Source of the DNA: a virus
Length of the DNA stretch: 37,575 nucleotides
IMG/VR virus record: IMGVR_UViG_3300050821_015129
Location: 1 to 37,575 of that record
Reading direction: 5' to 3' (one strand)
The position numbers and the translations under genes are program-made. Within the stretch, counting starts at the first letter, position 1; each line of letters begins with the position of its first letter. Positions 1 to 37,575 of this stretch are shown here, piece after piece. Below the pieces are notes generated by a model that was not told the DNA's origin, made no database searches, and worked only from the letters and a program-made list of their open reading frames with translations.

Positions 1-2295
1 CGTCTTGAGAAAATCGTAGCCGGTCTCGAAGAACACCACGCGCGTTCCGAGCGGATGGTCCGCCGGCACAGTGTCGAAAATTCCGCGCATCACATTCGAG
101 ATCGTGTAGGTACCGTCGGAATTGGCCGTCACGTTTTCCCAGGCGCACAGCTCGCCCGTATCGACGAACATCAAAATCAGGGAACCGCTCGCGAGTCCCG
201 CCGGCGTCGTTCCTGTAAGGAAACTGAGATCGCGCGCGCCGGTCGCGGAAAGAATGAATCCGGTGCTGTCGGTCGCCGCGGTGTTTGCGGGATAGAGCGC
301 GGTGAGGAGACCGGACGGCATGAACCCGTCGACCGTTCCGTAGGAGACGTACGTGCTCCCGCCAGCCTCGTCCGCGAATTTCTCGAAGCCCTTGCTGTTC
401 GAGTCGCCTCGAACGCAGCCGACGGTAATGCGCTCGTCCGTGGATTGCTCGAACGCATAAGGACTTTCCATCGCCATCTGGTAGTCGGGATTTGCCGGAG
501 GCGCATTTGGGTTAACCCAGCCGGACGCCGGCGGCGCGCCGAACGCGGTGTCCTCGATGCCGAAAATATCCTCGAAAGCGTCGATGGTGATTTTCCCGTT
601 CGCGAGCTCGCCGTAGCCGATGCGCGTGATTCTGAAAATCTGGTTTGAGATCGCGAGCGGCGCCCAGGTGAACTTGAACAAACCTCCAGGCCTCCACTTC
701 CACGCGGTGCGGTTGGTGATCACTTTGATTTTGCAGAGCGGATACGTGAAGGTTTTCAGGACCCGCGTCGCGACGAGAGCGGCCGTCGCCTCCTGCGAAA
801 TTCCCTTGAAGTCGATGGTCTGCGCGCGGACTTGTCCCGTGATCGCGATGTTCGCCGGGTCGTAATCCCTGGCCATGCGGCTATTAAAATTGTTGAGCCT
901 CGAGGTGAAGGTGATGCCGATCAGGTTGGTCGTTTCAGGCCACGAGCCGCGCGTAAAATCCGGCGTCGCGAGGACGTTGTCGACCGTCAGAACCGGGAGC
1001 GTCGTGGGATCGTAATCCGCGCGCGCGAGCTTCAGCGTCCAGAGTCCTGTGGCGGGATCCGTGTAGAGCACGCCGTCGACGTGGCGGAGGATTTCGCCGA
1101 TGAGGTTGTCGGCGCTCGCCGCCGTGTCGAACATCATCGAAAGCCCGAGCCCTTCGGTCGCGAGCGTCGTCGCCACGGCGCGAAAATTCGTGACGTCGAT
1201 GCGCGCCGCGGGAATTCCGAGCCCATAGTCGACGTCGGTGAGCAGGTCGTAAATCATGAAGGCGGCGTTCGCGTCGCCCGCGATGTTCGCGGTCCCCGGG
1301 CCCATCGCGAAGGGATCCGGGCAGCGCCGCACGATGAACGCCAGCGGCTTCACGTAGTTCGAAGTTCCCAGATAAAGCTGCTCGAACACCGCATAGCAGA
1401 GCTTGGGGTACGCCGGCGCGATGTGGGAATGCAGCGTGACGATCACGAACTGATCGCCCACCGAGAACGGAGTGCTCCCGGTCGTGACGGTGAAGTTGAT
1501 TTGCGCCGCGGAAAACGCGTTGTCCGCGAAGCAATCCTTCGAGCCGTCGCCGTTGGCGATCGATGCCTGGATGGTCCCTGAGAGCGACCCGACCACGGAG
1601 AACTTCATTTTGAGGTAGGTCGAGTGCGCGATGTTGGTGTCGATTCCGGTCGCCGTGATTCGGATCGTTTCATTCAGCGCGGAGGTTCCTCCCGACTCTC
1701 CGGTTATCGTTCCGTTTCCTGCGCCGGCGTAGGTGTAGCCGATGCCGCTCTGGTCGAGCACCACGCGCCCTTGCACTCGGCTGAGATAATCGTTCGGCTG
1801 CTGGTTCGGCTGACCCCGATAAAAATCGATGATCCCGGTGATGCCGCCGCCTCCGCCCGCGGCTTTGATTCCGCCGAACAGGTTCGGTGAATTGGCGACG
1901 AGCCGAATGTAGTTCTCTGTGGCGTTGCCGTTCAGGATCGTCGTCGGAGTGTAGGAAATATCCTTCGCGTCCGATTCGATGGCGATGAGCGCGTCGACCG
2001 AGCCCTGGCAGAGCGCGAACTGACAGCCGAGGAAATACTGGAACCCTGTCGCCTGCGCCTGGCCGAACGAAAAGATCACGGAGAGCGCCGACGGTCTGAT
2101 CGGCTTGACGAGCAGGTCTCCCCACCAGACGGTGTTCCCTCCCTTGATTTTCACCGTGCCGAAAACGACCGGGATGGCTCGCCCTTCCTCGGCCGTCGGG
2201 ATAGAGAAATCCCCGAGCGCGCTTGGCTGCGGGCCTTGCGCGTGAGGAGTGAGCAGCGCGCTGACGATCGTCGTCGCGATGAACAGCGTCAGCAT
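1..2295 (-). CDS. Tail tip / host-specificity protein (J-like), partial at window edge
   Basis: A single frame is open without a stop from an ATG at 2295 to base 1, giving 765 codons with the C-terminus missing. The N-terminus has a hydrophobic stretch (LTLFIATTIVSALL), followed by the block TAEEGRAIPVVFGTVKIKGG, which is typical of phage tail-tip proteins related to lambda gpJ and to gene-transfer-agent hub proteins. Near residues 450-480 is a stretch with WPETTNLIGITFTSRLNNF, also characteristic of this group. The family forms the distal end of the tail and contacts the host envelope. Residues about 190-285 hold an inserted beta module that also occurs in the protein at 5836-7011. The gene follows the DUF2163-like gene, the usual tail-tip order. 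The ATG lacks a close ribosome site, so the start is uncertain. The frame is in phase with the open frame at 37228-37575. Confidence 0.85.
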   Translation of the reverse strand, partial: MLTLFIATTIVSALLTPHAQGPQPSALGDFSIPTAEEGRAIPVVFGTVKIKGGNTVWWGDLLVKPIRPSALSVIFSFGQAQATGFQYFLGCQFALCQGSVDALIAIESDAKDISYTPTTILNGNATENYIRLVANSPNLFGGIKAAGGGGGITGIIDFYRGQPNQQPNDYLSRVQGRVVLDQSGIGYTYAGAGNGTITGESGGTSALNETIRITATGIDTNIAHSTYLKMKFSVVGSLSGTIQASIANGDGSKDCFADNAFSAAQINFTVTTGSTPFSVGDQFVIVTLHSHIAPAYPKLCYAVFEQLYLGTSNYVKPLAFIVRRCPDPFAMGPGTANIAGDANAAFMIYDLLTDVDYGLGIPAARIDVTNFRAVATTLATEGLGLSMMFDTAASADNLIGEILRHVDGVLYTDPATGLWTLKLARADYDPTTLPVLTVDNVLATPDFTRGSWPETTNLIGITFTSRLNNFNSRMARDYDPANIAITGQVRAQTIDFKGISQEATAALVATRVLKTFTYPLCKIKVITNRTAWKWRPGGLFKFTWAPLAISNQIFRITRIGYGELANGKITIDAFEDIFGIEDTAFGAPPASGWVNPNAPPANPDYQMAMESPYAFEQSTDERITVGCVRGDSNSKGFEKFADEAGGSTYVSYGTVDGFMPSGLLTALYPANTAATDSTGFILSATGARDLSFLTGTTPAGLASGSLILMFVDTGELCAWENVTANSDGTYTISNVMRGIFDTVPADHPLGTRVVFFETGYDFLKT

Positions 2296-2326
2296 CCAGA
2301 AGAAGACATCACCTGCTTTCGAGCGC

Positions 2327-3124
2327 CTAGCCGATGCTGGCGCTCCCATCGAATGGGTTGATCGTGGGAATCAGATCGAACCCTAGAAAATTGAACGTGT
2401 TCTTGTACGCCGTGCATGCGGCGAACGTGAGCTGGCAGCCGGCGATGCCGAGGACTGCGTCTCCCGCTTGCATTCCTGCAATCGCCGAGAGCAGCGTCAC
2501 GGTCGTCCCTGAGTTCTGGACGATCATCCTCACGTCGTTTCCGTGGCGCAGATATCCGCCGGTGAGGGAATCGGGAAGCGAGCCGAACCCTGTCACTGTC
2601 AGCACCGTGCCCGTGGCATCGATCGTGGCAATCGTGCCGGCATAGGTGTGGTCGGCGAGATGGATGCCGCATCCCGCATCGCCGAAAACGTGCGAGCAGG
2701 GAGACTGGTAGAGCTGCAGCGGAATCCTGCGCTGCAGCAAGTACTGGTCGGAATTGCAAGTGAGCTCGCACTGGTCGGTGAACCGTGCAGCGGCTACGGT
2801 GCCGGTGAAAAGCACGACCGTCTCCGTGTCCAAATAGTGCGAGGCGTAGACCGTGATGGCGACGGGCGACGTCGGCAGGTACGGCAAAAAAAGCTGCGCG
2901 AGCGGATGGTCCTTCCGGATGAAGATCTTCATCTGCCCGGAAACAACCTCGTTCGACTGCTCCGACTCGCTGCGCGAAATCGTCGAGGGAGTGTAGACGT
3001 CTCCGAGATAGGTGATCGGCTCGTCCGCGCTCGTGAGCGGGAACAGAATGCCGGTGCCCTGAAACAAGTACAGCTCGTACGGCTGCGCGCCGGCGCCCGA
3101 TTGCTCGACTGCGTCGTAGCTCAT
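2327..3124 (-). CDS. DUF2163 / BR0599-like tail assembly protein
   Basis: The 265-residue product matches the phage BR0599-like family (DUF2163), which also includes a gene-transfer-agent tail component. The clearest signature is C-terminal: GCQLTFAACTAYKNTFNFLGF, a Cys-containing block followed by a short tail ending near PTINPF. An internal C-H-F-G-D-A-G-C segment (residues about 143-151) is also typical. The family acts in tail-tip assembly, probably as a small baseplate or hub part. The start ATG overlaps the stop of the 572-residue tail gene as ATGA, implying translational coupling. Family assignment is firm; the exact structural role is inferred. Confidence 0.8.
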   Translation of the reverse strand: MSYDAVEQSGAGAQPYELYLFQGTGILFPLTSADEPITYLGDVYTPSTISRSESEQSNEVVSGQMKIFIRKDHPLAQLFLPYLPTSPVAITVYASHYLDTETVVLFTGTVAAARFTDQCELTCNSDQYLLQRRIPLQLYQSPCSHVFGDAGCGIHLADHTYAGTIATIDATGTVLTVTGFGSLPDSLTGGYLRHGNDVRMIVQNSGTTVTLLSAIAGMQAGDAVLGIAGCQLTFAACTAYKNTFNFLGFDLIPTINPFDGSASIG

Positions 3125-4839
3125 GCCGGCAGCTCCCTCGGAAGTTCCTCGAGCGAAAGGTTTGCCTGAGCGAGGTCCGCATTCATCCAGTCGATTTGCG
3201 TCCGGTCAGAGCCAAGGCGCGCGAGCGTGAGGAAGGAAACCATCGTGGTCGCGGCGTGAAACAATTTTCCGGTGGGAGTGTCGAGCACCAGTCTTTCCGT
3301 CCCGTCGCCGTTGTCCGCGGAGGCGGTGATCTTCCTGTACACATTCCCGCTGCCGTTTGCCGGAATGAACGCGATGAACCGGCGCGCGGGATTCGGGAAG
3401 AAAAATCGCGAATAGAACTCCGATTGAATGACGATGCCCGTGTCGCTCGCGCCGACGTCGGTCGCGAGGACCAGGTCCTGGTCCCAGGTTGGGATCCAGA
3501 ACGAATTGAGCTGCCCGAACCGGCGGAGAATGAACGCGCGAAACGCTGTCACTTGCGCGTGCCCGTCCAGGTACCACGGAAATTCCTGGCCCACGATGGC
3601 GCTCCCGCCCTTGTCCACGACGGTGACAGGTCCGATCTTCGGATCGATGGTGATCATCGACCGCTTGTAGGTGCGGCCGAGCGGCGCCTCCCAGTTCGGT
3701 GAGAGTTCCAGAACGTCGATGCTCTTGTACTGCGTGGGGGAGATCGTCGGCGCCGGCGCCGTCTGCTGCGCTTCTCCTATGAATTGCACATCGATCTGAT
3801 CGATCGCGCTCGAGAATCGCCGGACCTCGACCGAAGCCGGGATCCGCGCGAGGAACACGGGCATGACCAGGGTTGCCGAAGACCCTTTCCAGTTGAGCAC
3901 GGTAGGCGAGGAAACAGTGATTGCCCCAGGCGCGACGCTCGCCACGGAGAGCGACTCGAAGACGTACTCGCTCTGCCAGATGCAGCAGATTCCTCCCGCG
4001 GCGAACTGGCGGTCCGCCGTGTTGCACGGGATGACGAAGGAGCCCGCCGGCGTGTCAGCGGTCATCGGAGAAGCGTCCGGCCACCAGGGAACGCCGAACG
4101 GCTGGTTCTGCCATCCCCACACCAGGGATTCCATTCCTGCGGAATTGATGGCGTTCAGCGCAAGAGCGCGGAAGCGCATCGCGCGCCGCGGAAACTGGCG
4201 TAGCGCGCGCCGCTGCTCGTTGTCCGAGTACGCTTTCATGACGTCGGTGAGGTACTCGATCGTCTCGGCCATTCCCTCGTTCCAGTCCGGAGCCACGGAG
4301 AAAAGAGCGACGCGCGAGCCGGTGACGTGCAGATCCGCGCCCAGAATGCCGGAGAGGAAAGCGAACACGACTTCCTGATCGATGATCGTCGCGCCCGAAC
4401 CTGGGATCGTCGCCTGGTAGATCCGGGAATCCAGTGCGGCGTAGATGAGCGGCTCGCCGTACGGGTCGGTGATGACGATTCCGCCGGTACCGGAAATCGT
4501 GATCGACGTGAGAACCTGGTCGGTATCTCGAAAAGTGTTCCACACCTCTACGGGGAATTGCGTGTTCGTCAGCACAAACCCGAGAGCCTTGAGCGTTGGG
4601 AGAATGATCGCTCGCTCGAAAAGCCTCCCTCCGAACATTTCCACGATGACGCCCGTCTTGGCCTTATGCGAGATGGAGAGGTACGGCTCCGGTATTCCCC
4701 GACTGCCTGCCAGCGGAAACTTTCCGATGCTGGCGGAGCGCGCAGTGACGGCGACGCCGCCCGAGACATCGCTGGAAAGCCCTTTCGGGCTCACGCGGCC
4801 CGGACCCTCGCCGGCCAGATATCCAGCGAAGTCGGCCAT
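3121..4839 (-). CDS. Tail structural protein, distal tail region
   Basis: A 572-residue protein with no signal peptide or membrane segment. It contains two similar motifs. The first, around residues 210-260, has RRALRQFPRRAMRFRAL followed by a W-rich segment ending GVPWWPD. The second, around residues 430-450, has FRAFILRRFGQLNSFWIPTWDQD. Both recall repeated beta-domain motifs in large distal-tail proteins that lie between tape measure and tail tip. Its place in the tail operon supports a virion role. The start ATG shares one base with the preceding stop (TGATG). I cannot name a specific family with confidence. Confidence 0.7.
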   Translation of the reverse strand: MADFAGYLAGEGPGRVSPKGLSSDVSGGVAVTARSASIGKFPLAGSRGIPEPYLSISHKAKTGVIVEMFGGRLFERAIILPTLKALGFVLTNTQFPVEVWNTFRDTDQVLTSITISGTGGIVITDPYGEPLIYAALDSRIYQATIPGSGATIIDQEVVFAFLSGILGADLHVTGSRVALFSVAPDWNEGMAETIEYLTDVMKAYSDNEQRRALRQFPRRAMRFRALALNAINSAGMESLVWGWQNQPFGVPWWPDASPMTADTPAGSFVIPCNTADRQFAAGGICCIWQSEYVFESLSVASVAPGAITVSSPTVLNWKGSSATLVMPVFLARIPASVEVRRFSSAIDQIDVQFIGEAQQTAPAPTISPTQYKSIDVLELSPNWEAPLGRTYKRSMITIDPKIGPVTVVDKGGSAIVGQEFPWYLDGHAQVTAFRAFILRRFGQLNSFWIPTWDQDLVLATDVGASDTGIVIQSEFYSRFFFPNPARRFIAFIPANGSGNVYRKITASADNGDGTERLVLDTPTGKLFHAATTMVSFLTLARLGSDRTQIDWMNADLAQANLSLEELPRELPA

Positions 4840-5825
4840 CAGGGAACCTTCAGGACGGCGAAATTCGGGAACAGTTTGTAAGTGTCCGCGCCGATGGTGT
4901 ACTCGCTGGCGTTAGAGAAACCGTTTCCTACGCCGTTCGACGCGAAACACAACGGAAGACTTCCGAGCAGGGAGTACCCGGTCGAGCTCCCGTCGCGGTT
5001 CGCCCAGAGCAGCACGGGAAGCAAGTTTGCCCGGGCATCCTGCGCGCTCGTCTGCACGTTGATGAATTCCGACACCCCGGCGCTCTTTTGATAGGAAGGA
5101 AACGTGTTGCTGCCGGTTATGCCGACCGAGGTCGCGCCCAGTTTTCCCGTGTAGCCTTCGGCGCCGGTTGGTGGACCGCCGATGAAAATCCACGCCCCGG
5201 TGAACGAGTCCACATCCGCGCGCACGAACGCGGTCCCGAGACTGTAGCCGTCCGTTTCGGTCGGGCAGGTCGCCGTCGCGGTATATCCCGCGGCTCCGGC
5301 GATCGGACTCGTCAGCGTGCTGTTCCAGCCATTCGATGAGCCGAAGAAATACGGGCCCCCGGTGATGGTTCCCGCCTTATTGATCGACAGTCCCCATCCG
5401 AAAAACACAAAGCGTCCCGGAGTCACTTCCACGATCACGACCACGTTATCCACGGAGGAATCGGTCATGAAGTAGTAATTCGTGAAGGGACCCGCGGAGG
5501 TGTACGCGCTCGCGCCGACGGGATTCGATCCGCCGCTCGCGATCGGCGCGCCCCCTACCTGGCTGTTCCAGGCGCTTAAGGAAACGAAAGCCGTTCCGAG
5601 ATAGAGGTCGATGCCGAAGCTAGTGCCTCCGGCGTTGGCGAGAAAAGTGTGCTCCTGCTCGCGCGCGCGCAGGTGGACGTAGTTCCCGCTTTTGTGCAGA
5701 TGCGCCCGCCATCCGAGTCCTTCCACCGTGCTCATGTCTTGCGTCCAGCCATTCGCGACGAGGAACGTGACGAGCTGCTGGAGTAAATCGGTCGAGCCCG
5801 TCGCGCTGCCGTTTGAATACGCCAT
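4839..5825 (-). CDS. Virion structural protein, paralogue of 5836-7011
   Basis: A 328-residue, Gly/Ser/Thr-rich protein that looks beta-rich. It resembles its upstream neighbour at both ends. The N-terminus has GSATGSTDLLQQLVTFLVANG, against GSATDYADLLNQLDTFLTGTG in the neighbour. The C-terminus is a short gel-like block ending in hydrophobic strands (YKLFPNFAVLKV here). The pair therefore looks like an ancient tandem duplication. Position between tape measure and distal tail protein suggests a tail-tip or side-fibre part. A strong ribosome site (GAGGAG) precedes the ATG. No enzymatic motif is visible. Confidence 0.7.
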   Translation of the reverse strand: MAYSNGSATGSTDLLQQLVTFLVANGWTQDMSTVEGLGWRAHLHKSGNYVHLRAREQEHTFLANAGGTSFGIDLYLGTAFVSLSAWNSQVGGAPIASGGSNPVGASAYTSAGPFTNYYFMTDSSVDNVVVIVEVTPGRFVFFGWGLSINKAGTITGGPYFFGSSNGWNSTLTSPIAGAAGYTATATCPTETDGYSLGTAFVRADVDSFTGAWIFIGGPPTGAEGYTGKLGATSVGITGSNTFPSYQKSAGVSEFINVQTSAQDARANLLPVLLWANRDGSSTGYSLLGSLPLCFASNGVGNGFSNASEYTIGADTYKLFPNFAVLKVP

Positions 5826-5835
5826 TGGCTTCTCC

Positions 5836-7011
5836 TCAGCTCAATCGGACGGCGAAGAAATCCGACTTCGTATTGCGAAACACGTTCTGCACGACCAGGT
5901 GCGGGATGCCGTTCACGGTGACGGTGTTTTCGACGCTCTGCGAAAATCCGGTGACGGCCTTCACGCCCTCTAGCTCGCCGTAGACGTTCGGCGTCGCATC
6001 GCACAGCACCACGGGCAGAAGCGAGTACCCGCCGTCCAGGTCCGGCCTCCAGTCCCAATCCGATGGAAGAACCCATCCGTACGGCCAGATTCCGCCTTGC
6101 GGGTTATTGAGATTGTTCGAGGAAAATCCGCGCCACGCGCTCGAGGGGAGGCGCAGTTGAAGGACGCTGTCGGAATCGAGATTGATGGTCGTGGTCCTTC
6201 CGAACGGGAAGCCTGCCATCTCGACGCCGGCGTAGCTCCACCGCCAGTTCGTGCTGGTCGCGACGGGCTCGCTCGAATGGAACGCGAGGCTCCCGCCCAC
6301 GACCAGCGGATAAGGGAACGCGCCGGGAGCCATGTAGGGAGACAGCAGTCCGAGGTAGCAGCTCGCATAGATCGTGGAAACCTTGGCGATGACGATCACG
6401 CGGCGACCGTTGGCGATAAACCAGAACGGAATCGTGGAGTTCCACAGCGGGAGAACCGGAGACGGTTTCGTTTGACCTGGCCCACCAGGAAACCCCGACT
6501 GCATGTTGAACGCGAGAGCGGCATCGAAAGCGGTGAACCCGCCAAGCCTCCAGTTGTAATAGTCGGCGGTGACGTTCGAGAAAATGCTCGCGCCCACGAT
6601 GATCTGGTCGAGTCCTCCGTTTCCGGGCGCCTGCCAAATCATCTCGACGCCGGTCGTGCGCCGGAGCGAGGTCCATTTCGGAGTGACGGCGAAGGTGAAG
6701 GCATCGGTCGAAACAAACGGCGTCGTGCCGGCCGTGATGGTCAGATTCGCTTTCGTGGAAGTGAACAGCGTACCCACCACTCCCGTTCCGAGGGAACCGG
6801 AAATCGAGCCCACCACACCGAACGCCGTCGCGCTCGTGAACGTCACGGTGATTGTCTCGACCACGCTCGCCGAGCCGCCGTGCGCGTCAATCGTTCCGTT
6901 TCCGGTACCGACGAAGGAAGGAGTCAGCGCCATGCCGGTCCCGGTGAGGAACGTGTCGAGCTGATTCAACAGGTCGGCGTAGTCCGTCGCCGAGCCGATG
7001 AGGATGCTCAT
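5836..7011 (-). CDS. Virion structural protein with mobile beta module
   Basis: A 391-residue protein paralogous to the 328-residue product downstream. Residues about 35-115 form an extra module beginning GTGNGTIDAHGGSASVVETI and ending near TTPFVSTDAFTFAV, which closely resembles an insert in the tail-tip protein. The remainder is rich in aromatic residues and glycine. The C-terminus (about residues 340-391) carries the pattern VYGELEGVKAV...NGIPHLVVQNVFR, which I recognise from phage tail-associated proteins. The start ATG overlaps the tape-measure stop as ATGA. A role in the virion, probably near the tail tip, is inferred from context. Confidence 0.7.
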   Translation of the reverse strand: MSILIGSATDYADLLNQLDTFLTGTGMALTPSFVGTGNGTIDAHGGSASVVETITVTFTSATAFGVVGSISGSLGTGVVGTLFTSTKANLTITAGTTPFVSTDAFTFAVTPKWTSLRRTTGVEMIWQAPGNGGLDQIIVGASIFSNVTADYYNWRLGGFTAFDAALAFNMQSGFPGGPGQTKPSPVLPLWNSTIPFWFIANGRRVIVIAKVSTIYASCYLGLLSPYMAPGAFPYPLVVGGSLAFHSSEPVATSTNWRWSYAGVEMAGFPFGRTTTINLDSDSVLQLRLPSSAWRGFSSNNLNNPQGGIWPYGWVLPSDWDWRPDLDGGYSLLPVVLCDATPNVYGELEGVKAVTGFSQSVENTVTVNGIPHLVVQNVFRNTKSDFFAVRLS

Positions 7012-9749
7012 CCTGTGCTCCTTCCGAGTGCTTTCCCGGCTGCCTTCGGATTGTTGGTGAGGTGGTTCAGGATGATTCGGCCGGCGTCCTTCGAACCGAG
7101 GTGATGGAGAATCAGGCCCTCATCGAGTCCAATGCCGAGATTGATGTGCGCCAACGAACCGCGGCCGGCATCCGGACCAACGAGTCCGCCCTCGGCGAAT
7201 TTCGGCAGGCGAAGATTTGCGAGCGATGGAACCTGCAGCCCGCGGTTGATGGCCTCGAGGTTGTGCGCGCCGAACGCGCTGACCGCGGACGCTTTCACCA
7301 CGTACTCACCGGGAGAGAGTCGAGCCGGCACCGAGTCTGAGGTCGGACCGCCTTGTCCCTTGATGAGACCGCCGGCGGCGTGGCCTGAAAAAAGACCGGC
7401 GAGCACGCCAAACAAACCACCGCCTCCTCCTCCGCCGCCGCTCGAATTGTCCGAACTGTCGCTGCCTCCGAGCAGCTTTTTCATGAGGTACGTCGCCAGC
7501 ATTTGAGAGGCGACCTTCTGCAGCGAGCCGACCACGCTCGCGGCCAGGTTCTCGAACGAACGCGCCACGGTCTGATTCCCGCGGCCGACCGTCTCGAAGA
7601 AATTCGCGAACCCGGAAGTGAGTCCGCCCTGCACCGCGCCTTTGAGCGCCGCGACATGTTGTCCCGTGGTGTCGAGCTGCGCGTTCGCGTCGTCCGCGTT
7701 TTTCGCCGCGGCTGCCGCGGCGGATCTATCCGAATCCGCGCCGGTGACTTCCGCGCGCGCCTGGAGCTGCTTCGCGATCTGCTGCAGGATGACCAGGCGC
7801 TCCTGCTCGATCTTCCGGATTTCCGCTTCGCCCTGAGCCTCGAAAATCTGCCCGGTCTTGACCCGGTTCAGAACCTCGTCGCGCTTGTCGGCATTTTCCG
7901 AGAGCGCCGCTTGCTCGGATTTTTGTTGCTGCTCGAACGCCAGCGTTTCCAGGCGAATGTTCGTCAGCTTCTGGACGTCCTCCGCGGACGTGCCCGACTT
8001 CGCGAGCGCGCGCGGATCCTTCATCTCCTCGCCCTCGGCGATGATTTTCTGGCGTGCCGCCTCGAAGGTTTTTCCCTGCGCGACGAGCAGCTCGTTCTCG
8101 AACGTCAGGCGCTTTTTCTGGAGGTCGTCGACCGCCTTCGATTCCTCCAGGTTCAGCGCGGTGAGTTTCGTCGAGGCCTCGATCTGGCTCTCCTTGAGTT
8201 TGGTCTGCAGGTCCATCACTTTCGTGAGCGCCTGAATCCGGAGTGCGTCTTGCTTGTCTTTCTCCTTCGGTGTGTCCGCGCTCCTCCCCGCGGCGCCGGC
8301 TGCTTCGGCCGCGTGAACCTGCGCGGTGATTTCGCGCTGCAGGATCGCGGACTCTTCCGAGGCGTCTGCCGTCACCGCCGCGCGCCGGCGGTCGAAATAT
8401 TCCTTCAGGGAAATCTCGCCCTGGTCGTACTTCTGCTTCTCGATTTCCTCGGTTTGCTTGGCGGTCGCGCGGAGGAGTGAAAGTTCGTCCTGCAGGTATT
8501 TTTCGAACTGAGACGCCGCGGCTCTTTGCGCGGCATCGTTCGGCGAGGTCGCGAGCGGAGGGAGCGGTACCTCCTCTGTTTTGTCCGGGCGAAGTTTGGC
8601 AATGCGTTCTTTCTTGCGCCGGGCTTCCTCCTCGGCCGAAGGAAACAGATTCTTGTAATCCTCCTGGACGCTGTCCTTCAGCGTTCCGAAGATGGCCATC
8701 TGCCGGGCGACTTCCTCGGTCACGATGCCCGTGGCGTTCTTCACGCCGGTTTTGACGGTGTTGAACGCGGTGATGAAGTGTCCCGTGGAAGCCTGTCCGA
8801 GCGCCGAGATTTCGGTGATTGCCTGGTTCTTGATCTCGCCCCAGACGGCGCCGGAAATCGAGAGAATGCTTTCGAGGACCGTGCCGATCGTCTGACCGAG
8901 AGCGAGGAACGCGAGCGAGATCCCGCGAACCGCTTCGCCGGCGTACTCTCCGAGAGACTTGAAGTTCACTCCGCCCTGCGTGAGCGACTCTGCGAGCGCT
9001 TCGCCGACGTCCGAAACGGCAGGAAGTATCCCCGCCTCGAACTGCGTCGCGAATCCGGCGCCGACGTCCTCGAGCTCCTGCAGGGAAGCCTTCGCCGCCT
9101 GCGCCGAGTCGGTCATGTCCCGCGTGAGGAGCAGACCAAGCTTCGAAACCGATGCCGTGATTTTGTCGAAGCCTTCCCCCGCGATCGCGTTCGCGACGGG
9201 AATGAAGTCCGAGCCGCCCTTCGAGAAAATGAGCTGCGCCGCGGTCGCTTTCTGCGCGCCGGCGGTCATTTTTCCGAGCGCGTTCGTTACGAGCAGAAGT
9301 TTCTGGTCGCTGTTCAGTCCGGCGAACTGCTTCTGCGAAAGACCGAGCAAGGCGAAGCCTTGCGCCGCGGTCTTGCTCCCCTGCTCGAACTGGGTGATCG
9401 ATTTCGAGGCTTTGACGAGCGCCTTGTCGACGCTCTCCGTGGAGACGCCCAGCTCCTCGGCGACGTGATGGAACACGCTGAGTGATTGCGTCGAAGCGCC
9501 GGTCTTGTCGGCCATCCGGCCGATGTTCACGGCGGAATCGAAGGCGGATTTGGCGATGAGTCCGAACTCGAGCGCGGCGCCGGCGGCGGCGAGACCGCGC
9601 AGCGCGGAGCCGAGGGAGATGGCGCTCGCGGCGGTTTCCTTCTCTTGCGTCTTGAGGGTTTTGAGCTGGTTGCCGAGCTCCTTGATTGCCGCGGCGACGC
9701 CGGTGTCCTCGGCGGTCAGCTTGACTTTGATCTCGGGAGCGTCTGCCAC
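7008..9749 (-). CDS. Tail tape measure protein
   Basis: At 913 residues this is the longest product in the window. The N-terminus (MADAPEIKVKLTAEDTG) and the following Ala/Lys-rich helical part are typical of phage tape measure proteins. A long predicted coiled-coil region runs over roughly residues 375-690. A glycine tract near residue 775 leads into the usual C-terminal pattern with HAAGGLIKGQGGPTSDSVPA and LSPGEYVVKASAV. The protein sets tail length and enters the host with DNA. By the usual rule of about 0.15 nm per residue it implies a tail near 135 nm, hence a siphovirus. It starts at GTG, with GAGGGG upstream, just after the tail-chaperone stop. Confidence 0.93.
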   Translation of the reverse strand: MADAPEIKVKLTAEDTGVAAAIKELGNQLKTLKTQEKETAASAISLGSALRGLAAAGAALEFGLIAKSAFDSAVNIGRMADKTGASTQSLSVFHHVAEELGVSTESVDKALVKASKSITQFEQGSKTAAQGFALLGLSQKQFAGLNSDQKLLLVTNALGKMTAGAQKATAAQLIFSKGGSDFIPVANAIAGEGFDKITASVSKLGLLLTRDMTDSAQAAKASLQELEDVGAGFATQFEAGILPAVSDVGEALAESLTQGGVNFKSLGEYAGEAVRGISLAFLALGQTIGTVLESILSISGAVWGEIKNQAITEISALGQASTGHFITAFNTVKTGVKNATGIVTEEVARQMAIFGTLKDSVQEDYKNLFPSAEEEARRKKERIAKLRPDKTEEVPLPPLATSPNDAAQRAAASQFEKYLQDELSLLRATAKQTEEIEKQKYDQGEISLKEYFDRRRAAVTADASEESAILQREITAQVHAAEAAGAAGRSADTPKEKDKQDALRIQALTKVMDLQTKLKESQIEASTKLTALNLEESKAVDDLQKKRLTFENELLVAQGKTFEAARQKIIAEGEEMKDPRALAKSGTSAEDVQKLTNIRLETLAFEQQQKSEQAALSENADKRDEVLNRVKTGQIFEAQGEAEIRKIEQERLVILQQIAKQLQARAEVTGADSDRSAAAAAAKNADDANAQLDTTGQHVAALKGAVQGGLTSGFANFFETVGRGNQTVARSFENLAASVVGSLQKVASQMLATYLMKKLLGGSDSSDNSSGGGGGGGGLFGVLAGLFSGHAAGGLIKGQGGPTSDSVPARLSPGEYVVKASAVSAFGAHNLEAINRGLQVPSLANLRLPKFAEGGLVGPDAGRGSLAHINLGIGLDEGLILHHLGSKDAGRIILNHLTNNPKAAGKALGRSTG

Positions 9750-9750
9750 G

Positions 9751-10415
9751 TTATCCCCTCAACAGATCCGGAACGCTTGGTGCTTTCTCTGGCCTCTTCT
9801 GGTGCGGCGCGAGAATCGCCCAGACGAGGAGTTCGATTTCGTAGTTCCTCCGCGCCTGGTCGCGCTGCCGTTCGATGAACCCGAGGAACAAATCCCGGAG
9901 CGGCCAGTCCATCACTTCGTCGTATCGCCCCGGATCGTACCCGGCCATTTCGCGCACGATCGGAGCGAAGTCGCCGAGGTCTACTGCGCCGCGCTCGCGG
10001 TACGGCTTGCCTTTGCGCCCCGGGTCGAAGATCTCGGGGAACTCTTCGATGATGGTTCCCCTAACGAAAAAAAACCGATGATGAACCGCACGATGGATTC
10101 CCTGAGCGCGGTTTTTTCCGCCTCGTCCGTGATCTCCGCAAACGCCGCGGCGTTCCGGTCGGCCTCGGCGCGATTCCACTTTTTTCCCGCCTCGGTGAGG
10201 CAGCCGGCGAGGATGAAGGAAGCCCTGCCCGAGAGCATGATCTGGGTGAGGAGGTCCTCCGCTTTTTTTTCTGGGGTTCGTTTCGCGTCAGCGTCGGCCA
10301 GGATATCCATCGCTCCCGAGAGTCGAAGGTGAGCGAGGATGTAATTGTCTTGGTCCGCCGTGAGAGTTTGTGAGATCCCGGTAAAGTCCCGGCCGTCCAG
10401 CTTCAGAGTGTCCAT
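9751..10415 (-). CDS. Tail assembly chaperone, frameshifted long form (G-T-like)
   Basis: This is the probable fusion product made by -1 ribosomal frameshifting. The first 116 codons are read from the ATG at 10415 to the TTT ending at 10068. After slipping back one base the ribosome reads a second frame to the stop at 9751, for 221 residues. The downstream part (GTIIEEFPEIFDPGRKGKPY onward, with QARRNYEIELLVWAILAP) has no credible start of its own. It is rich in charged helices, as expected for the T domain that binds the tape measure. Position directly between tail tube and tape measure is the classical lambda G/GT position. The fusion itself is inferred from the slippery site and frame arrangement. 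Confidence 0.75.
9981..10415 (-). CDS. Tail assembly chaperone, short form (G-like)
   Basis: A 144-residue product read without frameshifting, preceded by GGAGGG five bases before the ATG. It is largely helical and charged, with LTADQDNYILAHLRLSGAMD near the N-terminus. It has no resemblance to virion beta proteins, as expected for a chaperone that coats the tape measure and is absent from the mature particle. The last 28 residues after the slippery site (Ser/Arg-rich, ending RTASAAQ) look like low-complexity read-out rather than a conserved domain. This fits the idea that the conserved product continues in the other frame. Confidence 0.75.
   Translation of the reverse strand: MDTLKLDGRDFTGISQTLTADQDNYILAHLRLSGAMDILADADAKRTPEKKAEDLLTQIMLSGRASFILAGCLTEAGKKWNRAEADRNAAAFAEITDEAEKTALRESIVRFIIGFFSLGEPSSKSSPRSSTRGAKASRTASAAQ
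10068..10074 (-). promoter_or_regulatory. Candidate -1 programmed frameshift slippery heptamer
   Basis: On the minus strand the zero frame reads GGT TTT TTT TCG, which contains the heptamer T TTT TTT in the X XXY YYZ phase required for -1 slippage. Slipping joins the short chaperone to the frame reading FVRGTIIEEF. Eight-base homopolymers are rare in this GC-rich sequence. Programmed frameshifting between tail chaperone genes is a conserved feature of long-tailed phages. Confidence 0.72.
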
Positions 10416-10455
10416 ACGCCCTCCGGGTCGGTCACGCCGCCCGATTCATCGCGAT

Positions 10456-10501
10456 CAAAAAATTGCGGGGAGCGCCCACGTAATATCCGCACGCTCCCCG
10501 C
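10456..10501 (-). terminator. Rho-independent terminator or attenuator after tail tube gene
   Basis: A perfect 10-bp inverted repeat (GCGGGGAGCG at 10465-10474, CGCTCCCCGC at 10492-10501) has a 17-base loop. In the minus direction the stem is followed by AATTTTTTG, a U-rich tract in RNA. It lies between the tail tube stop and the chaperone start. A second hairpin (TAGGTCCG at 10515-10522, CGGACCTA at 10528-10535) overlaps the tail tube stop codon. Confidence 0.72.
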
Positions 10502-10532
10502 TGTCTGCACTTCATAGGTCCGCGCCACGGAC

Positions 10533-11324
10533 CTAGAAGAACGTCTCGAGGTAGAACGGCGCGCTCGGATGGTTTGCCGTGTCGTCGAGGATGTTCCCGT
10601 CGAGCGTCCAGTTTCCATAATCATCGGCGATGAGCCCGATCACTCCGTTCGGGTTCAGGTTCACGCGCCATATGTCGACGCCGATTTTTTGCCCGTCGAC
10701 CGGATCCGGAACGAAAAGCAGATGGCCCTCCACGAACGGAATCGTCGCGCCGGCGACCTGGTCGAAGTTGCCGACGAGCGTGTGGTACGTCACGGTCACG
10801 GCATGCGTCGAGATCGTCGAGCCGACCGGGATGTAATACATGCTCTTGACCGCGTCGACGAGGACATAGTCCGTGCCGGCGGCGAGCGTGACCGAGTTCG
10901 ACGTAAGCACCGGAGGAGTTCCCACTCCGTCGGTATTGAGCTGCGCCGCGCGGAAGAACCGGCCGATCGCCGTCGGCGCCTGCGCCGCGGTGATGAGCGT
11001 CTCGGCCGTCACGGTCGTCGCCGTCTGCGCGAGCGTCGTCTTGCCCGAGCTCATCGAGAAAATTGCCGCGTGCAAGGAATTGAAGTCGGTTCCCTCGATG
11101 ACCACTTTCGGCTGGCGTTTCTTCAGCGCCGTCGCGATGAGCGTGACGCTCTTGTTGATCGACTGGTACAGCTCGGCGATGTCGTCCTTCAGGTCGAGCT
11201 CAAACTTCCGGCAGTTGCCCAGGTGCTGGAAGCCGGTCGCGAGTCCGTTCGCATCGAAAATATCGAGCAGGACCGAGCCTTTTCCGAGCATCGGGACATG
11301 AGGTACTGGGTAAACTATGCTCAT
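10533..11324 (-). CDS. Major tail tube protein
   Basis: A 263-residue protein starting MSIVYPVPHVPMLGKGSVLL with a strong AGGAGG ribosome site. It shows the early motif LGNCRKFELDLKDDIAELYQ (about residues 37-56), then alternating hydrophobic strands and an inserted domain rich in Thr/Val (about residues 90-190). Such a profile and its place between tail terminator and the chaperone pair fit the tail tube protein, which stacks in rings to form the tail. A strong terminator directly after the gene fits a product needed in many copies. Family assignment rests on position and overall pattern. Confidence 0.82.
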   Translation of the reverse strand: MSIVYPVPHVPMLGKGSVLLDIFDANGLATGFQHLGNCRKFELDLKDDIAELYQSINKSVTLIATALKKRQPKVVIEGTDFNSLHAAIFSMSSGKTTLAQTATTVTAETLITAAQAPTAIGRFFRAAQLNTDGVGTPPVLTSNSVTLAAGTDYVLVDAVKSMYYIPVGSTISTHAVTVTYHTLVGNFDQVAGATIPFVEGHLLFVPDPVDGQKIGVDIWRVNLNPNGVIGLIADDYGNWTLDGNILDDTANHPSAPFYLETFF

Positions 11325-11333
11325 CGTGTCCTC

Positions 11334-11792
11334 CTAAGACGTCGAAGTCGGATCGAGTCTGCTCGTCCGATATTTGATCGTGAAGTGAACCGTGGCGGCG
11401 GCGACGGGATCGTCTCCCTCGCGCGAACTCCAAACCGTTCGGTTCTCCTCAACTCCGTTGGCGAGACCGCCGAAAGCCTCGTTTGCCAGGACCGTTTTCA
11501 TGGCCCAGACCAGGATGGGATCGAGCGCCTGGTCGGGTGATACGCCCGTGGCTCCCTTCGCCCTGCACTGCAGACCGATGGAGAGTTGCCTTTCGGTCAA
11601 CGGCGCGCGGTACGCATCGCCCCCTAATGGCTTCGGCTGCTCATCCTCGGCGTAGAGCATGACGGCCGGTAGCGAATCCGTTTCGACCGGCCGCGTTCTT
11701 TCCCGGTGAACCGTGAGACCCGCCGGCGCGCCGCCCGCAGCGAGCGCGGCGGCGAGCGCGGTCATGATCTGCTCGCGGATCGAATTGCTCAT
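11334..11792 (-). CDS. Tail terminator / minor tail protein (gpU-like position)
   Basis: A 152-residue protein starting MSNSIREQIMTALAAALA. The segment VHRERTRPVETDSLPAVMLY followed by an acidic stretch is typical of small phage proteins encoded just before the tail tube gene. These cap the tail once it reaches full length and join it to the head. The ribosome site GAGGAT precedes the ATG. Gene order (connector, decoration-like protein, this gene, tail tube) supports the call; the family itself is only partly recognised. Confidence 0.65.
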   Translation of the reverse strand: MSNSIREQIMTALAAALAAGGAPAGLTVHRERTRPVETDSLPAVMLYAEDEQPKPLGGDAYRAPLTERQLSIGLQCRAKGATGVSPDQALDPILVWAMKTVLANEAFGGLANGVEENRTVWSSREGDDPVAAATVHFTIKYRTSRLDPTSTS

Positions 11793-11798
11793 TCATCC

Positions 11799-12362
11799 TC
11801 AAACGTGCGACGCGACCGCGTTGATCGACGGACGGAGGAACCATTTCCCGGCGATCGCTTCGAGCTCGGCCATGTCGCCGACCGCGCCGCCGAAGGTGAT
11901 GGTGTTGTTCGTTCCGCCGGCGAGCCCGCCGGTCACAGTGACAACGTGCGCGTGCGCGGTCGCGACGAAGATCGTGAGCCGCTTGCCGTCGTCGGTACCG
12001 CTCGTCGGATCGGCGAGCGTCATGGCGAGAGCCCCCGAGCTGCCGAGACGAATCGCTCCCTGCTTCTGGGCGATCGCGCCCGACGCGGCGATGATCGCGG
12101 GAACTGTTTCCGCGATGTCGCCGAAAAGCGGTCCGGAAAAACCGCCGGTGTTGATGACCTTGAATCCGCCGGTGATGGTCTGATCACCCGACGGGCCGAG
12201 AATCACGGAAGCGGCCGGCCCCGAGATCTGCAGCGCGGCGATTGCTGCATCGATTTTGTCTAAATTCTTCGCCTCGTTGGACTCGCCGCTCGGGTCCTGG
12301 CCCTCGACCTCGTTGATTCCGTGCGTCGGTTTTACGAGTCCCAGAACTGTCGTCTTCGCCAT
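11799..12362 (-). CDS. Small virion protein, possible head decoration or fibre
   Basis: A 187-residue protein starting MAKTTVLGLVKPTHGINEVE, with GGAGGA ribosome site. After a short acidic helix the C-terminal part (about residues 120-187) is beta-rich. It has KRLTIFVATAHAHVVTVTGG followed by NNTITFGGAVGDMAELEAI and an aromatic end (GKWFL). This KRLTI...HTVT...NTITF...GKW pattern is common in phage surface proteins such as capsid decorations and short fibres. The gene sits between head-tail connector and tail terminator genes. Function is inferred. Confidence 0.55.
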   Translation of the reverse strand: MAKTTVLGLVKPTHGINEVEGQDPSGESNEAKNLDKIDAAIAALQISGPAASVILGPSGDQTITGGFKVINTGGFSGPLFGDIAETVPAIIAASGAIAQKQGAIRLGSSGALAMTLADPTSGTDDGKRLTIFVATAHAHVVTVTGGLAGGTNNTITFGGAVGDMAELEAIAGKWFLRPSINAVASHV

Positions 12363-12389
12363 GACTTCCTCCTCCGAAAAGTATTTCTG

Positions 12390-12704
12390 TTACGCCGTGC
12401 CTAAGAGCAGCTTGGTCAGCCCGCCGTCGCCTATGCGGAGGCGTTCGCGAACCGTGAAGTTCTTCGAGCCGATGGCGACGGCCGCATCGATCGCGACAGT
12501 CGGAAAGTCCGAGGTGCGCACGGTGAGCGTCGTCATCGTCACGACCACCTGCCCGCGCTCCGCGTCTTGCACGAGGATTTCGTCGGCCTCGTCGAGGAGC
12601 CCGACGCCGTTCACCCCGCCGACGGTGACCGCGATCCCCATGTCCGCCATGAGCGCGGGGATATCGGAATCGCCAAATGCGGCGGCGGTGGACGGCCTCG
12701 GCAA
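12390..12704 (-). CDS. Head-tail connector (gpFII-like)
   Basis: A 104-residue protein. The C-terminal pattern AVAIGSKNFTVRERLRIGDGGLTKLLLG resembles the end of lambda gpFII, the head-tail joining protein, in which GDTLTIGEENF is followed by a DGG turn and a short strand. The start is TTG at 12704, with GGAGA upstream and no nearby ATG giving a better reading. It directly follows the small protein gene downstream of the capsid gene. This position between capsid and tail genes is the expected one. Confidence 0.65.
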   Translation of the reverse strand: MPRPSTAAAFGDSDIPALMADMGIAVTVGGVNGVGLLDEADEILVQDAERGQVVVTMTTLTVRTSDFPTVAIDAAVAIGSKNFTVRERLRIGDGGLTKLLLGTA

Positions 12705-13076
12705 TTATTTTTTCTCCGCGGCCGGCTTGACCTTCGGCGGCGGCCCCGAAACGCGAATCGACTGCGTCTCGCGGTTCGAAGGGGAATCCATCCGGTTCAC
12801 AGTGACCGCTCCCATCTCCGGCTTTTGCCCGGGCTCGAGGTGATGCACGGCCGAACCTTCGCCGATGAGCCTCTGCGCGAGCGGAAGCGAAACATCGTGA
12901 ATCGAATCGATGTCCTCGTGCTCACCACTCAAAACGATTGCGCGTGTGAGACGGATGCGTTTCATTCCTGCCGGCGGTCCCGCCTGCGCCTGGCGAACCT
13001 GCGGCGCCGCGCCCTGATCTCTGTCGTCCTTCTCTTCCTCGTCGCCCTTCTCGTGCTGCATTCCGGGTTTTGCCAT
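12705..13076 (-). CDS. Small head-region protein of unknown function
   Basis: A 123-residue protein with a highly charged N-terminus (about residues 1-35, Glu/Asp/Lys-rich, then Ala/Gln/Pro). A compact domain around residues 38-80 begins MKRIRLTRAIVLSGEHEDI. It recalls small phage modules of about 40 residues found next to capsid genes, which start with KxRxLRxIVxxGE and include a conserved acidic turn. The C-terminus is basic and Pro-rich. It is the first gene after the capsid gene, separated by about 100 bases. I assign no function. Confidence 0.55.
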   Translation of the reverse strand: MAKPGMQHEKGDEEEKDDRDQGAAPQVRQAQAGPPAGMKRIRLTRAIVLSGEHEDIDSIHDVSLPLAQRLIGEGSAVHHLEPGQKPEMGAVTVNRMDSPSNRETQSIRVSGPPPKVKPAAEKK

Positions 13077-13176
13077 GACGCCTCGCTTTCAAAGTCTCGG
13101 CGCGTGAGCGGTTGACTGCCCCGCCCACGCGCCTTTCTTTTGGGTTTTCTCGATCTGCGCCGGAGCGCAGGAAAAA
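13077..13176. other. Gap after capsid gene with weak stem-loops
   Basis: About 100 bases without a gene. It holds an 8-bp inverted repeat with a 29-base loop (GGCGCGTG at 13099-13106, CACGCGCC at 13136-13143) and a small TGCGC/GCGCA hairpin near the capsid stop. The longer stem is followed by a T-rich tract only in the plus direction, where no gene needs it. A role in ending or slowing capsid transcription is possible but weakly supported. Confidence 0.3.
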
Positions 13177-15309
13177 CTAGGTCGTTGCAACGTACTTCGC
13201 CACGACGAACGCGACGGGATACTTCAGCGTGACGTCCGTGAGCATGAACGTGGTGAGTTCGATCATGCCCTGCTTTTTGAGGCGGTACGGGTCGACCACC
13301 AGCTCGAACCCGCTGCCCCACATGCCGATCACCATCGTCTCGAAGATTCCGCGGATGAGCGTGTGCAACGTCGCGCCGCTCGATCCCTTCGTCGAGTTCT
13401 TGGTGACTTGGTTCGAGGAACGAGCGCGGTAGCCGTCGACCGTGCTGTCGTCGGCCCAGATCGGCAGACCGATGGTGTTCCCCAAACGCGCCGTGCGCTT
13501 CAGGGAAGACTTGATTCCCGGCGTGGTCAGCCAGGCGCCGTCGCCGAGCTGGTCGGCGTTCGCGTCCTCGAGTTTTTCCGACATGATGACGATGTCGTCC
13601 CAGGCGGGAACGCCACCGTTGCCGGCATCCGAGATCATGACGTAGGACTGCACGCCGGACGTGGGCACGATTCCGGTCGGCTGGTTCGAGCCGCCGCCGA
13701 CGATGGCCACGCTATCGATCGCGAGCGCGAGATCGCGCCCGAGGTCTTCACGGACCAGGGTGTCGACGTCGACCACGGCCTGCGCGAGCAATTGGCGGGA
13801 ATAGCTCGAGGAAGATTGGTACGTCTTCGGCGAGCTGGCGATGGAGCCGAGCGTCAGAGCGGAATCGGCGACGTCGGAGCCGGGATTTTCACCGACCCAC
13901 GAGCCCGTCGCTTTTCCGGTCTGCTTCGGATAGGACACGTTGTCGCGGAGACCCGCGATCGTGCGCGCGCCGAGTTCCTTGACGCGCATCTGGTTGTAGA
14001 GGAACTGAATGAATTCACCTGGTTCGGTGAACTTCAGTTCCAAGCCGGCCGTCGCCGTGGCGGAGTCCAGTCCCGCGCGCGTTTGCATTTTCGCCAGCCG
14101 CTGGTGCGGATACGCCTTCTGCAGATCCGGCGTCCAGGCGTGACGGAGAGACCACGGCACAAACAATCCGCCATGCCGCGCGCCCTTCCAGTTCTTTTCG
14201 ATCTCCTCCGAGACTTCCATCTCGAACGAGTTCTCGCGCTTGTTGGCGGATCCGTTCGACGCCGCCTCGATGTTTTTGACGGCCGTCATGATCCCGCGCG
14301 CGAGGTTGTATTCCTTCTGCTCTTTCTCGGTGAGATCGAGACGCTCTTGATTCTCGGCAGCCGGCTGCGTGAGCGGATTCCCGCCGCGCTTCTCGACTTC
14401 GACGAGCACCAGGCGCGAGAATTCATCGACGGATTTTCCTCCGGCGACTGCTTCCGCGACTCGCTCACCATCGATTCCGTGGACCTTGCCGAGCCGAATG
14501 ATTTCAGCCGCGGCGGTCCGTGCGTCTGTTACCTGCGTTGCTATTTCCACGGTGACCTCCTTGAGATTCGGCTCGGAAGCCGGATTGTTTGCACTTCTAC
14601 GAACGAGAACCGGATAAACCCTTTCGCCTGCCTTGCGGTCGTGCCCCACGGTCGGATCGGCGGGAACGCCGACCGAGCTCGCTTCCATCGGCGTCCATTT
14701 GGTCGCGCGATACGTATCGCCCTCGTCCTTCGAGGACTTTTCGAGCACGTACTCGCTGATCGTGTAGCCGACCGAAATGTACTTCCGGATCCCGTCTTGA
14801 ATGTCCGTCTTGATTTGCTGCGCCTGGGCACTGCGGGAAAAACGGAGCTGTCCGCGAAGTTTTTTGTCGTCGCCGACTTTGACCCGTTCCACGATGCCCA
14901 CGATGGACTGCGCGTCGTGCGAATCGAGGAACGTCATCCCGCGCTTGGCCCGGGAGAGGTCGACCGCCCCGGGCGAATGGTCGAGGATTTCGGTTCCAAA
15001 CCAGCGCCGCACCGGGTATTCCGACGAGATCGAAATGTCGAAGCGGTCCTCGTCGCGCTTGCCGGCCGCTTCCTTGCCTTCATTGCCGGTGTCGTCCGAA
15101 TTCTCGTCCGCCTCGTCATCGTCCGGATCCGGAGGTTCCCCTGCATCGACCCTGGCTTTGCGGCGTTCCGCGCGCGCGGCGAGTTCCTCCTTTGAGAACA
15201 CTCGCCGCACGCGTGTGGCTATAGGAACCATTTCCAGAATTTCAAACTCCCGCATCAGCATCGGGAGCTCAGTCCCTAGTTTTTCCTTCGCGCGCTCGGT
15301 CGGATTCAT
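13177..15309 (-). CDS. Fused prohead protease and HK97-fold major capsid protein
   Basis: A 710-residue fusion. Residues about 90-225 form a prohead protease of the HK97 type, with the catalytic His in LDSHD (H131), the catalytic Ser in KYISVGY (S179), and the following EASSVGVPADP. An acidic, low-complexity stretch precedes it (residues 55-85). Residues about 255-370 are charged and helical, like a scaffold (delta) region. Residues about 380-710 are the HK97-fold capsid protein, with WVGENP in the E-loop part and GGGSNQPTGI further on. The protease would cut itself and the scaffold away during maturation. The start ATG overlaps the portal stop as ATGA; the frame is open further upstream but there it only shadows the portal gene. 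Confidence 0.88.
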   Translation of the reverse strand: MNPTERAKEKLGTELPMLMREFEILEMVPIATRVRRVFSKEELAARAERRKARVDAGEPPDPDDDEADENSDDTGNEGKEAAGKRDEDRFDISISSEYPVRRWFGTEILDHSPGAVDLSRAKRGMTFLDSHDAQSIVGIVERVKVGDDKKLRGQLRFSRSAQAQQIKTDIQDGIRKYISVGYTISEYVLEKSSKDEGDTYRATKWTPMEASSVGVPADPTVGHDRKAGERVYPVLVRRSANNPASEPNLKEVTVEIATQVTDARTAAAEIIRLGKVHGIDGERVAEAVAGGKSVDEFSRLVLVEVEKRGGNPLTQPAAENQERLDLTEKEQKEYNLARGIMTAVKNIEAASNGSANKRENSFEMEVSEEIEKNWKGARHGGLFVPWSLRHAWTPDLQKAYPHQRLAKMQTRAGLDSATATAGLELKFTEPGEFIQFLYNQMRVKELGARTIAGLRDNVSYPKQTGKATGSWVGENPGSDVADSALTLGSIASSPKTYQSSSSYSRQLLAQAVVDVDTLVREDLGRDLALAIDSVAIVGGGSNQPTGIVPTSGVQSYVMISDAGNGGVPAWDDIVIMSEKLEDANADQLGDGAWLTTPGIKSSLKRTARLGNTIGLPIWADDSTVDGYRARSSNQVTKNSTKGSSGATLHTLIRGIFETMVIGMWGSGFELVVDPYRLKKQGMIELTTFMLTDVTLKYPVAFVVAKYVATT

Positions 15310-16865
15310 TGGCGCCTCCTCATGGGAACGAGACTTCCGCCGGCAGCCGCGGCCGATTTTTTCTCTTTGCCGTCCGCGTCCACTTCCGCCTGAGGCTCGT
15401 CTTCCTCGCCGTCGCCCGCTACCACGGAGTCTTTCGGGCCCTTGTTGATCGTCGGCTTCGCGGCCGAGATGTCGAACTCGAGCCCATAGCTCTCGGCCAT
15501 TTGCTTTTCTTCGGCGAGCTGCTCGAACACGTCCTCGACGTCGCCGCCGCCCTCCGCAATGATCGAGTCGCGCGAATTGAAGCCCGCGCCGACCGAGAGA
15601 ATCGACGCCTGCACGTCCTTCAGCGGGTCGACCCACTGCCAGCCGCGCGATTCCCATTTGCCCTCGATGAAGCGCGACGGATCGCGCGAATCCAGGACGA
15701 GCTGCCCGGAGAGCAGCGCCATTGAAAGCCAGCCCTCGAAAATCGGTTGGAGAAACTCCTCTTTGACCATCGACTGGCACATTTTCCACTGGTCGCGCTC
15801 GATGAGGAGACCCGACCGCATGGACGAATAGTTCACGCCCTCGAGGTCGGAGGCGAGCACGTTGTAGGAGACGCCAAGCGAGCCCGCGATGAACCGGAGC
15901 AGGGACTTCACGAACATCGGGAACGCGCTCGCCGGGTGATCGGGATTCCAGGCACTAAATTTCAGCCCGGGCGGGAGCTGTTCGATTGTTCCGGGATTCG
16001 CATCGAGCGAGTACTTGGCGTCCGTGTTCGGCTCCTCGAACCCCGCGGGATCGGTGTGCTCGAGGAAACCGATCTTTGCCGCGCCGACGCGCGCGGCGAC
16101 GAGCTCCGCTTCGACGTAACCGCCGAGCATGCGCATCTCCTGCATGCACGGATGAAACCAGGTCACGCCGCGGGTTTGATTCACGCGCTCGGGATCGTAA
16201 AGATGAATCACGTACTCGGCCGGGATCCGTTCCCGTAAGAGCGAGCCGCCGAGGTCGGAGGGATGCGCCGGGTTAACGTGATACGCCACGGGCTTCCCCC
16301 ATTTGTCGACCTCGACTCCGAGGCGAATTTCATTTTGCTGCGTCGAGAGAAAACGATTGAACAGGTGGTCGACCTGGTCGGCGTCGATGAGCTGCAGCGC
16401 GAAGCGGTACTTATTCTGAAAACCAGGAACCATTCGCACGAACGACTCGCCGTCCGTGGCAACGGTTTTCAGAATCAGGTTCTGGATCGCGCGGAAGGAT
16501 TTCTTCCCGTCGACGGTGCAGTTGCCCTTCTTGCACCAGTCTTTCCAGGCGGTCTCGATTTTCAGGTTGAACGGCTTGTTGAGCTGCTGGTCGTTGTTCC
16601 GGACCTGCGGCTGATAGCCCACGCCTTTTTCCCCGAGGACGTTCGCGACCAGGATCTTCAGGTAGGACTTGGCGACGGGATTGTTCCGGGAGAGCTCCCG
16701 CGCGCGCGCGCGGAGCAGCCGCATGTTGCCCTTGATTTCCTGGTCGGCGGAAAGAATCGACACGAACCAGTCCAGGTTCAAGCGCGAGCCGGAGGCGCCG
16801 TTGAAAACGGTCGTGTTCCGTTTGCCGGAGATGAAGTTCAAGACGCGACGGAGGATTCGGTTCAT
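15306..16865 (-). CDS. Portal protein (lambda gpB family)
   Basis: A 519-residue protein with clear lambda-type portal features. These include the N-terminal LRARARELSRNNPVAKSYLK (about residues 50-70), the block ENVLGEKGVG-like NVLGEKGVGYQP, a central ATDGESFVRM segment, and the family-typical GVTWFHPCMQEMRMLGGYVE around residues 240-258. Portal forms the dodecameric ring at the capsid vertex through which DNA passes. The C-terminus is charged and low in complexity (Lys/Glu/Asp, then PMRRRQ). Its start overlaps the upstream stop as ATGA, and its own stop overlaps the capsid-protease start in the same way. Confidence 0.93.
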   Translation of the reverse strand: MNRILRRVLNFISGKRNTTVFNGASGSRLNLDWFVSILSADQEIKGNMRLLRARARELSRNNPVAKSYLKILVANVLGEKGVGYQPQVRNNDQQLNKPFNLKIETAWKDWCKKGNCTVDGKKSFRAIQNLILKTVATDGESFVRMVPGFQNKYRFALQLIDADQVDHLFNRFLSTQQNEIRLGVEVDKWGKPVAYHVNPAHPSDLGGSLLRERIPAEYVIHLYDPERVNQTRGVTWFHPCMQEMRMLGGYVEAELVAARVGAAKIGFLEHTDPAGFEEPNTDAKYSLDANPGTIEQLPPGLKFSAWNPDHPASAFPMFVKSLLRFIAGSLGVSYNVLASDLEGVNYSSMRSGLLIERDQWKMCQSMVKEEFLQPIFEGWLSMALLSGQLVLDSRDPSRFIEGKWESRGWQWVDPLKDVQASILSVGAGFNSRDSIIAEGGGDVEDVFEQLAEEKQMAESYGLEFDISAAKPTINKGPKDSVVAGDGEEDEPQAEVDADGKEKKSAAAAGGSLVPMRRRQ

Positions 16866-17473
16866 CGATCGAGCCCCGTGACGTCAGCCCAGGTGGGAGG
16901 AAAATTCACGTCAGTCTCGATGCCGAACACGACTTTGTATGGGATGCCGAGCTGCCCGGGATGCTGCTGGCGCCACACGGCCGCGCGGAACATCCCGCGC
17001 AGACTCATGAGCTCGGCCATCTTGTACTTGCTCACGGCGCGCCCGGAGATCTGGTAACTCTGAATTCCGCCGGTGAGATTCCCGCCGATCGCGGCTTCGA
17101 GGACGGCGAGCGTGCGCTCCTCGAAAGTTTGGAACGCGCCGGCGGCGGAGGACGCGACGTTCGGCTCGATGATGATGACCAGCATGTCGCCGCGGAGATC
17201 GTAGGTTTCTCCGAGACCGGAATTGACCAGGCGCTCCGCAAAGCGGTACGGACCCGGAGGAAGCGAGGCAGTGTCGGTGGGAACGAATTCGATGAGGAAC
17301 GTGGCGGGATCCTGAACGGACGCCGCCTTGTTAAACTTCGCGGTTAGTCCATTCAGGTAGATCGTGTACGCCCATCCGTCGGACGGAGCGAAATCATCAA
17401 GGGAGCGTGTGTATTTGACAGTTGTTCCGGCAGGAAAATTCAGAGGCACCGAGTCGGGGATGTTCGGAGGCAC
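16862..17473 (-). CDS. gpW-like head-tail joining domain fused to an N-terminal beta domain
   Basis: A 203-residue protein in the usual place of lambda gpW, between terminase and portal. The C-terminal part, about residues 120-175, has TLAVLEAAIGGNLTGGIQSY followed by ISGRAVSKYKMAEL and LRGMFRAAV. This matches the helix-turn-helix pattern of gpW-like proteins, in which a small domain ends with basic residues and a helix. The N-terminal 110 residues (FPAGTTVKYTRSLDDF...) look like a separate beta-sandwich. The start is a GTG at 17473 inside an 11-base direct repeat, and its ribosome site is weak. The domain assignment is moderate and the function follows from position. Confidence 0.62.
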   Translation of the reverse strand: MPPNIPDSVPLNFPAGTTVKYTRSLDDFAPSDGWAYTIYLNGLTAKFNKAASVQDPATFLIEFVPTDTASLPPGPYRFAERLVNSGLGETYDLRGDMLVIIIEPNVASSAAGAFQTFEERTLAVLEAAIGGNLTGGIQSYQISGRAVSKYKMAELMSLRGMFRAAVWRQQHPGQLGIPYKVVFGIETDVNFPPTWADVTGLDR

Positions 17474-17581
17474 TGCGCGTGACTCTAAGGGTTTTCCCTA
17501 CCCGGACGCGATTAGAGAATGGCTCTAATGCTAGATGAGGCACTGCGGACGGTGTGAAACAGGTTTCACACCGTCAGAGGT
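17474..17581. repeat. Hairpin-rich junction with direct repeat
   Basis: This gap of 108 bases contains three perfect hairpins. They are a 13-bp inverted repeat with a 2-base loop (17548-17560 and 17563-17575), ATTAGAG/CTCTAAT with a 5-base loop (17511-17529), and AGGG-TTTT-CCCT (17487-17498). The 11-mer GAGGCACTGCG occurs at 17467-17477, over the start codon of the gpW-like gene, and again at 17537-17547. No U-tract follows the large hairpin in the minus direction, so it may end transcripts only weakly or act as a protein-binding site. Confidence 0.6.
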
Positions 17582-18277
17582 TTACTGCTTTGCATTCTTC
17601 TCGGCTTGCAATCGGCGCGCGTAATTTCCGAGCGATTCGGATTCAGGCTCGGCGGAGACCACGACCATCTGAGGAACCTTTTCCTTGACGACCGGAGCAG
17701 GAGCCGGAGCAGGCGCGGCGATCGCGACAGTGGGAACAGTGCCGGCGACGACCGTGTCCGCGGTAACGTGAATCATCAGGATCGCGCCGACATCGATCGT
17801 CGAAGCATGTCCATGCTTCAGGAGCAAGAGAGCTGCAGCCGGCGGAAAGAAAAACCCGGCCGCGCCTGCAGCGACGAGCGAACCGCCGCCGTACCCGCCT
17901 TTGCCTTTCGCATCCGCCTCGCCGCTGATCGGAACTTTCGTCCCATCGCCGGCGGTCACGGTTTGAAACGTGACGTCGAGTTTTCCGCCGCGTCCCATCA
18001 ATCGAGCGCCTTTCGCCGCGGTGACATGCCCCATGACAATGGAACCCTTCGGGACGGCGACCAGGTTCCCGATTTTCACATCTTCGAGAACATCCATCGT
18101 CACGAGATCGCCGGGCTTGGCCCGTCCGCTGTCCAGTTCGCTTGCCAGGCGCGCCGTGATTTGCGTGCCCTGCGGGATGGTGATGGAGACCGGCTTCGGT
18201 TCCTGCGCGAACATGGGCGAGGCTAGCATCGCGGTCATTAAGAGAGCGGCGAGCTGCTTCGAGTATTCGGTTTTCAT
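17582..18277 (-). CDS. Secreted protein of bacterial type (cargo gene)
   Basis: A 231-residue protein with an N-terminal signal peptide: Lys near the start, a hydrophobic core LAALLMTAMLA, and a probable cleavage after MFAQ. The mature part has IPQGTQITARLASELDSGRA, a KPGDLVTMDVLEDVKIGN segment, VPKGSIVMGHV and RLMGRGGKLDVTF. This series is very like a class of secreted proteins common in Acidobacteriota, which are not phage structural proteins. It also has a hydrophobic Gly/Ala/Phe segment near residue 130-150 and a Pro/Ala linker. Strong ribosome site GGAGGA. It lies between terminase and gpW-like genes, which normally adjoin, so I read it as host-derived cargo. Its role in the cell is unknown. 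Confidence 0.72.
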   Translation of the reverse strand: MKTEYSKQLAALLMTAMLASPMFAQEPKPVSITIPQGTQITARLASELDSGRAKPGDLVTMDVLEDVKIGNLVAVPKGSIVMGHVTAAKGARLMGRGGKLDVTFQTVTAGDGTKVPISGEADAKGKGGYGGGSLVAAGAAGFFFPPAAALLLLKHGHASTIDVGAILMIHVTADTVVAGTVPTVAIAAPAPAPAPVVKEKVPQMVVVSAEPESESLGNYARRLQAEKNAKQ

Positions 18278-18347
18278 GACTTCCTCCAGAGACTAGTTTG
18301 AACTGAGTTACGGGACAAATCGGTAGTACTTTTCCAGGAGTGCAACA

Positions 18348-18500
18348 TCAGCGGAGTCCCGTCTTTGAGCGCCGGCGCTCCGTGCGGAGCTGCTTTGCTT
18401 CGGACTGGTACTCGGGCGAGAGCCACACTCGAACGCAGTCGAACGCAAGGATGGCGACTGCCAGAAGGACCACCAGGAAAAATGCGGTGGTCCACTTCAC
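18348..18500 (-). CDS. Small single-pass membrane protein
   Basis: A 50-residue product from a GTG start that overlaps the upstream stop as GTGA. The sequence has a short basic start (MKWTT), a hydrophobic segment of about 18 residues (AFFLVVLLAVAILAFDCV), and a basic, charged tail (KQLRTERRRSK). One membrane helix with a cytosolic tail is predicted. It lies in the same inserted cassette as the secreted protein. A longer reading from an upstream start only shadows the neighbouring gene. No family recognised. Confidence 0.6.
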   Translation of the reverse strand: MKWTTAFFLVVLLAVAILAFDCVRVWLSPEYQSEAKQLRTERRRSKTGLR

Positions 18501-18676
18501 TGGCGTGCGCCGTTCTGCCGCGAGAGCGCGAGGTCGACCTGCGCCTCGATCGCCTGGAAATAAGCGTCGTTGCCACGGAGCGCCAGAACGTAGCCGCACA
18601 GCATGCGCTCGTGTTCGGAAACTTTAAGTACTTTTGACTCGGGAGCTGCTTCTGGTAGGTTTTGATTAGCCTGCAT
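18497..18676 (-). CDS. Small protein of unknown function, cassette gene
   Basis: A 59-residue product. I chose the ATG at 18676 because GAGG lies nine bases upstream; the frame extends further upstream but without a good site. The sequence is acidic at first (LPEAAPESKVLKVSEHERM) and then helical (CGYVLALRGNDAYFQAIEAQ). It has no membrane segment or known motif. Its stop overlaps the GTG of the membrane-protein gene, so the two are probably translated together. It is the first gene of the inserted cassette after the terminase. Confidence 0.55.
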   Translation of the reverse strand: MQANQNLPEAAPESKVLKVSEHERMLCGYVLALRGNDAYFQAIEAQVDLALSRQNGARQ

Positions 18677-18747
18677 TGTGATGGCCTCACTTTGTGGGTT
18701 AGGGGCTTGCGAGCGTTTCAGCGCTTGCAGGTCCCGCTTACACATCT

Positions 18748-18776
18748 AGATTACTTCCAGCACACGGTTACGACAA
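18748..18776 (-). promoter_or_regulatory. Weak candidate promoter for the cargo cassette
   Basis: In the 140-base gap after the terminase gene, the minus strand has TTGTCG (18771-18776) and, after 17 bases, TAATCT (18748-18753). Match to the sigma-70 consensus is partial. The position just upstream of the three-gene cassette makes separate expression plausible. A nearby imperfect stem (GCGAGCG/CGCTTGC) lies at about 18709-18728. Confidence 0.28.
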
Positions 18777-18816
18777 TGGTACTTTAGTAGCGAACGGGAA
18801 GCGAATCTGTCGCCCG

Positions 18817-20742
18817 TCACCACTGTTGCACCCAGTTCGGACCACGGCGCCGAGCCCCTCCCGGGCCTCCCTTATCGCCAGTCGGACCCCCTGTTTTGCC
18901 CCCGCCGCCGTCCTCCGGAGGCTTTTTCAATGCCTCGGCGAGCTCGCCCAGCTTGCGGAGCGTCTGCTGACCGAGGACGTAAAGCGCCGCCAGCGCGTAG
19001 ACTTCGAGGTCGAGAGCCTCGTTCCGGGCCCGTGTTTTGATGTACTCCCGGACCGTGCCACGCCCGCGCTTGTATCTGCGCACAGCTTTCTCGGCCGTGA
19101 GCTGCGCAAGGTACTCTTCGTCGACGAAGTCGGGAAGGTGCATGTAGCCTGGCCCATGCGCCGGGATTTTGAGGCGCGCGAAGATGCGATCCTTCGCCGT
19201 GTCGGTCCCGATGGTGAACAGACGAACGCGGAGTTGGTTGTTAATCGAAAATTTCCCGAGGATCTCCTTCCCCGATTCACTCGAACCTTTGAGCGCGAAA
19301 ATTCTACGCGCCTGGCGCGCGCGCACGAACCGATAGACCGAGTCGGTGTGAGAGCCGCCGGAATCGATCATGGTCGAGGCGATTTTCACCTTCTGCCCGG
19401 AGCCGTGCTCCCAGCTCGAGAGCAGGAACGCGTCGAGTTCGTTCCAGACCTGCTCCTGCCCGGGATCCCCAAAGAACTGCTGATAGGCAATGAGCCACGA
19501 CTCCTCCTTGTCGCCCCATCCCTTGACGACTGCCTCCAGGCGATCGCCCTGAACGTCGACGCTCGCTGTGAGCAGCCCGACCCCGTCCGGGACTTCCGCG
19601 TGATATTCCTCGAGGCGCGTCTTCAGAGTGAGCGCCTCGATCGCGTCGCCCGCCTCTTCCCACGTTTCCCCAAGCCGGAGGTTGATGAACGCCTTCAGCT
19701 TCTCGGCGTTTTTTTCCTGATTCGCTTCGTGCCACTCCTGCGCGAGCGCCAGCCAATTTTCGCGCCACGGCGAATAGAGAGCGTTCAGGTGGAACCCCAC
19801 GATCGGGCGGTCCGGCATCTCGGCAATCCATTTTCCCGCGTTGAGCATTTGTTGTTTGTAGCGCTCGGGGATTTTCGCCTTGCAGCCGGCGCAGAGGAAC
19901 GCGACGCTCGCGGGAACGACCTGGTGGTCGTCGTTGGTTTCGTAAGTGAGGCGGTATTCCTTGGTCGCCGGATCCCTCCACCAGAGCACCTGGGAAAAAT
20001 TGCAGAACGGGCACGGCACGAAGAACCGCCGCATGTCGCTCCGGAGGAAATCGCGCTCGATCGGGGAAATGCCTTTCGGCTTTGCCGGCGTCGAGCCCTT
20101 CACGATTTTGTAGTCCGCGTATGCGTCGGTGCGCCGCGTGCCGATGGCGATCGGATCGCCCTCGCCTTCGACGTCCAGCGGGTAGCCGTCCACCTCGTCG
20201 AACAGCACGACCGGAACGGGATCGGATCGCAGCCCGGCGCCGGAGTTCGCTCCGGTCAATTTGAGAAAACCGCCGGGAAATTCTTTGAGAGCGAGCGTGT
20301 TGCCAGCGCGACGCGAAGTCGGAGGTTTGATTTTTCTGCGCAGCACCGGACAGGATTCGATCATCGGAGTGACCGCCTTCTTGCCTTTGTCCTTGGCGTT
20401 GTCGATCGTGGGCAGCACGTACATGATCGGACGCGGATCCGCGTCGATGAAGTAGCCGATGATGTTCAGTAAGATCGCGTCGGTGAACCCGACCTGGGTA
20501 CTTTTCTGAATGACCACCTCGTGAACGAGGGGGTTCAAGATCGTGTTCATCATCTCGATCTGAAAAACTTCCGGCCGAAAGGGTCCCGGCCGGCTGGTCG
20601 TGCCCTTCGGCAGCGTGCGGTTGCGCATCGCCCACTCCGAGATCGTGATGTCCGGCGGAGGGTTGAAGTGCTCGCGCGCGCGGACGAGCATCGAACGAAA
20701 ATTCACCTTCGCCGACTGATGCGTTTGACTTTCGAGCGTCAC
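18817..20742 (-). CDS. Terminase large subunit (gpA family)
   Basis: A 641-residue protein of the lambda gpA family, which packages DNA into the prohead. Residues about 30-60 have the family-typical ISEWAMRNRTL and PGPFRPEVFQ. The ATPase part has QKSTQVGFTDA (about 79-89) as the Walker A region and VVLFDEVDGYP (about 178-188) as Walker B. Two CxxC pairs (PCPFCNF and LCAGCKA) form the zinc site usual in this family. The nuclease part includes ASVDVQGDRLEAVVKGWG and ends with RNEALDLEVYALAAL. The C-terminus is Gly/Pro-rich. The start is GTG, overlapping the small-subunit stop as GTGA. All key segments are present. Confidence 0.94.
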   Translation of the reverse strand: MTLESQTHQSAKVNFRSMLVRAREHFNPPPDITISEWAMRNRTLPKGTTSRPGPFRPEVFQIEMMNTILNPLVHEVVIQKSTQVGFTDAILLNIIGYFIDADPRPIMYVLPTIDNAKDKGKKAVTPMIESCPVLRRKIKPPTSRRAGNTLALKEFPGGFLKLTGANSGAGLRSDPVPVVLFDEVDGYPLDVEGEGDPIAIGTRRTDAYADYKIVKGSTPAKPKGISPIERDFLRSDMRRFFVPCPFCNFSQVLWWRDPATKEYRLTYETNDDHQVVPASVAFLCAGCKAKIPERYKQQMLNAGKWIAEMPDRPIVGFHLNALYSPWRENWLALAQEWHEANQEKNAEKLKAFINLRLGETWEEAGDAIEALTLKTRLEEYHAEVPDGVGLLTASVDVQGDRLEAVVKGWGDKEESWLIAYQQFFGDPGQEQVWNELDAFLLSSWEHGSGQKVKIASTMIDSGGSHTDSVYRFVRARQARRIFALKGSSESGKEILGKFSINNQLRVRLFTIGTDTAKDRIFARLKIPAHGPGYMHLPDFVDEEYLAQLTAEKAVRRYKRGRGTVREYIKTRARNEALDLEVYALAALYVLGQQTLRKLGELAEALKKPPEDGGGGKTGGPTGDKGGPGGARRRGPNWVQQW

Positions 20743-21239
20743 GAGCCGATCTCCTGTTTCGCCAGATGCGACAGCGCTTCCTTGTGCGCTTTCTCGATGA
20801 CCGCCTGAATCATGACCCGCGACGTTTCGCCGACGAGCTCGGGAGCGACGCGCGCGCCGACGGCCAGCACGCGAGCCTTGGTCACCAGAATCAAATCCGT
20901 CATTTCCTTCTCGACGTCCTCGATCGCGACGAGCTGCCCGCGTTCACGCGCGAGCTCGATCTCGCGAAGGTCGGCGTCCGCGCGAAGCAAACGCAGCCGC
21001 TCCTCCCGTTCGTTCTTCAGCACCTCGCCGCCTTCGCCGACGATTGCTTTTTTCTCGACGAGCGCCTGCAGGTAGCGGATGTACCAGCCGACGCAGAGAT
21101 CCTGGTCGTATTTCCCGCGAAGTTTTTTCGGAAGTCCCTCCTGGACGAGCTGCTGGACTCTGGTCGCCGTGAGATTCAGGATCCCGGCGAGCTCTCTGAT
21201 CCCGACAATTCGCGGCCGCTCTTTTTTTTGCTTCGCCAC
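20739..21239 (-). CDS. Terminase small subunit (Nu1-like)
   Basis: A 166-residue protein with an N-terminal HTH at about residues 12-40 (GIRELAGILNLTATRVQQLV), the DNA-binding fold of Nu1-type small terminase subunits. A charged helical part follows (EEVLKNEREERLRLLRADAD-like), then a Glu/Lys-rich C-terminus. It recognises the packaging site and brings the large subunit to it. The start is GTG at 21239. An eight-base A run covers codons 4-6. The gene lies directly before the large subunit with a GTGA overlap. The role is clear from position and sequence. Confidence 0.85.
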   Translation of the reverse strand: MAKQKKERPRIVGIRELAGILNLTATRVQQLVQEGLPKKLRGKYDQDLCVGWYIRYLQALVEKKAIVGEGGEVLKNEREERLRLLRADADLREIELARERGQLVAIEDVEKEMTDLILVTKARVLAVGARVAPELVGETSRVMIQAVIEKAHKEALSHLAKQEIGS

Positions 21240-21409
21240 AGATCGCTTTGTACTGCATAGTAATCAAACGCCGTAAATTACCGACAACAAATCAAAACAA
21301 AACGAAGTCCGTCGAAAAAACTCGGTCGCTAGACAAATGGTGCCCTCGCCGTCACCCGCGGCCGGCCCCGGCAGGGGGGAGGACCCAAACAGATGGCGAT
21401 TCCGAGGCG
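21240..21409. other. Gap before terminase genes; possible promoter and cos region
   Basis: A 170-base gap upstream of the terminase. The half next to the terminase (about 21250-21340) is much richer in A/T than the rest of the window and could hold a late promoter. The other half has a GC-rich palindrome, GCCGG-CC-CCGGC at 21361-21372, then a G-run. Packaging sites of lambda-like phages lie beside the small terminase gene, so this is the best place for cos, but no known cos sequence is recognised. Confidence 0.35.
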
Positions 21410-21715
21410 TCACCCACCAGGCGCGGCCGGCAGCGCCTCGTCCCAGTCAGGCAGGTCAACGGTCTGTCCGGAGAGAGTGTGGAAGCAATCGCTTAGGAAC
21501 AGGATGCGACCGGCCGTCACGAACGAATGGCAACGAGTCGCCGGATCTTGTGCGTTGCACAGCAGCGACGGCGTCACGGTCGGTGCGTCGAGCGATCCGT
21601 TCCAAGTCCACCGCGGCACAGCGATGTGATGACCATAGCCACAGCCCGGGCAGTGAAACGCGTACAGTTCGTTGCCGCGCCCGTCGCTTCCCATGTGATG
21701 AAGTTTGGCGCTCAC
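21410..21715 (-). CDS. DUF6527-like small phage protein
   Basis: A 101-residue protein. It has a zinc-ribbon-like FHCPGCGYGHH near residue 20-30, then WTWNGSLDAPTVTPSLL, CHSFVTAGRILFLSDC and a C-terminal SGQTVDLPDW. This order is the recognisable pattern of DUF6527, a small family in many phages with unknown role. The start is GTG, overlapping the previous stop as GTGA. It is the last gene before the terminase gap. Confidence 0.72.
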   Translation of the reverse strand: MSAKLHHMGSDGRGNELYAFHCPGCGYGHHIAVPRWTWNGSLDAPTVTPSLLCNAQDPATRCHSFVTAGRILFLSDCFHTLSGQTVDLPDWDEALPAAPGG

Positions 21716-22353
21716 AGCGACGCCGCCTTGTGAAGCACTTCCTTCGTGAACTCCTCAGAGAAAATCGGAGCGAACCGCTCGCCGATCACAGTGACCATTG
21801 CGTTGCGCAGGTGGATGTGGATTGGCAGCCGTGCGGACGGCTTGAACGAGTAGATCTCCACCACATCGGACGAGACTTTGCCGGTCGCGATGCGCTGGAA
21901 CACGCCGACGTTGGGAATGATGAACGTGTTTTTCTGGCCTTTGTTGCCGATGAATCGAAGGTTCGTATAGCGAAACGCTGTCGGCACAGACTGAGAAAAA
22001 CTCGGCCGCGCGGCTTCGCCAGTGAGCGGAATGGCAATGCCTTCGCCGGCGATCGGCGTTTTAGTTCCGCCTTCCTCGAGGAAACCGAGGAGCAGCGGCG
22101 CGCCCTGCACGTTCGTGTCGATGCCGATGATCGCCGTCAGATTTCCGACTTTGGAGTACTGCAGAATTTTGATCCGGTTCAGGATGAACTGTTTCCTGAT
22201 CGTGAGCTCGCGCCGCAGCGCGTTTTTGCCGGCGTCGACCGCTTCCTTCGCGGTTCGGGTGATTGCGTTGTTCGCGGCATACGGGAGTTGGCGGATGACC
22301 GCGGCCGTCAGCTTCACGACCGATTCCACATCCACGCTGACATCGATTTTCAT
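21712..22353 (-). CDS. Minor tail protein Z-like (tail completion)
   Basis: A 213-residue protein. I chose the ATG at 22353, which has AGGAG at good spacing and overlaps the upstream stop as ATGA. The N-terminal half has YAANNAITRTAKEAVDAGKN and RRELTIRKQFILNRIKI. This resembles lambda gpZ, where a small Ala/Arg-rich segment is followed by TKVRRKLVKERARL. The C-terminal half is mixed beta and ends in a short helix. A role in tail completion is therefore likely. Its site among early-side small genes, upstream of terminase, is unusual for a tail gene. Confidence 0.5.
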   Translation of the reverse strand: MKIDVSVDVESVVKLTAAVIRQLPYAANNAITRTAKEAVDAGKNALRRELTIRKQFILNRIKILQYSKVGNLTAIIGIDTNVQGAPLLLGFLEEGGTKTPIAGEGIAIPLTGEAARPSFSQSVPTAFRYTNLRFIGNKGQKNTFIIPNVGVFQRIATGKVSSDVVEIYSFKPSARLPIHIHLRNAMVTVIGERFAPIFSEEFTKEVLHKAASL

Positions 22354-22565
22354 TCTCGACTCCTGAACCGATCGGCGACCGGGCAAGTGTTCCAGTGAGG
22401 TACGAGCCAGTCTCTATCGTCGACCACAATGACCTCGAACGGCATTTTCTTCCTGTTGGGTGTGCTCCACCACTCGATCGCTTGATCGCATCCGCTGCAG
22501 AACGCCTTGTCCAGGAACTCGTAGCCGAAAGACTTCAGATCCTCGCGTCGGTTTGGAATTGGCAT
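22350..22565 (-). CDS. Small Cys/His phage protein
   Basis: A 71-residue protein with a likely metal site: CSGC near residue 23-26 and a C-terminal PHWNTC. Between these is IEWWSTPNRKKMPFEV, a pattern I recognise from small phage-encoded proteins of unknown function that pair CxxC with H-x3-C. Its stop overlaps the gpZ-like start. Upstream AGGGA serves as ribosome site. No enzymatic motif. Confidence 0.65.
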   Translation of the reverse strand: MPIPNRREDLKSFGYEFLDKAFCSGCDQAIEWWSTPNRKKMPFEVIVVDDRDWLVPHWNTCPVADRFRSRE

Positions 22566-22576
22566 TTTCTTTTTCC

Positions 22577-23200
22577 CTAACCAGAGTTTTTGAACTTCCG
22601 TTCGAGCTGCTCGGCCTGTTTCCGGAGGAACGCCTTCCGCTTCTCGATCTCCGCCGGCGTCATGGTGGGGTTTTCCACAGAGTGCGAGCGACCGATGTCG
22701 CGGAGAGCGCTCTTGATCGTTTCATTGCTCTTTTCTTCTTCTAAGGAATACGGCGTCCATTTTTGGACGGAGGCTCCGTCCATTCCAGGACGGAGGGTTA
22801 CTCCTAGTACTTCGGGCTTTTCCACTGGTTTTGCACCTCCTTTTCCACTGCTGATCGGCGATGGTTCGGGCGGCGGGAACAGCGATTGCTGCGCTGGCTT
22901 CGCCGGCCATTTTTTCTGGTTCAGGATGCGGACACGCATCCCGTGCTGCGAGCTGACGGCGACGCATTCGACGTAACCGCCTGCGCGCAGCCTGGCCATC
23001 CACTTCCGGAGCGTCGACTTCGGCGGCGGATTTTTGAACTGCAAGCGGATCCAGGAATAGGTGATCAGCCTGCCGTAGTGCACGCGGCCGGCTTCGTCGG
23101 TCTGGTGATCGATGAGGAAGTCGTGCAAGAAGACAGCCTTTCCCATTCCGGCTACGTGCTTGCCGTCCGCGCGGCCGGGAGATATGGCGACATACCTCAA
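22577..23200 (-). CDS. Winged-helix replication protein (candidate initiator)
   Basis: A 207-residue protein. The N-terminal 100 residues form a likely winged-helix domain, with VFLHDFLIDHQTDEAGRVHY, then PKSTLRKWMARLRAGGYVEC as recognition helix and wing. A Pro/Gly-rich linker follows, then a charged C-terminal helix (EIEKRKAFLRKQAEQLERKF). This layout of HTH plus linker plus helical tail is shared by phage replication initiators such as lambda O, though overall similarity is not enough for a firm name. It follows the nuclease gene with a TTGA overlap (TTG start). An origin-like set of repeats lies inside the gene, as in lambda. Confidence 0.6.
   Translation of the reverse strand: MRYVAISPGRADGKHVAGMGKAVFLHDFLIDHQTDEAGRVHYGRLITYSWIRLQFKNPPPKSTLRKWMARLRAGGYVECVAVSSQHGMRVRILNQKKWPAKPAQQSLFPPPEPSPISSGKGGAKPVEKPEVLGVTLRPGMDGASVQKWTPYSLEEEKSNETIKSALRDIGRSHSVENPTMTPAEIEKRKAFLRKQAEQLERKFKNSG
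22670..22850. other. Candidate replication origin inside the initiator gene
   Basis: The plus strand has TTTTCCACA at 22671-22679, which fits the DnaA-box consensus TTWTNCACA, and two copies of CTTTTCCACTG (22817-22827 and 22840-22850), each one base off it. Between them are CGTCCA-TTTT-TGGACG (22754-22769), the perfect palindrome TGGACGGAG-G-CTCCGTCCA (22764-22782), and a further GGACGGAG (22788-22795). The stretch 22710-22750 is T-rich, like an unwinding element. Origin function is inferred. Confidence 0.48.
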
Positions 23201-23706
23201 TGCACAGCCTTTTTGTTCCGCTCGAGCTGCGGACGGAGGTAATCGTCGACCTCGAACGCGGACCAGGCGACCATCACCGCGGCGCCGCGCATGTGCTTCG
23301 ACAGCAAAAATTCGAGCTGCTCGGCCGTCGGCTTTCCCGCGGGACGAATCACCGAGCCCTGGGAATCAATCCATCGCGGCGCCTTGACCTCGATGTAGAG
23401 CGCGCGACCTTCCGGCGCGAGCGTCGCTTCGAGATCCGCAAAGCCTTTCGGAATTGCCGCGCCGGTTTTCACGTTCTGGATTCCCCCGAGGTTCACGCCC
23501 GCTGCTTTTGCCGCGCCCATCATCCGACCGCGCTGACGTCTTCCTCCAGCGTCGATCGGAACGGCGTCGACGCGATAGAGTGCGAGCAGCTCCAGGATCT
23601 GCTGCTGAACGAAACTTTCCTTGAGGCACTGCATCAGGTACAGCCACGGGAGACGCTTCGGCTCCTGCCACGGGAACGGGTAAGACGCGACCGCGAGATT
23701 CGTCAA
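23197..23706 (-). CDS. VRR-NUC domain nuclease
   Basis: A 169-residue protein. I start it at TTG 23706, which overlaps the J-domain stop as TTGA and has GAGG five bases upstream; an open frame further upstream only shadows the neighbour. The VRR-NUC motifs are present: GFADLEATL with D91, LYIEVKAPRW with E106 and K108, then PTAEQLEFL with Q130. These form the PD-(D/E)xK-type active site. Such small stand-alone nucleases are common in phages and probably cut branched or flapped DNA. It lies between the J-domain and replication genes, so a replication or recombination role is likely. Confidence 0.85.
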   Translation of the reverse strand: MTNLAVASYPFPWQEPKRLPWLYLMQCLKESFVQQQILELLALYRVDAVPIDAGGRRQRGRMMGAAKAAGVNLGGIQNVKTGAAIPKGFADLEATLAPEGRALYIEVKAPRWIDSQGSVIRPAGKPTAEQLEFLLSKHMRGAAVMVAWSAFEVDDYLRPQLERNKKAVH

Positions 23707-24356
23707 CTGACCTCTTTGAGCGCTGCATCGCGCGCGGCGTTGAGCTCCGACATGGAATCGTGAGAGCCGCCGACATCGGGATGCCGCTTGGAAGCGAGCG
23801 CATGAAATGCGTTCTTGACCATTTCCGCTGTGACCTTCGTCTGCGGATGAAACTGCAGGACGTCGCGCCACGGCCGCTGCGTAACGATCACCGCCGGGAG
23901 CTGCGCGAAGCCGGCATAGGCGCGGTCCAGAATCTCGCCGCCGCCGTGACGCTTGATTGCGCGCAGCGCTTCCAAGGTCGCCGCGACCGCCGCGAGGTTG
24001 TCGGCGACGCGATCGTAGATGTCGATCGCCATGCATTGCTTCTTTCCGCCTTTGCTCGTCCAGTAGACCGCGACGCCGGGATCCCGCGGCTCGGCGCGAT
24101 CGCTTCGCGGAACACCATCGAGCCGCGTGGGAATGTTGGTCGAGACGATGCAGGAGCCATCGGCGACGGTGAGCGCATCCATTTCCTTCTGAATTCGCTG
24201 GATTGAGTCCCAGACGCTCAACTGTTTTTTGTAGGCGTGAACCTGCCCGCCGGCGAGGGAGTTTTCCTTCACCGATTTTCCGAACTGCGCTCGCGTTCGG
24301 GTCGCGGATCGTTTCCATCCCGACGGCCAACAAAGCGGATATCGCGTCTCGTCCAA
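23703..24356 (-). CDS. J-domain protein
   Basis: A 217-residue protein from a TTG start with GGAGGG upstream. The N-terminus has YPLCWPSGWKRSATRTRAQF, then a helical part and VSTNIPTRLDGVPRSDRAEP with RDPGVAVYWTSKGGKKQCMA. The C-terminal 40 residues form a J-domain-like segment with the HPD motif at residues 192-194 (SKRHPDVGGS) and a final helix. HPD is the part that stimulates DnaK ATPase. Its N-terminal part belongs to a phage-associated family whose role I do not know. It is followed by the nuclease and replication genes with TTGA overlaps, so it may link host DnaK to replication, as lambda needs for its own initiation. Confidence 0.72.
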   Translation of the reverse strand: MDETRYPLCWPSGWKRSATRTRAQFGKSVKENSLAGGQVHAYKKQLSVWDSIQRIQKEMDALTVADGSCIVSTNIPTRLDGVPRSDRAEPRDPGVAVYWTSKGGKKQCMAIDIYDRVADNLAAVAATLEALRAIKRHGGGEILDRAYAGFAQLPAVIVTQRPWRDVLQFHPQTKVTAEMVKNAFHALASKRHPDVGGSHDSMSELNAARDAALKEVS

Positions 24357-24443
24357 TGACCCTCCGTGTTACGATGAATAGATGGTTAACCTGCTTCATG
24401 GCTAGGAGGCGTCGGCGCACGGCGCAGAGGCGCCTCCGCCGAA

Positions 24444-24746
24444 TCAAACCTTCTCTGGCAACGGCAGTGCCGGCCTGACATACCTTCGAGTTTCCATGAT
24501 TTTTTCAGGCTTCACGCGCAGCCGATACTCTTTGTAGTCGTAGGTTTTCCCTTCGCGATGGCGGAATTCGAGCGAATGAACGCCGTCCCTGGATAGTTCG
24601 AGTACCCAGTTCCACACGTCGGAACGCTGAAACTTTGAATTCGTTTCCCTGCAAAGCGCGCGCTTGATTTCGGTCAGCGTTTCCCAGCGCCCGTTCATGG
24701 TCGCGGCGAGCAGATGGTTTCTGACGAGCTCCTTCGGCGTGATCAC
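24444..24746 (-). CDS. Small winged-helix-like protein
   Basis: A 100-residue protein starting at GTG 24746, which overlaps the previous stop as GTGA. Residues about 4-60 look like a compact helical domain: LVRNHLLAATMNGRWETLTE, KRALCRETNSKFQRSDVWNW, then LSRDGVHSLEF. A beta-like wing follows (YDYKEYRLRVK). This suggests a winged-helix DNA-binding protein, perhaps involved in replication or regulation. No family named. The gap between it and the J-domain gene (24357-24443) holds a 7-bp stem (GGAGGCG at 24405-24411, CGCCTCC at 24431-24437). Confidence 0.55.
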   Translation of the reverse strand: MITPKELVRNHLLAATMNGRWETLTEIKRALCRETNSKFQRSDVWNWVLELSRDGVHSLEFRHREGKTYDYKEYRLRVKPEKIMETRRYVRPALPLPEKV

Positions 24747-24946
24747 GGCGAATTCTCCGGCTTGATGTGGATAGCCTGCAGATCGGAGAGGGACTCCTTC
24801 ATTCCCTCGAGCGAGTTCAGCGCGATGTTCTCGTCGGCAAAGCGGACCGTGACTTGCGCGTGATTGCGCCGCGTCGGGTCGAGCCTTCCCAGGATTTTCC
24901 GGACGCGCGTCATTTCCGCGCGGAGTTCGACGATGATGTTCGGCAT
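24743..24946 (-). CDS. Small helical protein of unknown function
   Basis: A 67-residue protein. The ATG at 24946 has a strong GGAGGAG, while the longer frame has none. The sequence starts MPNIIVELRAEMTRVRKILG and later has VTVRFADENIALNSLEGMKE. It is charged, probably mostly helical. It overlaps the following winged-helix gene as GTGA. No similarity recognised. Confidence 0.5.
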   Translation of the reverse strand: MPNIIVELRAEMTRVRKILGRLDPTRRNHAQVTVRFADENIALNSLEGMKESLSDLQAIHIKPENSP

Positions 24947-25113
24947 GCTTTTCTCCTCCCTCAGTTTTCCCGGCGACAGTGCCCAGCCCGGAACCATCGC
25001 CGGGATTCCCGATTCGGCCGCGCCTCGGTAGGCGCCTCAAAACAGCGAACTGGGGAGAACGCTGCTGGCCTTTCGGAGCCGAGTGGAGGGACGTCCAGGT
25101 ACAGCCCCGAAAT
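24947..25113. other. Gap with long-loop inverted repeat
   Basis: No gene seen in these 167 bases. A perfect 8-bp inverted repeat (CCCGGCGA at 24969-24976 and TCGCCGGG at 24997-25004) has a 20-base loop, and lies shortly before the ribosome site of the 67-residue gene. No U-tract follows in the minus direction, so a leader or pause structure is more likely than a terminator. Confidence 0.3.
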
Positions 25114-25320
25114 TCAATTCCGCACCGCGATATGTTCCGACCACCCGAGAACGGTGATCACATAGACCCCGCGATGCTCTCGATGCTCGATGACGAGGTC
25201 GTTCGCGATGAGCTCGCGGAGATCGTCGGCCGAGCCGATGAACTCCATGTACGTGTGCCGGCGGAACTGCAGGAGCAGCTCGTACGCAGCGGGCGAAAGC
25301 CACACATACACCTTCCTCAC
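25114..25320 (-). CDS. Small phage protein of unknown function
   Basis: A 68-residue protein starting at GTG 25320, which overlaps the previous stop as GTGA. The sequence begins RKVYVWLSPAAYELLLQFRR and ends in short strands (GVYVITVLGWSEHIAVR). A basic N-terminal part followed by an acidic central part (SADDLRELIANDLVIEHREH) suggests a compact mixed fold. No known motif. Confidence 0.55.
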   Translation of the reverse strand: MRKVYVWLSPAAYELLLQFRRHTYMEFIGSADDLRELIANDLVIEHREHRGVYVITVLGWSEHIAVRN

Positions 25321-25463
25321 TTTTGTTTTTGCGAGCAGTCCCGAGCGTGCTGAATTTTGCCAAGGCTCTTCCGCGACACGCGCCCGCATTCCGGGCAGGT
25401 GTGCCGATGCTTTTTATAGAGCCGCCAGGCGCGCGGTCCCGGTACCGGATCTCCCCGCCGCAT
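25317..25463 (-). CDS. Zinc-finger mini-protein
   Basis: A 48-residue basic protein. It has a C-x2-C...H-x3-C arrangement: TCPECGRVSRKSLGKIQHAR followed by DC. This is a typical single zinc site. The start ATG at 25463 follows the repeated connector TGAGGAGGCGGAGATG. It is translated with the next gene through a GTGA overlap. Such a small basic zinc protein could bind nucleic acid or a host protein; neither can be told apart here. Confidence 0.6.
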   Translation of the reverse strand: MRRGDPVPGPRAWRLYKKHRHTCPECGRVSRKSLGKIQHARDCSQKQK

Positions 25464-25473
25464 CTCCGCCTCC

Positions 25474-25659
25474 TCACCTGAACTCGGTGAGCCCTTCAAA
25501 AATCTGTCCGCAATAGGGACAGCACTGCGGCGCCTTGCCATCATTGCTCGACGCATCGTGAGGGATCGTCGCGAAAAGATTGGCGCACAAGCTGCAGCGC
25601 CACGCGCGCCACGGGATCGCCTTGGTTTTGAACTCGATTTCCGTTGCATGCCGCTCCAA
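25474..25659 (-). CDS. Zinc-ribbon mini-protein
   Basis: A 61-residue protein with two Cys pairs: CSLC near residue 23-26 and CCPYCG near residue 46-51, separated by a Ser/Asp-rich stretch. This is a zinc ribbon. The start is TTG at 25659, chosen for GAGGAGG six bases before it; its upstream frame lacks any better site. The stop codon is part of the connector before the next gene. No other domain. Confidence 0.58.
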   Translation of the reverse strand: MERHATEIEFKTKAIPWRAWRCSLCANLFATIPHDASSNDGKAPQCCPYCGQIFEGLTEFR

Positions 25660-25670
25660 TTTGCGCCTCC

Positions 25671-25931
25671 TCAATCGACGCGCTCCGGCCAGTGCCACGT
25701 ATTCGAGCCGTGTGAGTCGTGGAAAGCCTTTCGATGCTCCGGAACTTCGGAGCCGGCTTCGAAATGCGGGACGCGGTCCAGGTAGACCGTCGCTTTAATT
25801 CCGTGGTGGAATACGGCGAGAGAAACGAATTCGTCCTCCGCACTTCCTTCGGGCACGTCCGTCACGACCGCCGCGTAGTGAGCGCCGCCTTTCCAGACGA
25901 AGTGAACGACCCTTCCGATGCTTGCCTTCAT
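25671..25931 (-). CDS. Small phage protein with N-terminal beta barrel-like part
   Basis: An 86-residue protein beginning MKASIGRVVHFVWKGGAHYA, followed by an acidic block (PEGSAEDEFVSLAVF) and a His-rich C-terminus (HRKAFHDSHGSNTWHW). The start pattern xxGRVVHFVxxxGxHxAAVV is one I recognise from small phage proteins that may form an SH3-like barrel. It follows the connector sequence. Function unknown. Confidence 0.6.
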   Translation of the reverse strand: MKASIGRVVHFVWKGGAHYAAVVTDVPEGSAEDEFVSLAVFHHGIKATVYLDRVPHFEAGSEVPEHRKAFHDSHGSNTWHWPERVD

Positions 25932-25941
25932 TTCCGCCTCC

Positions 25942-26151
25942 TCACCGTTCCCGGCGATTCCGAAAACATTCGGTCGAGCAATACGCCTTGTGATCCAGGT
26001 GCCCGAACCGGACGCCGGGATGAAGAATGCCGCACGTCGGACACCGCACGATCAGCCCTCGTCTGATCGCCTCTCGCACTGGAGTATCCTCGATGCGAGC
26101 CATTAGCCCGGCCGTCCATTCCGTGAAGCCGGACGTTTCCAGAGTCCTCAC
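25942..26151 (-). CDS. Zinc-ribbon mini-protein
   Basis: A 69-residue protein from GTG 26151, which overlaps the previous stop as GTGA. The C-terminal half has RCPTCGILHPGVRFGHLDHK and then YCSTECF, forming a CxxC...CxxxC zinc site. The N-terminal half (ETSGFTEWTAGLMARIEDTP) is helical. Its stop is embedded in the connector before the 86-residue gene. No family named. Confidence 0.58.
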   Translation of the reverse strand: MRTLETSGFTEWTAGLMARIEDTPVREAIRRGLIVRCPTCGILHPGVRFGHLDHKAYCSTECFRNRRER

Positions 26152-26363
26152 GCGACCTGGTCGAACACAAACTTGACCGCCGCCTTCCATGCCTCGCGGA
26201 TCGACTCGGGAAGCTGATCCCACTCCGGCATCTCGCCGCCCATGAAATTTTTGTAGCCGGTCGAGCGCCCATACGCCGAGTACGCACCTTTCGCGAGGTC
26301 TTCGTTCTGGAAGGTTCCCGTCATCGTGTGACCGCATGTCGGACATTGGCCTGGCTTTTCCAT
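26148..26363 (-). CDS. Small phage protein with CxxC and YGRSTGYKNF motif
   Basis: A 71-residue protein starting MEKPGQCPTCGHTMTG after the connector variant TAAGGAGGCGGAGATG. The central YSAYGRSTGYKNFMGGEMPE and the C-terminal LPESIREAWKAAVKFV form a pattern common in very small phage proteins of unknown role (a Tyr/Gly-rich part, then WDxLP and a helix ending AWxAAV). The CxxC pair suggests metal binding. Confidence 0.62.
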   Translation of the reverse strand: MEKPGQCPTCGHTMTGTFQNEDLAKGAYSAYGRSTGYKNFMGGEMPEWDQLPESIREAWKAAVKFVFDQVA

Positions 26364-26373
26364 CTCCGCCTCC

Positions 26374-26625
26374 TTACCTCGAATGCTTAGGGCAAAAATC
26401 CTTGTCCGGTCCGACGTGCTTCGCGTAGTGAGAGCAGACCGGCGTGTCGCAAGTGATCTCGGCGCCGCCGAGAGTTTTGCCCACGACGAAATCGCAAAGC
26501 AGCGTGGCCTCGTTCGCATGGCGGAGATGGATAGCCGGGCAAAACGTGCAGCGCGGAAAGCGTCCCTTCGCGTGCCTCACGATCGCGAAGCCGCCGCCTG
26601 GAAGTTTTATCGTTGAGCACGGCAT
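26374..26625 (-). CDS. Zinc-binding mini-protein
   Basis: An 83-residue protein with several likely metal ligands: RCTFCPAIH near residue 25-33, then CDTPVCSHYAKHVGPDKDFC followed by PKH at the end. The C-terminal pattern CDxPxCxxHAxHV-D-FCPxH is known from small phage proteins. It follows the connector sequence (stop of the 258-residue gene inside the ribosome site). Function unknown. Confidence 0.62.
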   Translation of the reverse strand: MPCSTIKLPGGGFAIVRHAKGRFPRCTFCPAIHLRHANEATLLCDFVVGKTLGGAEITCDTPVCSHYAKHVGPDKDFCPKHSR

Positions 26626-26635
26626 CTCCGCCTCC

Positions 26636-27412
26636 TCAGATCTTGAACGGTGGTTGCACGAAGTAGCCGAGCTTTTCCATGCGCGGTATCCGCCGGAGCT
26701 GACGCTGCGCCTCGACCAGGTCGGCCTTCACCCGAAGGTCGCTGCTATCATCGAAAATAATTCCCTCCAGGTCGTGACGCCGGTCCAGCATGAGGAACCT
26801 GTCTCCCTGAATGGCGAGCGCGAGACCGAGTGGGTGAAAGAATTCGCGATTCACTTCCTGCAGGTAGCCCGCGTCCCGAAACGCCTCGGCGCCGAGTTCC
26901 GACAAGGAAGCGAGGAAATCGGCCCGAATCGGACGGTCTTTCGCCTCGACCGTTAGAGGCGGAAGCGAGACGGGCTCCGCCGGTGCCGCGACGAAAAGGT
27001 GAGAAGCATAGATCCCCGCCGAATTCTGGACCTCCACGCGCGGCTCATCGTCGTGAACGCGCGTGACGCGGTAGACCTGGCCGAGCGGCGCATTCACGAA
27101 GCAAACGCGGTCGCCGACTTTCCAGCGAGGCTCCGTACCCGATTTGGGTACGGCTGTACCCAGAATGGGTACGACCTCCGCCGCCGGCAATGCGTCGCGA
27201 ATCCAGTCGTGATCGCCGGCATGCCCGGCGGGGAGATAGCAGGTGCCGCTCATTCCGACGACTGCGCGGCACAGCTCGCCGCGCGCGCCAGGTGCCACTT
27301 CCTGAGCCGCCCGAGGCGCAAGGGGAGCGTCGGAGCCTTCGTCCGGAGGCGGGTCGGCAATCGTAAAGAAACCCTTCGGACGGCGCATTTCCTCGCGCTG
27401 TTTTTCGCTCAT
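26636..27412 (-). CDS. Phage protein with C-terminal conserved domain
   Basis: A 258-residue protein. The N-terminus is low in complexity (Pro/Asp/Ala), then comes a Cys/His segment (YLPAGHAGDHDW) like that seen at the start of other small phage proteins. Residues 80-95 contain VPILGTAVPKSGT, whose codons create two tandem palindromes. A beta part follows (RWKVGDRVCFVNAPLGQVYR). The C-terminal 90 residues have DAGYLQEVNREFFHPLGLAL and DRRHDLEGIIFDD, a conserved phage pattern of unknown function. The start ATG has AAAAGGAG, preceded by a perfect hairpin. Confidence 0.68.
   Translation of the reverse strand: MSEKQREEMRRPKGFFTIADPPPDEGSDAPLAPRAAQEVAPGARGELCRAVVGMSGTCYLPAGHAGDHDWIRDALPAAEVVPILGTAVPKSGTEPRWKVGDRVCFVNAPLGQVYRVTRVHDDEPRVEVQNSAGIYASHLFVAAPAEPVSLPPLTVEAKDRPIRADFLASLSELGAEAFRDAGYLQEVNREFFHPLGLALAIQGDRFLMLDRRHDLEGIIFDDSSDLRVKADLVEAQRQLRRIPRMEKLGYFVQPPFKI
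27134..27172. repeat. Two tandem hyphenated palindromes, 21 bp apart
   Basis: CGTACCC-N5-GGGTACG lies at 27134-27152 and GTACCC-N5-GGGTAC at 27156-27172. Their centres are 21 bp apart, two turns of the helix. Both lie inside the coding region of the 258-residue protein. This is the geometry of a tandem operator for a dimeric regulator, though the coding repeat VPxxGT also accounts for part of it. Confidence 0.6.
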
Positions 27413-27426
27413 TTCGCGCTCCTTTT

Positions 27427-27445
27427 ACAGGACCCGTAGTCCTGT
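27427..27445 (-). promoter_or_regulatory. Leader hairpin just before ribosome site
   Basis: A perfect stem ACAGGAC-CCGTA-GTCCTGT (plus strand) lies directly upstream of AAAAGGAG and the ATG at 27412. No U-tract follows in the minus direction, so it more likely affects translation or mRNA stability than transcription termination. Confidence 0.4.
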
Positions 27446-27464
27446 GCGGCTTTTCCTTATGGTC

Positions 27465-27758
27465 CTAAGTCCCGCCACGCTCATCAGTTCCAGATGATGA
27501 AAAAACGCTGTCACGGCTGGTGCCACTGCTGGTGCCAAGGTTTTTCCGCCGGTAAACGAGATCCTTACCTGCTTCCGTCAGGTGCCATTGCCCCGCGGCG
27601 GAGTACTCGATCAGCCCGCGTTTGCGGAGATGGAGGCGCGTCCGGAGCGGGAACTGCTCGATGATCCTTCCGCGATAGAGCGCGTCTTTGCCGACGTATA
27701 AACCCGTGCCGCGAAGCGCGTAGAGAATCTTCAGTTGAGCTGCGGTCAAGCAAATCAT
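27465..27758 (-). CDS. Small winged-helix protein
   Basis: A 97-residue protein starting at ATG 27758, overlapping the previous stop as ATGA. The first 70 residues look like a winged helix: TAAQLKILYALRGTGLYVGK, then RTRLHLRKRGLIEYSAAGQW and LTEAGKDLVYRRK, a wing typical of MarR-like or PadR-like folds. The C-terminal tail is Ser/Gly/Thr-rich. Codons for GTSSGTS create two TGGTGCCA repeats, 12 bp apart. Probably a DNA-binding regulator. Confidence 0.55.
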   Translation of the reverse strand: MICLTAAQLKILYALRGTGLYVGKDALYRGRIIEQFPLRTRLHLRKRGLIEYSAAGQWHLTEAGKDLVYRRKNLGTSSGTSRDSVFSSSGTDERGGT

Positions 27759-28018
27759 GGAACCCTCGCGGTGATTTCGGCGCACAAACGGAATTCGTTC
27801 CTGCCCTTCGTCACTCTCATGCCTTCGATCACAATCGATTGACCCCGCTTGAGGTTCGCGGACTTGGCACGGTCGATGACCTGCGCGAGGGACATGAACC
27901 CTGATCTTCTGCCGCGCTGCGCACCGCGCCCCTTGCCCCAACACGCACGACAGCTCCGGGAGCCGCTCGACTTCGCCCGCCCGCATTTGCATCTAGTTCC
28001 GTCGCGGTAGTCGGTCAC
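27755..28018 (-). CDS. Zinc-ribbon mini-protein with C-terminal beta part
   Basis: An 87-residue protein from GTG 28018, which overlaps the previous stop as GTGA. The N-terminus has RCKCGRAKSSGSRSCRACWG, a CxC...CxxC zinc site in a basic context. The rest has SLAQVIDRAKSANLKRGQSI and VIEGMRVTKGRNEFRLCAEI, probably a small beta-barrel or swapped hairpin. Overlaps the next gene as ATGA. No family recognised. Confidence 0.56.
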   Translation of the reverse strand: MTDYRDGTRCKCGRAKSSGSRSCRACWGKGRGAQRGRRSGFMSLAQVIDRAKSANLKRGQSIVIEGMRVTKGRNEFRLCAEITARVP

Positions 28019-28260
28019 GGATTCCTCCTGGAGTTTTCCGCGCGCATCTGGTCGCGCATCATGAAAGCGCGCTCCTCGATGGAGAACACTCCCTCCTCGA
28101 GCAATTTGTCGGCGAGCTGCTCGGAGATCTGCCGCGCGATGTTCGAGGACGGGCCCACGTATTCCGGATGGCGAAGCGCGAGCTGCAGGCAGCCAATCAC
28201 CGTCATCCAGGACAGCGCATCGGCGACCACGGCAATTTTGAGTTCGAGGTTCTGCGGCAT
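28015..28260 (-). CDS. Small phage protein of unknown function
   Basis: An 81-residue, mostly helical protein starting MPQNLELKIAVVADALSWMT. It continues with LRHPEYVGPSSNIARQISEQ and ends in charged helices (LLEEGVFSIEERAFMMRDQM). The ribosome site is AGG before ATG 28260. It overlaps the zinc-ribbon gene as GTGA. No known domain. Confidence 0.58.
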   Translation of the reverse strand: MPQNLELKIAVVADALSWMTVIGCLQLALRHPEYVGPSSNIARQISEQLADKLLEEGVFSIEERAFMMRDQMRAENSRRNP

Positions 28261-28262
28261 GG

Positions 28263-28478
28263 CTACCTGCTCCCCGCTTTCTTCGGCGGCGCCGGAAGTT
28301 TTCCCGCGATGTTTCCTGTGATCGGCGTCTCAATAAAATCGGTGTGGATCCTTTCCGGATCCTCCCACAGCACCAGGACGCCGAGCCTCGCCTCGCTGTC
28401 CTGGGGATCGATGAACCCCGTGATCCGCGCGTCGGGCGGATAGGTTTTCAGGCGCTCGATGAGCTCGTGAACTTTCAT
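28263..28478 (-). CDS. Small phage protein, MKVHELIERL family
   Basis: A 71-residue protein. The start MKVHELIERLKTYPPDARI with a following acidic beta strand (FIDPQDSEARLGVLVLWEDP) is a pattern I recognise from many small phage and plasmid proteins of unknown function. The C-terminus is basic (PAPPKKAGSR). A GGGAG ribosome site lies ten bases before the ATG. Confidence 0.6.
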   Translation of the reverse strand: MKVHELIERLKTYPPDARITGFIDPQDSEARLGVLVLWEDPERIHTDFIETPITGNIAGKLPAPPKKAGSR

Positions 28479-28479
28479 T

Positions 28480-28674
28480 TCAGAGGACTCCCACCGGGCG
28501 CATGGGCTTCGCGGAGTGAAACAGTTCGAGCAGTTCCTCCGGTGTCGTCTCGACCGCCGGATCCTCCGAGCAGTTCACGAACAGCTCAGCGTGGTCCGGA
28601 ATGCGCTGGTACTCGATCAGGACGTTGACGATCGCCATTACCTGGGAGCGCGTCATTTCGATTTGATATTTCAT
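28480..28674 (-). CDS. Small protein of unknown function
   Basis: A 64-residue protein, start ATG 28674 overlapping the previous stop as ATGA. It begins MKYQIEMTRSQVMAIVNVLI, then LFVNCSEDPAVETTPEELLE, and ends with a short Pro-rich tail. Probably a small helical fold. The longer reading of this frame only shadows the neighbouring genes. No motif known. Confidence 0.52.
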   Translation of the reverse strand: MKYQIEMTRSQVMAIVNVLIEYQRIPDHAELFVNCSEDPAVETTPEELLELFHSAKPMRPVGVL

Positions 28675-28829
28675 TTCTCGATCTCCGTCTCCATCTCGCC
28701 ATGACACACGCCGCAGTACCTGTGCCCGCAGCGCTCGCAAACGAACCTGGCTTTTCTCGTGCGCCTTCCGCACTTGCAGCACTTCACCCAAGAAAACCTT
28801 TCCCGGAACCAGGTGACGAAACTCCTCAT
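28671..28829 (-). CDS. Cys-rich zinc mini-protein
   Basis: A 52-residue protein with at least six Cys in CxxC pairs: VKCCKCGRRTRK, then FVCERCGHRYCGVCHG. This can form two zinc sites, as in a treble-clef or double ribbon. The N-terminus (RSFVTWFRERFSW) is aromatic and basic. ATG 28829 overlaps the upstream stop as ATGA. Function unknown; a nucleic acid- or protein-binding role is likely for such a fold. Confidence 0.58.
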   Translation of the reverse strand: MRSFVTWFRERFSWVKCCKCGRRTRKARFVCERCGHRYCGVCHGEMETEIEK

Positions 28830-29095
28830 GCCGGGACCTCGGCGTCCGTGTGAAAAGACCGCTTGCCGTTCCGGTGCTTCCTCGTTTCCCACTCGAGGAA
28901 CACGGCGATGGAGCGGAGGCAGTCCTCGTCGAAGATCGTCGAGTGCTCCGGAGAAAAAACGTATTTGCGCCATCGCGAATACCACTCCACCGTTCCGAGG
29001 TGGTTCGCTTTGTCGAGACTCCACACTTCCCACGTGTCGGTCTTGGCATTCAGCCGGCGGTCGTTCGGTTGAAAGCTGACGTGTGGGCCCTTCAC
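28826..29095 (-). CDS. Small phage protein with WYSRWRKYVF motif
   Basis: An 89-residue protein from GTG 29095, which overlaps the integrase A stop as GTGA. It contains LGTVEWYSRWRKYVFSPEHS and IFDEDCLRSIAVFLEWETRK. This pattern (aromatic WxxRWRxYxFxPE, then a helix) is known from small phage-encoded proteins of unknown role. It directly follows the integrase, so both are translated together. Confidence 0.62.
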   Translation of the reverse strand: MKGPHVSFQPNDRRLNAKTDTWEVWSLDKANHLGTVEWYSRWRKYVFSPEHSTIFDEDCLRSIAVFLEWETRKHRNGKRSFHTDAEVPA

Positions 29096-30150
29096 GCCGG
29101 GACCTCCTCGTTCATTTTTTCCACGGCCGACTGCCGATGGTCCTGCGCGAGGTGGGAATACTTCATCGTCTGGACGATGGACTTGTGGCCGAGCAGCTCC
29201 TGCACGGTTCGGATATCGACGCCGCGCATCACCAGGCGCGAGGCAAACGTGTGCCGGATGTCATGCCAGTGAAAATCGTCGATGCCCGCTTTTTCGAGCG
29301 CCTCCTCGAGCCATCGGCGCGAGTCGCGCTTCGCTTCATCCGTGGCGTCGGGTGAAACGTACTTCTCCTTGGCGCGACCGATGGCGAGGAAGCGCAGAGC
29401 GCTGAGAGCCGAACGATTCGCGACGATGTGCCGCTGCCCGGTTTTCCCGGTCACCTTCAGATTTCCGCGATTGAGATCGACGTTCTTCCATTCCAGGAAA
29501 AACTGCTCGCCGCGGCGCATGCCGGTGTGCAGCGCGAGATTGAACTCCTCGAGGTGCGCCATGCACTGCTCCTTCGTGACCTCCTGGTCGTCCGGATCCA
29601 GAATCGCCTCGCGGAGGGAAGCCTCTTCCTCGGGCTTCAGCCACCGCACGCGCGACGGGTTCTCTTTGAACCGCTCCGCCTTGGACAGCGGATTGAACGA
29701 CAGTTTTCCCGCGTCGACCGCGAACTTATAAATGCTGCTCATGAGCGCGTGGTAGCGATTCGCCGTCGATTTCGAGATGCCTCTTTCTCGGATGAGCGAG
29801 GCGAGAGTTTCCTCGGCGCGCGCCGGCGTGAGCTGGTCTGCAGGGACGTTGCCGATGAGCGGGAGAAGTTGATTCAGGCGGATCGTGTCGGTCTCGTAGG
29901 ACAGCGGAGCGAGCCTTAGTTTCTTCCGCGCCATCGCCGCCTGGGAGAGTTCGCGGAAGGTGAGACGCGCTCCTTTTTTCGGCGGAATGAACCGGCCGTT
30001 CTTGACCTCCATCCGGCGCCGCGCGAGCGAATCGAGCGCGGCCGAGCGCCGGCCGACTTTTTCCCTGTGACGGATGCCTTCGCTGTCACAGTAAGAAATC
30101 CACCAGGTGCGACTTCCCGGTGGACGTTCGAAGATGCCACGAATCGCCAT
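29092..30150 (-). CDS. Tyrosine recombinase A, in the lytic-side operon
   Basis: A 352-residue tyrosine recombinase. Start ATG 30150; an open frame further upstream shadows the neighbour. The N-terminus (about residues 5-60) is an arm-binding-type domain, RGIFERPPGSRTWWISYCDS. The core-binding domain covers about residues 62-160. The catalytic domain has R212 (HTGMRRGEQ), H296 and R299 (HWHDIRHTF), H322 (LLGHKS) and Y331 (MKYSHL), so all key residues are present. It is clearly related to recombinase B on the other strand. It lies downstream of the excisionase-like gene in the same transcription unit, so it would be made when the lytic side is active. Excision is the likely role, but integration cannot be ruled out. 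Confidence 0.92.
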   Translation of the reverse strand: MAIRGIFERPPGSRTWWISYCDSEGIRHREKVGRRSAALDSLARRRMEVKNGRFIPPKKGARLTFRELSQAAMARKKLRLAPLSYETDTIRLNQLLPLIGNVPADQLTPARAEETLASLIRERGISKSTANRYHALMSSIYKFAVDAGKLSFNPLSKAERFKENPSRVRWLKPEEEASLREAILDPDDQEVTKEQCMAHLEEFNLALHTGMRRGEQFFLEWKNVDLNRGNLKVTGKTGQRHIVANRSALSALRFLAIGRAKEKYVSPDATDEAKRDSRRWLEEALEKAGIDDFHWHDIRHTFASRLVMRGVDIRTVQELLGHKSIVQTMKYSHLAQDHRQSAVEKMNEEVPA

Positions 30151-30161
30151 ACGGGAAAGCC

Positions 30162-30911
30162 CTAGCTGATGACTGGAACCTTTCCGCCGATTTTCGTCGC
30201 GAGCCACTCCGCGATCGCCGCGATCGCCGAGAGATGCCAGCGACCGCCGTCGGCTTCGAACAGCGCGAGGTTCACGGAGTCGCCGCCGACCCGGGCCCGG
30301 AACACGAACTGCGAGAGCTGCTGGTCGATTTCGGCGAACGTGCGGTATGGAGCGAGGTTCACTCTGGGCTTCAGGTTCGTCTGCTCCTTCAGCACGACGC
30401 CGCGGCGAGCGGAAACCTTCTGCGAGATGCCGTCGTCCTCGGACACATCGATCGCCTCGGCTGTGATTGCCGACGCGATTTTGAGAACGTAATCGAGATC
30501 CAGGGCGAAGGTGCCGTCCTCGTTCTCGATTTTCACGCGCTGGAAACCCGCCTGGCACTGAATGACAAAACTCTCGGGATCCAGCCACGTACCGAACGGA
30601 AAGGGCCTGATGAGTTTCGGATATTCGGCCTGGACCCAGCATCGACGCCGGCCGTAATCGTCGGACACGCGGGAAATGATTTCGACGCGGGTCGAACTCG
30701 TGACGTGGAACAGCACGTCGCCTTCTTTCGCGACCTGGTCGAGTTCGGCTTTGAACAAGTCGACGAGGCCCTGCAGCGTCCCGACGCTGACGGCACCTGG
30801 CGCCGGAGGCTTGATCAGGTCCATGTTTTTGTCCACGTACGTGAGCTTGCCTTTCGTGATCTGGTTCGGAGTCGCGAGCCCGAGAATTTTCTGAATTGCT
30901 TCAGCGATCAT
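30162..30911 (-). CDS. Phage protein, possibly DUF2303-like
   Basis: A 249-residue protein. The N-terminus has ITKGKLTYVDKNMDLIKPPA then VGTLQGLVDLFKAELDQVAK, a mixed part that I recognise from phage proteins of unknown role in early regions. The C-terminus has LAPYRTFAEIDQQLSQFVFR and LFEADGGRWHLSAIAAIAEW, which is like DUF2303 (YfdQ) and related early-region proteins. It is not a membrane or secreted protein. It lies with the 112-residue gene upstream, a pair often seen together in phages. Ribosome site GAGGGA. Role unknown. Confidence 0.58.
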   Translation of the reverse strand: MIAEAIQKILGLATPNQITKGKLTYVDKNMDLIKPPAPGAVSVGTLQGLVDLFKAELDQVAKEGDVLFHVTSSTRVEIISRVSDDYGRRRCWVQAEYPKLIRPFPFGTWLDPESFVIQCQAGFQRVKIENEDGTFALDLDYVLKIASAITAEAIDVSEDDGISQKVSARRGVVLKEQTNLKPRVNLAPYRTFAEIDQQLSQFVFRARVGGDSVNLALFEADGGRWHLSAIAAIAEWLATKIGGKVPVIS

Positions 30912-30947
30912 GGTTCCCTCTTCCGTGCTGGATTGAACTCCCTGGCC

Positions 30948-31286
30948 CTAACTCGGTTTCGTACCTGACTGCGATGGGAACAGCCGTTGCTGCTTCGGGT
31001 CGTGCGGCACCGCGACCATGACGAGGCCTCGACGCTGCAGGAACACTGTCCCTTTCACTTCCTGAACCGGAACCGTCTTCGACTTGCAGGCGAACGTGAC
31101 CTGCGCGCCCGATCGGTCCTCGAACGGCTTGATGGTGAACTCCAAAGTGATTTTCCGTTTCGCTTCGGGATCTGTGTTCACGTCGGCGATGTTGGCGAGC
31201 ACGGACGCGAACTCGCGCTGGAAAACTTCCTCGATCGCGCCGCCGCACAGATTGCTGAGACTTACATCTTCGGGTTCTGAGTCCAT
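30948..31286 (-). CDS. Phage early protein, often labelled replication terminator-like
   Basis: A 112-residue protein. It contains LCGGAIEEVFQREFASVLAN, IADVNTDPEAKRKITLEFTI and KPFEDRSGAQVTFACKSK. This order (GGA...F..E...VL.NI.D.NTDP..KRKI) is a phage family found in many phages and sometimes labelled replication terminator protein, though the label is not well based. It is paired with the 249-residue gene. GAGGAG precedes the ATG. The function is unknown. Confidence 0.65.
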   Translation of the reverse strand: MDSEPEDVSLSNLCGGAIEEVFQREFASVLANIADVNTDPEAKRKITLEFTIKPFEDRSGAQVTFACKSKTVPVQEVKGTVFLQRRGLVMVAVPHDPKQQRLFPSQSGTKPS

Positions 31287-31297
31287 GAGCTCCTCCT

Positions 31298-31558
31298 CTA
31301 GGATTTGCGGGATAGGCTTCCCCGGGCCTCGTCGAAATTTTGATAAATCTCATCGAGAGAGATCACGATCTTCCTGCGCCTCGCGATCTTCACGATTTCC
31401 ATCGCTCGCACCGGCCGCATGTGAACAGCGCCGGCGACCCATTTGTAGAGAGCGTCACGGCTCACGTTGAGCTCCGCGGCCAAATTCTGAGCCCCGAACG
31501 TGTCGACGAACCGCGCGAACTTCGTCTTCCAGCGCTTGCCTTTGGAACGTGCCGGCAC
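31298..31558 (-). CDS. Cro-like HTH regulator
   Basis: An 86-residue protein. I take the second GTG (31558) as start, since AGAGG lies five bases before it but abuts the first GTG (31564). Residues about 14-45 form an HTH: FARFVDTFGAQNLAAELNVS, with DALYKWVAGAVHMRPVRAME as the recognition part. The following ARRRKIVISLDEIYQNF is the usual end of Cro/YdaS-like proteins. It is in the lytic-side operon after the excisionase-like gene, so it may act as an early repressor or switch protein. Confidence 0.65.
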   Translation of the reverse strand: MPARSKGKRWKTKFARFVDTFGAQNLAAELNVSRDALYKWVAGAVHMRPVRAMEIVKIARRRKIVISLDEIYQNFDEARGSLSRKS

Positions 31559-31566
31559 TCTCACCT

Positions 31567-31950
31567 CTAAGCGGTCGCCTCTTCCTCGTGCGGCGCCGCG
31601 GCTCGTTTCGGAGCGAGAGCGGACCGCCGCTCCCAGCACCCCTGGCAGACCGCGACGTTTTTGTAGAACCGCGCGGCCTGCATTTTTCTCCCGCTCCTCT
31701 TACAGTCGAAACAATCGCGGCCGGCGACGCTCGAACCACGCCATCCGCGAGCGCCGCCGGCCGGCCAGATGCGGGGATGGTCGGCCCGGGAAAACTTTTC
31801 GATCTCATGCCGCTCGAACATCACCCGCTTCCCGACGCGCCGCACGCGGAGCATCCCTCGAGCGACGGCCACGTCCAGCGTGGACACGGACAGTGACAGG
31901 ATTTCCGCCGCTTCGAGACGTGAAAATAGCAGCTTCTCCGAAGGCAACAT
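31567..31950 (-). CDS. Excisionase-like HTH with zinc ribbon
   Basis: A 127-residue protein. The N-terminal 60 residues are a MerR/excisionase-type HTH: LLFSRLEAAEILSLSVSTLD, then RGMLRVRRVGKRVMFERHEI, a DNA-binding wing. A second part (residues about 75-110) has DCFDCKRSGRKMQAARFYKN and CQGCWERR, a CxxC...CxxC zinc ribbon. Its C-terminus is Ala/Glu-rich. The HTH fits a recombination directionality factor. As a regulator it may also act on early promoters. GGGAGGG lies before the ATG. It is in the same operon as integrase A. Confidence 0.68.
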   Translation of the reverse strand: MLPSEKLLFSRLEAAEILSLSVSTLDVAVARGMLRVRRVGKRVMFERHEIEKFSRADHPRIWPAGGARGWRGSSVAGRDCFDCKRSGRKMQAARFYKNVAVCQGCWERRSALAPKRAAAPHEEEATA

Positions 31951-31979
31951 GACTTCGTCCCTCCCGTTCGAGATAGAGA

Positions 31980-32162
31980 TTAGGCAGCTTTGACTTTGCG
32001 CCGTTCGAGGTATTCCGCCAGAGCGTCCCTGAGCACCCTGGACATCGAAACGTCTTGCCTTGCCGCAATCCGCTGCACCGCGGTCCTGGTTTCCTCGTCA
32101 ACCGAGATGCCGATGTACTCTGACTTTTTAGGGCGGGGAGGTACTACGGGTTTGGTGGCCAC
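31980..32162 (-). CDS. Ribbon-helix-helix regulator, lytic side
   Basis: A 60-residue protein from a GTG start with AGAAGGGAG upstream. After a basic, Pro-rich start come EYIGISVDEETRTAVQRIAA and RQDVSMSRVLRDALAEYLER, the strand plus two helices of the RHH fold (CopG/Arc-like). Such proteins bind DNA as dimers. It is the first gene of the leftward operon and faces another RHH gene across the control region. It probably controls the switch between the two operons. Confidence 0.75.
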   Translation of the reverse strand: MATKPVVPPRPKKSEYIGISVDEETRTAVQRIAARQDVSMSRVLRDALAEYLERRKVKAA

Positions 32163-32338
32163 TGTCCGGGCTCCCTTCTTACTTACCAGTGACTTCTAGC
32201 TTTTCCCAAACAGTCAACAAGTTACGGGGAGAACTTGTAACCGTTCCAAGGAAGTCTTGAATACCAAGGAATTCTTTGCAAGGCAAGAAGTATTTGTCCA
32301 CAATTCCTTTGGAGACTTTTGGAGTTCTTAAGAATACA
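32163..32338. promoter_or_regulatory. Divergent control region with operator-like repeats
   Basis: This 176-base gap separates the leftward and rightward operons and is richer in A/T. It contains ACAAGTT-N8-AACTTGT (32217-32238), CCAAGGAA at 32246-32253 and 32264-32271, the near-palindrome CAAGGAATTCTTTG (32265-32278), an inverted TTCCTTTGG (about 32304-32312) and TTCTTAAGAA (32325-32334). A candidate rightward promoter is TTGCAA (32276-32281), 17 bases, CACAAT (32299-32304). No clear leftward promoter was found. Confidence 0.6.
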
Positions 32339-32587
32339 ATGAGTGACGACAGTAGTCCTCGGGAAGGGACGGGTAAGAAACTGAACCAGGTCAGTGTGAA
32401 GTTTGAGGCGGAATTTTACGAGCGGCTGAAACGAGCCTGTGAAATCCAGCAACACCGCGACGGGCAGCTCGTGCGAATCCTGGTCGAATGGGCCCTTCCC
32501 TACTATGAATCGGCTCGATCGGTCGAGGCGCTCTCGGAGTCGCTCGCCCCGGCGAAACGAGCAAAGAAACACCGGGCGGGACGATGA
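32339..32587 (+). CDS. Ribbon-helix-helix regulator, lysogenic side
   Basis: An 82-residue protein starting MSDDSSPREGTGKK. Residues about 14-60 have LNQVSVKFEAEFYERLKRAC and QHRDGQLVRILVEWALPYYE, the strand-helix-helix of the RHH fold. The C-terminus is basic (AKRAKKHRAGR). The ribosome site for ATG 32339 is weak; TTG 32276 with AAGGA is an alternative start, which would put the start inside the repeats. It is the first gene of the only plus-strand operon, upstream of integrase B, so it is the best candidate for a lysogeny repressor. No CI-type peptidase repressor is present. Confidence 0.7.
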   Translation: MSDDSSPREGTGKKLNQVSVKFEAEFYERLKRACEIQQHRDGQLVRILVEWALPYYESARSVEALSESLAPAKRAKKHRAGR

Positions 32588-32600
32588 AAGTGGGACCCAT

Positions 32601-32813
32601 ATGTTTAAGCACAAAATTAATCCTGAAGTCCAAAAGCAGCTCAACGACCTGCGACGGGATTTAATCGACGTCGCGAAAATGCTCAAGGAATACGAAGATG
32701 CGAACACGCGAGCCGTTCGTCAGATCGCCAAAACCCTCGAGCTCGTTGCCAGTGCTGTTGAGAAATTAGGCGAGGAACGCGGTATCGTCCGCCGAGATCG
32801 CTGGAAGCAATGA
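32601..32813 (+). CDS. Small coiled-coil protein
   Basis: A 70-residue protein starting MFKHKINPEVQKQLNDLRRD. The sequence is amphipathic and charged throughout (DVAKMLKEYEDANTRAVRQI, LVASAVEKLGEERGI), so a coiled coil is likely. Its stop overlaps the integrase B start as ATGA. A role as a partner or regulator of the recombinase is possible from this coupling but is not shown by the sequence. No family known. Confidence 0.6.
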   Translation: MFKHKINPEVQKQLNDLRRDLIDVAKMLKEYEDANTRAVRQIAKTLELVASAVEKLGEERGIVRRDRWKQ

Positions 32814-33949
32814 CCGAAAAGCAAAAAATGCGCGGGGTGTTCGAGCGACCGAGGGGATCCGGGATCTTCTGGATAAACTACTACGACAGCGAAGGGCGGC
32901 GCCACAGAGAAAAAATCGGAAGGGAATCGGTCGCGGTGGAAGCGTACCTGCAGCGCCGCATGGAACTGAAGGAAGGAAAATTCGTCGCGCCGCGCACGGG
33001 AGAGGGAATCACCTTCAAAGAGATCGCCGAGGAACGCACAGCACTCAAAACCGCGAACCTTTCCCTCCTGTCACTGCGCGCCGATAAGTATCGGCTGCGC
33101 GGCCTCGTGAAAATCCTGGGATCGTCTCCGGTGCGCTCGCTCACCGCGCAAAAAGTCGAGGACGCGCTGAATCAGATTGCGGCCGAGCGCGGGATCGCCG
33201 GCTCGACGCTGAACCGATATCGCACGCTCGCCTCCAGCATCTTCACCGTGGCTGTCCGGAACAAGCACATTCCCTCGAACCCGGTCGCCGGCGTGACGGT
33301 GCGCCCCGAGCCTTCCGGCCGCGTGCGGTTTCTGACCGACCAGGAAGAAAAGAAACTCCGCCGCGCCATCCGCGCGGATTTTCCAGAGCGCGTCGCCGAG
33401 TTCGACCTGGCGCTCTCGACCGGCATGCGTCGCGCCGAGGAGTTTAACTTGACGTGGTCAGGCGTGGACCTCGAGCGGAAAAACCTACTGGTGATGGGGA
33501 AGGGAAGCCGCGGCCGCGGACCGAAGCGCAGGTTCGTTCCGATTAATGAACTAGCCGGAAAATCCCTGCGCGCGCTGTACAAAATCTCGAACGGCTCGCC
33601 GTACGTTTGCCCGCGCAAAAAGCGCGAAGGACAGCGAGACTTTTCCAAGTGGTTCGAGGAAACGGTGAAGCGCGCCGGGATCCCGGACCTGCACTGGCAC
33701 GATCTCCGTCACACCTTTGCATCGCGGCTCGTCATGGGCGGCGTGGACATCCGCACCGTGGGAGAACTGCTCGGCCACGCCTCGATTCAGACCACCATGC
33801 GCTACGCCCACTTGAGCCAAGAACACCGGCACGCGGCCGTCGGAACGCTCGATCGCTGGCACCAGGATGGCACCAAGCGGAAACGAGCTCCTCGAAAAGT
33901 GATACAAGTCCAGCATAATCAACGGCGGCGCGGTACCCAAGAGGCCTAA
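32810..33949 (+). CDS. Tyrosine recombinase B, in the lysogenic-side operon
   Basis: A 379-residue tyrosine recombinase. The N-terminus (GVFERPRGSGIFWINYYDSE) matches that of recombinase A. Catalytic residues are R207 (STGMRRAEE), H297 and R300 (HWHDLRHTF), H323 (LLGHAS) and Y332 (MRYAHL). A basic C-terminal extension of about 30 residues (WHQDGTKRKRAPRK...) is absent in A; its codons include two TGGCACCA repeats 11 bp apart (33857-33875). The gene is in the same operon as the RHH regulator and beside the repeat-rich gap. Integration is the likely role. Start ATG overlaps the coiled-coil stop. Confidence 0.92.
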   Translation: MTEKQKMRGVFERPRGSGIFWINYYDSEGRRHREKIGRESVAVEAYLQRRMELKEGKFVAPRTGEGITFKEIAEERTALKTANLSLLSLRADKYRLRGLVKILGSSPVRSLTAQKVEDALNQIAAERGIAGSTLNRYRTLASSIFTVAVRNKHIPSNPVAGVTVRPEPSGRVRFLTDQEEKKLRRAIRADFPERVAEFDLALSTGMRRAEEFNLTWSGVDLERKNLLVMGKGSRGRGPKRRFVPINELAGKSLRALYKISNGSPYVCPRKKREGQRDFSKWFEETVKRAGIPDLHWHDLRHTFASRLVMGGVDIRTVGELLGHASIQTTMRYAHLSQEHRHAAVGTLDRWHQDGTKRKRAPRKVIQVQHNQRRRGTQEA

Positions 33950-34135
33950 GGGAGAGGTCTGCAAAGCCTTTTCTGGTGGGTTGCGGCATCATGCGGCACA
34001 GCGTAACATGCCTGTTTTCAGTGAAACTGCCTTGCGGCATGCTGCGGCAGAACGCTATCTGCTGGCACCAGAACGGCACCAGATGGCACCGGGCGAAAGT
34101 CAACGATTCGTTGACAACTGTAAAGTTTTCTTTGC
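33950..34135. repeat. Repeat-rich gap beside integrase B: candidate attP
   Basis: No gene is seen. TGCGGCA occurs four times, at 33982-33988, 33992-33998, 34033-34039 and 34043-34049, in two pairs with 10-bp spacing. TGGCACCA (34063-34070), CGGCACCA (34074-34081) and TGGCACC (34084-34090) follow at 10-11 bp spacing. A perfect palindrome GTCAACGA-T-TCGTTGAC lies at 34099-34115, then an A/T-rich tract. Such arrays next to an integrase gene are the usual form of attP arm sites. Core and crossover site cannot be located from this window alone. Confidence 0.55.
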
Positions 34136-34780
34136 TTATTTGCAGTGCCCGGAGCCGCACACCGCGACCGCCCCGACGCCGATTCCAATCACCAGCCACT
34201 TCGCCGAGCGCTTTACTCGCGACCAGAACCCGCCGCCCTTCGCCGCGTCCTTCCAGGTATCCCGCTCCTTGGTCATGGCCGAGAGTTTTTCGCCGGCGTC
34301 GACCAGTCTCGCATCGCGCGAGGATAGGTCGCTTTGCGCCGTGGCGAGCCGTACGCCGCACACCTGGCACTGGGAGACCTCATCCCGCAAGGCGGGAAGA
34401 TCCGCCTGCGGAATCGACGCTACGGCGTTTGGCACGGGGATTGCGGCGGTCGGCGCCGGAATCGTGAACGTGATCGGCTGCGGAGTGGAAAGCTGCTTCG
34501 GAAGCCACGCGGCGATCTCCGCCGGCGTCGTTTGACGAGCTGCAGCCGCCTGCAGCGCCGCGACGTTCGCCGCGGTCGCTTTATCGCGTTCCGTCTCGGC
34601 CGCGACCAGGTCCTTGTCCCGTTTTTCCGCCGTGGCGATCACTTGGTTCTGCGCGTCGACGGTCGCCTTCGCGCGGATTGCTTCCTCGCGCGCACCGAGC
34701 CACGCTCCTCCGAGAACCGCGCACGCCGCGAGAGCGAGGACTGCTCCCGCGATTTCCAGCTTATGCCTGGTGGTCAGCAT
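34136..34780 (-). CDS. Coiled-coil membrane protein, spanin-like
   Basis: A 214-residue protein. An N-terminal membrane helix (KLEIAGAVLALAACAVLGGA) is followed by a long Ala/Glu/Lys-rich coiled coil (about 30-75), a Pro-rich middle, a second coiled coil with CQVC (about 135-175), and a C-terminal hydrophobic segment (WLVIGIGVGAVAVCG). The first part is like an inner-membrane spanin. The C-terminal hydrophobic segment is unusual for that. It is the last gene of the lysis cluster. GGAG precedes ATG 34780, which overlaps the previous gene by about 20 bases. Confidence 0.55.
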   Translation of the reverse strand: MLTTRHKLEIAGAVLALAACAVLGGAWLGAREEAIRAKATVDAQNQVIATAEKRDKDLVAAETERDKATAANVAALQAAAARQTTPAEIAAWLPKQLSTPQPITFTIPAPTAAIPVPNAVASIPQADLPALRDEVSQCQVCGVRLATAQSDLSSRDARLVDAGEKLSAMTKERDTWKDAAKGGGFWSRVKRSAKWLVIGIGVGAVAVCGSGHCK

Positions 34781-35039
34781 CGTGACTCCGTTCCGGCGGC
34801 GGCGCGCCGTTCGCCCGGTTTTTCATTTCCACCAGGTCCTCCTTGACCGAGTGCCCGAGCACGAGGCCTCCGAGCGTGGCCATGAAATATACGTAGGTCG
34901 AGGTGAGCAGCGGCGCGCCGGCGGCGTTGTGCAGGACTGCGAGCGTGTTGCCCGCGATGAAGAACGCGATGAAAAAAGCGGTTGTCCTTCCGTGAGTGAT
35001 CTGCAGGACCCAATGGGAAACGTCCTTGAGCGCCATCAC
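34761..35039 (-). CDS. Holin-like membrane protein
   Basis: A 92-residue protein with two hydrophobic segments, TTAFFIAFFIAGNTLAVL (about 19-36) and YVYFMATLGGLVLGHSV (about 49-65), and a charged C-terminus (KEDLVEMKNRANG). This is the layout of small holins. It begins at GTG 35039, which overlaps the previous stop as GTGA, or at ATG 35036 directly after it. It lies between the endolysin and spanin-like genes, supporting the holin call, though other small membrane proteins there are also candidates. Confidence 0.58.
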   Translation of the reverse strand: MMALKDVSHWVLQITHGRTTAFFIAFFIAGNTLAVLHNAAGAPLLTSTYVYFMATLGGLVLGHSVKEDLVEMKNRANGAPPPERSHDADHQA

Positions 35040-35245
35040 AGTTTGGCTTCGAGTTTCGCGGCGAGGGATTCGATTTTTCCTCGGACCGCTGTGGCATCGG
35101 CCGCGAGCGCTTTTCTCAGTTCCTCGGCCCAGGCCTGCACCTCGGTCTTCGTCGCCGCCTCCTCCTTCGCGAACCAGGCGTGCAGCACGGCTCCCACGGC
35201 GATGCCCACAGCAGCCGCCAGAAGGATATAGATTACAGTCGTCAT
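35036..35245 (-). CDS. Small membrane protein with coiled-coil tail
   Basis: A 69-residue protein. Residues about 4-25 are a membrane helix (VIYILLAAAVGIAVGAVLHA) and the rest is a charged coiled coil (EEAATKTEVQAWAEELRKAL, KIESLAAKLEAKL). One membrane pass with a helical tail. ATG 35245 overlaps the endolysin stop as ATGA. Possible roles are a pinholin-type partner, an antiholin or a small spanin part. The sequence does not decide. Confidence 0.58.
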   Translation of the reverse strand: MTTVIYILLAAAVGIAVGAVLHAWFAKEEAATKTEVQAWAEELRKALAADATAVRGKIESLAAKLEAKL

Positions 35246-35838
35246 AACTTTACCTCCGGTGAATTTCCGGTCGCTGCCGGGTTTAGGTTGAGCACGGCGA
35301 TCAGCTTCGTCACCGCGTCCGAAAATCGATCCCATCCGGTCATTCCGCCGTTGACGCGGCGCCGGACCATCGGCCAGTTCTTCGCGTTCGCGAAGTAGGG
35401 GATGTGCCGCTCCTTGAAAAACAGAACGAGGATGTCCGCGGCGACGGCCGGGTCGAGCGCGAGATCCGGATTCGCCTCGAGGTCGTGCCCGGTCTCCTTG
35501 CCGAAATGCTCGTAGTCCCATCGCCCGGTGATCTGCACGAAGCCGCGGCCGCGGTACTTCACGCCGTCGCCCGGCTGGATGTTTCCGAGGTCTTTTCGGT
35601 TCTCGTACAAGTCGGTGAGGTACGCCGGACCGCCGCGCTCCTTGATCGGAGAAAAACATCCGGTCTCGACGGCGATGGTTGCGATCGCGGCGATGGAGGT
35701 CATCTCGGAATAAATTTCGGCCGCATCGAGCGAGGCCTCGACGATCGGCCAGTTCACGCTGACGAGTTCGATCGGTCCGAAGAACCCGAGTACTCCGGAG
35801 ATGGTCGCGGCATCGATTGGAAAGTTCATTGTCCTCAC
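35242..35838 (-). CDS. GH19-like endolysin
   Basis: A 198-residue protein of the glycoside hydrolase 19 type, which in phages cuts peptidoglycan. Residues 50-75 have AAIATIAVETGCFSPIKERG, with E58 and E67 as likely catalytic acids. KYRGRGFVQITGRWDYEHFG (about 94-113) is the hallmark of the family. No signal peptide is seen, so release by a holin is expected. Start GTG 35838 overlaps the previous stop as GTGA; ATG 35829 is an alternative. The next genes encode membrane proteins that fit a lysis cassette. Confidence 0.85.
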   Translation of the reverse strand: MRTMNFPIDAATISGVLGFFGPIELVSVNWPIVEASLDAAEIYSEMTSIAAIATIAVETGCFSPIKERGGPAYLTDLYENRKDLGNIQPGDGVKYRGRGFVQITGRWDYEHFGKETGHDLEANPDLALDPAVAADILVLFFKERHIPYFANAKNWPMVRRRVNGGMTGWDRFSDAVTKLIAVLNLNPAATGNSPEVKL

Positions 35839-36041
35839 GGGTCCTTCAAAAATTGGGCTAAGAACATTCGGTCCTCGCGCTTGTCCGTGACCACCATCAG
35901 GACGAGCACCAGGTTCTTCTCAAACCTGCGCTGTCGGCCGCCCACGCCGTTCAGGTCGCGCCCCATCCGGCGGAGCGTAACGTACGCACCGCCCGCGCCG
36001 AAGATGACGCCGATTAGCCAGGTGATGATCTGCGCGCTCAC
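35835..36041 (-). CDS. Small membrane protein upstream of endolysin
   Basis: A 68-residue protein from GTG 36041, which overlaps the previous stop as GTGA. It has an N-terminal membrane helix (AQIITWLIGVIFGAGGAYVT) followed by a basic tail (LRRMGRDLNGVGGRQRRFEK) and a hydrophobic C-terminal strand (LVLVLMVV). The layout is like small holins or other lysis-associated membrane proteins. Its coupling to the endolysin supports such a role. Confidence 0.55.
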   Translation of the reverse strand: MSAQIITWLIGVIFGAGGAYVTLRRMGRDLNGVGGRQRRFEKNLVLVLMVVTDKREDRMFLAQFLKDP

Positions 36042-36352
36042 AGGTCGATTCCTTTTTCGCGAAGGATCTCGATTTCCTTCTCGAGTTCGGGAAGTTGATC
36101 GGCCAGCTCCTTCACGACCTCTGTGAGCGCGCGCGACGAGGTTTTCCTGGCCTGGTCGATGCGGATCCAGATTTCCCATTCCCTCAGGAAAGGTCGAAAC
36201 GCCTCTCGATAATCGAAGTAGCCAGGGATCGGCGAGCCTTCATGTTGGCCTCCCGATTTCCGGTATCTCGCCTCCACGATGCGCCGAACCGACTTCGCGA
36301 CCATCGCCAGGCGTCCCTCGATCGTGTCCTCTTTGAGGATTTGACCGTTCAT
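36038..36352 (-). CDS. Protein of unknown function
   Basis: A 104-residue protein starting MNGQILKEDTIEGRLAMVAK. It continues with helical, charged segments (SVRRIVEARYRKSGG, YREAFRPFLREWEIWIRIDQ) and ends in an acidic coiled coil (ELADQLPELEKEIEILREKG). No membrane segment or known motif. It overlaps the small membrane protein gene as GTGA, so it may belong to the lysis cluster or be the last tail-side gene. Confidence 0.55.
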   Translation of the reverse strand: MNGQILKEDTIEGRLAMVAKSVRRIVEARYRKSGGQHEGSPIPGYFDYREAFRPFLREWEIWIRIDQARKTSSRALTEVVKELADQLPELEKEIEILREKGIDL

Positions 36353-36367
36353 GCTGACCTCTTTGGC

Positions 36368-36820
36368 CTATGGCCCCATCACAAAAGTTAAAGTCCGCGG
36401 CGTTCCGACCAGGCTCCCGTTCACCGGCGTGATCGTGATGGACGTCGGGAGAGCCGCGTTCGCGTTATCGATGAGCCGCTGCGCGCGCGTGTACGTGTAC
36501 GTTTTTCCGGTGATCCCGGTGACCGTGCGAATCGTCACGCTGTTGATCACGATGACAATCGTGTAGTTTCCCTCCGGGCCCAGAGGCACGTCCGCGGCAT
36601 CCTGCGCGACGATGAACGGTCCGAGCCGGTAGCGATGATTCCAGGTGATGACCGCGTCGCCGGACGTCGTCGCCGGGAAAGCCACGCCGTTGACCTTCAC
36701 GTTCCCGGGCGGATAGGGATTCTGCGCGCGGCCGGCGTAGGTGACAGTGACCGGAGTGAGCCCGGCGATCGCGACTTCGCCGCCGAGGGAGTACGGCGCG
36801 AGTTTCACGTTGACCGCCAT
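36368..36820 (-). CDS. Tail-associated fibronectin-like beta protein
   Basis: A 150-residue protein. It has VTYAGRAQNPYPPGNVKVNG, then SGDAVITWNHRYRLGPFIVA, PEGNYTIVIVI and RTVTGITGKTYTYTRAQRLI. This sequence is typical of a fibronectin-III-like domain found at or after the C-terminus of phage tail-tip proteins (YPPGNVxxNG...GD.xI.W.HR.R). Here it is a separate gene. The start ATG shares one base with the previous stop (TGATG). A virion surface role at the tail tip is inferred. Confidence 0.65.
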   Translation of the reverse strand: MAVNVKLAPYSLGGEVAIAGLTPVTVTYAGRAQNPYPPGNVKVNGVAFPATTSGDAVITWNHRYRLGPFIVAQDAADVPLGPEGNYTIVIVINSVTIRTVTGITGKTYTYTRAQRLIDNANAALPTSITITPVNGSLVGTPRTLTFVMGP

Positions 36821-37227
36821 CAGTTCCTCCCCGTCGGGTAGATTTGCCCGAGCCCGGACAGATTCACGCCCTGCGCGTTCCCGAGCGGGACGTTGAATGT
36901 TTCGCCGGACCGCGTCGACACGCCGTATCCCAAAGCGTTCGTCGTTTCATCCGTGGGGTACACAGGGACACCTTCCGGGTCGACCGTTCCCGTCGCCGCG
37001 TGCGTTTCGCTCGCGTTCGTGGCGTTCAGTGCAGTGAACGTCGTGGTGAGATTCCCGCCGTTGATCAGCTTGGTCCCGTTGAATCCAGGCTGCGCCACGA
37101 AGCCCACGACGATGATCGGCATGCCCACTTTCAGCGGAGTCGCGCCGCTGGTGATCGTTCCGGTGTAGGTCGTGGTCGTGCCGTTCCCCGTCGCCGAGGT
37201 GATCGTGAACACGCTGAGAGCGGCCAT
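36820..37227 (-). CDS. Beta-rich virion-type protein
   Basis: A 135-residue protein. The first 80 residues have FTITSATGNGTTTTYTGTIT, then LKVGMPIIVVGF, GFNGTKLINGGNLTTTFTAL. This is a common repeat of phage surface proteins in which a Gly-Asn-Gly-Thr start is followed by VGxxIxVxG and FNGTxxI. The C-terminal part has a NVPLGNAQGVNLSGLG segment. It lies between the presumed tail-tip end and the fibronectin-like gene. Role in the virion is inferred. Confidence 0.62.
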   Translation of the reverse strand: MAALSVFTITSATGNGTTTTYTGTITSGATPLKVGMPIIVVGFVAQPGFNGTKLINGGNLTTTFTALNATNASETHAATGTVDPEGVPVYPTDETTNALGYGVSTRSGETFNVPLGNAQGVNLSGLGQIYPTGRN

Positions 37228-37575
37228 CTACTCGAACCTCATCGCCACGCAAGGAACAGGCACCGAGTCATAGACGATCGAATTGGACGCGGACCACTTT
37301 CCCGTGTTGTTAAGTATCAAGAAGTTACGAGACACGCTGTACAGCGTGTAGGGAAATTGAGTGAGGTCGGTCCAATCCACGTTTTTCCCGACCAGCAATC
37401 CGATCATGGGATTCCCGCGCGCTCCGACCACGGGATCGACCGGAGACATCAGCGTGGACAGTCCGAACGAACCCGTTCCCGCGCTGTGGTTCGTCGTGCA
37501 GGGAAGCCTCGTCTCCGTGACGGTTTGATTGGCGGCGGTGATGGAAACCTGCGAGACGGTGACCGCGCTGCCCGT
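37228..37575 (-). CDS. C-terminal part of a gene entering from the right edge (probable tail-tip end)
   Basis: The frame is open from base 37575 to a TAG at 37228, 115 codons. The first ATG inside is at 37449, but the open frame before it (SQVSITAANQTVTETRLPC...) is of the same composition and shows no break, so the gene most likely begins outside the window. The sequence has MIGLLVGKNVDWTDLTQFPY and ends in short strands (SIVYDSVPVPCVAMRFE). It is in phase with the frame leaving at base 1. If the DNA is circular the tail-tip protein would be 880 residues. Confidence 0.6.
   Translation of the reverse strand, partial: TGSAVTVSQVSITAANQTVTETRLPCTTNHSAGTGSFGLSTLMSPVDPVVGARGNPMIGLLVGKNVDWTDLTQFPYTLYSVSRNFLILNNTGKWSASNSIVYDSVPVPCVAMRFE

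Follow-up and report, generated by a model that had tools for sequence, protein, structure and literature searches.

We report a phage attachment site that lies beside, and partly within, the 3' end of a tyrosine integrase gene, and we hold with high confidence that the segment 33850-34090 is the attP of this integrase, integrase B (IntB). The window, by which we mean the whole stretch of 37,575 nucleotides that was analysed (IMG/VR record IMGVR_UViG_3300050821_015129, positions 1-37,575), belongs to a phage whose contig carries terminase, major head protein, endolysin and tail genes. Identity of the core, layout of the site, its conservation across a family and the integration products in relatives all emerge from sequence comparison; we infer that IntB binds the outer GGCACC sites and that the exact cut falls in the anticodon loop at 33959-33965. 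A pattern noticed by eye has in this way become a complete and testable attachment site, whose target gene and crossover point can be predicted, in uncultured soil phages for which few integration sites have been mapped.

The initial annotation had described four TGCGGCA copies in two pairs of 10-bp spacing, three YGGCACC copies spaced by 10-11 bp and a perfect 17-bp palindrome, all assigned to the non-coding stretch next to integrase B. Each of these elements was found where it had been placed (Table 1), and the claimed repeats do lie in the 186-bp gap delimited by the intB stop (33949) and the convergent Rz-like gene, which ends at 34136. About half of the site had been seen; the tRNA-derived segment 33927-33974 and two further TGGCACC copies, 11 bp apart and inside the coding part of intB, had been missed. 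The phasing of the repeats is far from chance: we count nine pairs of six-mers spaced by 10 or 11 bp in 33982-34115, where 2000 dinucleotide shuffles average 0.08 pairs and reach 4 at the most, and no other segment of the window attains this number. The left outer pair matches its right-side copy at 19 of 24 positions (shuffles at most 17), and a 34-nt stretch at 33855-33888 is repeated with 76% identity at 34061-34094. The palindrome is real, yet unexceptional, being one among ten perfect palindromes of at least 16 bp in the window, and no perfect palindrome is evident at the equivalent position in relatives. It is possibly a weak terminator of the lysis genes; a terminator scan did not call it, and an Rfam scan of the region returned a single chance hairpin and nothing more.

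Table 1. Elements of the putative attachment site and neighbouring genes in the window (distances counted from the anticodon centre)
Feature	Position	Strand	Basis or remark
intA, paralogous tyrosine integrase inside operon	29095..30144	-	PF00589 5.8e-27; 46% identity to IntB
Excisionase-like HTH_17 protein, candidate recombination directionality factor	31567..31950	-	divergent, upstream of intB
intB, tyrosine integrase, 379 aa	32810..33949	+	PF00589 1.2e-32; phrog_1 integrase 3e-67; last ~30 codons overlap attP
Outer (arm-type) site L1, TGGCACC	33857..33863	+	-105; inside intB coding 3' end
Outer (arm-type) site L2, TGGCACC	33868..33874	+	-94; inside intB coding 3' end
attP core, tRNA-Cys(GCA) 5' part, nt 1 to ~45	33927..33974	+	nhmmer, blastn, pairwise alignment
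Anticodon loop CTGCAAA, predicted strand-exchange (overlap) region	33959..33965	+	inferred from prophages G112, G125
Inner pair 1, TGCGGCA x2, 10 bp apart	33982..33998 (starts 33982, 33992)	+	+20/+30
Inner pair 2, TGCGGCA x2, 10 bp apart	34033..34049 (starts 34033, 34043)	+	+71/+81; 51 bp from pair 1
Outer (arm-type) sites R1-R3, TGGCACC, CGGCACC, TGGCACC	34063..34090 (starts 34063, 34074, 34084)	+	+101/+112/+122; spacing 11, 10
Perfect 17-bp palindrome GTCAACGATTCGTTGAC	34099..34115	.	beyond right arm
Rz-like gene, converges with intB, bounds attP on right	34136..34780	-	position and look of the sequence

The core of the site is identified, through sequence similarity, as the 5' part of a tRNA-Cys gene, and the host tRNA-Cys gene would be expected to match GGCGCGGTACCCAAGAGGCCTAAGGGAGAGGTCTGCAAAGCC. 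A scan of IMG/VR with the anticodon-arm pattern of the window returned 67 other contigs, in all of which (67/67) ARAGORN placed a tRNA-Cys at the match, and the 36 distinct tRNA-Cys among these contigs were built into a model. In nhmmer this model matched the window at 33928-33974 (model positions 2-45 of 74, E 3.2e-9), a result which is partly circular because the collecting pattern was derived from the window itself. Two observations stand outside this pattern: the 15 bases GGCGCGGTACCCAAG of the window match the tRNA-Cys of contig L160 exactly, and the nearest IntB relative, L018, which the collecting pattern does not match, carries a tRNA-Cys 5' part at the same place (model positions 1-46, E 4.1e-12). 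With blastn against all collected tRNAs the best match of the window was tRNA-Cys nt 1-43, at 91%. The similarity may extend to about 33982; the intB stop codon falls in the D-loop part of the core, and the anticodon centre, 33962, serves as the origin for site distances. The window contains no complete tRNA gene, the IMG/VR pattern scan returned neither an exact tRNA-Cys host gene nor a lysogen of the window phage, and no host tRNA-Cys with the window core was present in 101 + 299 genomes of two phyla, which may not include that of the host.

Relatives of IntB, a modest set picked from IMG/VR by similarity to it, make the geometry of the site visible. In several of them tRNA genes or tRNA 5' halves follow straight after the integrase gene, and a tRNA 5' part is carried by the window, L018, L019, L029 and L031, the pieces in the last three coming from tRNA-Leu; the core of L037 resembles, by eye only, a tRNA-Gln(CTG) 5' half. 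Arm-type repeats flank the core left and right in the window, L018, L019, L031, L037 and G125. With motifs chosen by eye, phage by phage, the outer sites stand at -106/-95 and +111/+122 in L019, at -104/-93 and +122/+133 in L031, at -107/-95 and +122/+134 in L037 and at -107/-96 and +101/+112 in G125, and a distance of 51 bp separates the inner clusters of the window, L018, L019 and G125. The repeat sequences differ from phage to phage and the two sides agree within each phage: across the core the outer repeats match at 19-21 of 24 positions in the window, L018, L019, L031 and L037, against at most 17-18 in shuffles, while the outer match of L029 lies within the shuffle range and L024 has no left arm match. 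The earlier proposal that spacing near one helical turn sets the sites on one face of DNA gains its support at the level of the family, where the sites of relatives shift by ~10 or 21 bp and the inner clusters keep ~51 bp. The left outer sites lie inside the integrase frame in the window, L018, L029 and L041 and outside it in L019 and L031, and it is therefore the DNA site, not the peptide, that has been kept.

Two relatives were caught in the integrated state, and both point to a crossover within the anticodon loop or directly beside it. The prophage G125 (IMGVR_UViG_3300014501_000028) is bounded by a perfect 42-bp direct repeat, equal to nt 1-42 of tRNA-Met(CAT) and ending at the anticodon loop; rejoining its flanks gives an intact tRNA in ARAGORN and the displaced junction gives none. 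Its arm sequence GGGCACCTACATGGCACCAG, or a near copy, occurs at both prophage ends, in one case within the integrase 3' end and in the other past the displaced tRNA 5' half. In G112 (IMGVR_UViG_3300050821_005250) a tRNA-Leu(TAG) is split and the rejoined flanks give the complete gene; here the prophage ends share only AGCCTTAGGA, about 10 bp at the anticodon loop, and a complete tRNA-Leu(TAG) of the phage's own sits between the integrase gene and the junction (L024 4045-4131 and 4219-4270; L163 reverse complement 59-98). Directly beside this tRNA 5' half, at the left end of G125, lies the 3' end of a further integrase gene with arm-like repeats of its own (L162, reverse complement, 133-450), which may be a remnant or a tandem element at the same tRNA.

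The catalytic set of the integrase itself is complete, R207, K231, H297, R300, H323 and Y332 being invariant in an alignment of 20 relatives. An AF2 model (mean pLDDT 81, pTM 0.55) places at the N-terminus, ahead of the core-binding and catalytic domains, a three-stranded sheet (strands 10-12, 20-25 and 31-37) with a helix at 39-54, and Foldseek against the PDB gave full-length lambda Int (1z1b, 351 columns) as the best match; a lambda-Int-like arm-binding domain is predicted on this basis. The tail 353-379, where the gene overlaps attP, is disordered in the model. In the genome collection the IntB relatives reached identities of 22-24% only. The Rz-like gene on the other side of the site has no family match, and L014 shows the same context.

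It would be logical to suggest the following course of integration. At the end of intB the phage brings a tRNA-Cys 5' part of ~45 nt. Cutting and strand exchange by IntB would take place in the anticodon loops of the phage core and of the host tRNA-Cys; the phage 5' half would be joined to the host 3' half, so that an intact tRNA follows directly after intB, and the original tRNA-Cys 5' half of the host would be displaced to the other prophage end. The outer GGCACC sites (~-100 and +100 to +122) would be held by the IntB N-terminal domain as arm sites, and their near-one-turn phasing, which puts each set of sites on one DNA face, may let the DNA loop back to the core. The inner TGCGGCA pairs would be taken by the divergent excisionase-like protein, which may steer excision; the two repeat families probably serve different proteins. 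The phage map closes into a circle, which is what an unintegrated attP should show: a second contig, IMGVR_UViG_3300021170_000088, which is 100% identical to the window in the overlap, leads from the window's right end across ~2 kb absent from the window into its left end, and a circle of about 39.6 kb with an unintegrated site follows. Window ends 1 and 37575 are artificial, and the phage is circular or circularly permuted.

The inner pairs most likely belong to the excisionase-like protein, an assignment that draws on the spacing of the repeats together with the co-occurrence of the gene. The protein of the window stays under the cut-offs of PF12728 (2.4e-5, 24.9 bits, cut-off 27) and TIGR01764 excise (6.8e-5, 23.2 bits, cut-off 28.8), matches the phrog_66 excisionase at 7e-4, and has eight homologues in B-type relatives that do reach the PF12728 cut-off. 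When related phages are counted as if independent, an HTH_17 excisionase-like gene is present in 10 of 12 B-type genomes, always on the opposite strand and no more than about 2 kb from intB; of the 11 genomes without a B-type integrase none has it, or one if a partial 15.7-bit match is counted. No HTH_17 gene was recognised in the B-type genomes L029 and L031; the L031 contig begins 590 bp upstream of the integrase gene and has strong inner repeats, and it neither supports nor refutes the pairing of excisionase and inner repeats. For winged-helix proteins such as BldC, by description, and RdfS, an excisionase that is modelled as a filament, each protomer takes up about one turn of DNA (PMC11963761). 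The 10-bp spacing of the inner repeats in the window and its divergent excisionase-like gene agree with binding of this kind, which is predicted here; RdfS has no clear consensus motif (PMC11963761), whereas the window repeats are exact.

A different recombinase could be considered as the user of the site, namely integrase A, alone or jointly with B, for instance with A on the inner repeats. A and B are indeed paralogs, found together on at least six contigs (the window, G107, G110, G111, G112 and G113). In a tree of 43 relatives, B-type and A-type sequences fall into distinct groups (support 93/96 and 88/74). The distribution of the attachment site speaks for B: a tRNA piece is found within 430 bp downstream of 8 of 12 B-type versus 0 of 17 A-type genes (Fisher p = 0.0001, related phages being treated as independent), intA of the window and 16 other A-type integrases making up the latter. 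The initial annotation had named a core located elsewhere, for example near integrase A, as an observation that would contradict it; the core adjoins the array on the intB side, and together with the matched outer repeats it favours the arm-site interpretation which the annotation had offered. The five near-complete A-only records G104, G105, G108, G119 and G122 gave no tRNA piece in the sequence searched. Furthermore, the close relatives L013 and L014, in which about 0.8-1.1 kb of different sequence takes the place of the window's 31.57-34.13 kb, have IntA and lack IntB, a recognised excisionase-like gene, the array and the attP region entirely, and in G115 (L029) the sole integrase of the 36-kb record is B-type and still has its tRNA core. 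We consider use by integrase A very unlikely.

Phages with two integrases keep the B-type beside attP and the A-type in an operon, and the A-type is also kept without B. The 516-aa frame of IntA (29095-30642, minus strand) overstates the length of the gene: homology to integrases begins near 30144, and a different conserved frame (30162-30911) overlaps its first ~160 codons. G119 and G122 have phased arrays without a tRNA, and the A-only phage L033 has phased TGGATGGCAC and TTGTTGACGTGGTTG repeats, with no tRNA piece, in an intergenic gap (5631-5698).

Arrays of this kind might also be operators, in which case the inner TGCGGCA copies, or all repeats, would bind a repressor or activator of phage genes and form no recombination site. 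Multimeric regulators do use sites one turn apart, and phased arrays exist elsewhere in relatives, for example the L033 array and the TGCGGCA arrays near HTH-like sequence in L010 and L011. The region of the window, however, lies between converging genes, hence no gene starts there, and distances from the tRNA core are fixed in phages with unrelated repeat sequences; an operator function is highly improbable here, and elsewhere the excisionase-like protein may have a dual role. Hardly credible is the suggestion that the downstream repeats are a decayed copy of a duplicated intB 3' end, in which TGGCACC..GGCACC encodes WHxxGT: the 34-nt repeat with its 76% identity and the reading WHQNGTRWH in one frame of the downstream copy would fit it, but other phages carry unrelated repeats of their own at these two distances, in L019 and L031 the left copy falls outside the integrase frame, and the encoded tail is predicted to be disordered. 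The chance that we deal with an iteron-type replication origin or a partition site is close to negligible, since the 10-bp TGCGGCA tandem arrays of other contigs (about 11 copies in L009) are set against the int-adjacent position, the tRNA core, matched arms on both sides and no adjacent replication gene.

Returning to the attP of integrase B, its least ordinary part is the constant geometry despite turnover of the site sequences. One may go further and imagine an attP geometry fixed in helical turns (outer sites at ~-105/-94 and +101 to +134, inner clusters at 51 bp), with both site sequences turning over together in each lineage, integrase-arm and excisionase specificities co-evolving, and the conserved IntA sharing the site or serving a second step of recombination; taken as a whole, this picture is rather unlikely.

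Attachment sites in tRNA genes are common, and the window attP is of this ordinary kind in an uncommon, 5'-restoring form. It would work in the manner of lambda attP and Int, with which it shares a core between arm sites about a turn apart and, by prediction for IntB, an N-terminal arm-binding domain; it differs in the tRNA anticodon core, in the left arm sites placed in the coding end of intB and in the second family of repeat pairs on the right side only, and no IHF site was identified in the window attP. In the Islander collection 159 of 3919 islands have a 5' tDNA fragment and 2083 sites are anticodon-centred (PMC4383910). The anticodon-centred islands resemble our family in crossing over at the anticodon loop and in restoring the gene with an element-borne 5' half (PMC4383910); a 5' part is carried by the window, and the displaced 5' 42 nt are seen in G125. 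What is a minority configuration there is here the trait of one phage integrase clade with fixed arm geometry. Integrase genes of the Mx8 phage and the SSV virus run across attP (PMC4383910), and the overlap of the integrase reading frame with att DNA is common to all three, whereas in the window the coding sequence takes in the left arms and no more than the first ~23 nt of the tRNA piece, with the anticodon and right arm downstream of it. The layout of tRNA-dependent lysogeny is known in actinobacteriophages and mycobacteriophages (PMC10865867). G112 is alike, splitting a host tRNA-Leu(TAG) at a ~10-bp core and carrying a whole tRNA-Leu(TAG), and it alone shows the short core, the lack of a rebuilt tRNA and the complete phage tRNA of the same isotype which define that layout; the window has no complete tRNA gene, and its tRNA 5' part of ~45 nt should rebuild the gene, leaving a spare tRNA unneeded.

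We see the family as a panel of integrases, each paired with its arm sites and its tRNA target (Cys, Leu, Met-CAT and probably Gln), useful for reading the evolution of arm specificity and for choosing integrases. The uncommon restoration of a 5' half becomes the habit of one integrase clade, and it leaves a phage integrase gene standing upstream of a host tRNA.

Searched through IMG/VR, the TGCGGCA array pattern matched only a sister contig, L009 and the pair L010/L011. The arrays of the pair (L010 8121-8177, L011 5551-5607), with 10-bp TGCGGCA spacing, lie ~460 bp upstream of a distant integrase and near HTH-like sequence, in a layout unlike that of the window. In L009, a 4.9-kb contig without a related integrase, about 11 copies of TGCGGCATYW stand in tandem at 10-bp intervals (2153-2229).
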